Assembly: GCF_964355755.1 (NCBI RefSeq)
Contig: NC_092674.1
Coordinates: forward strand, 30,180,001-30,244,000
Direction of reading: 5' to 3'
From: Antedon mediterranea
Taxonomy: Eukaryota; Echinodermata; Crinoidea; Comatulida; Antedonidae
Length of the DNA stretch: 64,000 nt
Shown here: positions 1 to 64,000 of the stretch, one piece after another
Numbering within the stretch: position 1 is the stretch's first letter
How the letters are laid out: each line of letters opens with the position of its first letter
Program-made: the position numbers and the translations under genes
Notes under the pieces: generated by a model
Database searches by the model: none
Told to the model about the DNA's origin: nothing
Seen by the model: only the letters and a program-made list of their open reading frames with translations

Positions 1-1044
1 CCAAACCTTGAAATTGTTTTGTTGTTGAACAGCATCTGTTGGCTGTGACAACTCCATGTCAAAAAGAATTTTCATTGCAATAAATTATGAAGACACTAAA
101 TAAGTATTGTGCATAATGTATCTCATGCAACTAGACAAATCTTTGGAATAAATTAAGAATTGTATGAAGAACATGTTGGAAGATAACTACAAACAGTTAA
201 TGTACAATTAGGAGAGAGAGATTTTGTACTCTTTTAATAAAAACACAAAAAGTGTTAACCACAAAAAAGCATCTGGTCTCTGTAAGAAAAATTAAACAAT
301 TAAGCAAGGAGTTAGAATATTTACTTGTGTGTATTTCCCTCCATTATGGGAACACAGCTGTGATTAGGACCAGAGTAATGAAATAAAAAACACTACACAT
401 GTGATAATTTCAAAAATCTGCCTGTTGGGTACCGTCAATTTGGAAGCGATGACATCGTGGAGCCCTTAGAACAGCTGCCACCGCAACCACTAGTGTAAAC
501 CATGTTAACAAATCAACTTTCTCTACAACAACCAGTAAACAAACAAAATAATTTGTATTCCATGTGTTGTTATAGGCCATATTGTATGTTTTGGCATACA
601 AAATAAACTTGCATATCTATATGTAGTTCTTTGATCGAAACCAGAGGAAAATTTTTTCACTGACTTATAATTTATGTTCCATGAGTTGCAGAATCTGAAC
701 ATAGTTCATTCCTTATGTTTCCAGTTTGTCTGTCTGTCCCAAATGTGGAAATTGTCTGTTTACAATTTTTGTACAGTATACTGTATGTGTGCTATTTTAT
801 GTATTTACTATGATTTAATTAGTTTTACACAGTACAGGGAAGAGTGACATTTCAATCTTTCCTAATATTATATATTATATTTCGTACGCTACATGGTGGA
901 TATAACTTATTATTTTCTGTCAGTGATTTTATTTTATCCAATTTATGATTGAAGTGGACTGCATAATCTGCTATGGCAACTTATTCTCGTAATAATTCTC
1001 AACTAATTCTTATAATTGATTGTGCTTATAAACTCAGTCTCAAT
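1..1044. other. AT-rich intergenic or intronic sequence, no gene seen
   Basis: No open frame here exceeds about 65 codons, none resembles a known protein, and no exon with paired splice signals stands out. Poly-A and poly-T tracts are frequent. I see nothing to annotate. Confidence 0.6.
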
Positions 1045-1125
1045 TCACATTTGGTTAGGATTGAACTTAAGACCTTGGGGTTGGAAGGCAGGCACATTCA
1101 ACCACCAAAGCTAAAGCTCTTAAAT
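1045..1125 (-). mobile_element. tRNA-like SINE head, reverse orientation
   Basis: Read on the minus strand, this segment has an A-box-like stretch (GCTTTGGTGGTTGAATG, about 1098-1114) followed about 40 bases later by a B-box-like AGTTCAATCC (about 1058-1067). That is the arrangement of an RNA polymerase III internal promoter from a tRNA. The region between does not fold into a clean cloverleaf and there is no intact acceptor stem, so a decayed tRNA-derived SINE is more likely than a tRNA gene. Confidence 0.4.
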
Positions 1126-1734
1126 TTAATTGTACAGTATAGTTTATTTATTTCTTTATACCTGTACTAAGATTTGTAAGCCATATCGTGAATGGTGTGT
1201 TTAACTACCGGATCCAATAAACTTATACAAGCAACAATAAAACTATAAATTAATATTATATAACTGATGTCACAGGGTCTGTACCTACTGTAGTTTCTTC
1301 ATATTGATTCATAAATTTATAAGTTTATCAGTCAATCTTTCACCGGATGTAATAAATCAAATTTATTGTTGACATGAATACAGTAATTAAAATTAATTAC
1401 CAAGAGATACAGAAGCTAATTCCAAGTTTCTGTCACTTAAATTTATCCATAAACGTTAAATTGTTTGCTAACGATTTTAAAGTAGTATCGAAAATTACCA
1501 TCTCACTTTTATTAGTAGTCCTTGTGGATTTGATTTTTTTATTTTTAGCGCTAACAATAGACTACATTCTTTGTTTTGAAACGTATTTGAGTACAAACAT
1601 TGCGTGTGATTTTACATTAATGTTTAAAAATTTATTGTTCCCCTGAAAAAAATAATTCTTAAACATTTTTTTTTAATATGCCATTATAATGTAACATAAT
1701 TACTAATAACTAATAGTTATCCACTTTGCCCAAA
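1126..1734. other. AT-rich non-coding sequence
   Basis: A 90-codon open frame at 1374-1646 is AT-driven, hydrophobic by composition and has no recognisable domain. I do not treat it as a gene. Nothing else is visible. Confidence 0.55.
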
Positions 1735-1985
1735 AATTTGATCGAAAAAAAATGTTTTTGCCTGAAAAAACTGTAATTTAAACCAAAAAAATGTCAAATT
1801 GGCTGCCATTTTTGGTTGAATTTAACCATTTATTTTATCATTTTATAAGTGAAAACATTATTTTTTTAACTTTATTAAATCTACAAAATAACATATTAAA
1901 AGTTTGATTAAATTATTTAATCTTCATTTTTCATGTTTTTGAAGGACAAAACATCTTTAATGTTTGATGCATGAATATGACCATT
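1735..1985 (-). repeat. Old dispersed repeat, copy 1 (reverse orientation)
   Basis: The reverse complement reads as a diverged version of the sequence at 44305-44565. Shared blocks in the same order are AAAGATG, ATGAAGATTAA, TATTTTGTAG, TTTAATAAAG, CACTTATAAA and AAATAAATGGTTAAATTCAA. Other relatives are near 35150 and 43400. No termini are resolved, so the class is unknown. It may be an old DNA transposon or MITE. Confidence 0.5.
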
Positions 1986-2807
1986 ATAAAAGGAAAAATA
2001 TATATTAATGTAAATATCTGCATTAATTTGACTGGTAAATACGGCCACAGGTCACCAAAATGTTGTAGAACGATTAGACTGATATGGACATTAGTTTGAT
2101 GTGAACCACATCAAGTGATGACCATTGCACTTTGCAGTGTGATTTGCGCCACTGGACTAAAAGAGAGAGATCAAGATTAAATCAATCCACAACTTTTTAA
2201 TTTACTGCTTATATCTTGAATCACTAATTTTTCAGTGTAGTAATATTCACACCTGGCAATAAAATTACCATACTAAATCTAATCTCATTTTGGTCAATGA
2301 AAACTTTGAAAACATGACTCCCATGGGTCCCCAATTTGCTGCTTGGAATTCACTATGTAATTTTGTTGAGTTCAAATCAATTGAGTTCAGAGATAGTTTT
2401 ATTATAAGCCACACAATGTACTGCTTGTCTTGTAATAATATGATTATGAAATGAAAAAAGATGTTGTATCATTTCAGATATTCAATTATGTAATTTTTAA
2501 AAGAAATTAATAACTTTCTAGTAAAATTGTACTAAGCACTTGTGTTTTTTACTTAGCATTGGTTTATGTAAATCACTGTTCTGTACTGCTGATGATGGCA
2601 TTTTTTAATGACTGGATAAAAACCCCAACAAAAGTTATAAAATATTTACATAGAACTGCTTGTAATAGACATAACAGTGATATTTTTTAGGGTGGCATCC
2701 ATTCACTCACTTCACTAACAACTTTTCTAATAACAAACTTTTCTTCCCTTACTCAAACCTTACTCAAATAATACTTAGATTCTTACCTACTCAGTTATTA
2801 TATCTTA

Positions 2808-2924
2808 ACACTATCAAACTTTATGTGACAACAAAGTGATGTGCCCGTATATGGGCATGATGATGTAATATCAATACCATTATTTGGACATATCACTGTT
2901 AAACTAGTTTGATAGTGTAGACTT
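2808..2924. mobile_element. Foldback MITE family, copy 1
   Basis: The ends are inverted: CACTATCAAACTTTATGTGAC on one side and GTTTGATAGTGTAGAC on the other. Between them are the family words GTGATGTGCCC, TATATGGGCATGATGATG and a diverged CACTACCATATTTGG. The same ends and core recur at eight other places in the window. It is short, non-coding and foldback-structured, which fits a miniature inverted-repeat transposable element. Confidence 0.75.
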
Positions 2925-5900
2925 ATGATTGCACAAAATGACTGGCTGGGTTCATGTTCTATTGAACATTGCATCTCTAGTTTATTTCTTTACCTATCCA
3001 CAGTCATTCAACCTACAGTATTTTATTTCTTTCCTATTCCATCAATCATTACATCAGCATATGCTATCATCCTCCGTCATCTCATCACTCAGTTTGTCAC
3101 TGAAATAAACAATGTTGCTCTGTTACCTTTAGTTTAATATTGACTGTATAGCAGTTTGCGGGCTAAAACATTCCTCCATAAAATACTGTACATTTTTTAA
3201 TATCGGAAACAAAAATAATAATTGACAGGCCTGATTCCATGAAACTGATAAATGGATTTTTAATACAATCGCTCACTGAAAGATACATCATCATTGTTGT
3301 AAAGGTATAGAGCTATACCAACACCACTAATGAGTGACCCATTAAAATGCCAAAGGCTTATGGTTACTGTACAAATCATCATTATATTAAAGGAATTTTA
3401 TAATTAGAAAATTAACTTTTGCCTCAATGCTAATAAGTGATAAAAGATGGATCTAGATTATGTTATGAAAAAAAGAATGTATGTATTTTGTAAATGGTTA
3501 TGGCAGACTGGTTATGACAAATCACCAATATAAAAAATCTTTTTTTGTGACCTACCATGGGCCAAACCAAAAATATCATGTTGTTTGTAATGTATTGCAC
3601 CTTAATTTTCCTGTCTTCATGTTGTTTGTAATGTACTGTACTGCACTATTGGGTGATTCGTAAATGAGCTTTACTCTCATGGTCATCCATACCAGCATTT
3701 GTCGTCTATCTTTTATGAATTTGAAATGGTAAAATAAATTAATAGTGATACTATGTTATAGAATTCAAGATGCCAATACTATAAAAGCTGGTTTTTCAAC
3801 AGAAATGGAGTATTTCAAATGCCTATTTCTTATCAATTTATTTGTTTAAAGTATCCATATGCCTTTTTATGAAGGTTTGGCATTTTTTTATAGCTATTTT
3901 ATCTTTTTTAAAGTGTTTTTTTAATGAGGGTTGGCCATTGAATTATGCACAACACAGGTATTTTGTAAATGTCCCTTTATGGTTCCTTTTTAATCATCAT
4001 TATTTCTGTTTTATATGGGTTCAATAGATGATCCCTTTAACTAGATAATTACAAACACACGGGAGAACCATACCCGTAGACCAACATCCTTGGAATTTCT
4101 AAGAATAAAAAAAAAGTTGAATGTAACGCTTCCTTCCGTTCACGTCATCGGAGGCTTTTAATAATCTGTAAGTTGCCCTCGAGCCAGCAACCATCAAGAC
4201 AAGTGATACAGAAAACCAAATTGAATTATGATGCTGAAATTACTATCGGAAACTTGCGTTTATTTTTTCTTTACTGGTCGAAGCTTGAGCCAAGCCGGTT
4301 TGTTTACATGTTAGATGGATTTATTAAGAACTGGTACGATATCTAATGTGTTGCTACGCAGGCTAGCTATGACACCAGCTGTGTCCATCGTTGTATGAGG
4401 ACTTGCTCGTCGCTATCAAGTCATTTATCACATATGATACCATCAACAAGCAAATCTCAAACTCCGTTGGGAAAATTTTTAATTTAACTCCGGAAAGGTT
4501 TTAATGATTATTCCAATTTCAAGAGATTACACTTGCTCAGTTGTCTAATATAACTAGAAATTAATAAGAAAGAACTTAAAAATTTATAAACAATAGAATA
4601 CTTATTGTTTTTTTACTAAAAAATTACTAAAAATGACATTTCTCTTATGAGGTCATTGACATTAGGTTAAGTGTAAGTTTGAAAGTTCTTCGTGTTCTAA
4701 CAGCAATCGTCAAACTGATCAGACTGTCTGGTGTGGAAAGGTCAAAGTTTAATGTAGTTTGTAAGTAGTTGCTCCTCATCTGCCTGACTACAGCTTTTAA
4801 AATAATGAAAAATAAATTGTAGTTAACTTTTTACTTGTAATTAACAATGTGTAACAAATTCTTTTTACCATTGGTTTGACTTTTTCTAGTTTCTACAATA
4901 CGATAGAAAAAAGAGTATGGAACACAAACAGAATATTATTCAAATGTGAATAGTTTGACTACATCTGAGTTTTTGAATTAAGCTGCTGTTAAGTTTTGGC
5001 ATCCAAATAACATAAGTACATCCGGAAAAGGGTTTTAGGTTTGGTATTTGTGCCAGTTGCTGTAATTCAATTATTACCAAGCCAACTCTAAAGGTAGTGA
5101 AATGTAAATCATAAGTATCTGTTCTTAATATGGATACTGGCCACATTTTGTGATGTCCTACCATCCCTTTCATCTTCTTCTTAAGCAACATGTTAGAGGC
5201 GTTTTCATATGAAATACAAATAGAACAAACAATTCAGATGGTGTATTTCATCATCAAAAGTCATTTTTGATATTTGCTATTATGGAAAAAAAAACAACTC
5301 CACAACATGATATAGACATTCTTTTTATACTTAATATTTTACACAAATGCATAAATTTCTAGATACATACACTGTACTGTATATTTTATTATTCCCAAAC
5401 CTCAAATACACTAACTAGATGATGCCCATCCATTGGACTGGTTCTGACTAGTGATATATATATTTGTATAAAATACTAAGGTTAAAAAGAATGTCATAAA
5501 AGCTCTGTTACTATTAAATTCAAACCCTGATTGAATTAGCGATTAACATTCCTCTTCGCAGCTTCCAGCCGACATCAATTGACGATTATAATTGTTTTAT
5601 TTTCTGAGTTTCTATGCATATATTTGTATGTGGAAGTTGTTGCTAGGTTACAAGAAGCCGCTGTCACGGAGGGCGACACCTCCTGTGTGGTTTTAACATG
5701 ACTTTCAACGGATACATCAATGCTATCTCTTGTGTTTTTCTGTTGAAATACATGTGTTTTGACAGGGACCTGCGAACCTGAGTGATATGATATGTAAACG
5801 TGTCCGGCCTGATAGATATGAAGATGATGTGTATAGGTCTTGAAAGATGGCGTGCTGATGCTGTTCTCTGGAAACGACAGGAAACCAAAGTGACAGCTGT

Positions 5901-6255
5901 GATGCGGATCATGCTATTTGACAACTAGGAAATGATCACAGATAAAATGAAAACATAGGGTTCTTTTTTTTATTCTAAATATGAAGTCAGTCATTCTCTG
6001 TATTCGGTTGAAATGTTTGTTTTGGTCTAGTCATTGGATTATTTCATTTTCACCCCTTATGAATAGGAATCGTGCCAATAAGGCACGATTTACAAATAGT
6101 TTCTTTCCAGGATCTATTAGAGCCTTAAATATGATGTAGACTTTTTTTTGTAATGTTCTTGTTTTTTTGAGTTCGTGTTGTGTCCGTTGGATATTGTGCT
6201 CCGCCAACAGAGCAAACAGAATTTCTATGTTTTTCCTAAAACAAATGATAATAAA
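2925..6255. other. Non-coding stretch, no gene seen
   Basis: Several short open frames exist (for example 4940-5191 and 5664-5924, minus strand), but none has a known motif, a good start context or paired splice sites. The 5640-5930 part is less AT-rich than its surroundings and could be a non-coding exon or old repeat. I cannot decide. Confidence 0.5.
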
Positions 6256-6660
6256 TGATACTTGACTTGACTTGACTTGACTTGAATTATTTAGGTCAAA
6301 ATGAAAGGTTTTTTATTTATTATTCTTCCTCCTCCAAGATCATTCCATCTAGCTTGCCGTAATCTCATCGTCATCGTTATTATCTTCTCATATATAATAT
6401 TTCAATACTAAATCCTCCTCCTTATCATTCCTTTCATTGTCCTCATAATCAAAATCATCATATCAAAATCATCCTCATCAAAATCATCATAATCAAAGTC
6501 TTCGTAATTATAATCAAAATCATCATCATACAGTAATCAAAATCCTCGTCATCATAATCAAAATCTTCCTAATTACCTGTATAATCAAATTCAACCTCAT
6601 CATCCTCATCACATCGTAATAAACCATTATCATACTCTTCGTCATCACCCATACCATCTT
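6256..6660. repeat. Simple-sequence tract: (ACTTG)n then TCATCA-rich DNA
   Basis: About four to five ACTTG units lie at 6262-6286. From about 6420 to 6650 the strand is dominated by imperfect AATCAAAATCATCATCATAAT and TCCTCATCA words. This is degenerate microsatellite sequence with no coding signal. Confidence 0.7.
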
Positions 6661-7303
6661 CCTGCCACTATCAATAAGAAAACCCATCAACTAGCAATAA
6701 CACAAACACAGACATAAAATACAGACCTCATAACGGAATGATTATTATGACTTTTAAATAGCTTACTAACCAGGTAGCTAGCTAGCCCCACCATTACAAC
6801 TGTCAATTTACCCTGTGATTGACAAGCCTGCTTGACCCCAAGGGATGCGGTCATATTGATTGGCAGACTGTGACAAGCGGGGCTAGTGACAAGAAACATG
6901 AAAAGTCACTCTACTACTACTTGGTGTCAACTCATAAAACGACTTTGATTAATATAAACAGGATTTAAACATTGGAAAGAATTCACACATGTATTACGCT
7001 TGATGGACATGTTTTTAAATCTATCTAAAATAAACATGTTTACTTTTAAAAGTATTTTAAATAATAATGATACTAGATTGAAGCTAAGCCTATAGAATAA
7101 TCACTAGAGCTATGTTTACACTAGAGTAAGTTACATCTGTGTAAGTGCTCTTGTGACGGTAAACTTTGTTGTACCTTTGCGTCGTCAGTAACACCGATAT
7201 AATTCTGATAGGTTTCAGTACATCTGCAGAATTTGTATTTGTGGGGCTAAATTCATAGCTTTGTATATTTATTTTATAATTCCTGATACAAAAAACTGTA
7301 TAA

Positions 7304-7482
7304 AGCTCTGTCTACACTGTCAAACTAGTTTGACAAAAAATGTGTGATGTGCCCAAATATGGTAGTGCTATGCCCAAATATGGTAGTGCTATGCCCAAAT
7401 ATGGTAGTGATTTGACATCATCATGTATGGGCACATCACATTTTTATGTAACATAAAGGTTGATAGTGTAGACAGAGCTTAA
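7304..7482. mobile_element. Foldback MITE family, copy 2 (best preserved ends)
   Basis: Both ends are well kept: AAGCTCTGTCTACACTGTCA at the left and its complement GTGTAGACAGAGCTT at the right. The left inner arm is AAACTAGTTTGACAAAAAA and the right inner arm ACATAAAGGTTGATAG, so the two ends are related but not identical inside. A 21-bp internal unit (GCCCAAATATGGTAGTGCTA plus T) is repeated three times. No coding capacity. Confidence 0.8.
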
Positions 7483-8867
7483 TAAAAAATGGCACGATAG
7501 ATACTATATATCTGGCGCTCTGTTTTTGGTAGGCCACCATATAAAAGCTTAATAATAATCTGTAAAACTGAGTACACCTTTTAATATTTAAAACTTCCAT
7601 TAAAATATGTCTTTGAACTTAGCCAATTAAAAGGTCAGGACCAATTTAAATGATATTAAAGCAACTGCCGCTTAAACTAGATACTGGTGTACACTTGCCA
7701 ATTCCTTTTCTATTTTGAAACAAAATTCACCCATTTTCTTGCAGTAAAATAGCAATTACTACAGTAGAACACTTTTTATATGACCCCTAATGTTGAAGTT
7801 TTGAATACCATATTTGGTGCTCATAATATTTACTCTGGTCTGTATTTTTGGCCAAGTTGGTAAAAAACAAGATTACTCATGTTTCAACATAGATTAAAAC
7901 ATTTGATTTATTTTCTGCTCCTACTACTTGCAATACCCATGCCTTACTTGACAGTGAAACGTTAGCCCTGTATACATGTGCAGAATTTCATCTTATAATC
8001 TGAGGCTTGGAGTCGTTGAGCCAGAGCTTGACCCCCTGCTGTGAATGGTGTCATTTGACATTGACCTCGGCAAGGAAGTTACTAAATCCTTTAGGGCGCA
8101 CGGCCTAATCTGCACTGCAGGGCGCCCACCAAACTAAATTTGTTCTCCTCGGAAGAACGAGCGAGTTGTCGATAAAAATAAACAGGGAGATGATATAGCA
8201 AGCCAACAGATGCTGTTATAATTAGTCTCGTCTGTATCCCCTAACGATGGAACTGTAATTAACGCGTGTTAGTAGTTAACTGCAACTATTTTGCAACTGC
8301 AAAATCAATTTAGAATTAAATATTTTGGTTAAATTTTAAATATCTCTGTTAAAAAATCATTTTTTTGTTTTCCTATAAATTTAGTATTTTCATTATTTTC
8401 ACTTTTTTTAAATGTCAGAAATACTTTGTGACAATAAAACAAATTTTTGATAAAACACAATGGTCACAAACATTTTTGAAAATACAGCTAAACTATAAAA
8501 TTGTAATAAACAAAAAGATTTTATGACGAACAATTGTCACAAAACTCAATTTAAAAGATTGTCACAAAAGTTTTGTAACAATAGAAATAAAATGCACATT
8601 TTTAAGACGATTAAATTAAAGACGTTAGGATTTGTGATGTCACGTTTAGTTTACCTGATGTCAATGAATGTTGTAATGCCTACATGACCTGGAAGTGACC
8701 TTCTTGTTTCCACATCATCACCCTTTGACCTTTTACTTCAAGCTTTTAAATCTTCATTTAAGGATGTGAAATATGTATGTGCCAGATAGCATTATATCGT
8801 ATGAAACTTGAAGTGTGGTGTAGTAAAGAAAGTGCATCGTTTGAAACTTTGCCACAAAGTAAATTGC
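7483..8867. other. Non-coding stretch, no gene seen
   Basis: No plausible open frame or exon. The 8280-8620 part is extremely AT-rich and contains repeated TTGTCACAAAA-like words, perhaps a decayed repeat. Nothing else is visible. Confidence 0.55.
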
Positions 8868-9246
8868 CAGGGCATCATTTATAAGGAGCGCCTGCGCGAC
8901 CGCGCTCCTCCGCGCTCCTCAACAGGCTTCGAGGAGAGCAATTTATCGCGCTCCTTAATTTTCAAAATAGAGCCTAGCTTTTGACAGTGTTGATTTTTCT
9001 GTCAAGAGGCCTAAAAACACGTGGATTTTTAAAAGTTAAAAAAAAAAATTCCCGTCGGGCAAAAAAATGTGTACAAAAAATTAATAAGGGCCAGCCATTT
9101 TTAATAAGGGCGACCATCCTTCAACTTCAACATAAATATTTGAGGAGAGCGATTTAAAATGTTTGCAAGGAGAGCGAATTGCTCTCCTCGGTGATTTGAG
9201 GAGAGCGATTTGTTGCTCTCCTGGGTTTTGCATACGTGATGCCCTG
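8868..9246. mobile_element. Short non-autonomous DNA transposon with 10-bp TIRs
   Basis: The ends are perfect inverted repeats: CAGGGCATCA at the left and TGATGCCCTG at the right. They are flanked directly by the same six bases, AATTGC (8862-8867 and 9247-9252), which fits a target-site duplication. The 379-bp interior repeats GAGGAGAGCGATTT and its complement (GCTCTCCTC) several times. No transposase is present. The superfamily is uncertain, because a hAT element would be expected to leave 8 bp. Confidence 0.7.
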
Positions 9247-9252
9247 AATTGC

Positions 9253-10043
9253 GCAAACTTTTTTTGTAAGAACCAGTGTCCATAATCACATATAAGTGAA
9301 ATACCAAGTATTTCACTTAAGTCAATAAATATTTAGGTGATATATTTACTTACATAGGACAGGTTGTAAATGTTAAAAGTGTTTTCCTTTGCTTAAGAAT
9401 GTATCATGCTCACATTAATTTATTCTGAAATTGAATGTTGGGGGTGGGGGCGCGATGGGTGTTGGGTGGGTTGGGGAGGGAGGTTGTTGTACATTTTAGT
9501 TTCAATAAAAAATGTAATAAAAACAAAAGACAAAATTTATTGCTCATCTAGCTGTTTTTGCTGTTGTGCTATAGTGTGTGGAATTACTGATGTGTTTTAA
9601 ATAAATGGAAACAATACAATATTAATCTATAATGCCAAAAAGAACATTTATCACCTTGGTAAGAAGGTAACACTGGCTCTTGTCATAGGGATTTAGTTCC
9701 CTTTTGTGTTTCCTGCCACTTACTTTGTACTTGTTTGTTTGTTATGTTTTTTAAATGTTTTTGGCAATAAATAAGAAAGCAGTTGTTAAGTTAAATAGAA
9801 AACAGTTTTATTTTAATTATTTGATTCCCATCCAATTTTCCCACTTAATATTTTTTTCAACAGGAAATAAGAAATATATTTTCCATAAATATGATTATGA
9901 TTCAATTTTGTGTCCACAATGGTATTAATATATTTCCCAAGTTTATCATTTTGGTTTGCAGTTGATTTTGATTTTTTGTTTTTTCCTCCTTTTATTTAAT
10001 TATTGGAAAAAATACTACTATTAAATATGGAATATAAGCTCTC
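9253..10043. other. Non-coding stretch, no gene seen
   Basis: G-rich run at 9434-9483, otherwise AT-rich. No coding or structural feature that I can support. Confidence 0.55.
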
Positions 10044-10047
10044 TTAA

Positions 10048-11160
10048 AATGGACCTGAAATGGATTTTCGATTTTTTTCATTTTAGAATGATGTTTTGGG
10101 GGCTATTAGGTGTTGCTAGAATGTATATTGTTACAAAATATAAATTGGCCCTTTTGGGGAAAGCCCCATTTGAAAATCAAAAAAATTCGCGGGTGACGTC
10201 ACTTTGCGAATATATTCCTATCCCTCCAATGGACAATTTGCAGTTTTTTGGCTATAACTCAAGAAATCTATGGAGTATTTTCTAAAAAATGCTTGTGCAT
10301 TTGCAGAAACGTATTTAGAATTTTTTTTAGATAAAATTATTACCGTATAAATGGTTATTCATCGAGTAAATGACGATTTAAAATCTTAAAATCAACGGTT
10401 TTTTTCTGGCAATACCGAAGTTGGCCTGGCAACGTTGTCCGGGATACAGCTCCGTGCGCAATGATGCGTATCCATATTATCCGTTCGTGTATTTTGTATC
10501 GTTCGTAATTTATACTGCTAAAATGTGTTAGTTTCTTCAGTTTTTAGTTTAGCAGAATTAAATTAGTAATATGAGATGATAATTTATTTGTCACGAATCA
10601 GGCAGTTCGAAAACGAATTTTATTCATATTTTACTTTGGCTTGACAATGAGCGCAGCAAGTTGTTGATATCGCTTTGGTCCTTAAATGCACATGAAACGG
10701 AGCCTCGCCGCATGATGTGGGTGGTGGATCGACTCCGCGCACTAGGCCTAGAAGGTTTGGGAGGTAGGCCTTCTAAATTCGGGTTTTAGAACAAACGAAG
10801 TACATTTTAGGGACCTATATTTCAACAACATTAGATATTGAATAAATTAGTATTAGTGTCAACGCTTCGCGTATCTTTCCAGGCCGTCGATCATTCACTG
10901 ACTATCGGGCGGCATACACGCTCTCGATATCATCGTGTGTATATGTGACGTCGTGAATATAGAGGCTTCTGACGGCCGTTGAAATAGAATATTGCAATGG
11001 CGTGAGTAATTTTCGCTAATTTACCATGGTATCTTAAAATTTCGTTTTTACTCAAAATACTATACATTTTGTTTTTATTTGTATGGGTTTGTGTTAATTT
11101 GATACATTTAAATAACATGTGTGAATTTCTTGAAAATCGAAATTCCATTTCAGGTCCTTT
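10048..11160. mobile_element. Non-autonomous TIR transposon of about 1.1 kb
   Basis: The left end reads GGACCTGAAATGGATTTTCG. The right end (11130-11157) is its near-exact inverse, ending CCATTTCAGGTCC, giving TIRs of roughly 25 bp with one indel. TTAA stands just outside both ends (10044-10047 and 11161-11164) and may be the target duplication, suggesting a piggyBac-like origin. The surroundings are TTAA-rich, so this is tentative. Two open frames of 72-78 codons overlap the ends, including a plus-strand one starting in the left TIR, and show no transposase motif. Confidence 0.65.
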
Positions 11161-11164
11161 TTAA

Positions 11165-12510
11165 ATAGAAATTTATTTAAAAAGGAATTTATTTTAAAGC
11201 TTGGAGACAGAAATACTGACTGACTGAAATGGTTTAATATTTGAAATAAGCTATCTAAATGCTGTGTTTATTCAATGTACACAAAATATGAGCTTAACCA
11301 TTTCCGAATAACTTTCTAAATTTCCTATGAAAAAAATTATATCTAATATTTTCTTATACTTAAGTTAATTTGAGGCTAGTCTAGCTGGCTCCACATACTT
11401 AGCTCTCTTGGCCTACCACTGTTCAATGGAGTTAGTAATATTAGCGACGAACGAGGCTGGTAAATGAACTTGAGTATAGTTCCCCTCTACGTTTGTGATT
11501 GACATGTTAGGCCGGGTGTGAAATTACATCGGGCTCCGGAGCCTTCCGGTCTGTCACACGTTGATGGAGTATGTATAGCAACATGAAGGAGTGAGCATAG
11601 TTACATACTTTAGGAGGCTGAAGTTGACGTTAATTGGAATAAGAAAGAGGACTCTGTCACATCCATTATGATAATTGTATCTCATCCAATGGTTCATTAA
11701 TTATCGGTCCTATGGTTAATTTGCCAAGACTAGACTAATAATCTAAGTTCTAATGTTCCATAGACACAACATTGATAAAAATCATTTACGCATTTCCTCT
11801 ACGCTTGTAATAATACTCTTATGATTAATGCCCAAAGGTGTGCATTAAAATCTAGAAGTACAGATATAAAAAAACTGAAAAAAAGAAAAATTAATTTGTA
11901 AAAAATACACTGTTTATAAATATGGAAAATATTGCAAAACATATATCAGCAGCATCTGCATGGTAAACTTTATCATTGAAGATCCAGAATGAACCAAGGG
12001 CTTAACAATTTTGAAATTATTGATGTTGATGCAAAGTAATTCCCGAAATTTAGGAGGGGTGGGGGGAGGGGAGAACCCGGGTTGGCTGCCCTCACTGGAT
12101 CCATCTATCTATGTTTTTACAGAATGAAAATTGACAAACAAGATCATTTTATTTCATCAGCAGCAGCCTTGTGTAGGTTAAACCGTCAACAGATGATATT
12201 TGTAGCTTAAATTCATCAGGATTGTTTAAAGGTAGCTTTTAATACTTTGATGGTTTTACCAGCTTAGGGTGATCTCAGGTTAAAGCGCTGTTATTAATCT
12301 GCCTGGGAAAAAGACCCTTTGGTTAAGTCGTAGTTAGGTTAAGATTAGCAGATTGTGATCTGAGTATTTCATTTTACTAAGAATATAACTGCAAGTGTAC
12401 ATTGTTTTGAATCGGGATTAATATTTAAAACTTTGTTTTTAAAGATATTTGTTTTAGCGATTAAAACACTAAACCAGCAAATTGAGAAATTGGCAAAAGT
12501 GGAAGGAGAA
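11165..12510. other. Non-coding stretch, no gene seen
   Basis: No long open frame or recognisable repeat. A short G-rich patch is at 12052-12076. Confidence 0.55.
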
Positions 12511-13224
12511 ATGTTGATGTGTGCTAACCCTAACTCCATCAAGGTACAGTCATTATGTTGATGTGTGCTAACCCTAACTCCATCAAGGTACAGTCATTAT
12601 GTTGATGTGTGCTAACCCTAACTCCATCAAGGTACAGTCATTATGTTTGATGTGTGCTAACCCTAACTCCATCAAGGTACAGTCATTATGTTGATGTGTG
12701 CTAACCCTAACACCATCAAGGTACAGTCATTATGTTTGATGTGTGCTAACCCTAACTCCATCAAGGTACAGTCATTATGTTTGATGTGTGCTAACCCTAA
12801 CACCATCAAGGTACAGTCATTATGTTGATGTGTGCTAACCCTAACTCCATCAAGGTACAGTCATTATGTTGATGTGTGCTAACCCTAACTCCATCAAGGT
12901 ACAGTCATTATGTTTGATGTGTGCTAACCCTAACTCCATCAAGGTACAGTCATTATGTTGATGTGTGCTAACCCTAACACCATCAAGGTACAGTCATTAT
13001 GTTGATGTGTGCTAACCCTAACACCATCAAGGTACAGTCATTATGTTTGATGTGTGCTAACCCTAACTCCATCAAGGTACAGTCATTATGTTGATGTGTG
13101 CTAACCCTAACACCATCAAGGTACAGTCATTATGTTGATGTGTGCTAACCCTAACACCATCAAGGTACAGTCATTATGTTGATGTGTGCTAACCCTAACT
13201 CCATCAAGGTACAGTCATTATGTT
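12511..13224. repeat. 44/45-bp minisatellite, 16 copies, with telomere-like core
   Basis: Sixteen head-to-tail copies of a unit containing GATGTGTGCTAACCCTAAC followed by TCCATCAAGGTACAGTCATTAT. Copies differ at two main sites: GTTGATG or GTTTGATG (hence 44 or 45 bp), and CTCC or CACC. Every unit contains CTAACCCTAAC, nearly two telomeric CCCTAA repeats. Copies are otherwise almost identical, which points to recent expansion or homogenisation. Confidence 0.95.
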
Positions 13225-15957
13225 CTTGTACATGTACTCTATTAATCTGTTTCCACTTCGGATGAATATCAATTTTTGATCGCTAACCCAGCGTTGTGTG
13301 GTTCATTTGTTTGATAAGCAAAATTTGTTAAAACTTTTCATGTCGTAAATCAAAGTTTGTGCTAAATTTGAACGTGACAAAGTGTTGAATTATTCCAAAT
13401 TTTAACCGCACTTTTGATTGATTTATAAAACACATTTAGTTTTGCTGTTAATTTTCCCTTGAACTTAATAAAGTATGCAAATTAGTTCCACCTGCGTTAA
13501 GAATAAAAACGCATATTAAAATCTTGAATATTTAAGATGCATAATTAAAAGTTGCTATACAGATAGTCTCGCATAATAAGTCACATGTGATGTTTAATTA
13601 TGCAAATTATGATCTTAATTAAAGAATGATTATAAACATTTATTAAATAAAATCAATTCCATCTGCATTATAAAAGTAAAAAATTCAATTTGAAACTTTA
13701 AATCATATAAAATACAGATAGTTTTGCATAATAAATCAGCTATATGAAAATAATTATTTAATTAAAGAATAATTAGGAATTATTATGCCTAAAATAAAAC
13801 TCAAATTTAATTAATTTTGTAATTAAAATAAGATGGTAATGGTTAACACTTTCTTAACATCCATTAATTTTAAAATCAGTATTAAAGTAAGTGTTAGTTG
13901 TTAAAAGATTCCAATATCCTTATTAAAAAAGACAGAGAAAATGAAAATTATGAGTTTAAAAAATGTTATCATATTAAGATCATTTGAGTAGGTCCTTGAT
14001 GTTTGATTAAAGAAAAATATTTATATTGTAAAGAACTTTTCCTTTTCTTTTAAAATAGTATTTTTCTTTTCAAATTTACAACAACAAGATGGCCTTGTAG
14101 TAGAGCGCCAACTGTGAGAAACAAGTTAGTCCAATTTATTTAACAAATGCCGACAAAATGTGTTTTTTATGCAACTAAAAAAACAACATTGCAACGAGAC
14201 AAAAATACTGAAATGGTTCTTATCAGTGGTTTCTTAACATTTGTTTGGAATTTAATCTTCCTAAATTTGTCAAAAAATATTCAATTATTAACGTTTTAAA
14301 TTTGAATTTAATTGTATAAGTCAAGTTTGCTTTGCCTTATATGTTGGTATGGATGTAGTTTTGTAGTTTTTTTTCTTTGTGGTATATTTGTATGAATTTA
14401 TTTTTCTATTATACAAAAATACACTAATTGAGAAATTGCTACAAATTTTTTTTTTCATGTGTTTTTTTTAATATGAATAAATATACCAAATATATATTTT
14501 AAAATTAATTCATGATTGACAAATGCAATATAGTACTGCAGTGTAGTTGATATTTCTTATTGTAGGAATAACTTGGTGGTTCTATGTAGCATGTGTTCTA
14601 ATCCTATGATTGAGTCCGAGTCTAAACATCACAGTTCCGTTTTGTCTTTTATGCCATTAAAGTTTTAGCCAAAGCAGCATGAACCTAAAGTCGTGCATGA
14701 TTATGCCTAAACTGATTTAATCAAATTGTGATTATTCTATCAATGTCAGAAAGGCAAAACAAAAATTAGATCAAGAATTTTAGCCATGGAGGACTTGCAG
14801 TAATTTCTCTGTTTCCGGTCTTTTTGTACAGTATTTTGTATACAGATGTGTTATGGCTTAGAGTGATTAGGCCCAGGTGATATTCGTGTTAGTTCCTAAT
14901 TACTTAAGATTCAAAAAGACCAATTGCATCAGTGTTTTGTACCCAAACACCTGTCTGTGTGTGACTTAAAAAACTAAAAGGTCACATACTTCATTCCATG
15001 AGAACATGATTAAATCTCAATGCTTAACATTAACTCAATTTCCGAAAAAATTGAAAATTTGACATTGAGGAAACCGTGAGGAAACTACACATAATATGAA
15101 TTCTTGATGAATGGTGTTTAACGGTTCGTTGGTTCATGAATGACCGGCAATTTCAAAGTCAAAATTTAGATTATATGGTGTAAATTTGTGTGTTATAATG
15201 CCATCTAGGCAATGAAAATACAGTGAATTATGCACACATAGATTGACATGCTGGTGATATAATAAAAATATATGTGATGAAATAGGATCTAAATTTTAAT
15301 TTTGTGACAGAAAATAACATTTAGCATGAAATTAAAGGTATTGTATTGTTACAGAAATGAATATGTTGTATGATATAATTGTAATATTAAGTATATCAAA
15401 GAGTTGACCTTCTCCTCAATTTAAATTTAAGTAAAAACATCCTCAAATTGTTAGATAATACTGAAGCACCCTACCATCAAAAGCAGTAAGCTACCAGGAA
15501 CTGACAGATGCAGGGCCTGTCAAAATTAGGTGCAAGGACAGATGTTATGTTAGATCATATGGAATGTGTTATTTTACCCTCAGCTGTTTAGTAGTGGAGT
15601 TGAGATCATTAGGCTAGATGGGGCCGACATCATTGTCTCTGTTTAGGTTAGGCCGTCTCAATGTCAGCATTTAATGTTACCGTTTATGACACATTTTAGG
15701 AAGTCATAGAAATAGTTCTTTTAAAATAGTTCAATTTCAGCACATGTTTATGTATTTATGTGACATATGAAATGGCCTGTTTCTGGTGCAAGTAAATAAA
15801 TAGCCTGTGAATAAATTATACATTCAGAAACTGGAAACATTTCAAACAAGGCTATGGTTAAAAACCCAGTTTATTTATTAACATTTGTTGCAGAATGCAG
15901 TCTGTTGTTTACAGAATATATATAAAATATGATTTTTTTGTTATTTGACACCAAACT
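13225..15957. other. Very AT-rich non-coding stretch
   Basis: Between about 13450 and 14550 the sequence is dominated by TTAATTAA-like words. I see no exon, RNA gene or transposon end. Confidence 0.55.
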
Positions 15958-16180
15958 TAAGCTCTATCTACACTCTCGACCTTTATGTGACATAAAAAAG
16001 GGTTGAGCCCATATATGGACATGATGATGTCTTATTACTACCATATTTGCACATATCACTACCATATTTGTGCATATCACTACCATATTTGTGCATAGCA
16101 CTACCATATTTGTGCATAGCACTACCATATTTGGGCACATCATACTTTTTTTGTCACATAAACGTTGATAGTGTAGTAGA
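15958..16180. mobile_element. Foldback MITE family, copy 3 (expanded core)
   Basis: Left end AAGCTCTATCTACACTCTCG, right end CATAAACGTTGATAGTGTAG. The internal 21-bp unit (CACTACCATATTTGTGCATA plus one base) is present about five times. This is the largest expansion of that unit among the copies here. The expansion explains a repetitive minus-strand open frame that is not a gene. Confidence 0.8.
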
Positions 16181-17470
16181 GTATCCAATAATTGATTCCA
16201 AAATGTGATTTAACTTGTGAATATTATCTAGGCCAACCATGGGCAGAATGTGCTTGCTCAGAATGTCACAGAATGTTTATCCTGTCCCCTTTATGATTAG
16301 GGTCAGAGCTTGTCATTGGCTCTGGTAATTTGTAAGCCGATACCTGTATGTCTCCTGTGATCACCTGAGTCAGTTAACATGCTTTACCTGGTGTTGAAAA
16401 ATACTTTTTCACTGGTTGACAATGATGCTGTACAGAGAGGGGTTAAGGTGGGTGAGAACAACCCTAGATTTTTTTTTAAACATTTATTTATTATTTATTC
16501 CTTCTTTTGACTGGATTGCATTTTCAGTAACGTAGTACTGCTTTTAAAAATTGTCCAGTTACAAGGTTTAAAAGTAAAGAAAAGTTATAACATATAGACA
16601 AAAAAATAAAAGCATACATATTTTTGAAAGATATATACAAAAAAAGTTTAAAACAAATTGATTTAAAAAAGATTTGGCCTAGGGCATATACATCTGATAT
16701 TTTGAAATTCAGCTCCAACCATATTCACAGAGTAATCCACCCTAGGCCTGCCTCCCAACCTCACATTCGTTTCAATATTATTATCCATTATGCATATAAT
16801 ATATGAATAAAGAACAAATAAGCTTATTTCCTTCAGTCATAAATAAAATATTTTCTTCGTTATAAATAAAATGTGATATTAATAAATCTGCTATTTGCCC
16901 TTTAATATATTAACATGCCAATGAAGACGACTTCCTCTTTAAGAATTCAGGTGACCTACTTCCAAGTAATCTCCTTCTTCATTTTTGTTGAAGCCATTCT
17001 GTTTTGATCCCCTTATAGCACAACAATTTGAATATCAAAGGTTATACACGTTAAATGTTACATTCTGAAATTCTGAATTCACACATGAATATTGCACAAG
17101 ATTTAAATGATAGACAGGTTCTGGAACCTAGGCTCTGTTCACACATGAATATTGCGCATGTTAAATTAGGCCCTGTTCACAGTATAGCGTATATGACGCT
17201 TATTTGGTTTAAGTAATTTATTGTGTAATTTGTATAGTATGTTTATTGTTCTCATATATTTATTCTTTTTTAAAATAGTGTACAAAAAAACGAATTTCCG
17301 ATATGTTTTATTGGACCAAATAAATGCTGTGAGAGCAACACATTGATATTATTATTCAGCCTTTTAGCCAATTAAAATATTCCATATGATGATAACAAGA
17401 AACGAAAATAATATGACATTGGTATGAGCGCCGTACACTAATACACCATAACTCTATCAGTGTGATCATA
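16181..17470. other. Non-coding stretch, no gene seen
   Basis: Two overlapping short open frames on opposite strands (16524-16806) are AT-driven. No conserved feature is recognised. Confidence 0.55.
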
Positions 17471-17609
17471 GCTTCAGTCTACACTATCAAATTAGTTTGA
17501 CAAAAAAGTGTAATGTGGCCAAATGTTAGTGATATGACATCATCATGTCCATATATGGGCACATCACATTTGTTTGTCACATAAAGTTTGATAGTGTAGA
17601 CAGAACTTT
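17471..17609. mobile_element. Foldback MITE family, copy 4
   Basis: It has the left arm CAGTCTACACTATCAAATTA and the right arm ATAAAGTTTGATAGTGTAGA. The family core words ATGACATCATCATGTCC and TATATGGGCACATCACA lie between. It is a compact copy with a single diverged internal unit. Confidence 0.8.
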
Positions 17610-18705
17610 TAGTTTGTTGCAACAATTTTGCTACAATGTAGCACGTAAGAAATCTAGATTTTAACTCTGCATTTGAATTATGATTATTTCTAGTAGCAAG
17701 TTGTGGTTGTAGCATGATGTTGTTTCAACATTGACTGGAGAATTCACCTTTGACCTGCCTCGTTGACAGGTAATAGTGGTTTTGTGGCAGACACCAGGTG
17801 GCTCTCTTGAAGCAATTTTACTCGTAATCAATCAAACTAAATTCGGAAATGACTTTTCCTGTAATTTGACGTATGAAATTGGTTGCCTAAAATTTCAACA
17901 GTTTATTATGGCAGTGCATCAAGAATTATTCCATCAGAAGATTTTTTTTATTGGTAAAAAAAGTTAATTTATAAAACTTTCCCAAAATTGGAATCGAGTC
18001 ACAGATGTAAGCAACATTAAATTGAAAAATACCTAAGTTTTCCAATTTCAGATTCAATATATTATTTATAGATTACAGTTGTTTTAATGTGCTGGAGGCT
18101 CAGAATAAGCCCAGGGGTCTTAAAGCTAGTTCTACAAGGAAAAAAAGTATTTATAATAAAAAATAAAAGGTATAATTAGCTACATATTATTACCAGCTAT
18201 AGGACACTATCTGGACAAATGGACAGTTGCAATGTCTTGAGTCTAAATTAAAACTGTTTTGAAAAGACTCCAATGAAAATAAATACGTTTTACTAAGCTT
18301 TTTGGGCTATCTTGGAAAATCTTCTATAAATTGATTTCTCAGTAATGTCAGTAGTTAATGTTATCCCTATATGTATTTCTTAAAATGATTTTCTAAATAA
18401 AATCAAATCTTTAAAATAGGTGTAGGCCTATAATAGGACATAAAATAATTTTAATTACATATACCGTACATACTACTGTTATGACAAAACCATAAAATGG
18501 TTGTAATTTTACCAACTGAGTGTTCCTGCTGTCATTTATGAACTGTATTTACATTTTCTAAGAACCTGGAAAGGATATTATGGAATTTGACAAGGAAATT
18601 ATAGATCTGTCGAGGACGTCATTACTAAAGTCAATTTCCTGTACTTTATGAAATTACCAGAAATACAGGAAATCGTAAAAACATCGATTTAATAGGTGTG
18701 TTGGT
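17610..18705. other. Non-coding stretch, no gene seen
   Basis: A 63-codon open frame at 17776-17967 has no recognisable motif. Nothing else can be supported. Confidence 0.5.
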
Positions 18706-18709
18706 TTAC

Positions 18710-18845
18710 AATAGAAGATCTTTTTTAATTTCATAACAAACAAAATTATAATGATGAAATTAAAAAAAAAGATCTTCTATTTCAAATAAACACAAAATAT
18801 TTGCAAATTGTTTAAATAATAAAAAAAAAAATCTTCTATTTTAAA
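18710..18845. repeat. Imperfect hairpin followed by a partial third copy
   Basis: ATAGAAGATCTTTTTTAATT near 18712 is followed about 20 bases later by its inverse, AATTAAAAAAAAAGATCTTC (18758-18777). A related AAAAAATCTTCTATTT occurs again near 18825. This is foldback DNA of unknown origin, possibly the remains of a small transposon. Confidence 0.55.
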
Positions 18846-19796
18846 GCAACACAAACAAGCTGCAAATTGTTTAAAATAACTATATTTTAAAAACAATTTC
18901 TGCTATTTGTTTCTGAAATGAATTGGATGGAATTGAATTGAAATGAATTGATGGAATTGACTACAAATAGCACAACATAATACTGTAGGCCTACCATAAA
19001 TTAAAATTATTTTTTTCTTTAGGCATGAATTGTCATTTACCGCATCTGCTTCTCATCATTAACTGTCATCAAAAGATGCCTTTTATATTTTCAAAATTTA
19101 AACTACTGTATTACCAAACACCAAAAAGACAAAATGGCATAGAAAGCATAACAATACCAAATCATAAATCCAAGATAGAAGATAAAAAATTAACAAAAAT
19201 TACAAAAAATGGTCAAGATTTAGAAAAGAAAAACATAGTACTTTCAATATAGTTCACACAAACTCCAATACCCATTTCTGGGACAACTTTTATCATCAGT
19301 CTCTGAAGGGTAAATGACAGGGTTGTCATGGGCCTCCATAGACTAGCTACGCACAAGAGCTAGGCAGCAGCCAACAAGTCTGCATGCAGATCTCCTGAAG
19401 CCCTGTACAGTGAGGTAGGCAGGTGTGTTGCTATGAAATATAGCTATGATGACAGTTACAGGCGTACATAATAAAATTTACCGTTTATTACCAACACATT
19501 TGAGTCCCTGCTGGATGCAGAGTAAACTATGTTGTTTTTTTCAAAGTCTAGGCAAGTCAGTTAGCCAAGCATATTAATCTGATTTGTGAATTTAGCCTGG
19601 TTTTTTATTGGAATAGGGAAAAATATCAACATGGGAGAAACCTATATGAGATATACCAAAGTGAAAATGTTATAGGGCGCTTGTTACTCTCTTCACAACT
19701 CATGCGTTTAATCAGCTTTGAGAAGGCCTCATTTGCTTGGGCATGTTGTAGTCAGACACCATTTTATCCATCAAGCATGAAATCAAAATGTCCTTA

Positions 19797-20120
19797 AATT
19801 AAGAGGAGTAAACAAAAGTAAGAGGAGTAAACAAAAGTAAGAGGAGTAAACAAAAGTAAGAGGAGTAAACAAAAGTAAGAGGAGTAAACAAAAGTAAGAG
19901 GAGTAAACAAAAGTAAGAGGAGTAAACAAAAGTAAGAGGAGTAAACAAAAGTAAGAGGAGTAAACAAAAGTAAGAGGAGTAAACAAAATTAAGAGGAGTA
20001 AACAAAATTAAGAGGAGTAAACAAAATTAAGAGGAGTAAACAAAAGTAAGAGGAGTAAACAAAAGTAAGAGGAGTAAACAAAAGTAAGAGGAGTAAACAA
20101 AAGTAAGAGGAGTAAACAAC
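19797..20120. repeat. 19-bp minisatellite, about 17 copies
   Basis: Head-to-tail copies of AAGAGGAGTAAACAAAAGT. Three neighbouring copies (about 19979-20037) share an AAAATT variant in place of AAAAGT, which fits local duplication of a variant block. The repeat-encoded minus-strand open frames are by-products. Confidence 0.95.
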
Positions 20121-20318
20121 TACAGACAGCAATAAGGATGGTATTAATTAAAACCTTTAAATAATTATACAGCATCTACTGATTAAAAAAAAGATGAAAC
20201 TCATGTTTCTCTTATCAAATTGCTAGCTTAGCCTTGTTAAATGATTTGAACATAGGACCGTGTTTTTGTAAGCAGGCAATTTTATTTACTGTTGGTTTTA
20301 GAAACAAAATAATGTCTT

Positions 20319-20415
20319 CACTATCAAACAAAGGTATGATGTGACATCATTGTGTCCATATATGGGCACATCATATTTGTTGTCACATAAAGTTTGATAG
20401 TGTAGACAGAGCTTA
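20319..20415. mobile_element. Foldback MITE family, copy 5 (left part shortened)
   Basis: The right end is complete (ATAAAGTTTGATAGTGTAGA then CAGAGCTT) and the core TATATGGGCACATCATATTT is present. The left arm is reduced to CACTATCAAAC. It directly abuts the TTAA-flanked element that begins at 20417. Confidence 0.7.
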
Positions 20416-20637
20416 AAGACCCCTTCCCTGCAATTTTGGACGTTTTTTGGAAAATAATACATATATATCACTTTAAAAACATTAAACCATGTCATTCCTT
20501 GTCTTAAATGTACGTTTTATGGTAAATTATGATAAAAAGTGAGAAACAATGCACTACCTAAGTAGTGTTGTGAACGGCGCCCGTTGGGTAAACAGACCAC
20601 CCCGCCGACCGAACGAGGGCGTCGCCCCGATAGCCTG

Positions 20638-20662
20638 ATTTGCATACAGGGGGTATGCAAAT
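20638..20662. promoter_or_regulatory. Inverted octamer (POU-type) motifs in the LTR
   Basis: ATTTGCATAC, five bases AGGGG, then GTATGCAAAT: a perfect 10-bp inverted repeat. Each arm contains the ATGCAAAT octamer or its complement, the classical binding word of POU-homeodomain factors such as Oct proteins. The same block is in the 3' LTR at 26542-26566. A role as an LTR enhancer is inferred. Confidence 0.5.
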
Positions 20663-20806
20663 GTTAACGTGGGACCTCGACGCCGCCCGAGCTGGTCTAT
20701 TCGAAGCAGGAACCAAGGAGAAACGGACACAACCGGAATTGACCAAGATATTTGGATTTACTGCTTACGGATACTTGTGTGATTTAGGACAAGCGGGACT
20801 GTTAAG

Positions 20807-20812
20807 GTAAGC
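20807..20812 (+). promoter_or_regulatory. Putative leader splice donor in the 5' LTR
   Basis: GTTAAG/GTAAGC matches the donor consensus well. A donor in the transcribed leader is how retroelements make subgenomic mRNAs. Joined to the acceptor at 25361 it would place the ORF3 ATG two bases into the second exon. Use of the site is inferred. Confidence 0.35.
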
Positions 20813-20864
20813 CTAGTAGCTTTCATTATCAGGCCATTCCAGCACCGACCTAAAATCACAACAT

Positions 20865-20882
20865 TGGCGCTGCGAGCAAAAG
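20865..20882 (+). other. Putative primer-binding site
   Basis: TGGCGCTGCGAGCAAAAG begins one base after the LTR with TGG, the complement of a tRNA CCA end. The matching tRNA would end GCGCCA. The cognate tRNA cannot be named from this window. Bases 20873-20886 also form a small hairpin (CGAGC, AAAA, GCTCG). Confidence 0.6.
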
Positions 20883-22082
20883 CTCGGAAATTTTTTTTTT
20901 TTTGGTGGGGAGGCGGGTGCCTTGATTGCCAGCTGGCATTCTTAACGTGATCGGGTTGATTGCGAGGTATTTTGTCCTCTGCTGAAACTATTAACTTATT
21001 GTACTTACGGTGCATTTGTTAGTTTATTGAAGTTGGTATATTTATTGAAGATTACAACATACCGGTAAAGTTAATCACGCAGTATTGTGGCATTTGGATA
21101 CTTGCTGATTAGCGTATCGACGGGGTAGTCAATGCGTACCGGGAGTTGTATTAATATTTTGCTATAGTTGAAGGATTAGTGGGCAGTTTACTAGGCCGTA
21201 TCACCTGGTGGGATACTAGGCGTGGCCGTTGAACTGAGTGGCACCACTAATTTTAACTTTGATTGTTTTTTATTGATAACATCTTTTTCGTCCATCAGTC
21301 AGGTTTTTCATCTTGAGAAATTATACTGGCTGTGTGTAATATATTGTGTTAACTTCACAGTGGCATTACCGCTTTCCTTTCTTTGCATCGGGGGAAGGTT
21401 TAGTGGTAAGTGTTGTTAAACTGTATCGACGTCTTTTTATTAATCTAGTTGCTTGTTATTGCAGGTTTGCTGGTGCAATATTTTAACTGTATTTGTATCG
21501 CCAGCTGCCATTTTGCAATATTTGTGTGCGTGTTATTGCATTGACGATATTTTATTCTATTGTTGGGCCTGTAATTTTTATTACGTCTGGCGGTATTTTA
21601 ATTTGTATCGTACTCTTTGCTTGATAACATCTGTTATCTCACACTGCAGCTAGTTTTACCACACTGAAGATCGTAAAGTGTTACTTACAACTTTTACTCC
21701 GTGCCAGTCTGTTTTCTTCTGGAAAGCTTGAAGACTGTTCACGTGATTTGTGACTTCAACTTCACACGCTGATTATCACTGCCTTTCTGTGGAGGGGAGT
21801 GGTCTGGTGATCAGTGTTCGTTGAGCATTACCAAGATCTGGATTTGAAGTATCGTCATCATTTGAATGCTGTGCAATTGGTGAATGTATCACAAATGTTT
21901 TAATAGTTTTATGCCCATTTTAATAGTACAGGCATTGGTATTTTATGGCATTTTACATTCCTAGTTTATACACAGTATTCATCTTAAACCGGATAAGTAC
22001 TAGTGGCAGAACATACATTTAGATACATTTTAATGAAAGTCTTTGACTTCTGGCAATACTTTTATATCGTATGTTTTAAAGG
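20883..22082 (+). other. Retrotransposon leader, 1.2 kb
   Basis: No long open frame. A good donor (GTG/GTAAGTG at 21406) and acceptor (GTTATTGCAG at 21455-21464) bound a possible 59-nt intron, so the leader may be spliced. Short open frames at 21222-21419 and 21453-21653 encode cysteine- and phenylalanine-rich peptides without recognised domains, and I do not call them genes. Confidence 0.5.
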
Positions 22083-24536
22083 ATGCCTCATGTTGCAATA
22101 AATTTCTGGACAGAGCCGGAGCTCGTCCATCTACTAGGAAAAAGAGCTAGGAAAATTACTGATTGGAGGTCCAAATTTGGAAATATTAGAGCCTGTGACT
22201 TAGAATATTTAACTGGAATCAAGTGCTTGTCATCCAAAACGACTCGCTGGGATTTCACACCGAATCCTCAATTAGTGAGTAGTTGGGTTCAGAACACTAG
22301 CACTCCTCAACTGTTCCATGCAGCACAAGTTCCATTTGGAACTTATTCCGGTGATTTACCTGGTGGTAGTTTCTCATGGAGACACACCAGTACCAACCAA
22401 CCTAGTTCTGACCACAGAGAAAAGACAGATTCAGGTTGTAGGAATACTCACTATAGGTATGCAACCAAAGCAGAATGTCAACCAATATCTGAACTGTTAG
22501 CTTTAGACTCTAGTCTTAATGTACGGGGTCACCATTGCACTAAAGGTAGTAAAACCTCAAAAACTAGATCTGTGTCTAAGCTTTGTAGATTACTGACAGA
22601 GGATTGTTTCAGTGACTCTTCTAGTAGCTCTAGTCTTATGGACTCCAGCTCTAGTAATGATGAGAGTTGTACAAGTGACGAAGATAGTGATCAGGATAGG
22701 GCTTATGGTAAATATTCTACGAGTGTTCAATCTAGAAGACGACACTCGCATAGGCATTCCCAACGATCACAAAAACTATTGAGACAGAAAGACATTCCCA
22801 AGTCTCTAACTTTTAATGGCTGGGATGATGACTGGTATCCTTTTAAGAAACGGTTTAGATCTTTCGCAAAGGCGCAGAACCTTACCACCGGGGATAGTAA
22901 AAATGCCCTTTTTTGGTGTATGGAGGGACCTGCGGCGAAGTTCTTAACCAATCTTTTAAGGATGGAGCCAACATTAGACTTCAAAGAGATGATGGATGTC
23001 CTCAGTGTACGTTTCGGAGACGGTGAGCGGTCTCTAAAACAGGAACGACACGAAACTATAGAAAAATGGGGACGTAGAGTCATGACTGTAACCGAGAAAG
23101 CCTGTAGTGATCTACCTAGATCTAGAGTGCAAAAGCTACAGGTGGAATGGTTCTGCACTGGGTGTCACGACAAGGATGCTGGTGAGTATGTTTCACGGAA
23201 ACATTGTGCTACTATCACCGAAGCTCTTGAAAAATATAGGAGGTTTGACTGTCGCCGCAAAGGGTTGTACAGAGAGCATGGGAGAAAAGTCAGAAATGAT
23301 TTAATGCCCCGTACTAGGTCTATGACTTATACTCTCTGTAGCTCAACCCATCATCACATATCCTCACACGAAGATGAAGCCGAAAACCATTATCAAGCTT
23401 CTGAAATCTGGAGTAGGCCGAAAGCGGAGTCATCAATTGGAGAAGAGGACGTGCCCAACGGGAAATCTCTTACCATGATGGAGGCTGCAGGGCGGCAAGG
23501 TAAAAACAGACTTCCTGGCACATCCGATGAACTCCAACTTTTGGCATCTTACTCCTCACCAACATCGGACATGCTTCCTGTAGCAGACCCATGTATTACC
23601 ATGGAACAACCAGAGACCACAGAACGAGGGTCCATTTTACCCACTGGTGAAATGCCTAACCTTGTCACACCAACCAGTGAATTGACAAGAAAGAAGAAAA
23701 GTCAAGAATCAGTGTCAAAATCTGCCCGTGCTAATCTGGATTTCCCAGTGGTTGACTCATGGTTGGCTAGCATTTCGGGTCAGGAAAGGACACATACAGC
23801 ACACACCACAGCTCTTGACTTCACAGTGGTTGAATCATGTTTAGCCACCCTTGTTGAAGACCTAGAAGAGAGGATTAAGGTACCAGTGCCTGATTTCCCA
23901 GTGTTTAATCCAGGGGAGAAGCCAGGAAAAACTAAACCCGATGGTACCAAAGAACCACGTAGACGACGGCAACTACCCACCATTCCGGTAGAGTGGCCTG
24001 AACCAACATGGAGTCCACAAACTCCAGAACAACACAGACGATGGCCGCAACTACCTACCAATCTGGTAGGTAAGCCTGAACTACCTCGACGAAGACGGAG
24101 ATTACCTACCGTTCCGAAAGAAAGACAAACTGTGGTATCCGCTTTTTCTGTTGCTGATATCCAATCGGCCAGTATTGGAGTCTGTAACACTCCAGTGATT
24201 TCGGTCACAACTGGATCTGATCGGGCTAGTTGTAAACCGGCTGCGAAAGATGTGGGGTCGACCACAGTGGAGGTTACTACCGGATTGACAGACCAACCCC
24301 AGGTTAGAATGGTAACTGAAGTACCCCCTGAACACAAGGTAAGTATGCTTTGTCTTTCAGGTACAGAGTTTACGGTGATATCTTCCTTTCCTATCAGAAA
24401 GCAAGCCCGTAGCTCTCAACGGTTACATTCTTGGGTACTCACCCCGACTAGACCTGGGGTTCTACACAGCAGGACTGAGAAAGTAGACCCCAAGCTAGCT
24501 GGGACGATTCCGTGGGATCCAGGAGGTGAAACTTAA
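22083..24536 (+). CDS. Gag-like protein of the LTR retrotransposon
   Basis: An 817-codon ORF starting at the first ATG of a long open frame. Residues 1-160 are unrecognised. About 170-210 is a serine/aspartate-rich acidic tract, then comes a short basic stretch (RRRHSHRHSQRSQK). Residues 240-395 have the style of a retrotransposon Gag capsid domain: 'LTFNGWDDDWYPFKKRFRSF', then ALFWCMEGPAAKFL, a helical spacing and an arginine-rich end. That style is known from Gypsy-type Gag (retrotrans_gag family). No CCHC zinc knuckle is visible. The C-terminal third is rich in proline, threonine and arginine, with three related PTIP/PTNL/PTVP blocks near 640-680. A strong splice donor in codon phase 0 at 24339 would replace the last 65 residues with the PHD exon at 25070. 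The unspliced RNA would give the 817-residue form. The protein presumably builds the cytoplasmic particle that packages element RNA. The capsid assignment is by pattern, not by a database search. Confidence 0.75.
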   Translation: MPHVAINFWTEPELVHLLGKRARKITDWRSKFGNIRACDLEYLTGIKCLSSKTTRWDFTPNPQLVSSWVQNTSTPQLFHAAQVPFGTYSGDLPGGSFSWRHTSTNQPSSDHREKTDSGCRNTHYRYATKAECQPISELLALDSSLNVRGHHCTKGSKTSKTRSVSKLCRLLTEDCFSDSSSSSSLMDSSSSNDESCTSDEDSDQDRAYGKYSTSVQSRRRHSHRHSQRSQKLLRQKDIPKSLTFNGWDDDWYPFKKRFRSFAKAQNLTTGDSKNALFWCMEGPAAKFLTNLLRMEPTLDFKEMMDVLSVRFGDGERSLKQERHETIEKWGRRVMTVTEKACSDLPRSRVQKLQVEWFCTGCHDKDAGEYVSRKHCATITEALEKYRRFDCRRKGLYREHGRKVRNDLMPRTRSMTYTLCSSTHHHISSHEDEAENHYQASEIWSRPKAESSIGEEDVPNGKSLTMMEAAGRQGKNRLPGTSDELQLLASYSSPTSDMLPVADPCITMEQPETTERGSILPTGEMPNLVTPTSELTRKKKSQESVSKSARANLDFPVVDSWLASISGQERTHTAHTTALDFTVVESCLATLVEDLEERIKVPVPDFPVFNPGEKPGKTKPDGTKEPRRRRQLPTIPVEWPEPTWSPQTPEQHRRWPQLPTNLVGKPELPRRRRRLPTVPKERQTVVSAFSVADIQSASIGVCNTPVISVTTGSDRASCKPAAKDVGSTTVEVTTGLTDQPQVRMVTEVPPEHKVSMLCLSGTEFTVISSFPIRKQARSSQRLHSWVLTPTRPGVLHSRTEKVDPKLAGTIPWDPGGET

Positions 24537-25069
24537 TGGATGCTGTCACTTCTGACTGCGCTTTCTGAGTGTAGTCTACAAGAATCTTGACGGAATCAAA
24601 CTGGAATTGTGCCCATGACGACGGAGCAGTTGAGTTGACTCGTTTCCACTGGAAACCTCAACTTAACTCACATCAATATCAACCTGCCAAATGGTTGCAT
24701 TACTTTTGCTCGTGGCAATGTAATGTACATTTGTTGAACTCAGGTTGATCTTGGAAGTTGCTGCAGATGGTAAGTATAGTGATGCAGGAGCTGATATCTG
24801 TACATCAGTATGCCTCCTGAGCTTCACACTTACCATGATGATGTAGAAGAAGACGTACAGAACCCACATTTCAGGGAGTGTCCCCGGTGTATTCAAGCTA
24901 GTGTGAGAAAGGTGGAATGCTTCCCTTTTAGAATGGGGAGGTGTGTTGTGAAAGGGGTCTCACGCTTGAATATCCTGTCCAGTTTGCTCATTTGCATGTA
25001 AATCAGCTGGTTGAAATGCAGGGTTGACCCCACCAGGATAGGCTGGTTATTAGTTCTTGTTTTTTTCAG
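24339..25069 (+). other. Predicted intron joining gag to the PHD exon
   Basis: The donor CAAG/GTAAGTATG at 24339 matches the consensus almost perfectly. The acceptor TTCTTGTTTTTTTCAG ends at 25069. The 731-nt segment contains the gag stop codon and no other coding signal. The upstream exon ends on a codon boundary (gag codon 752) and the downstream open frame begins on one, so removal keeps the frame. Confidence 0.65.
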
Positions 25070-25330
25070 GTGCAGCTGAGAAATAAGACGGTGGTTTTAA
25101 ATCATGACAAGCTGGCTGATTTTAATTTACCTCCTCTTTCTTCACCTACAGATCCGGATGCAGGACCGTTGTATTGTCTATGTCGCCAGCCCTGGGCCGG
25201 CTCGTTTATGATACAATGTGACTATTGCGAGGTGTGGTACCACGGTGCATGTGTGAATATTGCACTATCTGAGGCCTGGGACATTGACTTATATCGATGT
25301 GCGGACTGCAAGTCCTCAGTTAACAATTAA
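25070..25330 (+). CDS. PHD-finger exon, predicted C-terminus of a Gag-PHD fusion
   Basis: An 86-codon open frame that lacks its own ATG at the start and follows a strong acceptor. It ends in TAA. Residues 31-80 form a complete C4HC3 PHD finger: Y-C-L-C, C-D-Y-C, H-G-A-C and C-A-D-C pairs in order. Surrounding residues match the PHF2/PHF8/KDM7 class closely (FMIQCDYCEVWYHGACV, then DIDLY before the last cysteine pair). Members of that class bind histone H3 trimethylated on lysine 4, using the tryptophan of the V-W-Y-H stretch and aromatic neighbours, which are kept here. Fused to Gag, it could tether element particles or preintegration complexes to active promoters. That role is inferred. Capture from a host gene is likely, and PHD domains are known in some CR1-type retrotransposon proteins. 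Confidence 0.8.
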   Translation: MQLRNKTVVLNHDKLADFNLPPLSSPTDPDAGPLYCLCRQPWAGSFMIQCDYCEVWYHGACVNIALSEAWDIDLYRCADCKSSVNN

Positions 25331-25363
25331 GTACTCACGTTTACCTTCTCTTCTTCCTCAGAT

Positions 25364-26542
25364 ATGGATCAGTTACCGTTTGCTGACGGAAGTGATACGG
25401 AGATTTCCGAGATTTCCGAGATGGAGGAGGATGTGCTCTTGGCTAGTCCGGGGGTACAGGAGGAACTGACGGTGGCTGGGAATACGGGAGGGGCTTGCCC
25501 GGCGGCGAGCACCCCAGCCAAGGGGAAACCAATCTGCCATCTGATGACCCCGAAAGAAGAGGCAGCGGCTGGGGATACGAGAGGGGCTTGCCCGGTGGCG
25601 AGCACCCCAGCCGAGCGGAAACTAAAATGCCATCTGGGATGTGGTCCAGTGAGCAACATACGGGTCCACGTCACGAAGACGCATGCCCCGGCATGTTTCC
25701 GGCCACTGGAACGGAGTTCTTGGCGGAGGGCACGAGTGCAGTGGCGGGCACTCACCAGTTTGGCAGCGGAGGGCCTTGGTAAAGGCAGAACACCAGAGGA
25801 CCTGAGATGTCTCCTGAACGTCCAGCACCTTATGGGGGATGGCACTGATGTCCTACCTCCGGATAGGAAAACTCGTAGTGCCATCCTTATGCTGACACGG
25901 GTGATTGGGGGAAAGAGGCCCCCGCCTCTCACGATAGCTCCGGTTATCAGTCACCCGTCGGCTCTCATACACTGGCGCTGTGTGATCGCTCTCATCGCCT
26001 CTTTTGGTGAGGAGTTGGTGAAGGAGTGTGGTCGTCGGGCTGAGGAGGAGGAGCCGGCAGTGGACCAGATCGCCACTTACCCCACCGAGCGGGAGATTGG
26101 TGGACTGGCGAGGAACGGCTGTGCGGTGGGCTTGGGAGTGGCTCCTGGCTACTCGCCGACAACGGTCCAATTCGATAGGCTCCTAGCCTTAGCCCGAACT
26201 CGAGATGTTCGAGTAATCGGGAGAGTGGGATTGGACCATTCGGCCCCGCCTACAGATTGGCCGAGACAAGATCTGCTGCTAAAGAGGGTGTTGGGTCGTT
26301 GCTTGGACGGCCGCCACCACCGCATCACGGCTAGCGACTACCTGAAGGGATCGTTGGAAGCGGTCTACATAGCTACGGGTATTGGGTATTTTTTCACGTA
26401 CGAAAATCACCCGGTTTACCCCCGAGGTGGATCCAGGACGGGGTGCCCGCTTTTCAAACACGGGAGGAGTGTTGTGAACGGCGCCCGTTGGGTAAACAGA
26501 CCACCCCGCCGACCGAACGAGGGCGTCGCCCCGATAGCCTGA
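25364..26542 (+). CDS. ORF3: zinc finger plus TatD-like segment
   Basis: A 392-codon ORF, more GC-rich than its surroundings. Its ATG lies two bases after a strong acceptor (TTCTCTTCTTCCTCAG ends at 25361), so it is probably made from a spliced RNA. Residues 38-60 and 69-91 are a tandem duplication with a period of 31. A possible zinc finger follows: C89, C93, H102 and H107 (C-X3-C-X8-H-X4-H). Residues 250-312 resemble the middle of TatD-family metal-dependent nucleases: CAVGLG, then VRVIGRVGLDHSAPPTDWP followed by RQDLLLKRVL, like the family's A-V-G-I-H-P ... GEIGLD ... Q motifs. The N-terminal H-X-H metal motif is not seen, and the glutamate of GEIGLD is arginine here. It is therefore probably not an active nuclease. 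The last 24 or so residues are encoded by the 3' LTR. The function is unknown. Confidence 0.65.
   Translation: MDQLPFADGSDTEISEISEMEEDVLLASPGVQEELTVAGNTGGACPAASTPAKGKPICHLMTPKEEAAAGDTRGACPVASTPAERKLKCHLGCGPVSNIRVHVTKTHAPACFRPLERSSWRRARVQWRALTSLAAEGLGKGRTPEDLRCLLNVQHLMGDGTDVLPPDRKTRSAILMLTRVIGGKRPPPLTIAPVISHPSALIHWRCVIALIASFGEELVKECGRRAEEEEPAVDQIATYPTEREIGGLARNGCAVGLGVAPGYSPTTVQFDRLLALARTRDVRVIGRVGLDHSAPPTDWPRQDLLLKRVLGRCLDGRHHRITASDYLKGSLEAVYIATGIGYFFTYENHPVYPRGGSRTGCPLFKHGRSVVNGARWVNRPPRRPNEGVAPIA
26462..26469 (+). other. Short polypurine tract
   Basis: GGGAGGAG lies directly before the TG of the 3' LTR, where the plus-strand primer of an LTR element is expected. It is short and lies within ORF3. 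Confidence 0.5.
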
Positions 26543-26767
26543 TTTGCATACAGGGGGTATGCAAATGTTAACGTGGGACCTCGACGCCGCCCGAGCTGGT
26601 CTATTCGAAGCAGGAACCAAGGAGAAACGGACACAACCGGAATTGACCAAGATATTTGGATTTACTGCTTACGGATACTTGTGTGATTTAGGACAAGCGG
26701 GACTGTTAAGGTAAGCCTAGTAGCTTTCATTATCAGGCCATTCCAGCACCGACCTAAAATCACAACA
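26470..26767 (+). repeat. 3' LTR
   Basis: 298 bp, reading the same as the 5' LTR at every position I compared. It encodes the end and TGA stop of ORF3 and carries the second copy of the inverted octamer block (26542-26566). It is followed by the target duplication GTAG (26768-26771). Confidence 0.95.
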
Positions 26768-27250
26768 GTAGCTTGCGGCGATCGAACTCTCGTGGACGGT
26801 CTTAGGCCTAGCCTAGCTAGGCTTAGTTTTGTAGGCCTAGCTGGTAAACATCGGTAACGTACGAACATCGTACGCTAGCTATATACCTAGCCTGACGTTG
26901 TATAGTTGCTGCATTAATTGTCTTTCTATTTTTGCCAGACTCCGTTGATACAAATTGGGGGAAACCCGGTATTTTCGCTGAATAGTTAGGAGTCTTCCAT
27001 TTGTTTTGGCCTCACGATCGATCGAAAAGTGGGCGAATTACAGGGGGAAAAAAAATATCAATCCGCGCGCAATGCATTTTGGGATTTATAGCGGGCCGCT
27101 ATAATTATTAGAATCGACTTATTTTTCACATTTTTAACCGTTTAAAGACGAAAAAGGTTATCGCAATAGGACCATATAGTATTATTTTTACATTAAATAT
27201 AGTTTGTAATCTTAAATTAGATCTCAAAAACATAGGGAAGGGGGCTTTAA

Positions 27251-27549
27251 GAGTAGGCAAAACATCTGACCAATTACATTAGAATTTATTATGTTTAATA
27301 TTAAGTTTGGTTTGTTGTTGTATATATTGTTTATTTATTTATGATTAATAGATTTAGCTCTTTTATTGTTATCTCCACCATTTGTTGCATTCTTTATTAC
27401 CAAGAAAAAAACAAAGAGAAGCCTGTTCCCTCTTCTTCCACTCTTTTTTTGATAGTCAATATTCATATCTTGATTAATGAACCAATTAATCATTATATGC
27501 TGTTTAACAGAAAACAAAATGATAGAACACAAACAAAACTGATGACGTC
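27251..27549. other. Non-coding stretch between two transposons
   Basis: AT-rich, with overlapping short open frames on both strands. Nothing can be supported. Confidence 0.5.
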
Positions 27550-27552
27550 TAA

Positions 27553-28440
27553 GGGTCTGTTTCTGCTGAAAAAATCAAAATAATCGATTTTTTCCAGTCA
27601 CCGCAAACCACAAAAATAATCGCGTTGCAATTGAAAATTGCTACGACTTTAATCGGTTATTCAGGTAATCGGTTTTTAAAATCACGTCATCATTCCCCCA
27701 CAGCGCAGTTCAAGTTATGAAAGGCCGATGAGAGTTGGTTTGTTTACATCCTATCGCTGCCTAAAACTCTCACATGTAGGATTAAAAATTACTCTTACGT
27801 AAAGCTTTATTATTTCTAAAATAAACATCTAGGCCTACTACCGATGATGTTATATTAATAAGGACACGTCGGCGAAAAAGGTTCGTTTCGCCGTTCGTTG
27901 GTTCTACCTTCGGCCTGCTAGGCCTAGAGGCTATTATATTTCTACCGAAACAAGTCAACAGACAACAGGCCTACTAACAAATGACATGTAAAACATCGTT
28001 AGCCTGAACTGGTGGTATGTAACGGGTGTACTTGTAACACAGAATCCCGGAGTCTCTCGGTATAATTCTCCCCCACAAAATAATAAAAATCAAATGTTTA
28101 ACATTTGATTTTTATTCGGTCTACATCGCGATCGTGGTTTTGCAGATCGTCGTCGATATCGCGCAAATAAACAGCATGCTTTGTGACGTGAATAAGTTTG
28201 TCATACTCTAGAGGTCAAAGTGAGGTCAATAATCGCTATTTGTGTTGCAGCTCAAAACTGCTCCGCAATAATCGGTTAAAACAAGAAATAATCGATTAAA
28301 ACACGCAATGGATTGAGTGTTTTTAATCGGTTATTTTTAATCGGTTATTTTATTTTGCGCCGTTTCTGCTGCCCAAAAATAATCGATTAAAAAAATAAAC
28401 GGTTAATAATCGATTATTTCTGCTCAGCAGAAACAGGCCC
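27553..28440. mobile_element. TAA-flanked TIR transposon, Harbinger-like MITE
   Basis: The left end is GGGTCTGTTTCTGCTG. The inverse of the right end is GGGCCTGTTTCTGCTG. Both are flanked by TAA (27550-27552 and 28441-28443). A 3-bp TWA duplication with GG-starting TIRs is typical of PIF/Harbinger elements. The 888-bp interior is rich in AATCGATT/AATCGGTT words and has a nearly perfect 35-bp palindrome at 28082-28116. There is no transposase. Confidence 0.75.
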
Positions 28441-28443
28441 TAA

Positions 28444-29250
28444 GAGCAGATTGCTAAAGGTTGACAAATGTCGTCCACCTATGTAAAACAACTAGAGCTG
28501 TCTATTGTTAAAAATTCACTTAAGATTTATTCCTCATTAAATATTATATAAGCATAGAATGAGGTTTGTTCAATTTGGCAGAAAACACAAACAGTAAAAT
28601 ACAAATCATTACCCCAAATGAAAAAAACAAACAATATGGAATAGACAGTAGTAGTTTCCGAGTAATTATTGATTATAATAACATAAGTACATCTAAGCCT
28701 GGTGTAGCCAGCGGGGTTCAAAAGTTCAAACTAACCCCTTTTTCCTCGAAGCAGTGCCATTTTTAAACTAGAAACCAACAGCAAAAGTGAACATAAATTA
28801 TGCTTAACTAGTAGTAGTAGAGTTTTTTTGGGGAAAAAAGACCCTTTGTGGAAAATGAACCCCCTGTAAAAATCCTGACTACATGCTTGACTTGAAAAGT
28901 GTAAAAGTTGAGAAGGTAGTTAGGTTCCCACAATAACAGAAGAAAACAAGTATTGCGATATAGCACATCTGGTGAGCATTGATTACAATAACATTGGTAA
29001 ATGGCAGGTTGTTTTTGTAATCTCTTCCTGTTATCTAATACGTACTGTTGTTTATGGTTCTTGTGGCTGCTTGTTGCAACAAGAACATTGGCCTACATGA
29101 TATGATGATTGGCCAAGAACAATAATATTAAAGGTTGAAGATAACAGCAGCCTGTATTGACATCAAAGAGTCTAATATTTTGTGGTGCTATATTTTGAAT
29201 TTAGTGCTATATGGAATAAGAATAGACCAGTTCAGCTTGTTTTCTATCTA
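28444..29250. other. Non-coding stretch, no gene seen
   Basis: Short open frames on both strands at 28527-28766 are not convincing. Nothing else is visible. Confidence 0.5.
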
Positions 29251-29418
29251 TTGCAGTCTATCGGAGGTAAATTGTGGTCTATCAGAATTGCGATCTATCA
29301 GAGATAAATTGCGGTCTATCAGAATTAAATTGCAGTCTATCAGAGTTAAATTGCGGTCTATTGGAGTTAAATTGAGATCTATCAGAGTTAAATTGCGGTC
29401 TATCAGAGTTAAATTGCA
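29251..29418. repeat. 21-bp minisatellite, about 8 copies
   Basis: Imperfect repeats of GTCTATCAGAGTTAAATTGC plus one base. Since 21 is a multiple of three, a plus-strand open frame (29135-29434) runs through it with a seven-residue R-S-I-R-V-K-L period. I regard that as a by-product, since no flanking domain is seen. Confidence 0.85.
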
Positions 29419-29510
29419 GAAATACACAAGTTAAACATCCAGTATATCCCTAATGGAAAGTGTTATACGATTTTTAAACCAATCAGAAAGATTGAAACAA
29501 CGTTATAATA

Positions 29511-30409
29511 AGGCCAAATAAAAAAACATACTTGTTAAGCGTCAGCGCCCGCTCCTGATTATCCAGCCGCCTCTCTTTTTATTTTTATTTTTTTTTTACC
29601 CATATACAACGGAAAGTTCAGCGGCCCGGCCCAGCTCCAGAGCAGGGCTCAACATTCACGCTAGCAAACTAGCATTTTGCTAGTAGATTCTTCATAATTG
29701 CTAGTTGAAAATTTCAAAACTAGCAAATGTTTGCTAGGCTGGTGTAATTTTTGAAAAATACGTACTTCTTAGCTTAGCCACGCTAGCTAGCCACCGATCG
29801 CTCTATGTCGAAAACGGCAATTTGGTGAAAACAATTGTTTCATTTACACGCCGCCGATTTACGTCAAGGAAACGCGAATAGCACCGCGAATCATGTAATG
29901 TGGTAAACAGCAAGCTTTTTCCCCAACACATTAAATCATGTGCATTTAGTACGTCGCTGAGGATTACATCATCGTAAGCTGTTTTCAAAATCAGCCCACT
30001 ACTTAGTATTATTGAGACCAACATCATGCTTCTCGCGATAGGGAATTTCCTGGATAGATGAGTCGAGCGAGAGCCGGCGGACCATGGCCGATGAGTGAGG
30101 CGGGGGTGGCAGCTTGGACAGATTAGCCTAGGGCCTACAATTTCGCTCGGTGGCAATTACATTTAATGTTTTAATTACGTCTGGATAATATAAACAATAC
30201 AAAACTCAATTTTCATACATAGTCAATTTTGTTCTGTTTCGCATTTTAAAAGTTTGACGTTTCGTCCTAAAAAAAAGTGGGCCAAAACGTCCATCGCGCA
30301 AAAATATACCTCCATAAAAAGTAAAAAAAAAAAAAAAAAAAACCGTCCCCCCGCCCCTGAAAATTTATGAGGGTGTGACGCTTAACAAGTATTTTTTTTT
30401 ATTTGGCCT
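29511..30409. mobile_element. Non-autonomous TIR transposon of 0.9 kb
   Basis: The ends are long inverted repeats of about 34 bp. The left runs AGGCCAAATAAAAAAACATA then CTTGTTAAGCGTCA. The right is TGACGCTTAACAAGTA, a T-run, then ATTTGGCCT. The target duplication is unclear in the AATATTATAA-like flanks. The interior has several GCTAGC/CTAGCAAA words and a 117-codon minus-strand open frame (29803-30156) without a recognised domain. Confidence 0.75.
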
Positions 30410-33400
30410 AATATTATAATATAGCGTTTATTGCACAATGCTTATAAAGTAGCCTACTTCACATTATTACCCCTGTTATCAGAGTTAACGACAGATAAGT
30501 CAAACTTGAGTTAACTGAACAAGCTTAAAGACAAGACAAAATAAACTGTTACATTTAACCAAACAAACAGACAACCTGTCTGTTTTTCGTGTCAAATTAC
30601 ATTTTTTTCAGGATTTTTTTTAAAATCCAATTTTTGGTCAAAGTGAATAGCTGTTAAGTGCAAAAAAATAGCATACTCTTTTTTAAATGGTTTTTTTTTA
30701 AATTATTTTTTCATAAATTCTTGATATCAATTACCGTACATAATTTGTTAGATAAATAGTTTGAAATTTTGAAATGTCTCCTTTCTAGGTAAAGTATAAT
30801 TCTGTAAAGATGTCAATTATTTAAACATTTCAAAGACAAACAAAGTTTTCTAAGAAAAAATGTGTTTTGCTGACGTTAATCAGCCAAGTGTAGATGTAAG
30901 TGCTGGATGTATTAATTAAGTTTGTCCATTATCAACGAAGAAAGATTCTGTCTTGGGTAGACATTCGTCTCAGTCTTGTTTTCATTTCTAAATAAAGAAT
31001 AATTGTTAATTATTTGAAACCATCTTCTGTAAAAATAACTCTCACAGCATCATGCTATCATATCCTGGATACAGTCTTACTAATGTGCCCCCTTAATATC
31101 ACCATGTACCTATTCAATCTAATTTAACCTATTAAATAACAATCAATTGTGAAGTTTTTGACAGCTCCAACTGGTTAAACCATTGATGATATCTAGTGGT
31201 TTGTAATTTAATCTGGTCTCAGTTTGGTACCATCACAGGACCAGGATGTGGCTTTCCTAACCAATAAGGAAATTATTAGCAAATTCATTTCCTCACCACA
31301 TCAAATTAATTTTAAAAACCTCACATTTTTAACTCTTTCTTAAATAAATGTAACTTTTTGTTTGTAAAATCACCTGTTTCTTCCATATTTATGATCAACA
31401 TTATGTGTAAAACCTCAACCCCAACAAGATGACAATAATAAAGGTGTTTGGAAATCATTTCTTTGGTTAATTATTTTGTGTGGTTCTAAGGAACGGAAGT
31501 TATATTGTCTAACTGTTTCCTAAATTCAAATTATTTTTTTAAATTAATTACTGACTTTCCAACAAATATGTCTTGTGTTAAAGTGCTAAATTCTCGATAA
31601 AAGGAAGTTAACACACAGAAAAAATATATAGTACATCAATTGCATGTGAAATTTTGAATAAATTTGGTTGATGTGACTCCACAGAAGAATGTTGATACTC
31701 ATATCAACATTTCTCTGTAATATCAATTATTTGTGGTATACCTACCATGCTATGTTGAGGTCACAGTTGGGCCTACTTTTACCATTTTAAACTTCAAACT
31801 AACAATTGTTACCTTCTGTTGGCCTACACTACAAAATATTTATCAACTTTTCCATTCATTTGTTTTAAAGTGCATTATGTTGTTTCACTTCAAGAGTTTC
31901 AATTCTAACAAAACAATTTTAATTGTTTTGTTCGAAATGAAAATCATTTAAAAATTCAAATTATTAAATGCAGAGCAAGTCATTATTATAGTGAGCCCTC
32001 TATGGCTTTAATCATTACTAAAACTTCAGTCTCCATTAAAAAAAAGTGCACTGACCCCAGCCCTCCCTAAATCTTGGTTTTTCAGTACAAAAGGTATGAG
32101 ATTTGTTCATTACATCCATTTTTTTTCCGGGGCCAATCCACCTCCCACATCCTATTTCTAAATCCTTGATCCACAGAAAGAAAAGGAGTTCATTTGAAAC
32201 CCCGAATCCGATTGGATATAGGCTTGAAAATCTGTATTCAATTAATGATGGTGCAGTAATGTATTCCCTTTATTATTATAATTTCACTAAATTCAATGCT
32301 CAGAATATTATAAAGTGTAAATTTAATACTTAGTAATCTGTAAAGAAATGTTTTAATGACACTGTTTGTTTTTCTGTTAGTCACAGTTCAAATAAAAAAT
32401 AATGTTTATCTTTTGTTGACTAATATTTACTCTTGAAGTACAGAGATAGTTATCAAAAAGTAGGATAAAAATACATATTTATAGAACACTTAGGCATATA
32501 TTTGCCAGCAGTGATTTTCTAAAATGCAAGGTTCGTGGTATTGAAGATAAGTAAAGTGATCTTTCATGGAAACTTGGATTTATATTAAAATTAGTTTAGA
32601 GTTAATGATGATTTGGACCAAATCTCTAAATTTCTAGTGTTCAAACCTTAGGATATAATTGGTATAAAAACATTTTTTTTAATCTATTTTTATGTCACAC
32701 AATAGTTGTTTACTATGTGAAAAAGAAAATATTGTAAGCTGGTCCTCTAAGATGGTTCTCTAAGCTGGGAAATAATATTGCTGTCTGGTCGTAGGATGGG
32801 CTATCATTGTCCTCTTAGCGCAGCTGGTTCTCTAAGCTGGTTCATGGTGTCTATGTACCCATGTAGGCCCTATTATACACAAGATAAGACTAATATATGG
32901 CAGGAAGCGCCATAAATCATTACTTTATGACCGCTTTGTTTGCAGTGTATAAAAGATACAAAAGACTAATGATCCTGTAAATATTACTTTGAGATGTATG
33001 TTTACATTAATGTTTACACTAATTTTTACAAACCGGAAACCAAATAAATAGTCTTCAATTCATAGCTAAATTAGTATACTAGGTGGTTTTTCTCATTTTT
33101 TTATTTCTACCCCCTTCCGGTTGATCTGCCCTTTTTGCCTCGACACGAAATGACCCTTGATTTATATGTATGCATTACATTTTTATTTACTCAAGCCAAA
33201 TTATTTTGTTAGACTATTATAATTTTGTGGGTGTTTCTCAAAATATCCATTTTACTACTTCTCTAAGGAGGTGGATTTAGGATCTTTAGCTTTTTCATAT
33301 AGTTATAAAAACGCTAATGAATATAAATGAATAAAGATTTAAAAAAAACACATAATGTTGATACACTGTAAAAATGGATATCAAAAAGGGGAAGCATGTG

Positions 33401-35129
33401 CCCCTAGCGTTTCCCAACTTTTGCTTTACCTCTCGCTTCCCCATTTTTCCCTATTGCGTCTGATAATTTATGCGTTTATTTATTTATCTTCACATTATTT
33501 ACAGTCAGGGTTAATCAATCATATTTTGTTTTAATAATTCAAGTTGAAAAACCAAGCGAGAGCCCCATCATATTTTCAATAGACTTGCATTAATTAGGTG
33601 TTTGTTTCTTCAGTGACAACTGGCGTATTATCACTATCAATCATTTGGTCCGCATTCTAGTTTGTCATTTTTACTTCCTGTTTGTAAATCATGTTGTAGA
33701 ATCACAAATGTCATTGTAATTTATTAATGCACTTTTGTAGTAAATATATGGCCAGCAAAAAAAATCAGATTACTAAAGTTGATTTTAACGTGGTATAATG
33801 AAGTTATATTGTTATCATAGGAATATATAAAATAGTATGTAGATGACAAGTTTGATTCAATGTCATTTTATATGATGGTACAGGTTTATCAAAAAAATAT
33901 ACATGCTGTTAAGACAGAATGTATGCTCTCGGCAGAGAAATAAAGTAGTCCGGTGATCTCTATTCAAAGGCCTCTGTGAAAAATTTGTCAGGTTGAAACC
34001 TTACCAACTGTACATTGTCCTTAAATAATATTTTTCCTCCAGTATGTTCGATCTTAATGATGATAACATATATTATAATTATAATTTTAATGTTAATAAA
34101 ATGTCTTTTCTTTTGTTTAATTAAAAAAACAGTAACAGTAATTATTACCTTTTTCTATACATCATGTTACATGGACATTACAATTATATTTTACAGTATT
34201 TATTACAGCTAGGATTTTTATTTTAATCTCCCCATCATTGCACTTCCTCCACCTTTTCTCTCCCTTTCCTATCTCCTTCCCTCTCATCCATCCATCCTTC
34301 CCTCTCTCTTATCCCTCCCACATCCCTCCAAAGTGAAGGTACACTTCACTCACAGTACTTATTAAATCTCCATCATTGAGCCTCCGCATGCATTATTGAT
34401 ACACAGCCTGTGTATCCAGCACTTGCTTTAGAATAACAATCATTCTTTTACGATACAGTAATATATAGAGAGAGCATTTAATCATCAGTGAGCATGTATG
34501 GTATTAGAGAAAGGAACTCTATTCATCGACAATGTTAATAATTCTAGCAGCTAAGATCACGAACAATACCTCCAAACTCCTGAACTCTAAAAAGTCAAAA
34601 ACTAGGTTACAAGAGCTTCGAAGCCAGATTGTGGCGTAAACACGGCTTAACCAAGCACAAATAAGTGTATTCATCATAACCATTGATAGATCGCGGTGTA
34701 TTCATTGTGGCCATTCATAGAACACGGCCACACAAGGACTTGTTTCGCCCCATTGATCAGCCCTTTCTTTCCTTCCACATTGGTTTCCGATTCCCACACG
34801 AACTACTCAGTTGTAAAAGACACAGTCGACAGTGGATCGCTCGGAAGACAATCTGTCCATGCATTTATATAAAGCTTTTTTACACATATTAAACTACCTT
34901 TATAAGCCTTTGCTATTTCATATATTATAAGTAGTATTGATGTACAAAACATGTTCATAAACCAGAGACGATTTTGACAAGTTCAATCATGCAAGGCTGG
35001 GCAAACTTTACAGACTTGTTCAATATCACGTTTCAAAATAAAATCAGTTCTTTCATTAATTTATTTCAATTTTGATTGATGTAACAATACATTAACAACA
35101 TAAATTGAAATCCATATGATCTAATAATT
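30410..35129. other. Long non-coding stretch, no gene seen
   Basis: Short open frames (31733-31951, 32103-32333, 34015-34212, 34683-34892, all plus strand) lack domains and credible splice signals. A pyrimidine-rich tract is at 34229-34325. A small run of CTGGTTCTCTAAG-like words is at 32735-32850. Nothing firmer is visible. Confidence 0.5.
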
Positions 35130-35440
35130 TAATTTAAAATATATTGTACCCCAAAATATGAATAATAAAGATGAAGAAATCAAACCTTGAATAGACCATC
35201 TTGGAGTTTTAATAAAGGTATTCACTTTTGCCAACAAAAAATATGACTTCGCTTATAAAAAAAAAGACAAAAGACATTTAAATTTAATCAAATACCCATT
35301 GACTTCCAAACAATTCCGGTTTTTCTTTAAATTATGGTTTTAACAGGTAAATACTCCAATTTTGGTCAAAGTGAAAACTATTATGTTAGATTGAAATGGC
35401 CTATTAAACAACTTTAAAAACTTTGAATTAATTAAATTAT
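35130..35440 (+). repeat. Old dispersed repeat, copy 2
   Basis: It shares with 44305-44565, in the same order: a GATGAAGAAATCAAACC-like block, TTGAATAGACCAT, AGTTTTAATAAAGGTATTCA, and CGCTTATAAA. It also has TTTTGGTCAAAGTGAAAACT and AAATGGCCTATT, seen in other relatives. Highly diverged and non-coding. Confidence 0.5.
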
Positions 35441-35505
35441 ACACATGAAATAAAATTAACTGTTACAGGTAAACGTATAACACATATTACAACCTATAAA
35501 TCACA

Positions 35506-36786
35506 CAGTAACTGTATTTCACTCAGTAACTGTATTTCACTCAGTAACTGTATTTTTCTCAGTAACTGTATTTCACTCAGTAACTGTATTTCACACAGTA
35601 ACTGTATTTCACTCAGTAACTGTATTTCACTCAGTAACTGTATTTTTCTCAGTAACTGTATTTTTCTCAGTAACTGTATTTCACTCAGTAAACTGTATTT
35701 CAATCCGTAACTGTATTTCACTCAGTAACTGTATTTCACTCAGTAACTGTATTTTTCTCAGTAACTGTATTTCAATCTGTAACTGTATTTCACTCAGTAA
35801 CTGTATTTCACTCAGTAACTATATTTCACTCAGTAACTGTATTTCAATCCGTAACTGTATTTCACTCAGTAACTGTATTTCACTCAGTAACTGTATTTCA
35901 CTCAGTAACTGTATTTCACTCACAGTAACTGTATTTCACTCAGTAACTGTATTTCACTCACAGTAACTGTATTTCACACAGTAACTGTATTTCAGTCACA
36001 TTAACTGTATTTCACTCAGTAATTGTATTTCAGTCACAGTAAATGTATTTCACTCAGTAACTGTATTTCACTCACAGTAACTGTATTTCACTCACAGTAA
36101 CTGTATTTCAATCAGGTGTGGAGTTGTGGCTTTGTGGTTATGATGCTTGGCTACCACTCCAAGGGTCCTGGGTTCAAGTCCCGTCACATGTTAGGATTTT
36201 TTCTAAGGACCAAATTACAACTCCACTCTCAAAGACTTGTAATAAGACTTTGTTTATGTAGAGCATCTTGTGTATATGTTTGTCTTGTGAACCTCTGAGG
36301 GTCCCTAATGATCAGCATTAGCTGGATGGATCACCCTCATTAAATATGGTTTAAAAAAAAGTAACTGTATTCCACTCACAGTAACTGTATTTCACTCAAA
36401 GTAACTGTATTTCACTCAGTAACTGTATTTCACTTACAGTAACTGTATTTCACTCAGTAACTGTATTTCACTTACAGTAACTGTATTTCACTTACAGTAA
36501 CTGTATTTCACTCAGTAACTGTATTTCACTCAGTAACTGTATTTCACTCAGTAACTGTATTTCACTCACAGTAACTGTATTTTACTCACAGTAACTGTAT
36601 TTCACTCAGTAGGCCTAACTGTATTTCACTCACTAACTGTATTTCACTCACTAACTGTATTTCACTCAGTAACTGTATTTCACTCAGTGACTGTATTTCA
36701 CACAATAACTGTATTTCGCTCACATTAGCTGTATTTCAATCAGTACCGTAACTATATTTCACTCAAATTAACTGTATTTCACTCAA
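35506..36786. repeat. 18-bp minisatellite, more than 50 copies, interrupted by a SINE
   Basis: The unit is CAGTAACTGTATTTCACT, with a 20-bp variant carrying an extra CA (CTCACAGTAACTG), which is more common in the right half. The array is split by a SINE at about 36114-36360 and resumes immediately after the SINE's A-tail. Several copies carry point changes (TTTCTC, AATCCG). Confidence 0.95.
36114..36360 (+). mobile_element. tRNA-derived SINE, full length
   Basis: The head has an A-box-like TGGCTTTGTGGTTATGATG (36126-36144) and a perfect-looking B box GGGTTCAAGTCCC (36170-36182), as in a tRNA. The body is unrelated sequence. The tail (CTCTGAGGGTCCCTAATGAT, then a GGATGGATCACCCTCA block and ATTAAATATGGTTT) ends in A8. 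The tail is shared with the copies at 43.8-44.0 kb. The flanking minisatellite makes the target duplication ambiguous. Confidence 0.85.
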
Positions 36787-38640
36787 CTCCATCAATGAAA
36801 GTGTTAAATTAATAGCTTCCTAAGTACTATAAAGGAACATGTTTTTGATTGACCACTCTGATCTGGTGCTGGTCACTATTGTTTATTTACAAGCCATTTG
36901 GTGCTTCCCCTCAGGCTAGACTACATGTTGATAATTAACAGACAACAAAAATCACACTGAGGAGGATTGATGCTAATTAGGAGTAACATTCCATTTCCTT
37001 ATGTTGCTCAAGTAATTACTAAAAGGCTACCAAGCAATGGACCAGAGTTTATTCTAATTATCTGAAGGAAACGCTGTCAACATTTCTCTATGTACTTTGC
37101 TTTCTTTGTTTAAGTTGATCAACTTCCTGAGACCCAAAACATTTTTATGGTTGTTGCAGTACAAACGTGTGTTGTGTTTTGCACTCTTGGCGTTACAAAG
37201 TTATTACTTACTTTCATATTTGCCATGAACTATTTTTTTATTCTATTATAAAAATATATATCTAGAAGATATTAAACTTGAGTGTGTTTTTTACTACAAC
37301 TCTGTCAACATTTATGACACGCTGACGACAAAATGAATTTTTATAACTTCATCTCTTCTCTATAATTCGGGTTAAAAAAGAAAAAAATATACACGCAATC
37401 TTCCAGAAACTGGTTTAGTTGTATGGTTTATTGATAAACCCCATACTCAGTTACCACATACTCAGGTACCCCATACTCAAGTACCCTATACTCAAGTACC
37501 CCATACTCAAGTACCTTATATTAAGGTCAGTAGGCACAGAGAGTATGTCTGTTACAAAAATTAAAGACTGCTGATTTTTTATATTATTTAGAATTTAGTC
37601 AACAATATTAGAAGCCTGGATGGATCATTCGACGAGATTTGATGATTGTTAACTAACAAACCATAGACTTCACAACACACAGTGTTATTATTAAAATACT
37701 AACACTTTCCATAATGTCAACATTGACAATTTACATTGGGACTTAGACACAGGAAGTTAAGGCTTACGAACAATACAAAGTTCAACACTAGATGAAGATA
37801 TATCACTACTCCAAGAGGAAAACAAACTCTGTGTCAAAGGTCGGCTCATCGACCTGTCAACAGGTGTGGTGTCAGTGCGAAGCACTTTTTAATAAATAAT
37901 TTAAAATTATGTAAAATATAATATTAAATCAGTACCTACTCTAGTGGCCCAGTAGCTGGTATTCCATCCCCATGAGTTTATTTTGCACAAAAAAAAGCAT
38001 AAAACTTTTATAGTATAGAATAAATTCATTAGTATTTAGGGTTTTGTTGATTTGTGGGTTGTCGTTGGCCGTTGCCTGGAACTAGAATCTGCCTAAATTT
38101 TGTCAAGGAATCGATCGAGGAAGCTCGCCCCTGTACATATATTAACATGATGTAACAGCATTACGTCGCAAAAACTCTCCATTATTGTAGGCCTATGTGA
38201 CTGGCCCAAGAAGGAAAAAAAAATACTGGCCCAAGTTCTTTTTTGGAAAAGTTCATTACCCTCATAGAAACAAATATTCAAAGAAACTAAAAATTATTTT
38301 ACATGAAAAACAGCACTCCAAATTAACACATGTTTTATTGTAGAAACCAGAAATTAATTAAATAATTATAGATTCCTTGAATCAAACCAAGATTTTAATT
38401 ACTCATTTCCTAAATTGAAATAAAATAATGTGTGATTATTTATACATATCGGAACCAGCTGAAATTATTTCAACAGAAAGGAATTAAGTAATGAGAGGAT
38501 AATTCTTAAGATGGAATTTATTAAGCATTTTGATTGGACAGCAGTGTTGTTCTTGATGGATGAGCACTGCTGTGGATGCCTTCACGAAAAAGCGTGGGAA
38601 CTCTTAATCAATTTGTGTTATCATACTTCATACAATCCTC
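36787..38640. repeat. Mostly non-coding, with a short GTACCCCATACTCAA array
   Basis: About five imperfect units of a 15-17 bp repeat (CCATACTCAAGTACC) lie at 37440-37516. The remainder shows no gene. A 62-codon minus-strand open frame at 38093-38281 has no known motif. Confidence 0.55.
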
Positions 38641-39132
38641 GTGCAATGATGGGGTGCACAATCTTGTAGCCAGGGAGTTTGAACAAACCCTCTGGCCTTT
38701 TATACCAGCATCGAAAGTGCTAGTGCAATGATGGGGTACACAAGCATGTGGCCAGGGAGTTTGAACAAACCATCTGGCCTTTTAGACCAGCATCGAAAGT
38801 GCTAGTGCAATGATGGGGTACACAAGCATGTGGCCAGGGAGTTTGAACAAACCATCTGGCCTTTTAGACCAGCATCGAAAGTGCTAGTGCAATGATGGGG
38901 TACACAAGCATGTGGCCAGGGAGTACGAACAAACCCTCTGGCCTTTTAGACCAGCATCGAAAGTGCTAGTGCAATGATGGGGTACACAAGCATGTGGCCA
39001 GGGAGTTTGAACAAACCATCTGGCCTTTTAGACCAGCATCGAAAGTGCTAGTGCAATGATGGGGTACACAAGCATGTGGCCAGGGAGTACGAACAAACCC
39101 TCTGGCCTTTTAGACCAGCATCGAAAGTGATA
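38641..39132. repeat. 82-bp tandem repeat, 6 copies
   Basis: Units start at 38641, 38723, 38805, 38887, 38969 and 39051 with GTGCAATGATGGGGTACACA. Each unit can fold: GGCCAG pairs with CTGGCC, and in most units GTTTG pairs with CAAAC around a two-base loop. Units 4 and 6 carry GTACG instead of GTTTG and CCCTC instead of CCATC, so the array has an alternating pattern in its second half. Confidence 0.92.
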
Positions 39133-40104
39133 GTAAATATATCCTATATTACAGCATAGAAATATCATAGTGCTATAATATCTCTATGATTATGTGATTA
39201 GAAGTATGTTTCCATACTTATTTGATCCAAAAAAATGACTGGGGTAATAATGTTCAGCGCTTAGATGTTTGCACACCATTTGTTTCAGAACATTAGGCGC
39301 TATATAAATCCAGGATATTATTATATAGGCATATCTCAAGACAATTTTGTTCGGGTATTGTACCTACAATAGTGCAGTCAGTAATGGACCATAAGGCAGT
39401 GGGCTATCTTAAAAAGTGTTAATGAATATTCAAGAGAAGACCCGATCTTTTCCACAATTACAGTCCATATATGTGTTAAGCTTTTACATCACGTCCACCT
39501 TTGAATGGCGGATCGGGTGGTGCAGGCCTTGTTTTTCTTTAAATTGTAGGTGTGCTACAAAATTGCACTCCTCAATACATTCAGGGGAGCTATAGGTGTT
39601 TGTATTTTGGTCTGTAGAAGTTTACCAAATTTAAGTCAAAGTGCAGTTTAGGAGTGTGTTAGGTGAGTGATCGCACTCGCTCACCTCAAAAGAAAACGCC
39701 TGGTGGTGGCGGATCCAGGATTTTGAAATAAGGGACTGCATGGTTGAACAAAACATTATATTATTATCTCTATCCTTTGTATTGTTTTTGTATGAAGATG
39801 AATATGCAAAAAAGAAATGTAGGCCTATAGTACTGTATTTCTATTGTAGCTTAATTTTAGCTTTTTTCATTCAATAAAATTTAATATATTGTCATTTTAA
39901 ATATAAAAATATATGATTGTAAATATATGTATTTAATTGCTGTAACATAAAATAGTAGAGTGAGTGATTGATGGATTTGTTTCCAATAACGCCCTAGGAG
40001 TCATCATGTTCATGCTATTTATAGAATAATGTTGTATGGAGAAGAGAGCACGTAGTTTGTTTTCTGTTTGGCATTCCTTGTTTGTAAAGCAAATCTAAAA
40101 TTAC
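39133..40104. other. Non-coding stretch, no gene seen
   Basis: No open frame or repeat that I can support. Confidence 0.5.
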
Positions 40105-40242
40105 CTGTAACACAAGCCTGTCAATAATGTTAACAACCTTAGGCCTTTGTACCTGTCCTTCAATCTCATCACTGTGCCTAATTAATTGCTTCCTGCCACA
40201 AATGTTGTTCAAATTAGTTGTTGTTCTGATCGTGGCGTTTCC
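40105..40242 (-). CDS. Candidate internal exon of an unrecognised gene
   Basis: On the minus strand an acceptor (TTGGGTTTACAG) and a donor (GTGTTACAG/GTAATT) bound 138 bases that are open in one frame and begin and end in phase 0. The 46 encoded residues include NICGRKQLIRHSDEIEG and QRPKVVNIIDRLVLQ, a composition that looks like protein rather than translated repeat. I do not recognise the family. The last part faintly recalls subdomain XI of protein kinases (an R-P followed by I-I-x-x-L), which is too little to claim. No neighbouring exon was identified, so it may be a chance frame. Confidence 0.3.
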
Positions 40243-40791
40243 CTGTAAACCCAACGGAATTCCTCGATCTAATCGCACAAATAACAGTATGAGAAAAATA
40301 ATAATTACGACAAACTACAAGTGTTGATGTATTTAAAAAATTAAACATTGCAAGAAACAAAGATATTATGCTTTTTGAGGTTTGCTCGTACAAGGTTAAA
40401 ACTATTAAGTGCAGACTTGAGAAAATAAGTCCTCTGAAACGGAAATAATTAATTAGTGCAAATAAAGAATATGAAGTGCATGGTATGGTGGATTTCCTCT
40501 ATGGTAGGCTGCTGTACCAAGGCTGGCATTTAATACCAAGTGATTTGCCTAAGTCAAGATAGTTAGCAAGTGCTTAAATGAAAATCTTGAATGAGAATTT
40601 TTTTATGAAACAAACTTTGTCATCTATGATTTGTTTAAATAAATTTGTGAAAATATTTGCTTAGGTAATCTTGAAAACTGACTTATGCAAATTTATTGAC
40701 CTAAAACAAAGTTAAGATGATTTTTTTTTATATAAATGTAATAATATAAACAGATGTGAATTTATTTTCTAGGGAGCAATTTTGTAAATCA
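40243..40791. other. Non-coding stretch, no gene seen
   Basis: AT-rich with no supported feature. Confidence 0.5.
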
Positions 40792-40993
40792 AGTTGAACT
40801 TGAGATTAACTTATCTTGAGACTATCTTAAATTGAGATTAACTTAATTTGAGAAACATAACTTGAGATTAACTTAACTTGAGATTAACTTCATGTGAGAT
40901 TAACTTAACTTGAGATTAACTTAACTTGAGATTAACTTAACTTGAGATTAACTTAAATTGAGATTAACTTAACTAGAAATTAACTTAACTTGT
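40792..40993. repeat. 16-bp minisatellite, about 12 copies
   Basis: Imperfect tandem copies of TTGAGATTAACTTAAC, with some units shortened or carrying ATGTG or AAATTG variants. Confidence 0.9.
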
Positions 40994-42006
40994 ATTAGAA
41001 TACACTACCGATCAATCTGTGTGAGTTCCAAATAAACTTATATATGGTTTCAAGTGATTTTTTAAAATAAAAGAGTCAACAGTTTGTTTTAACACAATTA
41101 CCCTATTATATTATCAACATTTACAGATTAATATATTTGAACTTTTATTTTGTAAAAACTAATAAAGCAAAAAGTATTGCAAATGTCACGTTTGCATATC
41201 CAGTCTCTGATTATAATCAACTAATTAATCCGCCTTTGTTTTCATCGTTTTCCAGTCGATTTTTGTTCATTCAGTTGAAAAATCTGCAACAACAACTCTG
41301 ATGTTGAGACAAAAGTTGCAGGGTCGCCTAAAGGTGCATACACCAAGGCGAAATTTACATCAGTTAACAAACAAAAAGTAAAAATAACGCTAATTTCTAG
41401 TTTAATAAACAAGTTATTATTTCGACAGGAAGCATGCTATTGACTGAGAGGTTGGCAAACAAAATGCCCAGTCAGACAGAAGGGTTATATTATTGTTGAG
41501 TTCTAGGGCTAGAGATTTTAGGAAAACGTAGTCAGTAAACCGTGTAAAAGGTATTTTTTTTTAATAAATGGTGGTGAGATGAAGGTTATTGACTGAGGTG
41601 AAGCATACAAGCATTACACTTATTAAATCCATTTGGACACTAGCTTTCTATAAAATATATAATTGTTTACCTGTCTTTTCTGTAAATCTTAATAATAGAG
41701 CATTTATTTGTCTACTTATTTTCAATTGGAGAATGTAATCAAGCTCTGTATACTTATTTGTGCATGGAGAATGTTTAATAAGGTTCTGTTATCTAATGGA
41801 GAATGTGATAATTACTGATACTTAAAATGATATTCTTTATTTTCAATAGTAATAAAAAAAATGGAAATCCATTTGAAACTGGCATGAAATGTAAAAAAGA
41901 AAAAAAATAGATATACTATACAAATTTAAAAGATAACAACTAAATACAGTTTTGCATACTTATTTCTGCATGGAGAATATAATAATGTTCTCTGTTTCAT
42001 TAAGAA
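40994..42006. other. Non-coding stretch, no gene seen
   Basis: GGAGAATGT-type words recur loosely near 41730-41980. No gene or transposon end is visible. Confidence 0.5.
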
Positions 42007-42129
42007 ATGAACCCAATAACACCAAGTTGCATCGACAACTGTCACAAATGAACCCACTAACACCAAGCTGCATCGACAACTGTCACAAATGAACCCACTA
42101 ACACCAAGCTGCATCGACGACTGTCACAA
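42007..42129. repeat. 41-bp tandem repeat, 3 copies
   Basis: Three units begin ATGAACCCACTAACACCAAG and end CGACAACTGTCACAA, with only a few base differences. They produce a short repetitive minus-strand frame that is not considered a gene. Confidence 0.9.
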
Positions 42130-43319
42130 ATGCAGTGTAGCATTTATAATGAAAACCAGTCTTTCTCTGCACATATAACACTATGCACTTATTTAATACA
42201 TTATTTTTCAATCTTCCAATCATTCGGGGACACTGAGCCAACCTTGAATATGTTTACTTAAAGTTTTAAATTTTCTTCTTATCCTGTTTAAACTTAATAA
42301 TTGAACACCTTAGAACTCTTTACAGTAACACTGTCTTGTCACAAAAGGTTGGCACTATGAAAACATAGAAAAATCCTGAGAAAAAGTTGAACGGCCGATA
42401 AGTAAATATAGTAGGTAGTTGCTGGGGTAGGTGACACTTAACGTAACTAGGAATAAAGTCAACCTTTCCATTTACATACACCTTGGTATAAAGGTAGTTT
42501 GTAATTGAGAAAGTTAAAAAGAAAATCCTATGTTATTATTAATACTATTTAATTATTTTATTTCAAAATTCAATGTTTAATATTACTACTATATATCTAC
42601 TATTGTATTGTTAATAGATAACAAAATATATATTAAGAAAGCAATAGTGCTGGGCACTACATGTTGTACACTGATATACATTGCAATCATTAAAGTATAT
42701 TACAACAAACAAGGTCATGTTTCCTTTGTTTAAATTTATTATAGAAGAGAAAGCATACCCTTACTTTTTTGAAATTAATAAAACTTTCTTTTTGGTTTTT
42801 TTCTCTCTCCTCAATAAAGTTTTATTTAGTCAAGAAGATATTTGGGTCATAATATAGGGTGGATATGGATATCAATGGCAGCATGGAAGTGGTTTAGGTG
42901 TGAGAGAATGGGTAGCTAATGAAAGAAGTAAAATGGGTGACCGGTGGAACACTGAATGGTTACAGGTCATTTATTTAGTTAGTTGGGATGAGAAAATTAG
43001 AAGCACCCATTTATGACCATTGCATTTTGTTACAATATTGCAAGTCACTCACAATACAGCATAATATATGACATTTCCTTTAAAATAGAACGTTTGTTAC
43101 TCTGAGTGCTATTCAATTTATTAATGGCATTATTATTAATGATAAAGACATAAATATAAATTCTAAAAGTATTTTGAACAAATGAATCCAGGAAAGCAGT
43201 AAGAAGAGATATATTGTCTCTCTGAAAACAATTTTTGTTAAAATTATTTTGTTGAATATGCCATTTTATGTACAAAATTATTGTGGACTTGGCTTCTAGC
43301 CAATGTTTTGGTAATGGTA
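42130..43319. other. Non-coding stretch, no gene seen
   Basis: No supported feature. Confidence 0.5.
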
Positions 43320-43520
43320 TATTTTGTTTTGTTAAATTTAACCTTTTTTTTCTTTTTATAAGTGAAATCTTTATTTTTTTGTTCTAATTAAACTTTATCA
43401 AACCTATAAAATGGCCTATTCAAAGTATGATCGTCACTTTTTATGTGTTTGGTGGACAATACATCTTTAAACCAAAAACGATAAAAATATACATTTTAAA
43501 AGTTTTTTTTTTTAAGTTGA
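43320..43520 (-). repeat. Old dispersed repeat, copy 3 (reverse orientation)
   Basis: Blocks TTAAATTTAACC, TTTTTATAAGTGAAA, TTAAACTTTATCAAACC, AAAATGGCCTATTCAAAG and GGACAATACATCTTTAA match, in inverse order, the copies at 35130 and 44305 and, in the same orientation, the copy at 1735. Confidence 0.5.
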
Positions 43521-43838
43521 TGCAGGAACCGTACAGGACTCACTCCAAGCACCATGCTTAGTTGGCCTTGGAATATTCCCATCTGAGCCTTTCTGCTTTA
43601 ATTATGCTTTTTAAATTATGAATAATTACTTATGCATACACAAATGCATGTGTTAAATTGGTTAAATTTAGCCAGGAAGTATTTTGTCATTAAGCACTTC
43701 TGGGAAAGTAATAAATCAAAGAGTTTTCCGTGAGTGTACTAATGTCCATGCCAAAAATATCATAAGCCGTTTCCTGTATAGATGACCTATTCAAAGCAAA
43801 TGTCCAATCAAGAATTATGTAACAATTATAATGTTTAT

Positions 43839-44030
43839 GTAGAGCATCTTGTGAACCTCTGAGGGTCCCTAATGATCAGCAATTGCTGGATGGATCACCC
43901 TCATTAAATATGGTGTAAAAAATGTAATAGCGAATATTGTATATATTTGTCTTGTGAACCTCTGAGGGTCCCTAATGATCAGCAATTGCTGGATGGATCA
44001 CCCTCATTAAATATGGTGTAAAAAAAAATA
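43839..44030 (+). mobile_element. Two 5'-truncated SINE tails in tandem
   Basis: Each part (about 43839-43922 and 43935-44028) contains CTTGTGAACCTCTGAGGGTC, then CCCTAATGATCAGC and GGATGGATCACCCTCA, ending ATTAAATATGGTGT plus an A-run. They match the tail of the full SINE at 36.1 kb but lack its tRNA-like head. The two are closer to each other (GCAATTGC) than to the full copy (GCATTAGC), so one probably arose by local duplication. Confidence 0.85.
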
Positions 44031-44304
44031 TAATTGTCCATAATGTTGTACTTTTTGATATAAAATTATATAGAATTTAAGTGATAAATATCCCAATAAA
44101 AGTATATATTTTCAGATGGTATTTCCCTTCATATCTAGAATATAATTACCATTTTTCGACCTTCATCTTCCACATGGCAATTATAAATATAGTAATGATG
44201 ATTAAAATCTTTAGTTTTAAATTCAATTGTAAAATTAATTGGAGTGTAGCCTGATTATCAACAACAATCTATCTATTGATGTGTATGTCTCATTGTTAAC
44301 AACT

Positions 44305-44565
44305 ATTAAAGATGTACTGTTCCCAAAAAAATGAAGATTAATTAAATCAGACTTTGAATAGGTTATTTTGTAGTTTTAATAAAGGTAATCACTTAAGTAA
44401 AAAAAACGTTCACTTATAAATTGACAAAATAAATGGTTAAATTCAAATAAAATAACCACTATGTAACATTAAAATGGCATATTCAACAAAATTATTTTTT
44501 TCAGGAGGAAAGTTTTAAGTGACATTGAAATGGCAGATTCAACAACAAACATTTTTTTAAATCAT
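44305..44565 (+). repeat. Old dispersed repeat, copy 4
   Basis: Reference copy for the family: ATTAAAGATGTACTGTTCCC, ATGAAGATTAATTAAATCAG, TTTGAATAGGTTATTTTGTA, GTTTTAATAAAGGTAATCAC, CACTTATAAATTGACAAAAT and AATGGTTAAATTCAAA occur in order. No target duplication or TIR is seen. Confidence 0.55.
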
Positions 44566-46614
44566 TTTTTCATTACAAAGTATATTTAAATATAGTTTAT
44601 TTTGAAGGAGAAAATAACTCCTTCACAATGACAGTTGCATTGATAGATTTCATAAAAGATTGATTTAGTAAAGAAGGTAAAACAAACTATTGATAATAGA
44701 ACAAACTCTGGAGGACAAACTACGTACAAAAGTGAACGGGGTTTTTGTTAACTCTATCGTGACTTCTGTCACGACTCTTTTCCGGGATTAAGCCTAAATG
44801 ATTTATTGGCCTAGCTCTTTGTGTCGTCATTCACGCATGGCATGATACATATTTCATGGAAGTTTTTTAGATTTTTTAAAGCTATAAAGCTTTTTATAGG
44901 ACCTGTTTTCCTCTGGCAACACACTTTATTTCTTAAAATAACTTAGAATATATAACTTGTATACTGGTTCTTTCATTTTTGAATTTTGTCAGCTTTTGGT
45001 GATTAAGAAAGACGACCTTTTTTTTTTTTTTTCTCAGGCTCAGCGGCCATACCAGGGCGTTGTAAAATAAGCAACTCCCTGGCCATACTAAGTGCTTCCT
45101 TGTCTTTTTAGGAAGTCACGTAAGAACATTCTCCATGGTTATAACAAACACAAACTTAAATTTTTTTGAGAAAATACACCTGGTAAAGTAAAGCAGGATC
45201 TGTGTAAACTAACGCGACACTTAACTGGAATTTCCACCTAACGTCTGTCTATTTCATCACCAAAACACACTTCTAACATCTCCGTCATATTTCACCTTAT
45301 TGTATTTTGGTTCACCGCCAGCTAACTAAAGATTGCCAGTATTAAGCAGGTATTCAGAAGTATCACGATAATTGTCACCTTCCCCAAACAATCGAATTGC
45401 AAGTAAAATGCAATGAAATAAAGATAATATTTGTTTTAATGTCATTTTAATGTTAAATAATATTTCCTTTGACAAAAATTGGATTGGATTGAAAAATAAA
45501 ATAATTACTATCTATTAATACCTTTTTAATATCTAGATATATGTTATGTATCGTTTAGGTGACCACCTCTTGTTTGTACCGATCCATTATACTAATTTTG
45601 AGTATTAAGAAACTTTTTTATAAGCTTGTACAAATGTTTTACTTGGTGCAATATTGTATTTCGATGTTTTTTAAGGGGCAACTGACTCTTTGAGTTATAG
45701 TAATTATTTTGCTTTAGTTGCCCCTGACCATTGTGCTCTGTTTCTGTTCTGTATCTGTTGTGTTTATTGGTCGAATAAATTATATGAAAAGCTCTTGTTT
45801 TGTCTACTTTTCGATCTTGGGCCGATGTTGTAAAATTGCAAACAAATCATTAATGACTGAAATCTAAAAATCTACCGTAATCATTATGCTACTTCTTGCT
45901 TAATTAACATTATGGTAGGCCTACTGTAAAATATAATACACAGTATTCTTGCCATTGGGCAGGTGGAAAGGTATTGAATTCGTACAAAACCATCGTAAAC
46001 CCAATTTAAACCTAGAGATTCTGTAGGCTCCAACAGATGAAAGAAGTTCAATACAAAAACGGAAGTCGACCATTTCGCAATAAAAAACAAATTGAACAAT
46101 TATACCTTTATCTGGTGAGGAAATGATTGAATTTTTTATTTTATTTTTAAAAATTCCAGTAGGCGCTGTTTGTCTTTGAAACTTGATTTTAAAAGGAGAT
46201 ACTATTTATAAGGTTGAATGATAATCAAACTGTCGTCTGCACAACAATACCCGCTTTCGTTATTGTATGACTTTGTATAAAACTGACTCCAAATAAAAAG
46301 GATAAAAGGTTTTGAATATTTGTATTAGTCGTCGGATGTCGTTTAATCCACGGGAGCCAATTACCAACAAATATGACAAGAAGGTGGATCGATGTTGTGG
46401 ATCCTCCTTTATAGGAAGCTATTAATCGTTTCAACCTGGTGAGCATCATGTTTTCAAAATCGACTGTCTTTCTATGGGGTTTATTCTAAAAATAAACTGT
46501 TGTCGTGCAAGATCAATGATATTTTGATAGAGTAATTTTATCACATAATAATTGAATTTTAAAAGTCGATAGTATAGTAGATTGAGAACACATAATTCTG
46601 TGCATGGCATTTTG
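44566..46614. other. Non-coding stretch, no gene seen
   Basis: Two minus-strand open frames of 71-74 codons (45884-46099 and 46225-46449) show no motif. No other feature is visible. Confidence 0.5.
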
Positions 46615-47411
46615 ATGTAAAAAATCCCTGTAGGCCTACTGTAGTACAGGGATTTTTTCGAAAAATGGCCAAAATACCAAGTGACATAAATGGTTACTAT
46701 AGCATAATAAACATGCGCAGAGGCGAATAATGGGTTCTGCGCATGTTAACTGTGCTATAGTAACCAGTTTTATCGGAAAATAAAAAGTTCGAAAATTGGC
46801 CATTTTTTTTTTTAAATCCCTGTACTATAGTACAGGGAAATTTTCGAAATATGGCCGATTTTCGACCCTTTTATTTTTTGACCTAAATGGTTACTATTGT
46901 ATAATAAACATGCGCAGAGACGAATAATGGGTTCTGCGCATGTCAATTGTGCTATAGTAACCAGTTTTGACCTAAATGGTTACTATAGCATAATAAACAT
47001 ACGCAGAGGCGAATAATGGGTTCAGCGCATGTTAATTGTGCTATAGTAACCAGTTTTATCGGAAAATAAAAAGTTCGAAAATTTGCCATTTTTTTTTTAA
47101 AATCCCTGTACTATAGTACAGGGAAATTTTCAAAAAATGGCCGATTTTCGACCCTTTTATTTTTTGACATAAATGGCATAATAAACATGCGCACAGACGA
47201 ATAATGGGTTCTGCGCATGTCAATTGTGCTATTAACCAGTTTTGACATAAATGGTTACTATAGCATAATAAACATACGCAGAGTCGACTAATGGGTTCTG
47301 CGCATGTCAATTGTGCTATACTAACCAGTTTTATCAAAAAATAAAAAGGTCGAAAATTTGCCATTTTTTTAAAAATCCTTTTACTATAGTACAGGGAAAT
47401 TTTCGAAAATT
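46615..47411. repeat. Array of alternating palindromes
   Basis: Five B units (about 46690-46765, 46889-46964, 46978-47053, 47175-47238 shortened, 47252-47328) are each an inverted repeat. TGGTTACTATAGCA pairs with TGCTATAGTAACCA, and inside it CATGCGCAGA pairs with TCTGCGCATG. Between them, C units are a second inverted repeat centred on CCCTGTACTATAGTACAGGG, with outer arms AAAAATGGCC and GGCCATTTTT plus TTCGAAAA. Almost the whole 800 bp could fold on itself. A weaker related stretch continues to about 47980. Confidence 0.9.
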
Positions 47412-47649
47412 GTTTTTCATGTTTCTTGTATTTTTACTTTCGTTTTTATTCAATAATAATATCATTACGGTGTTCACATAGTCTCTCGGGGGTATAGACA
47501 ATAGTAACACACTTGTAATTGAGTGGTATTTTGATTTTTAAATTTCATATTTCTAGTTAAAATTTTTAATATCTGAATATACCATAAGGTGTATCATTCC
47601 CTAAATAGCCCAAAAAGCTAACAGTGATTTTTGAAAAATGTGTCAGTTG

Positions 47650-47985
47650 AGTCAGGGCAGTATAGTACAGGGATTTTGTTTGAAAAATGCCCAAAATATC
47701 AAGTTTTTAAATTTAATTATTATGTGACAATATTGCTATTTATGATCATATTTTACGTTATCATCACCTTATAGTGCATAGAAATTTGTTATGGCAAAAA
47801 ATAAAAAGGTCAAAATTTGGCCATTTTTCAAAAATATCTTTTTGAAAATTGTTAACATGTGCACATTACGTGATTCTGCGCATGCCAATTTAAAAAAAAA
47901 ATAAATAAAAGTTTTTTATTTAAAATGTCTCTGTAGGCCTACTACTTACTACTAGAGATATTTTCACAAAATTTCGACCCTTTCA
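47650..47985. repeat. Decayed continuation of the palindrome family
   Basis: Recognisable pieces remain: TAGTACAGGGATTTTGTTTG, AAAAAGGTCAAAATTTGGCC, CATTTTTCAAAAAT, TTCTGCGCATGCCAATT and a final TTTCGACCCTTTCATTTTTC. They are in the same order as the array to the left but without clean symmetry. Confidence 0.6.
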
Positions 47986-48599
47986 TTTTTCGACTTAATA
48001 ACATTTTTTTTAGCTGTGTAGGGTTAACCTCTAGATGCCCCATCTATAATCACAGTTATTCGGTAGTTATTACCCCTGCAGTAACGGCCCACATAGTACT
48101 TTGAAGTTGCGCTTCACTCTGTGGAGCCCTTGGGCTAGCTTAACCTCTATTCATAATAATATGAGTACCTTGACTTCTATTACTGTTTGTGTAATTGTAT
48201 TGAATTCCCTTCCTTTTATTAAGCAGGTTTTATAATCACAAGAATGACATATTAAAAAAATTTAATATATTGAAAAAAGTATTAATAATTAGTAAGTTTC
48301 TGCTTATTAATAAAAATGAATTATTAGTTTAGAGGCTATTAACAAAACATGGCACCCAGACCCAGTTCTACTTTACAAATAATGATGATGGTTTAATTAT
48401 TCTACTCGTATTATTGTTATTTTTACAAATGTTCTTTTTTTAATTTGTCATTGAATGGTTGCTTTTTTACATTTTGTAAATATAGTGGAATATGCAATGT
48501 ATTATTAATTTATTGGAAATAAACATTGTTTGTTCAATGTTCAGCTTGATCTTTGTAAGAATTTATATTTATATCAGTATTAATAACTTTTTATTTGGA

Positions 48600-48777
48600 T
48601 TACAGCTTGCGATAAGGCTGGAATGTTTTGCTGTAGGACGAGCGACGATGTATAAAATCAGGTGTTGTGCCGGATGGAAAAGTCTCAACATCCCCATTGG
48701 CCAAATCATAATATGATCTAGTTACTTCAACTGTATCATTCTCAATTTTCATAACTAATAAGGTCACATGTCTTGAC
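48600..48777 (-). CDS. Candidate terminal exon of an unrecognised gene
   Basis: On the minus strand, an acceptor (CTTGGTTTGTAG) ends at 48778 and is followed by 178 bases open in one frame to a TAA. AATAAA lies five bases after the stop. The frame needs a phase-2 upstream exon. The peptide (for example MKIENDTVEVTRSYYDLANG, then a DVETFPSGTTPDFIHRRSS segment) has a protein-like mix of residues. I do not recognise the family, and no partner exon was found to the right, so this is tentative. Confidence 0.35.
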
Positions 48778-48789
48778 CTACAAACCAAG

Positions 48790-50690
48790 AGGTCAAAAGT
48801 ATGAAAACTTAATTATTTTACTCATTTTTTCACATTAATTTTGTTATGTGTATTAGTTAGGAAATGTCAAGTGGTGCGTCAGAAATTACTGTACATTTAT
48901 TTATTAAAAACTTGGCAAAATTACAGAATGCTAAATAAAATGTGTCTAGTTCAAAAGCTGTAGGCCTAATATGAAAAACATCATAAGTAAGAAAAACAAA
49001 CAAATTCTTTGTATTTCAAAAAGCAAAAGAAATGTTTACTTTTTGTCTATTTGTTGATATTTTCTTTCTATACAGTAGAACAATAAACACATGTTTGGGA
49101 CCCAACAAATTGTTCCTTTTAATATGGGCGTCACTTAAACAGAGGTTGAACACTTTGTTTAAAAAAAACATCTACTCTCATTTAATTTCATTATCTATTC
49201 AGTCTATTTCAATATATATATGAAAAAATTAAATTTGGGAGACCAGGGCCAACCTAAGTGACTTGATCACTCTATCTCTTTTATTCCTTTCACAAAAAGG
49301 TGTACCTTTAAGAAGGGTGTATTCCAAAGATACTGCAGGCATTTCCTACCAAAATGGATGCAACCATCATGGGGTAAACCAACAATTCATTTTTCTGTTA
49401 TCATAATTATGTTAAATACAACTGTTGCATCAGCGTTTTCATTTGTTGATCTCCGTGAACCCTACCAGACATTCTGGTGCTCCTATTTAATATTTCTAAC
49501 TTGTTTTACAATTTGCCGCCAATTCCTGTTGGCTTTATCATTAAATGTTGCTATATTTAGATTTTATGATTATTCTACAAATATTTCATATAATTTTTAT
49601 CAAGATAACTTCCTGTTTTATATGGTTTAAACCGATGTCACATGATAAGGTATAATCTTGATACAGATAGTTTTAACTATTGGTGTTCCTAAAAGAGAAC
49701 ATTACAGAATTGGTTTGGTCGATGTACTCAATATGTAATTAAATCCAATTTTAGGGGTAATTTGGGTGGTTATTTCTGGATCCCATAGACCATCCACATA
49801 TTCCACTTTTTCTGTTCAGGTTGCTAACCTCCTGGGCTTGCATAATGTTATGGTTTTAGAGATGATGATTTTCAGTAGGCCTAGACACATTGATGAGTGT
49901 AAAATATTGAAATACTAAAATTATTCATTATTAATATATCAATTATCTCTTTATTATATTTATTTATATAAGTCATATAAGTCTAACATCTAATGTTTTC
50001 AAGATTTAACAAAAATTAGATTACAAATATTTCAGAGTTTAGTTTTGCGTTCAGCATCAAATTGTGATAGATTTCTGAAGATGATTTTTCTTGTATCTTT
50101 TAAACAAAAATGTGCATAATGTTTGCATTCTCTATGGTTTACAACTATTGTAAGTCAAAATAAGCAAGCACTACAGAAAAAAAAGTATTATAATAGGCCT
50201 ACGATTAAAACGAAATTGAAAACATTCTTAATCATGCCATTTACTGAGTATTCTTTTATACACAATAACACAGTTTGTCCTTGCTATGAAAAAAGCAATC
50301 AATAAAACTAATAGACCACAAAACATAGGTAATTATCGACATTTTAGGTAGAATAATGAAGAGAATAATGCCCAAAACAATAAATAAGAAATCTGATTAC
50401 AAGGTAAATTAAATGTTAAAATGTAAGAAAGAAAATGTATTGTATCGACAGTATTGTGCAACACTATATAGATTTTCAGCTATGAAATTTGCCCCGGAGT
50501 GTTAAAGTTCTTTATATATTTTCTTAGCTTTTAGTGCGTACTTGTATGCCCAATGGAGCATGGGTATTAAACTTTATTCTTAGGCCTATAGTATTGTGTT
50601 GTAAGTAACGGACGTTGACTTGTAATGGGTTTTATTTTGCTTCAGGAGCGATGGTGTCAATGACCATGCTATAGCAATACTCTTAAAATA
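48790..50690. other. Non-coding stretch, no gene seen
   Basis: A 90-codon plus-strand frame (49358-49630) is hydrophobic by AT composition. No supported exon or repeat. Confidence 0.5.
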
Positions 50691-50699
50691 ATCTCCATT

Positions 50700-51160
50700 T
50701 TAGGATGTGTTTCCTTCATAAAGTAAAGTCCTTCATGACTATTACCGAAAAAAACTACATCTAAACATACAAGATACTGTACACATACCATCAAGCCTTT
50801 TCCCCTTAATTCCACCTCTTTGTGGGGAGTTCCAATGATACAAAAAACAACTTTGTATGGCCAGTAGTGTATCAAGTATTTTAGAATTATTTATTACAAA
50901 TGTCACCATTACAGTACATTGACTATTACTGAAAAACACTACTGTATATTTAACAGCATACAATTTACTGTAATCATAAGATAAAGCCCTTTCCCTCTAT
51001 ATCTCTACCCTTAATTTCACCCAGGCTCTATAGGTAACTACAATGATACAAAACCAAACTTTTGGGAGAGGCCTGAGATCCACAAATGCTATCAAACCTT
51101 CCTAACCTCCTTAATTCCACCCCTGTTCATCCCTGCCAATATCCTAAACACTTTTCCCCT
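50700..51160. repeat. Diverged tandem duplication of about 220 bp
   Basis: Two related blocks start GACTATTACCGAAAAA (50737) and GACTATTACTGAAAAA (50922). Each continues through a CCTTTTCCCCTTAATTCCACC-like segment and ends near CAATGATACAAAA. A third, partial block with CTCCTTAATTCCACCCC and CTTTTCCCCTTAA runs to about 51165. Confidence 0.55.
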
Positions 51161-51853
51161 TAATGACAATGCTTTGTTATAGGTAAACTGTACTCCACAT
51201 GTTTGCCATGTGTTTCACATATAATACCTTATAATCTTAATTTCTATAAGAGAGGTGCTGGAGCATTAGTAACCCTGAAAAGTGTGTGAGAAATATGAAT
51301 TTACTTAAACCACTATACTCATGCTTCAACAAAGGCATATTTGCATATTACACCTTGTAAGATGGGTTTTAAATCAAATTAATTATAATCAATTAACTTC
51401 AGGAAATAATTAACTTATGTCTACATGCTTGATTGATCAAAAGTAATTAAAAGACCATTCAAGTAAAGAAATGTATTGAAAGTTCACTTCCGTAACAAGC
51501 GACAAAATTATAAATAGATCTATCAGAAACAATAATGATACATTTCTACAAACTGGTTTTAGGAAGCATGCCTTAAATGCATACTTTAAACTATTATATA
51601 AACATTATATTATATAATGTTTATTCCATAGAAATACAAAAATAGACAATAATACTTGGCACACACATTGAAACAAAGGATAACAACAAGCAGATGATGT
51701 GTCATTCATTCATAAACTATAAAATTTTAAAGCGACTGAAATTGAAATGTTGAACTGGTTATGTCCCAATGCTCCAACAGTACCAGTACTTTATCAACAT
51801 GTACAATAAACTTAAGCTAGGACTCAACACAAGGATGTTCAGTTAGCGCGCAG

Positions 51854-51925
51854 CAACGCAAGTAATTTGACCAATCACTACTATGATGATTTATCGCATA
51901 ATGATTGGTCAAATTACTTGCGTTG
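51854..51925. repeat. Perfect 24-bp inverted repeat (hairpin)
   Basis: The arm at 51854-51877 (CAACGCAAGTAATTTGACC...) is matched exactly in reverse complement by 51902-51925 (...GGTCAAATTACTTGCGTTG), with a 24-base loop. No coding frame is involved. It could be a tiny MITE or a recently formed hairpin. A perfect stem is unlike most animal microRNA precursors. Confidence 0.85.
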
Positions 51926-53408
51926 TCCCATGGAGTAATGGTTGCCCTCACTTCTTGTATTGCATCAACCCTAGTGGGAACCAAGCTTTACTTTGGATCT
52001 ATACTGTTTTTAAAAAATATTTTTTTTGTAATATTTTCTAAAACTCTACATTTCGCTCTTTTGGTTGTTTTGAGTATTTTCATATAATAAGTAAATACTA
52101 TAAAATAATATTACCAACTGATGGTAATTAACTAAAACCAATAAATGTCAAAAAAGGAGATCCAAAATGGGTTTATATGACACCTAAATTCATTCAAGGT
52201 TACCGTGGTTACTGTATTGCAAATTTTTTATGTCGATTAATCAAAGAAATCATGACTTCCTGTTTGAAAGAAAAGAGTAAAAAAGTAAAAAGTTGTTTGG
52301 AATACAAAGAACAGGAAAGACTGTACAATGGCGATTGATCCATTGCCAAAGTAATAATGTCCCTTATATGTACAAATGAAAAGCATTATTGTGTGTAGGA
52401 GTACTTGTATGTATTGAAGAGAGACTCAAAGAAACAACAAAAGGAGAAAGTGCAATTATATTCACTACACTACCCTTGATATTTTGGATAAAGTCCCAAA
52501 TATTACTATAAGTACTATTAACTTCGTGACAATTAAAATTGTGAGTATTGTATAAGGTTTCCATCTATAAGGACAGCTTTTAGTTTTATTTATTTTAGAG
52601 AGATCTATGACCTAGTGTGTTTACAGGCGACATTGTTTGTGTGTACGTTCGGATGGGGTTTTTCCATGTGTCAATACAGTGTTTAACAGAGAACACGATT
52701 GTATTTTTGTCTACAATTTAACATCACAACTACAGTGCTTGAAGAGGATTCTTTCATACAAAGTTAAAATGATAGTGGAGGAAATATTCAACATCCAATA
52801 TGGTATCTAAGATCCTCTCCTGCTAAACATCTCCAGATGAAGTGATGTTGAGGCAAGTAACAATATGCAATCTGAGGCCCAATGCCCTGTATGCAAATCA
52901 GCTCTATAATAAGATTCAGTTGTATGGAAGTAACATTGGGGAGGAAATAATTAATATTCAATTATCTTAGCACCAATCACTTCCTGTGAACCAGCTTCAC
53001 AATTAAAATGAAAGATTATCCCTAAAAAAAACTGTAAAAAACAAGATGAAATTTGTCTATGCATTTACTATTGTTAATTAACAGTTTTAATTTCTGCTGT
53101 TTTTGCCTTTAAAGGTAATCTGCATAAGACCTCCTAGAGTGTGAGATATCCCCAGCCTGGAACAAAAGCTACTCTGTACACTGGCCTTGCCAGTAGTCTT
53201 CCTCTGCTGGGAACAACAGGCTTGCCAGAAAGAAGGATATATGCTAAAACCTTCAAGTTATTGTATAAAAGCCTGTAATCTGGACAAGCTTACCTATAGT
53301 CAAGTAATCTTACAATTGGTGACCAAGCTTAGTAGGCAAATTTCTGTTTAATGCAAAATATAATTCCTTGTGACCACCTTAATGATATGGTAGTTTACTG
53401 TATGGTCT
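51926..53408. other. Non-coding stretch, no gene seen
   Basis: No long open frame. The 53115-53300 part is less AT-rich than average and may be an exon or old repeat, but no splice-bounded frame stands out. Confidence 0.5.
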
Positions 53409-53538
53409 AAAGCTCTGTCTACACTATCAAACTTTATGTGACAAAAAAATGTAATGTGCCCATATTTGGTCTCACTACCATATTTGGGTACATCACACTT
53501 TTTTTTCCAAACTAGTTTGATAGTGTACAGAGCCTAAA
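53409..53538. mobile_element. Foldback MITE family, copy 6 (flipped arms)
   Basis: Left end AAGCTCTGTCTACACTATCA then AACTTTATGTGAC. Right end CAAACTAGTTTGATAGTGTA then CAGAGCCT. The inner arms are in the opposite order to copy 2, so this copy is inserted in the other orientation. Confidence 0.8.
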
Positions 53539-53941
53539 GCATCATATTTAAAACATTAAGTCTTTATATATAAATTAGTATAACTCTGTGTAAAAAAAAT
53601 GCATACTGTTAAAACTATGAATATTCATGTAATATCTATTTAAAACTATGAATATTCATGTGATATCTATTTTCCGTTGAAGAAGAAGTGAACTGAAAAT
53701 GCATCCATTTGAAAAGTTATTTATTGTTTTATTTAGCATCAAATTCTATGAAATTGCCATCTGTTTCATGAAATAGGAGAATGCAATGATAATGTGCATA
53801 AAAGTGCATGTACTGTATTCTTTCTAAAATCGTGACAGAATTTTCGAACTTTACAGTTCACCATGCGAATTGGATGTTAAGGATGTTGGCCCAAGATATG
53901 GGTGCTATCAGGTAGTTAAGAGGAGGGGATGGGGGTGTTAT

Positions 53942-54085
53942 GCCCTGTCTACAATATCAAACTAGTTTGACAAAAAAAGTGTGATGTGCCCAAATATGGT
54001 AGTGATATGCCCAAATATAGAGTAGTGATATGACATCATCATGGGCACACCACATTTTTTGTCAAATAAAGTTTGATAGTGTAGG
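53942..54085. mobile_element. Foldback MITE family, copy 7
   Basis: CCCTGTCTACAATATCAAAC and TAGTTTGAC at the left, AAATAAAGTTTGATAGTGTA at the right. Two internal units (GCCCAAATATGGTAGTGATA) and ATGACATCATCATG lie in the core. Confidence 0.8.
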
Positions 54086-54734
54086 CGTTATACAGGTTAA
54101 ACAAATTATGTTGAATTCTATAAAGAAATTTAATTTAGGCTACATCTGGGGTTTCTTGCATACAGTTTCCATTAAACTGTATGTGGAGTGAGGGTGGGGT
54201 AAAAATAGAAATACTGTTTTTTGGGATTTGTTTTCTTTTGTTTTAGGCAAATTACTACAGTCTTACTTTCAAGCAGTGTTTTTATGTTTGGACCATAAAT
54301 TGTTGTTTTTTTTTAAATTATTAATTAATACTTCCAGCAAATATCAGGTTTAATTTTACAAGACTATCATAAGCAATTAAAATTTTTCAAGCCGGAAATA
54401 ATATAGCTTTTCATTTTATGCTTTTCATTTGTCATTTGTTTCCAATCTAACACATATGTCCATTGCAAACATTGTCAATATTAATTAAGTTTTCTTTCCT
54501 GTTTACGCAAAGTTTTGGTATAATGAAATGTGTTGTACTGTATTAGTGGGAAATGCCATTTTTAATAATGCATGTACATATTTCTGTGTCATTGGCAGCT
54601 CATGTAATGCATTTCTTTACAAGCTTACAAAATGATTATACTCGGGTCTTTACGCGGGCGCAAGAATGAACAACCACTTCCTGGAACCTGGGTCTTGTGC
54701 ACAGCGAGGGCACAAACATGACACGAAACTGAGA
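54086..54734. other. Non-coding stretch, no gene seen
   Basis: No supported feature. Confidence 0.5.
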
Positions 54735-55108
54735 AATAACAATCTATCTATGTCTATGTGCATGAGCTACAGTACTGTAGAAGCCATTAAATAACAATCT
54801 ATCTATGTCTATGTGCATGAGCTACAGTACTGTAGAAGCCATTAAATAACAATCTATCTATGTCTATGTGCATGAGCTACAGTACTGTAGAAGCCATTAA
54901 ATAACAATCTATCTATGTCTATGTGCATGAGCTACAGTACTGTAGAAGCCATTAAATAACAATCTATCTATGTCTATGTGCATGAGCTACAGTACTGTAG
55001 AAGCCATTAAATAACAATCTATCTATGTCTATGTGCATGAGCTACAGTACTGTAGAAGCCATTAAATAACAATCTATCTATGTCTATGTGCATGAGTACT
55101 GTAGAAGC
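54735..55108. repeat. 55-bp minisatellite, about 7 copies
   Basis: Near-identical units start AATAACAATCTATCTATGTC at 54735 and every 55 bp after. Each contains the perfect 14-bp palindrome CTACAGTACTGTAG. The last unit has lost six bases of that palindrome. A further fragment with one change (CTACAGTACGGTAG) lies at about 55646-55682, beyond an insertion. Confidence 0.93.
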
Positions 55109-55645
55109 CCAGGCCCGTAGCCAGGGGGGGTTTTTATGGTTCGGGCGAACCCCCGGCCCCCCCCCCCCCCCTTTACAGCGAACTCCCCTTAACCGACTGC
55201 GAACCCCCATCCCCGACATGCCCAATACCTCACCCTCATCTCCGAAAATCGTCCAAATACGTGCCCCACAGTACAAAAAGTTTTTCGTAAATTAAAAAAT
55301 TTGTAAACTCGTTCGGAATAACTCGTACAGTACCTTCTTCCCTGTATGAGCGTACTTCGAGAGATATAGTCTGTAAAGAGTTGCAAATGAATTGCCGATT
55401 TTAACCTGAAAAATAAATGTTTGGTCCCTGCATGTAACATGATATTGACGCGTCTCACAGCGAGCTGGGGGACGAACGATTCGTACAAAGGACACCGCCA
55501 GACAACTGCGTACCAATTGTTTAGATCACTGGCAGTCAGGCAGCATGCATAAAGTATATAGCCTTCCGACATACATCAGTATTTATGTGTGGCTATGAAG
55601 TATAATGTATCATAGAGGATTATAGTGAATATTAATATTTTACAC
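55109..55645. mobile_element. Insertion in the 55-bp array, probable transposon fragment
   Basis: It begins AGGCCCGTAGCCAGGGGGGG followed by a GGTTCGGGCGAACCCCC stem and a long C run. That resembles the terminus of DNA transposons common in marine invertebrate genomes. No matching inverse end is visible before the array fragment resumes at about 55646, so it is probably truncated. A 127-codon minus-strand frame (55189-55572) has no recognised transposase motif. Confidence 0.4.
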
Positions 55646-55774
55646 TATGTGCATGAGCTACAGTACGGTAGAAGCCATTAAATCCATTTCCCCATATAAT
55701 TTTATCCATTAGCCCATTTATCAGTGCACAAAAAACTTTAATATAAAGATGTAAACATCAGAATAAATGATATG

Positions 55775-55904
55775 TGAAAAAAATTGATATGCCCATATAT
55801 AGAAATAAAGATGTTATATCAATATCATATTTGGGAATATCACTACCATATTTGGGCATATCACACCTTGTTTTGCAAACTAGTTTGACAGTGCAGACAG
55901 AGAT
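55775..55904. mobile_element. Foldback MITE family, copy 8 (left end lost)
   Basis: It keeps GATATGCCCATATATAG, two CACTACCATATTTGGGCATA-like units and the right end CAAACTAGTTTGACAGTGCA then GACAGAG. The left terminal arm is degraded. Confidence 0.7.
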
Positions 55905-58229
55905 TTAGATTAGTTTTTGAAGATTAAATTGTTGGCATACAGTAATTATTAATTAAACATTGAAAGAAAAAAATGAAAACAGATCAAATTACTATAAAAA
56001 ACAAGATGAATGAAAAGTGACATATAATACTTAGGGGAAGTATTATGTAAGGCAAACAAAGAAATCATAAACAAACAAAATAAGCGAGCAGGCCATCTGA
56101 AGACCTATGGGAAATGAAGAGAAGAAAACATGACCAAATATGGTTATATTGATCATTTAAAAAAATGGTAAGAAAAATTGGTTGGTACTTAGTGAATATT
56201 AAAGTTTAAAAGAGATTTCAAATATTATTTTGATATATTTTCATTTTTTCTTTCTTCTGTGGTAATATTTTTATTTTGAGTACACACGTAACAAATAAAA
56301 TACAACACAATTAGCTGTCTTTCAGATGATAGTTTTAATACCGTCTTAAAAATAAATAATATAATAAAATAGAACTCCAAATATTGTTTTTTTTTTCAAT
56401 AATGCAAGAGTGTGAGTCCACCAGAAAATCTGGTAAAATACAATATATCAATAGTAATATTGTAATAATACTGTATTACAATATATCAATTTACATACCC
56501 TATTATATACAGGTGTTTCATCCACAAAAACTATGTTTCAACTGATAATTCTGTCACTCATGATAAAGTCCCTATATAACCACTTTTTTAATGTAGCAGA
56601 CAATCGGTACTGCATGTATAATTGTCGAGCATTTAAATGATATTAGACAAATTATGCTATACTGAGAACCGAATGGCTAATGTATATATCTGAAATACAA
56701 GCTGTGATTTATTTTATAAAAATGTATTTATAAAAACCCACTTGTCTTCACTTCAGGGCAAGTAAAGTATATTTCGTAATATAAATTTTAAAAATCCAAA
56801 TATAATGTAGTTTTTTAGAATAAATGTCTTTATTTTACATCAAATACATCATTAAATTTAACATGATTTTCTTGGTTGATAAAATTGATGAATGTGTTCA
56901 TACTTTGTGTAACATTAATGTCAAACTGTAAGGCAACTACTGGTATACTATGACAACTTTATAAAGTAGAACATAAAATAAAGAACTTCATTAATTAAAA
57001 AAACAAAAATGACTTTGCTTCGTGATCATCGCAATTAATAATAATTAAGTTTGATTTGCACGTAAAACAATCATCTAAATGAATCGGATTGCCAATTTAA
57101 AATAAAGAAAGAGAAAAGTGTTTTTAAGAAAAATGAAATTCATTAAATCCGCCAATCAGACAAGGCCATTAAATATGAATCTCATTTGCATATATTTGAA
57201 TAATAATTAATACCTGTTTTAACCATTATTAATCATCTCATATTTTATACAGTATAAACATCTTAATTACCAGGTATAGGTGGTTTTTTTTTATAGATAA
57301 TGATATAATTTACATAATACATAGGTTCAACCCACATGTCTATTAAAATTAACAATACAAGTGTAAAAGCCACCTGTATTGTAATTTCTTGTTCAAGCCT
57401 AGTAAATAGAAATTAAAATAATGTACTTCTTTTAAAACATTCTTTTATAATAAATTATAAATAACAATATATGAACAAATCTTTTTTTAAAGTTTAGATA
57501 AAAGTAAGTAGTAGAACTTGCAGAATACAATGGTATCACATTTTTAAATTTCAGATAGAAAAGATGTTCACAGTACCTATAAAAATATACTTTATTTTAC
57601 ATCAAGTATATTAAATACCATTAAAAATGTAAACTACAGTAACTGAATATTACATTATACAAGGTATAACTGTCATGTTAGTGTATGTAATGCTTAACAC
57701 CGAAATTACTTGTATGTTTATAAAACTTTTAAAATTCAATTTTTTTAATATTAAAACAAATTTTTTATTAAAATGATTGCATTTCTAATGCAAATGAATA
57801 CAAACTGGCTTTTTGAAAAAAAAAATGGTAAAAATAATTTTTTTTTTTAAATTAAATTTATATTATGCAACAGGCAGTAAAAATTGAATTGTTTCAAATT
57901 AACATTTTAGAAACAAAATTTAATAGAAAACTTCCAAAACCTAATTTCCTGTCATAAATTTATTAATAATCAGAGATATGGGAAGTTATAAAATCAATAA
58001 CGCCTAAATTTGGCAAGTATCCTAAAGCCACAAAGCAGGTTTTGTTAGGCCAAGTATCCTTTGTTTAATATTTGTTCAAATACTCTCCTGAAAAGACTGA
58101 AGTGATAACCAAGTTTATTGTTCAAAATCGATGACAATTTACGTGAAAGTCAACAAGCGTCATGTCAATATTAAGATAGTAAAGTTAGGTTTGCGATACA
58201 CCATGTGATTGGAAAAGTATGATTGAGAA
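55905..58229. other. Very AT-rich non-coding stretch
   Basis: Long runs of A and T and no open frame of note. No repeat ends are recognised. Confidence 0.55.
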
Positions 58230-58556
58230 AGTCTCAACATCTCTGTTGTTGCACTACAATCAACTGCTGGTGAATTTAGTATAACAACCGAAACATTCTC
58301 TGTTGTTGCACTACAATCAACTCCTGGTGAATTTAGTATAACAACCGAAACCGAGACATTCTCTGTTGTTGCACTACAATCAACTCCTGGTGAATTTAGT
58401 ATAACAACCGAAACCGAGACATTCTCTGTTGTTGCACTACAATCAACTCCTGGTGAATTTAGTATAACAACCGAAACCGAGACATTCTCTGTTGTTGCAC
58501 TACAATCAACTCCTGGTGAATTTAGTATAACAACCGAAACCGAGACATTCTCAATC
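58230..58556. repeat. 63-bp minisatellite, about 5 copies
   Basis: Units of 63 bp (GAGACATTCTCTGTTGTTGC ... CAACCGAAACC) with a shortened, diverged first unit. As 63 is 21 codons, a minus-strand frame (58160-58558) runs through it with a 21-residue period containing SVVILNSPGVDCSATTENV. No flanking domain, signal peptide or splice site supports a gene, so I keep it as a repeat. Confidence 0.9.
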
Positions 58557-58636
58557 ACACTATTGGAATCACATGGTGTACCGAAAACCTAAATTTACTC
58601 TTTATCCAAATCGTTAATACTAGATAACCTTTAAGT

Positions 58637-58762
58637 TTACAAACTAGTTTAACAAAAATTGTGTGATGTTCCCAAATATGGTAGTGATATGACATATGTC
58701 CATATATGGGCACATCACATTTTTGTTGTCACATAAAGTTTGATAGTGTAGACAAGGCTTTA
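58637..58762. mobile_element. Foldback MITE family, copy 9
   Basis: CAAACTAGTTTAACAAAAAT, then GTGATGTTCCC and AAATATGGTAGTGATATGAC. The right arm is ACATAAAGTTTGATAGTGTA then GACAAGGCTT. The outermost left end is lost. Confidence 0.75.
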
Positions 58763-60411
58763 TTAATTAAAAAATGTATTTTTTTTAAACAAGCATAAAA
58801 AATATAGTTTTTGACGATAAATAATTTATGAATAATGCAGTAGAGTAATTGAACACAAGAGAGTATTTTAAAGGCGTCAAAATTGCAGTGGTTTAACAAC
58901 CGACAATGAACTTGAACGACTGAGGATTAAACTGATTCTAAAGTACAAAGATTTTGTGAACAGGCAATTGGGAATTAATAAAATCCCTTAAGCATTTTGA
59001 TATTTCCTATAGATTTTGGTCAATAGTTTGAGAAACAAGACAAAAGATATTTACTACAACAGCATTTTAACTGAATTATTTTGACACAAACTGTGTTTCT
59101 CGTTTAAAAATAAGCGACTGATAAATCTGTTTGTTATACCTCACTTCATTATGAGGTAACTACATTATAAAATAAATACTTTCAAAATATACAGATAAGT
59201 TCACAGGCTATTTAGTTCCTTTTCTGGTGTTTAAACCACAATGGGCACACTCTTTTAAACCACACTGGGACACTCTTTCAATAGCATTATTACCTAACAA
59301 TTGTGGTTTTCATAAAATAAAATTGCTTTATGTAAAATCCACCAGTTTTTAAATGCAATCTCCTTTTTTTTCTTAATAGTAATGGACATAAAAAGAAAGT
59401 AATTTTCTTTAAAAAAAACGTTTTGGATAATAAACAAATCATTGTTCTTTAAATTATTTATCAAGGTTTAGAATTTGTGAATGTCGGTAATTTTAGGCAA
59501 AGTAACTTAACTATATTTCAACAACAAGTAACCTTCTAAGCACAGTAATGGTATCATAACATACTTGAGATTATGACTTGGCTTAGATGGATATATGTAT
59601 GACAGGGTTCAATCTGAACCTCCAGGCTACAGGACAGGAAGTACTGATTCTTTAGCTCTTCATGTGTGGTAGCCATCAACTGTATACCATAGATGCTTTT
59701 TGGCCTACGGCGACATTACCACAATTTACATATAACTTAAATAAATACAGTATAAACTTAGACTGATCTGAAGAATATGTCAGTTAATTAGCTTACAGTA
59801 CTACTGTATAATATTTGCTTCTTTCTAATTATTTTAAAGCAGAATTGATGTACTAATTATAGTACTAATTTACTACATATTATATCATAATGGGTTATTT
59901 CCTGTATGCAAATTAATAATGGAAATGCCTAGTCGCTATGGCTGCCAATTACGACAATTAGGTCCGAGTTGATGTAATAATTGAGTATGAAAACTAGAAA
60001 AAACAAACGTGAATAGACTTTGTATTTAAATGATATTGGTGAAAATAAAAACGAGCATCAAATACGCGTCTGAATTAATCCGTTTGTTCGTTTCTGTTCC
60101 GCACTATAACTCCACTAATGAGGATGTAAGAAACCATGGAATTCAGCAAGATTAAATAGTGACTCAATAAGGAAACCAGCTCAACTGAAACCAATTAACC
60201 AAAGCACTAAACATCAGCTACCGGTAGCAGCAAATTATCAGAATTTTAAAAACCATGGAGCACATTAAGTGATTTTATGATTTCAATAATTAAGAAAATT
60301 TAGTAGTATTTTTAAAGTTTTAATAAAGTATGTCAATTTGTAAAAACTGTAATGTACAGTACAGTAGTGTTAAGCTAACTTTAAATAATATACTGTATTT
60401 AGGCAGTAATA
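58763..60411. other. Non-coding DNA 3' of sprouty
   Basis: No gene is visible. The right-hand part may include the sprouty 3' untranslated region or downstream regulatory DNA. A minus-strand ATTAAA lies near 60320, but no end can be placed with confidence. Confidence 0.45.
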
Positions 60412-60560
60412 CTACAGTAATAGTTGGAACAGTACAGCTTTGTGGTTAAACTGCTCGTATTCTAAGGTTCAAATCCTGGTCTGGTTTTCAGCCCAATGCC
60501 TCTAAAACTGGCAAGGTGATTAGGTCTTTGATATCGAAAAAAAAAAGAAATTCATATTAA
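60412..60560 (+). mobile_element. tRNA-derived SINE, second family
   Basis: The A-box-like GCTTTGTGGTTAAACTGC (60437-60454) and B box GGTTCAAATCC (60466-60476) are correctly spaced. They are followed by an unrelated body (GCCCAATGCCTCTAAAACTG ...) and an A-rich end (about 60537-60550). The body differs from the SINE at 36.1 kb. It lies about 200 bp beyond the sprouty stop codon, possibly inside that gene's 3' UTR. Confidence 0.65.
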
Positions 60561-60767
60561 TATAAAATTTATATCAAAAAGGGAGATTGCATTACAACTG
60601 GTATCAAATGATGAAAAGAAGTTAAAAAAATGCTAGAAGTGTTTGACTTGACATCAGCAGCTTCCCTTTAGCACACACAACTCGACGAGGTTCTTCACAA
60701 ATAAATTGTTAGTTTAAAATCCATACTGATTACTGCACATGTTGACTGTCAGTTTGTAAGCCGTTCC

Positions 60768-61538
60768 TCATAACATCCCAGTAACGTTCGACCTTTTACA
60801 TTTGCAACCAGTTTCTTGACGCGTTGAACATTTCCTACAACAAGAAAGGCACGCCTTTCCCGGCAAATAGCACAGAAGACACGGAAATAAAAGCGACATA
60901 ACTCCAATGGCGGACCACCGTACACAACACTTTTTATGATGGCATGAACAAGGTTCATCCACGTATGCGGTTTCGTCGCCATCATTGCCATTTGTTAAGC
61001 AGTGATAAAACGAACAGCGCACACAGCAAAAACAGGTGGCGGTATCTAAAACAGTTTGTGGTGTGCACCAGCAACGTTCATTTAAAATAAGTTTTCCGAC
61101 TGTTTCACCGGCTAGTTTGCACTTGGGACAACGACACTGTTCACAGTATGGACAAATGTCCGTTTCTTTCGAACACGGCGGTCGTAACGGCGTCGTACTG
61201 TTAGTACTCGTTCTACTTGTTTCACGTTTGACCACTTTTAAAACTTTAGTCTTGCCTTGTAAAGGATCGCTAACTATTATTAAACTAGTCCTTTGGGACT
61301 GGTTAGGGTTTAACCCTGGCACCAGCATATAATCTGAAAATGTTTGTCCAACATTGTTGTTGCTTAGAACGTTCTTACCCCCTTGTCCAGGAGGCGGCAC
61401 ATAATCATTCGACACAGCTTGACCACCAGGGGCATTTTCAAGCGCGTGTAGTTGACCGTTAGATTGACTGTCGGTCAAAATCTGGTTAATAGACTCTGTT
61501 CGTGGCTGCGAAGTGACAACGCCAGCATCATCAGCCAT
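60768..61538 (-). CDS. spry: Sprouty, RTK/MAPK feedback regulator
   Basis: A 256-residue protein with a complete Sprouty (SPR) cysteine-rich domain at about residues 121-248. Hallmarks are CPYCEQCRCPKC (129-140), CFCCVRCSFYHC (169-180), PCSCHHKKCCVRWSAIGVMS (196-215), LLFPCLLCYLPGKACLSCC (216-234) and GCKCK (244-248). There is no EVH1 domain, so it is Sprouty rather than Spred. Sprouty proteins act at membranes to restrain FGF/EGF receptor-Ras-MAPK signalling. NDYVPPP at 44-50 sits where the Cbl-binding tyrosine motif (N-x-Y-S/T-x-x-P) is found; Y46 and the proline at +4 are kept but +1 is valine. A serine/threonine-rich stretch (107-117) precedes the domain. The coding part is a single exon, as is usual for Sprouty genes. 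The ATG at 61538 is the first in-frame one after a splice acceptor. The protein is shorter than the roughly 300-residue vertebrate forms. The assignment is by domain pattern; the paralogue cannot be named. Confidence 0.95.
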   Translation of the reverse strand: MADDAGVVTSQPRTESINQILTDSQSNGQLHALENAPGGQAVSNDYVPPPGQGGKNVLSNNNVGQTFSDYMLVPGLNPNQSQRTSLIIVSDPLQGKTKVLKVVKRETSRTSTNSTTPLRPPCSKETDICPYCEQCRCPKCKLAGETVGKLILNERCWCTPQTVLDTATCFCCVRCSFYHCLTNGNDGDETAYVDEPCSCHHKKCCVRWSAIGVMSLLFPCLLCYLPGKACLSCCRKCSTRQETGCKCKRSNVTGML

Positions 61539-61586
61539 CGGTACTGACGGTTCTATTCCTAATTTCCATATGAGAGCCGATGAGCC
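61539..61586 (-). other. 5' UTR part of the sprouty coding exon and its splice acceptor
   Basis: On the minus strand, TCTTTATTTTTTAG ends at 61587, a good acceptor, 48 bases before the sprouty ATG. A separate upstream non-coding first exon is therefore likely, as in other Sprouty genes. That exon would lie to the right of 61.6 kb and was not identified. Confidence 0.55.
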
Positions 61587-64000
61587 CTAAAAAATAAAGA
61601 TGAGTTAAGTTAAAAACTGACAAGAATATTAATGCTGTATAGTAAACAAGTACACTTTTTATAACCCTGGATATAATCGAACAAAAGAGAGTGGAGAGGT
61701 TTTGTAGTAAGGCTTCCTGTAGGACAAAAGCAGCTATTTTGTGACTTAAATAACAAAACACAGTTGTAAAGACTTGCATTGTACTAAGAACAAACTTAGA
61801 ACAATTATGAAAACCATACAAGCATGACACGGGCCATTTTAACCAATGCATGCTAATCTTATCTAGTCAATAGTCTTGTGTATTGTATGGTAGATTTGTA
61901 TCTTAAGAACTCATATCCGATGCTTGGCTGTTCTTTTCACTTTTTTTCAATACATATACTTAACTTTTAATTCATAGGAAATCACATTCACAACGGGTTA
62001 TATATAATATATATATTCTACAAGTCAAATTGCTCAATCAACTCAATACTATTTGTATGGAGATAGGAAGTTATTAAAACGGACAAAACCCACTAGTAGT
62101 ATTTCCTATGTTATACCAGATAGCTAACAAACCAATTAAATATCCTATTAAATAATCATTTAACGACTATTAAAAATATTTGAAGAAGCCAATAATAAAT
62201 CACACTTTTTAGTATTGTCTATGATAATAAATAGATCAGAAACACAAATAATAAATAGATCAGAAACACAAAATTATTAGTTTATAAAACACAGTTTGCA
62301 ATCATAATATTTACTGTGTAGTATGACGAAGTATAGTATAGTATGGGATTGAGGGTCAGGGGATATGTATAAAATTAAAATTAAGGGGTCTGGGGTGGGA
62401 GTACATGCAGAACTTGTATTAACACAATGGAATTCTTAATAGTAGTCCACAGAATTCTATAAAAAATCTACGCATGAAACAAGATCTTTGGTGTACACAA
62501 CATAACTTTTGCCCAGAGGAGTATTTTTCCAGGAACATACTGTAAATACAGCACCTCAATCGACCTGGATTGACCTCTGTAGTAAAAAGCGAATTGATGC
62601 ATGGCACTGGTAATAAGTTCATTATTGCCTATAATTGAAGCTACTAACGGCAAATTTTTTAAGTTAAAACACATTTTTTTTTTGTATTGAAAAACAATTA
62701 AATTTAAAGTGAATTAAAGAAAGTTAAGGAATTTGTACACTCATAACAGCAACAAAGTTTGAATGAAGTTTGTAGTACAGTAATAAATTGTAGAAAATAA
62801 TTTGTATCAAAGAATAAAATTGCACATTGGAATTTGGATGAGAAAGCATTTCAATAGAAATATGGATGTGGGCCAGTAAAAACACTGGTTTACTTGCCTT
62901 TGGATATATTCAAAGGTTTTAAAAAAATTTTCTTTTACAAAATATAAGACTGATGTGGCTAGTTGATTCCGCTTAAATCTGGAGTACTTGAGTCAATTTC
63001 ATAAAGATTACATACTTAATATTTAATATTTTTACATATGCCGCTTATTTATGTAATTATTAACAGAGGATGCTTAACAAGTACCTATTGTTACTTAAGC
63101 TGTAAGTAAACGAGTTAACAAATTAGGTAGAAATCAATTGTATAATAAAAGAAACTGTGAAGAAATCGTTAACATCAGCATAGCACATGGTAATGGATGA
63201 GGTTTACACCATAGACACAACTCACTAATTATCAGTTACTGTACTGCACTACTGACACCACCACACCTTGTTGGGTAAAACGAATAATTTATATTGGAAA
63301 AAAATGTGTTCAAGAACATAAAATATTTATTTGAATTTTATGAAATATGAAAAAAAATTTTTTTTAAATATCAAATATTTATTAAATTTAAAAAAAAATT
63401 TCTGTACAGAAAATGTTAAATTATTGAATCGGTTCAGAAAAAAAAAGATCACATCCTATTGTAATATGTTTTTTTATTGTCACTACAGTAGTAGACTTAC
63501 AGTATACAAAATATTGCAGGAATTTCCCCTTCCAGTGATTTTATAAAAAAATAAAAAGAGTCCAGTGGAGGAATCAATTTTCTTTTCTTGCTACTGTACT
63601 ATTATGATGTGAAAGAGTTTAGTTCACACATTGGGACAGACTTATTGTATTGTCTAGAAAAGGGTTTAAATTGTCGACACAAACAAAGTCAGTATAAACA
63701 TGTTCATTCTCATTACAGTATACTCTTTACTAAGAAATAATTGTTTGATCTTTGAAATAGGTAAACATACAGACAGCCCTGGAGTTCATCTCATAACAAC
63801 AGTCCTTGATCTCATGGCTTTTAAACCAATAAATAGTTGGAAATTGTCAAATAAAGTTTGTCATTATTATTCATCATCTCCTATATAGTGAAGAGGTTTC
63901 TCCGTTTTTAAGTGTTAAAAAGGGCAAATAATAATAATAAAAATACAGTTTTTAGGTTGTGATTCTGAAATTTGGAACACTTGGAACATTTTGACAGATC
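61587..64000. other. DNA upstream of the sprouty coding exon, no other gene seen
   Basis: Probably the first intron and/or promoter side of sprouty. AT-rich with poly-A/T runs. A 25-bp direct duplication (AATAATAAATAGATCAGAAA plus CACAA) is at about 62225-62275. Short open frames (61531-61851 minus, 62419-62674 minus, 63331-63546 plus) lack recognisable domains. No promoter could be placed. Confidence 0.5.

Follow-up and report, generated by a model that had tools for sequence, protein, structure and literature searches.

In the window, by which is meant the whole stretch of 64,000 nucleotides of Antedon mediterranea DNA that was analysed, one element lies between two copies of GTAG. Its features, in window positions, are the following.

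20562-20565, no strand: target-site duplication GTAG, left
20566-20863, plus strand: 5′ LTR, A type (TGTTGT...ACAACA)
20801-20813, plus strand: splice-donor-like site TTAAG/GTAAGC within the LTR, predicted from sequence
20864-21665, plus strand: leader, its first 400 bp near-identical between families A and B
20865-20877, plus strand: primer binding site TGGCGCTGCGAGC, complementary to the 3′ end plus CCA of host tRNA-Ser(UGA)
21666-25049, plus strand: segment originating from the gag-only family B, ending within a B LTR
22083-24536, plus strand: ORF1, 817 aa, a remote Gag
24931-24943, plus strand: purine tract of family B, an internal fossil
24944-25049, plus strand: first 106 bp of a family B LTR, a fossil at the recombination junction
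25046-25330, plus strand: C-terminal end of the A pol frame, open from 25070
25175-25309, plus strand: PHD finger (PF00628, E 1.1e-9)
25345-25363, plus strand: splice-acceptor-like tract directly before the TatD ATG, predicted, present in 8 of 9 copies examined
25364-26542, plus strand: ORF3, TatD-like, truncated, its end reading into the 3′ LTR
26457-26469, plus strand: 3′ polypurine tract
26470-26767, plus strand: 3′ LTR, A type, with TG...CA termini
26768-26771, no strand: target-site duplication GTAG, right

The two LTRs show zero differences over 298 bp, and the complementarity of the primer binding site to tRNA-Ser(UGA), CCA included, extends over 13 nt. Considering the duplication, the LTRs, the primer binding site and the polypurine tract, the element is by structure an LTR retrotransposon. 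It is not an autonomous Ty3/gypsy element: of pol, the PHD end alone is present. Pfam detected no reverse transcriptase, RNase H, integrase core or protease in the three ORFs, and in tblastn with two related pols the C-terminal PHD end was the sole matching part. A preliminary description made from the letters alone had reported identical LTRs within a GTAG duplication, a primer binding site and purine tract, a PHD finger and the lack of those four pol functions, and on all these points it was borne out.

The window LTR gave 40 matches in the host genome (354 Mb, the same genome that carries the window element). Seven pol-less copies with a window-type LTR were found there, the window copy included; all seven are flanked by 4-bp target duplications, and pol beyond the PHD end is absent from every copy of this structure. 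In the four copies measured, the LTR pairs differ at 0–2 of 298 positions, and the window copy is young. The same genome contains a pol-bearing family, A (eight copies, L018–L025), with LTRs 87–97% identical to the window LTR and with pol present in 8/8 copies. A complete pol is found in the relatives L018 and L026, the order in L018 being protease, reverse transcriptase, RNase H, integrase and PHD. The primer binding site is identical in 4/4 pol-less and 6/7 A copies compared, the altered one being L021, and the polypurine tracts match across both groups except for a tract 3 nt shorter in L009 and one base upstream in L024. LTR type and 4-bp duplications are likewise common to both. Identity of primer binding site, LTR termini and polypurine tract is what characterises partner pairs in PMC11302176, and on these sequences A and the pol-less family would form such a pair; from the cis sequences common to both, the pol-less family is probably mobilised in trans by A. 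So the pol-bearing partner that the preliminary description had envisaged exists in the same genome, and an outcome it had named as its own refutation, a lone deletion derivative, does not hold, given the seven flanked copies without pol.

The pol-less family is a mosaic: its LTRs and 3′ part, and the leader for the most part, go back to A, and the ORF1 region to the gag-only family B. Of 126 fixed differences between A and B, the window LTR sides with A at 123, and the switch from A-like to B-like sites falls at int 1051–1100 (~21,616–21,665) in 5/5 pol-less copies examined. Up to that switch the leader of four sibling copies is A-like; the window copy alone has the B state at 17 of 19 sites up to ~21,565, mostly from 21,265 on, followed by the A state at 13 of 13 sites ahead of the switch. 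The internal fossil of the B LTR measures 106 bp in six of the seven pol-less copies and 67 bp in the seventh. The copy L014 carries a hybrid B/A 5′ LTR flanked by matching duplications, as would be expected if the internal B purine tract had primed plus-strand synthesis. The leaders of A and B are 93–100% identical per 100 bp over int 301–700. A conserved packaging signal is not needed to account for this, since the old copy L027 is diverged (86% over LTR plus leader), so that recent exchange between A and B explains the identity.

Concerning ORF1, it is a remote Gag, recognisable solely through its relatives. It aligns with the Gag ORFs of A copies at 38–39% identity over about 240–260 aa, its N-terminal segment with the helix-hairpin-helix region that the Gag of relatives has, and a helical, capsid-like region is predicted at about aa 230–398 (block pLDDT 55–86), while the C-terminal half is modelled with low confidence. 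The protein search found nothing at E ≤ 0.001 among 6525 candidates; Pfam gave a sub-threshold match to DUF1759 and no CCHC knuckle, one of which is present in the Gag of L026. At the end of ORF1, a protease remnant suspected by eye was rejected (67 of 500 shuffles scored equally), and an 8-residue match to the A pol linker (PWDPGG) was equalled by 0 of 500 shuffles, which supports a short relic of that linker there. ORF1 is open in 3/7 pol-less copies. Purifying selection among copies was not significant, either for shared changes (33/48 nonsynonymous against 35.2 expected) or for single ones (94/135 against 98.5), and one control frame looks similar (29/48 against 33.8). The first 210 codons gave 21/36 against 26.6 (p = 0.03, with three regions tested in all). 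Nei-Gojobori ratios were 0.29–0.98 among copies, lower-looking than the mutation-type-aware test, which was preferred, and 0.72, 0.70 and 0.88 against the older relatives L035–L037.

The PHD finger has C4HC3 zinc ligands, read off the sequence, and its closest solved relatives are PHF8 and PHF2 (1wep, 2.7e-16). PHF8-type fingers bind H3K4me3 chromatin, and by its sequence the finger would belong with the PHF8/PHF2-type H3K4me3 readers, histone binding being predicted. It is the C-terminal tail of A pol, an architecture that is common. There is no ATG upstream of the finger in its ORF and no clear selection signal. A candidate splice could join it in frame to ORF1 (donor 24338/24339 and acceptor 25069/25070, each in phase 0), with the donor present in the window copy, L009, L010, L014 and L015 and not found in L012 or in L016, where ORF1 is shortened; the acceptor-like tract doubles as A pol coding sequence. 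In the pol-less element the PHD is probably a passenger, and the sites hint faintly at fusion to ORF1.

With respect to ORF3, the window copy falls below the Pfam cut-off for TatD (16.9 against 27 bits), and the assignment rests on its siblings. L009 and L010 have a 570-aa TatD ORF, and ORFs of 570–571 aa are open in 3/7 pol-less copies. Compared with L009 and L010, window ORF3 lacks 303 bp (junction ~26,073) and 566 bp (junction ~26,326), the latter loss shifting the frame so that the ORF reads into the LTR. The two losses were also considered as spliced introns, and this was rejected for want of GT-AG at the boundaries. The splice-acceptor-like string before the ATG was not found in L027, and B-type LTRs have AAG/GTGAGT at the position equivalent to the donor-like site of the window LTR. 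The L010 protein matches PF01026 (E 2.1e-8), and its model has a TatD fold: a Foldseek search of the PDB gave 12 chains at E ≤ 0.001, ten of them TatD-type nucleases or TATDN3 and two a yeast amidohydrolase. Against a viral structure library the TatD model had one match at E ≤ 0.001, to a Yasminevirus protein that is uncharacterised.

In the subfamily of the window, five of the six metal-ligand positions of TatD are substituted (H>C, E>R, H>E, H>A, D>N) and one His is kept, four of the six positions having been aligned to YcfH; in L026 and L029–L034 the ligands are kept wherever covered. The subfamily protein thus lacks all but one of the metal-binding residues of a TatD DNase and is predicted to be a pseudoenzyme. 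Despite these substitutions, purifying selection acted on TatD along the internal branch that separates the pol-less copies from older ones with pol (21/64 nonsynonymous against 43.0 expected, p = 2e-8), a branch that may lie partly within pol-bearing carriers. Within pol-less copies alone the deviation was not significant (31/50 against 34.2), nor was it counted as such between the old copies L028 and L043 (19/35 against 24.0, p = 0.05). Older A-type pol-bearing copies have TatD as their third ORF, and the degenerate TatD-bearing relative L043 keeps an open frame of 532 aa. The TatD ORF is absent from 8/8 copies of A (L018–L025), the L021 locus having one TatD-like piece of 27 aa.

The preliminary description needs correction as to the genes. 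Its long intact ORFs are real for ORF1, but ORF3 is truncated and the PHD ORF has no ATG; its gag and TatD-like ORF hold through relatives and siblings, not through the window copy by itself; and the selection it proposed to look for in three ORFs appeared for TatD on an internal branch, without a clear signal for ORF1 or PHD. The idea that the gene set was assembled for a function is not supported: ORF1 came from B, the PHD is the partner's pol tail, and TatD occurs in older partner copies as their third ORF.

We are fairly confident that this is a young non-autonomous family of Ty3/gypsy type, arisen by template switching between co-packaged A and B and moved by A. Co-packaged RNAs of A (gag, pol-PHD and, in older copies, TatD) and of B would have recombined to place the B Gag region between the A LTR and leader and the A 3′ end with PHD, TatD and LTR, the window copy gaining one further B patch in the leader. 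The element RNA, with A LTRs, primer binding site and polypurine tract, would be copied and inserted in trans by the reverse transcriptase and integrase of A, whose PHD presumably tethers the integrase to H3K4me3 chromatin, while ORF1 Gag probably co-assembles with A Gag. TatD is probably expressed from an mRNA in which the donor in the LTR is spliced to the acceptor ahead of the TatD start codon, and it probably acts as a non-catalytic particle protein, perhaps binding nucleic acid; its fold, substituted ligands and past selection are observed, and the role is proposed. If the losses in the window copy preceded its insertion, intact TatD was not needed in cis for this copy.

It is a serious possibility, though one we lean against, that only LTR, primer binding site, leader and polypurine tract matter and that ORF1, PHD and TatD are unselected leftovers looking intact through youth; the near-identical LTR pairs, the lack of significant selection on ORF1 or PHD, the missing PHD start codon, the broken window TatD and the 3/7 copies with open ORF1 or TatD agree with this, while the internal-branch selection on TatD and the p = 0.03 of the first ORF1 codons, one of three regions, speak against it. 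Rather unlikely is a division of labour in which A, having deleted TatD, uses that of the pol-less family, which in turn uses A pol. It would fit the missing TatD ORF in A, the open ones in pol-less copies and the past selection, but TatD may be simply dispensable, pol-less copies alone give no selection signal, and degenerate L043 likewise retains its frame. Just as doubtful is a two-part animal system of mutual supply, in which A discarded, and the pol-less family keeps, a catalytically dead TatD as a structural or nucleic-acid-handling particle component. Simple internal deletion from an autonomous element that carried these same genes is very improbable; LTR, leader and 3′ end are indeed common to pol-less copies and A, but it is contradicted by an ORF1 only 38–39% identical to A Gag beside LTRs about 95% identical, by the fossil B LTR with the A/B switch, and by the lack of a pol-bearing element with the window ORF1 among the best candidates of the ORF1 and B-LTR searches. 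A domesticated host gene cluster or restriction factor, which open ORFs in some copies and a substituted nuclease active site might suggest, is the least credible reading and is contradicted by the seven dispersed copies, which have LTRs and are flanked by target duplications.

The template-switching origin that we favour has its closest parallel in Einkorn wheat, where RLG_Quinta is the pol-less partner of RLG_Cereba and its Gag is conserved in protein and hardly in DNA (PMC11302176). There too, primer binding site, LTR ends and polypurine tract are common to both partners, exchanged Gag regions are ascribed to template switching, and the C-terminal domain of the Cereba integrase is thought to direct insertion; the LTRs are conserved in parts only, whereas those of the window family and A are about 95% identical, and Quinta, a plant element, is described with Gag plus a domain of unknown function and no TatD ORF (passages on these elements in PMC11302176). 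The wheat families RLG_Sabrina, WHAM and Angela are likewise semi-autonomous gag elements that switch partners through transfer of LTR sequence, for which gene conversion or template switching is proposed; the passages concerned mention no PHD or TatD, and the window element differs in preserving a piece of the former LTR inside (PMC9744471). In bdelloid rotifers, the non-autonomous TelKA2n lacks most of pol and keeps ORF3, which is env-like; other ORF3 types there have relatives among cellular enzymes (GDSL esterase, DEDDy exonuclease) and ORF3s are typically expressed from spliced messages, but the catalytic residues of the enzymatic types are described as intact (DEDD as DEED), and TatD is unmentioned in the passages concerned (PMC5408684). 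Pols with PHD after integrase, in the same order as A, are known: PF00628 occurs in 115 of the 120 best of 1899 matches, with molluscs and the sea urchin Lytechinus among the sources listed, while the window element retains the PHD end alone. Ginger1 transposases also combine a Gypsy-type integrase with a C-terminal PHD, but they belong to DNA transposons and have the PHD beside an Ulp1 protease domain (PMC2836005, in the part concerned).

In the passages available from these sources, the published systems in which a pol-less partner encodes a Gag of its own are from wheat, plus one pol-less rotifer family (PMC11302176, PMC9744471, PMC5408684). The window family provides an animal case with the recombination junction still legible as an internal fossil LTR and purine tract, and the hybrid LTR of L014 suggests renewed priming from this tract. 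The family is also a pointer to LTR retrotransposons with an accessory ORF of TatD type, of which no report appeared among the matches listed in the open-licence literature. While the pol-less partner arrangement itself is already known in kind, the surprising part is the TatD pseudoenzyme: in one lineage the metal ligands were lost and purifying selection stayed, which offers a testable way in which a captured nuclease could take on a non-enzymatic role.

The pol-less LTR element at 20566-26767 of the window bore the structural marks ascribed to it in the preliminary description, namely identical LTRs of 298 bp each, a duplicated GTAG target, and both a primer site and a purine tract. Also in agreement with that description, no reverse transcriptase (RT), RNase H, integrase core or protease was detected in it, either with Pfam or by tblastn with two related pols. 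The long intact ORFs that had been claimed were found only in part: ORF1, a remote Gag, was 817 aa long, but the PHD ORF had no ATG upstream of the finger and the 392-aa ORF3 had lost its frame and ran into the LTR. A whole-genome search with a pattern based on the primer-binding site (PBS) gave 40 matches; ARAGORN, run on four fetched places, found tRNA-Ser(UGA) at two and no tRNA at the other two. On contig 11, 36 matches of the tRNA-Ser-end pattern were clustered at 826539-849799, many at a spacing of about 168 bp, and probably form a tandem array of tRNA genes. Other features of the window were:

19796-20119: tandem array made of 17 copies of a 19-bp unit (99% matches), stopping about 450 bp upstream of the element
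12511-13224, 35501-36785, 38641-39134 and 54734-55103: other tandem arrays
60768-61586, minus strand: 272-aa ORF with a Sprouty domain (PF05210, E 2.7e-26)

The genome searched (354 Mb, 18 contigs) held at least 40 matches to the window LTR. Grouped by position, 14 belonged to seven pol-less copies, 16 to eight copies of the pol-bearing family A, and 10 to older or partial copies. The pol-less copies were the window copy (6202 bp), L009 (7066 bp), L010 (7062 bp), L011, L012/L013 (a single copy carrying insertions), L014 and L015, all with matching 4-bp duplications. ORF1 was open across 817 codons in three of the seven, and a TatD ORF of 570-571 aa likewise in three. LTR pairs differed at 0-2 sites in the four pol-less and seven A copies measured; among these A copies the duplications matched in five and not in L021 and L024. 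The 3' LTR of L021 is followed by a primer-site-like sequence and the element's own PBS is altered; its right flank has the appearance of a tandem or a recombined structure.

The pol-bearing relative with matching LTRs that the preliminary description had suggested seeking was thus present in the same genome, with pol matched over its whole length in all eight A copies (L018-L025) and in one unbroken piece in five. The order in L018 was protease, RT, RNase H, integrase and PHD, and the more distant element L026 had gag, then a pol with a PHD end, then a TatD ORF. Since both pols end in PHD, the window PHD finger represents the terminal part of a pol frame. The integrase-PHD architecture is common: of the 120 matches listed (of 1899) to an integrase-PHD query, 115 contained PF00628. 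The closest solved relatives of the window finger were those of PHF8 and PHF2, which read H3K4me3. The TatD ORF was absent from all eight A copies, with only one 27-aa TatD-like piece at the L021 locus, and its loss from L018 was a deletion of about 1.6 kb relative to the older relative L028. TatD is therefore either not needed by A or provided in trans.

The other contributor to the pol-less copies was family B, whose LTR differs from that of A and which comprised L016 (a complete short element of 3.4 kb), L017 (5' part of a second element) and, on contig 8, a solitary LTR. No match to pol was found in L016 or L017, and their ORF1 showed 97-98% identity (92% in one 39-aa piece). Diagnostic sites, fixed for different bases in A (six copies) and B (two copies), were scored in five pol-less copies. 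In all five, the LTR was A-like at 122-124 of 126 sites and int 1101-2000 (counted along the element from the 5' LTR start) was B-like at 378-385 of 386, the switch from A to B lying at int 1051-1100. Leader sequence at int 299-1050 was A-like in L009, L010, L011 and L015 (125/126 sites together). In the window copy, 17/19 sites as far as int 1000 were B-like and 13/13 past that point A-like; its leader therefore holds an extra B patch (about 21265-21565, then A-like), unique among the five copies examined. Divergence of this copy from its siblings was 5-6% over int 501-1000, with the excess where the patch sits; the patch points to further recombination.

The second junction lay inside the B LTR, whose first 106 bp occupied 24944-25049 of the window and were found at this junction in six of the seven pol-less copies; from 25046 on, the window element follows A's pol end, TatD and the 3' end. 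The variant junction of L012 (about 8630-8730) contained 67 bp of B LTR, about 15 nt matching TatD coding sequence, possibly a templated patch, and then A's pol end. The 5' LTR of L014 (L038) was a hybrid in which 106 bp of the B LTR and about 15 nt from the internal junction preceded the A LTR from base 151, and CAGT duplications flanked this element on both sides. Such a hybrid would fit a model in which the plus strand was primed from the fossil purine tract of B and a jump followed before integration. Copies differed, in 500-bp blocks from int 4501, mostly by 0-1.2% (up to 3.2% in short blocks), and in the blocks of int 501-4000 of L010 mostly by 1-4% (range 0.4-5.8%). The lower 3' divergence indicates that the copies came to share their 3' part later than the rest, and that recombination continued.

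Concerning ORF3, two stretches of the TatD region present in L009 and L010 were missing from the window copy, one of 303 bp and one of 566 bp; the first loss is a multiple of three and the second is not, so that the frame continues into the LTR. The losses were rejected as introns, their boundaries not being GT-AG. An AlphaFold model of L010 was confident over the TatD domain only (block pLDDT mostly 67-92 at residues 341-570; 53 overall), and Foldseek with this model gave 12 PDB chains at E≤0.001, ten of TatD-type nucleases/TATDN3 and two of a yeast amidohydrolase. Among named proteins, the best relatives of the TatD ORFs were two from the crinoid Anneissia japonica, 37% and 51% identical to the ORF of L026. 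Positions of the Glu, both His and the Asp were aligned to E. coli YcfH; HxH fell outside that alignment and was placed by separate comparison. L026 and Anneissia P0002 retained HxH, E, H, H and D, and in P0001 two of the metal ligands were replaced, the second His by Asn and the Glu by Pro. The relatives L029-L034 kept every ligand covered, HxH or D being uncovered in three of the six. The pol-less copies and the older TatD-bearing relatives L027, L028 and L043 had C-x-H, R, E, A and N wherever covered, except for G instead of R in L013. In L031 the TatD domain directly follows the integrase core (pol 967-1240, then TatD 274-540 within 10 bp), which suggests a fusion or a deletion.

When selection was assessed in the three ORFs, as proposed in the preliminary description, a signal was obtained for TatD, on an internal branch only; ORF1 gave no clear signal, and PHD had too few differences among pol-less copies for a reading. 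For TatD, pol-less L009, L010, L011, L014 and L015 were compared with L027, L028 and L043, excluding the window copy and L012/L013. On the internal branch, 21/64 changes were nonsynonymous versus 43.0 expected from mutation types (p=2e-8), and 6/25 versus 16.6 in the domain alone (p=1.9e-5). Changes private to each of the older copies look neutral (12/16 nonsynonymous in L027, 11.0 expected; 9/14 in L028, 9.7; 16/19 in L043, 13.3). No significant signal was seen within the pol-less copies alone (31/50, 34.2 expected) or between L028 and L043 (domain 19/35, 24.0 expected; rest 30/45, 31.8 expected). Because both ends of the branch, which is unrooted, carry the substituted active site, the simplest reading is that the constraint acted on a protein lacking the original one; part of the branch may belong to pol-bearing carriers. 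A test of this kind on ORF1 gave 33/48 shared nonsynonymous changes (35.2 expected) and 94/135 single ones (98.5 expected), with 29/48 in a control frame (33.8 expected); by region, in eight copies, the values were 21/36 (26.6 expected, p=0.03), 27/43 (31.0) and 64/86 (62.5). For A's gag, shared changes were 9/27 (19.1 expected, p=6e-5) and single ones 36/58 (41.6 expected), so the test is able to detect selection in these data.

Donor-like sites, cut at the slash, were found in the LTRs of both A (AAG/GTAAG) and B (AAG/GTGAGT) and were altered in the old L027; an acceptor-like tract preceded TatD in eight of nine copies examined and, in L026, took another form without a nearby ATG. TatD could thus be expressed from a spliced message through these putative sites, as passages of PMC5408684 describe as typical for ORF3s of LTR elements. 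RNAs bearing A's LTRs, PBS, leader and purine tract would be copied and inserted by the RT and integrase of A. Family B was probably a gag-only follower already before the mosaic arose, and would have acquired A's LTRs and 3' end through template switching, that is, by a switch of partner. Literature searches found no report of TatD in an LTR element among the open-licence papers listed. The pairing of A with the pol-less copies resembles that of Quinta and Cereba as presented in parts of PMC11302176, and the switch of partner is like the one that passages of PMC9744471 propose for the wheat Angela elements; new in the present case are its occurrence in an animal, a junction that can still be read, and the TatD protein.
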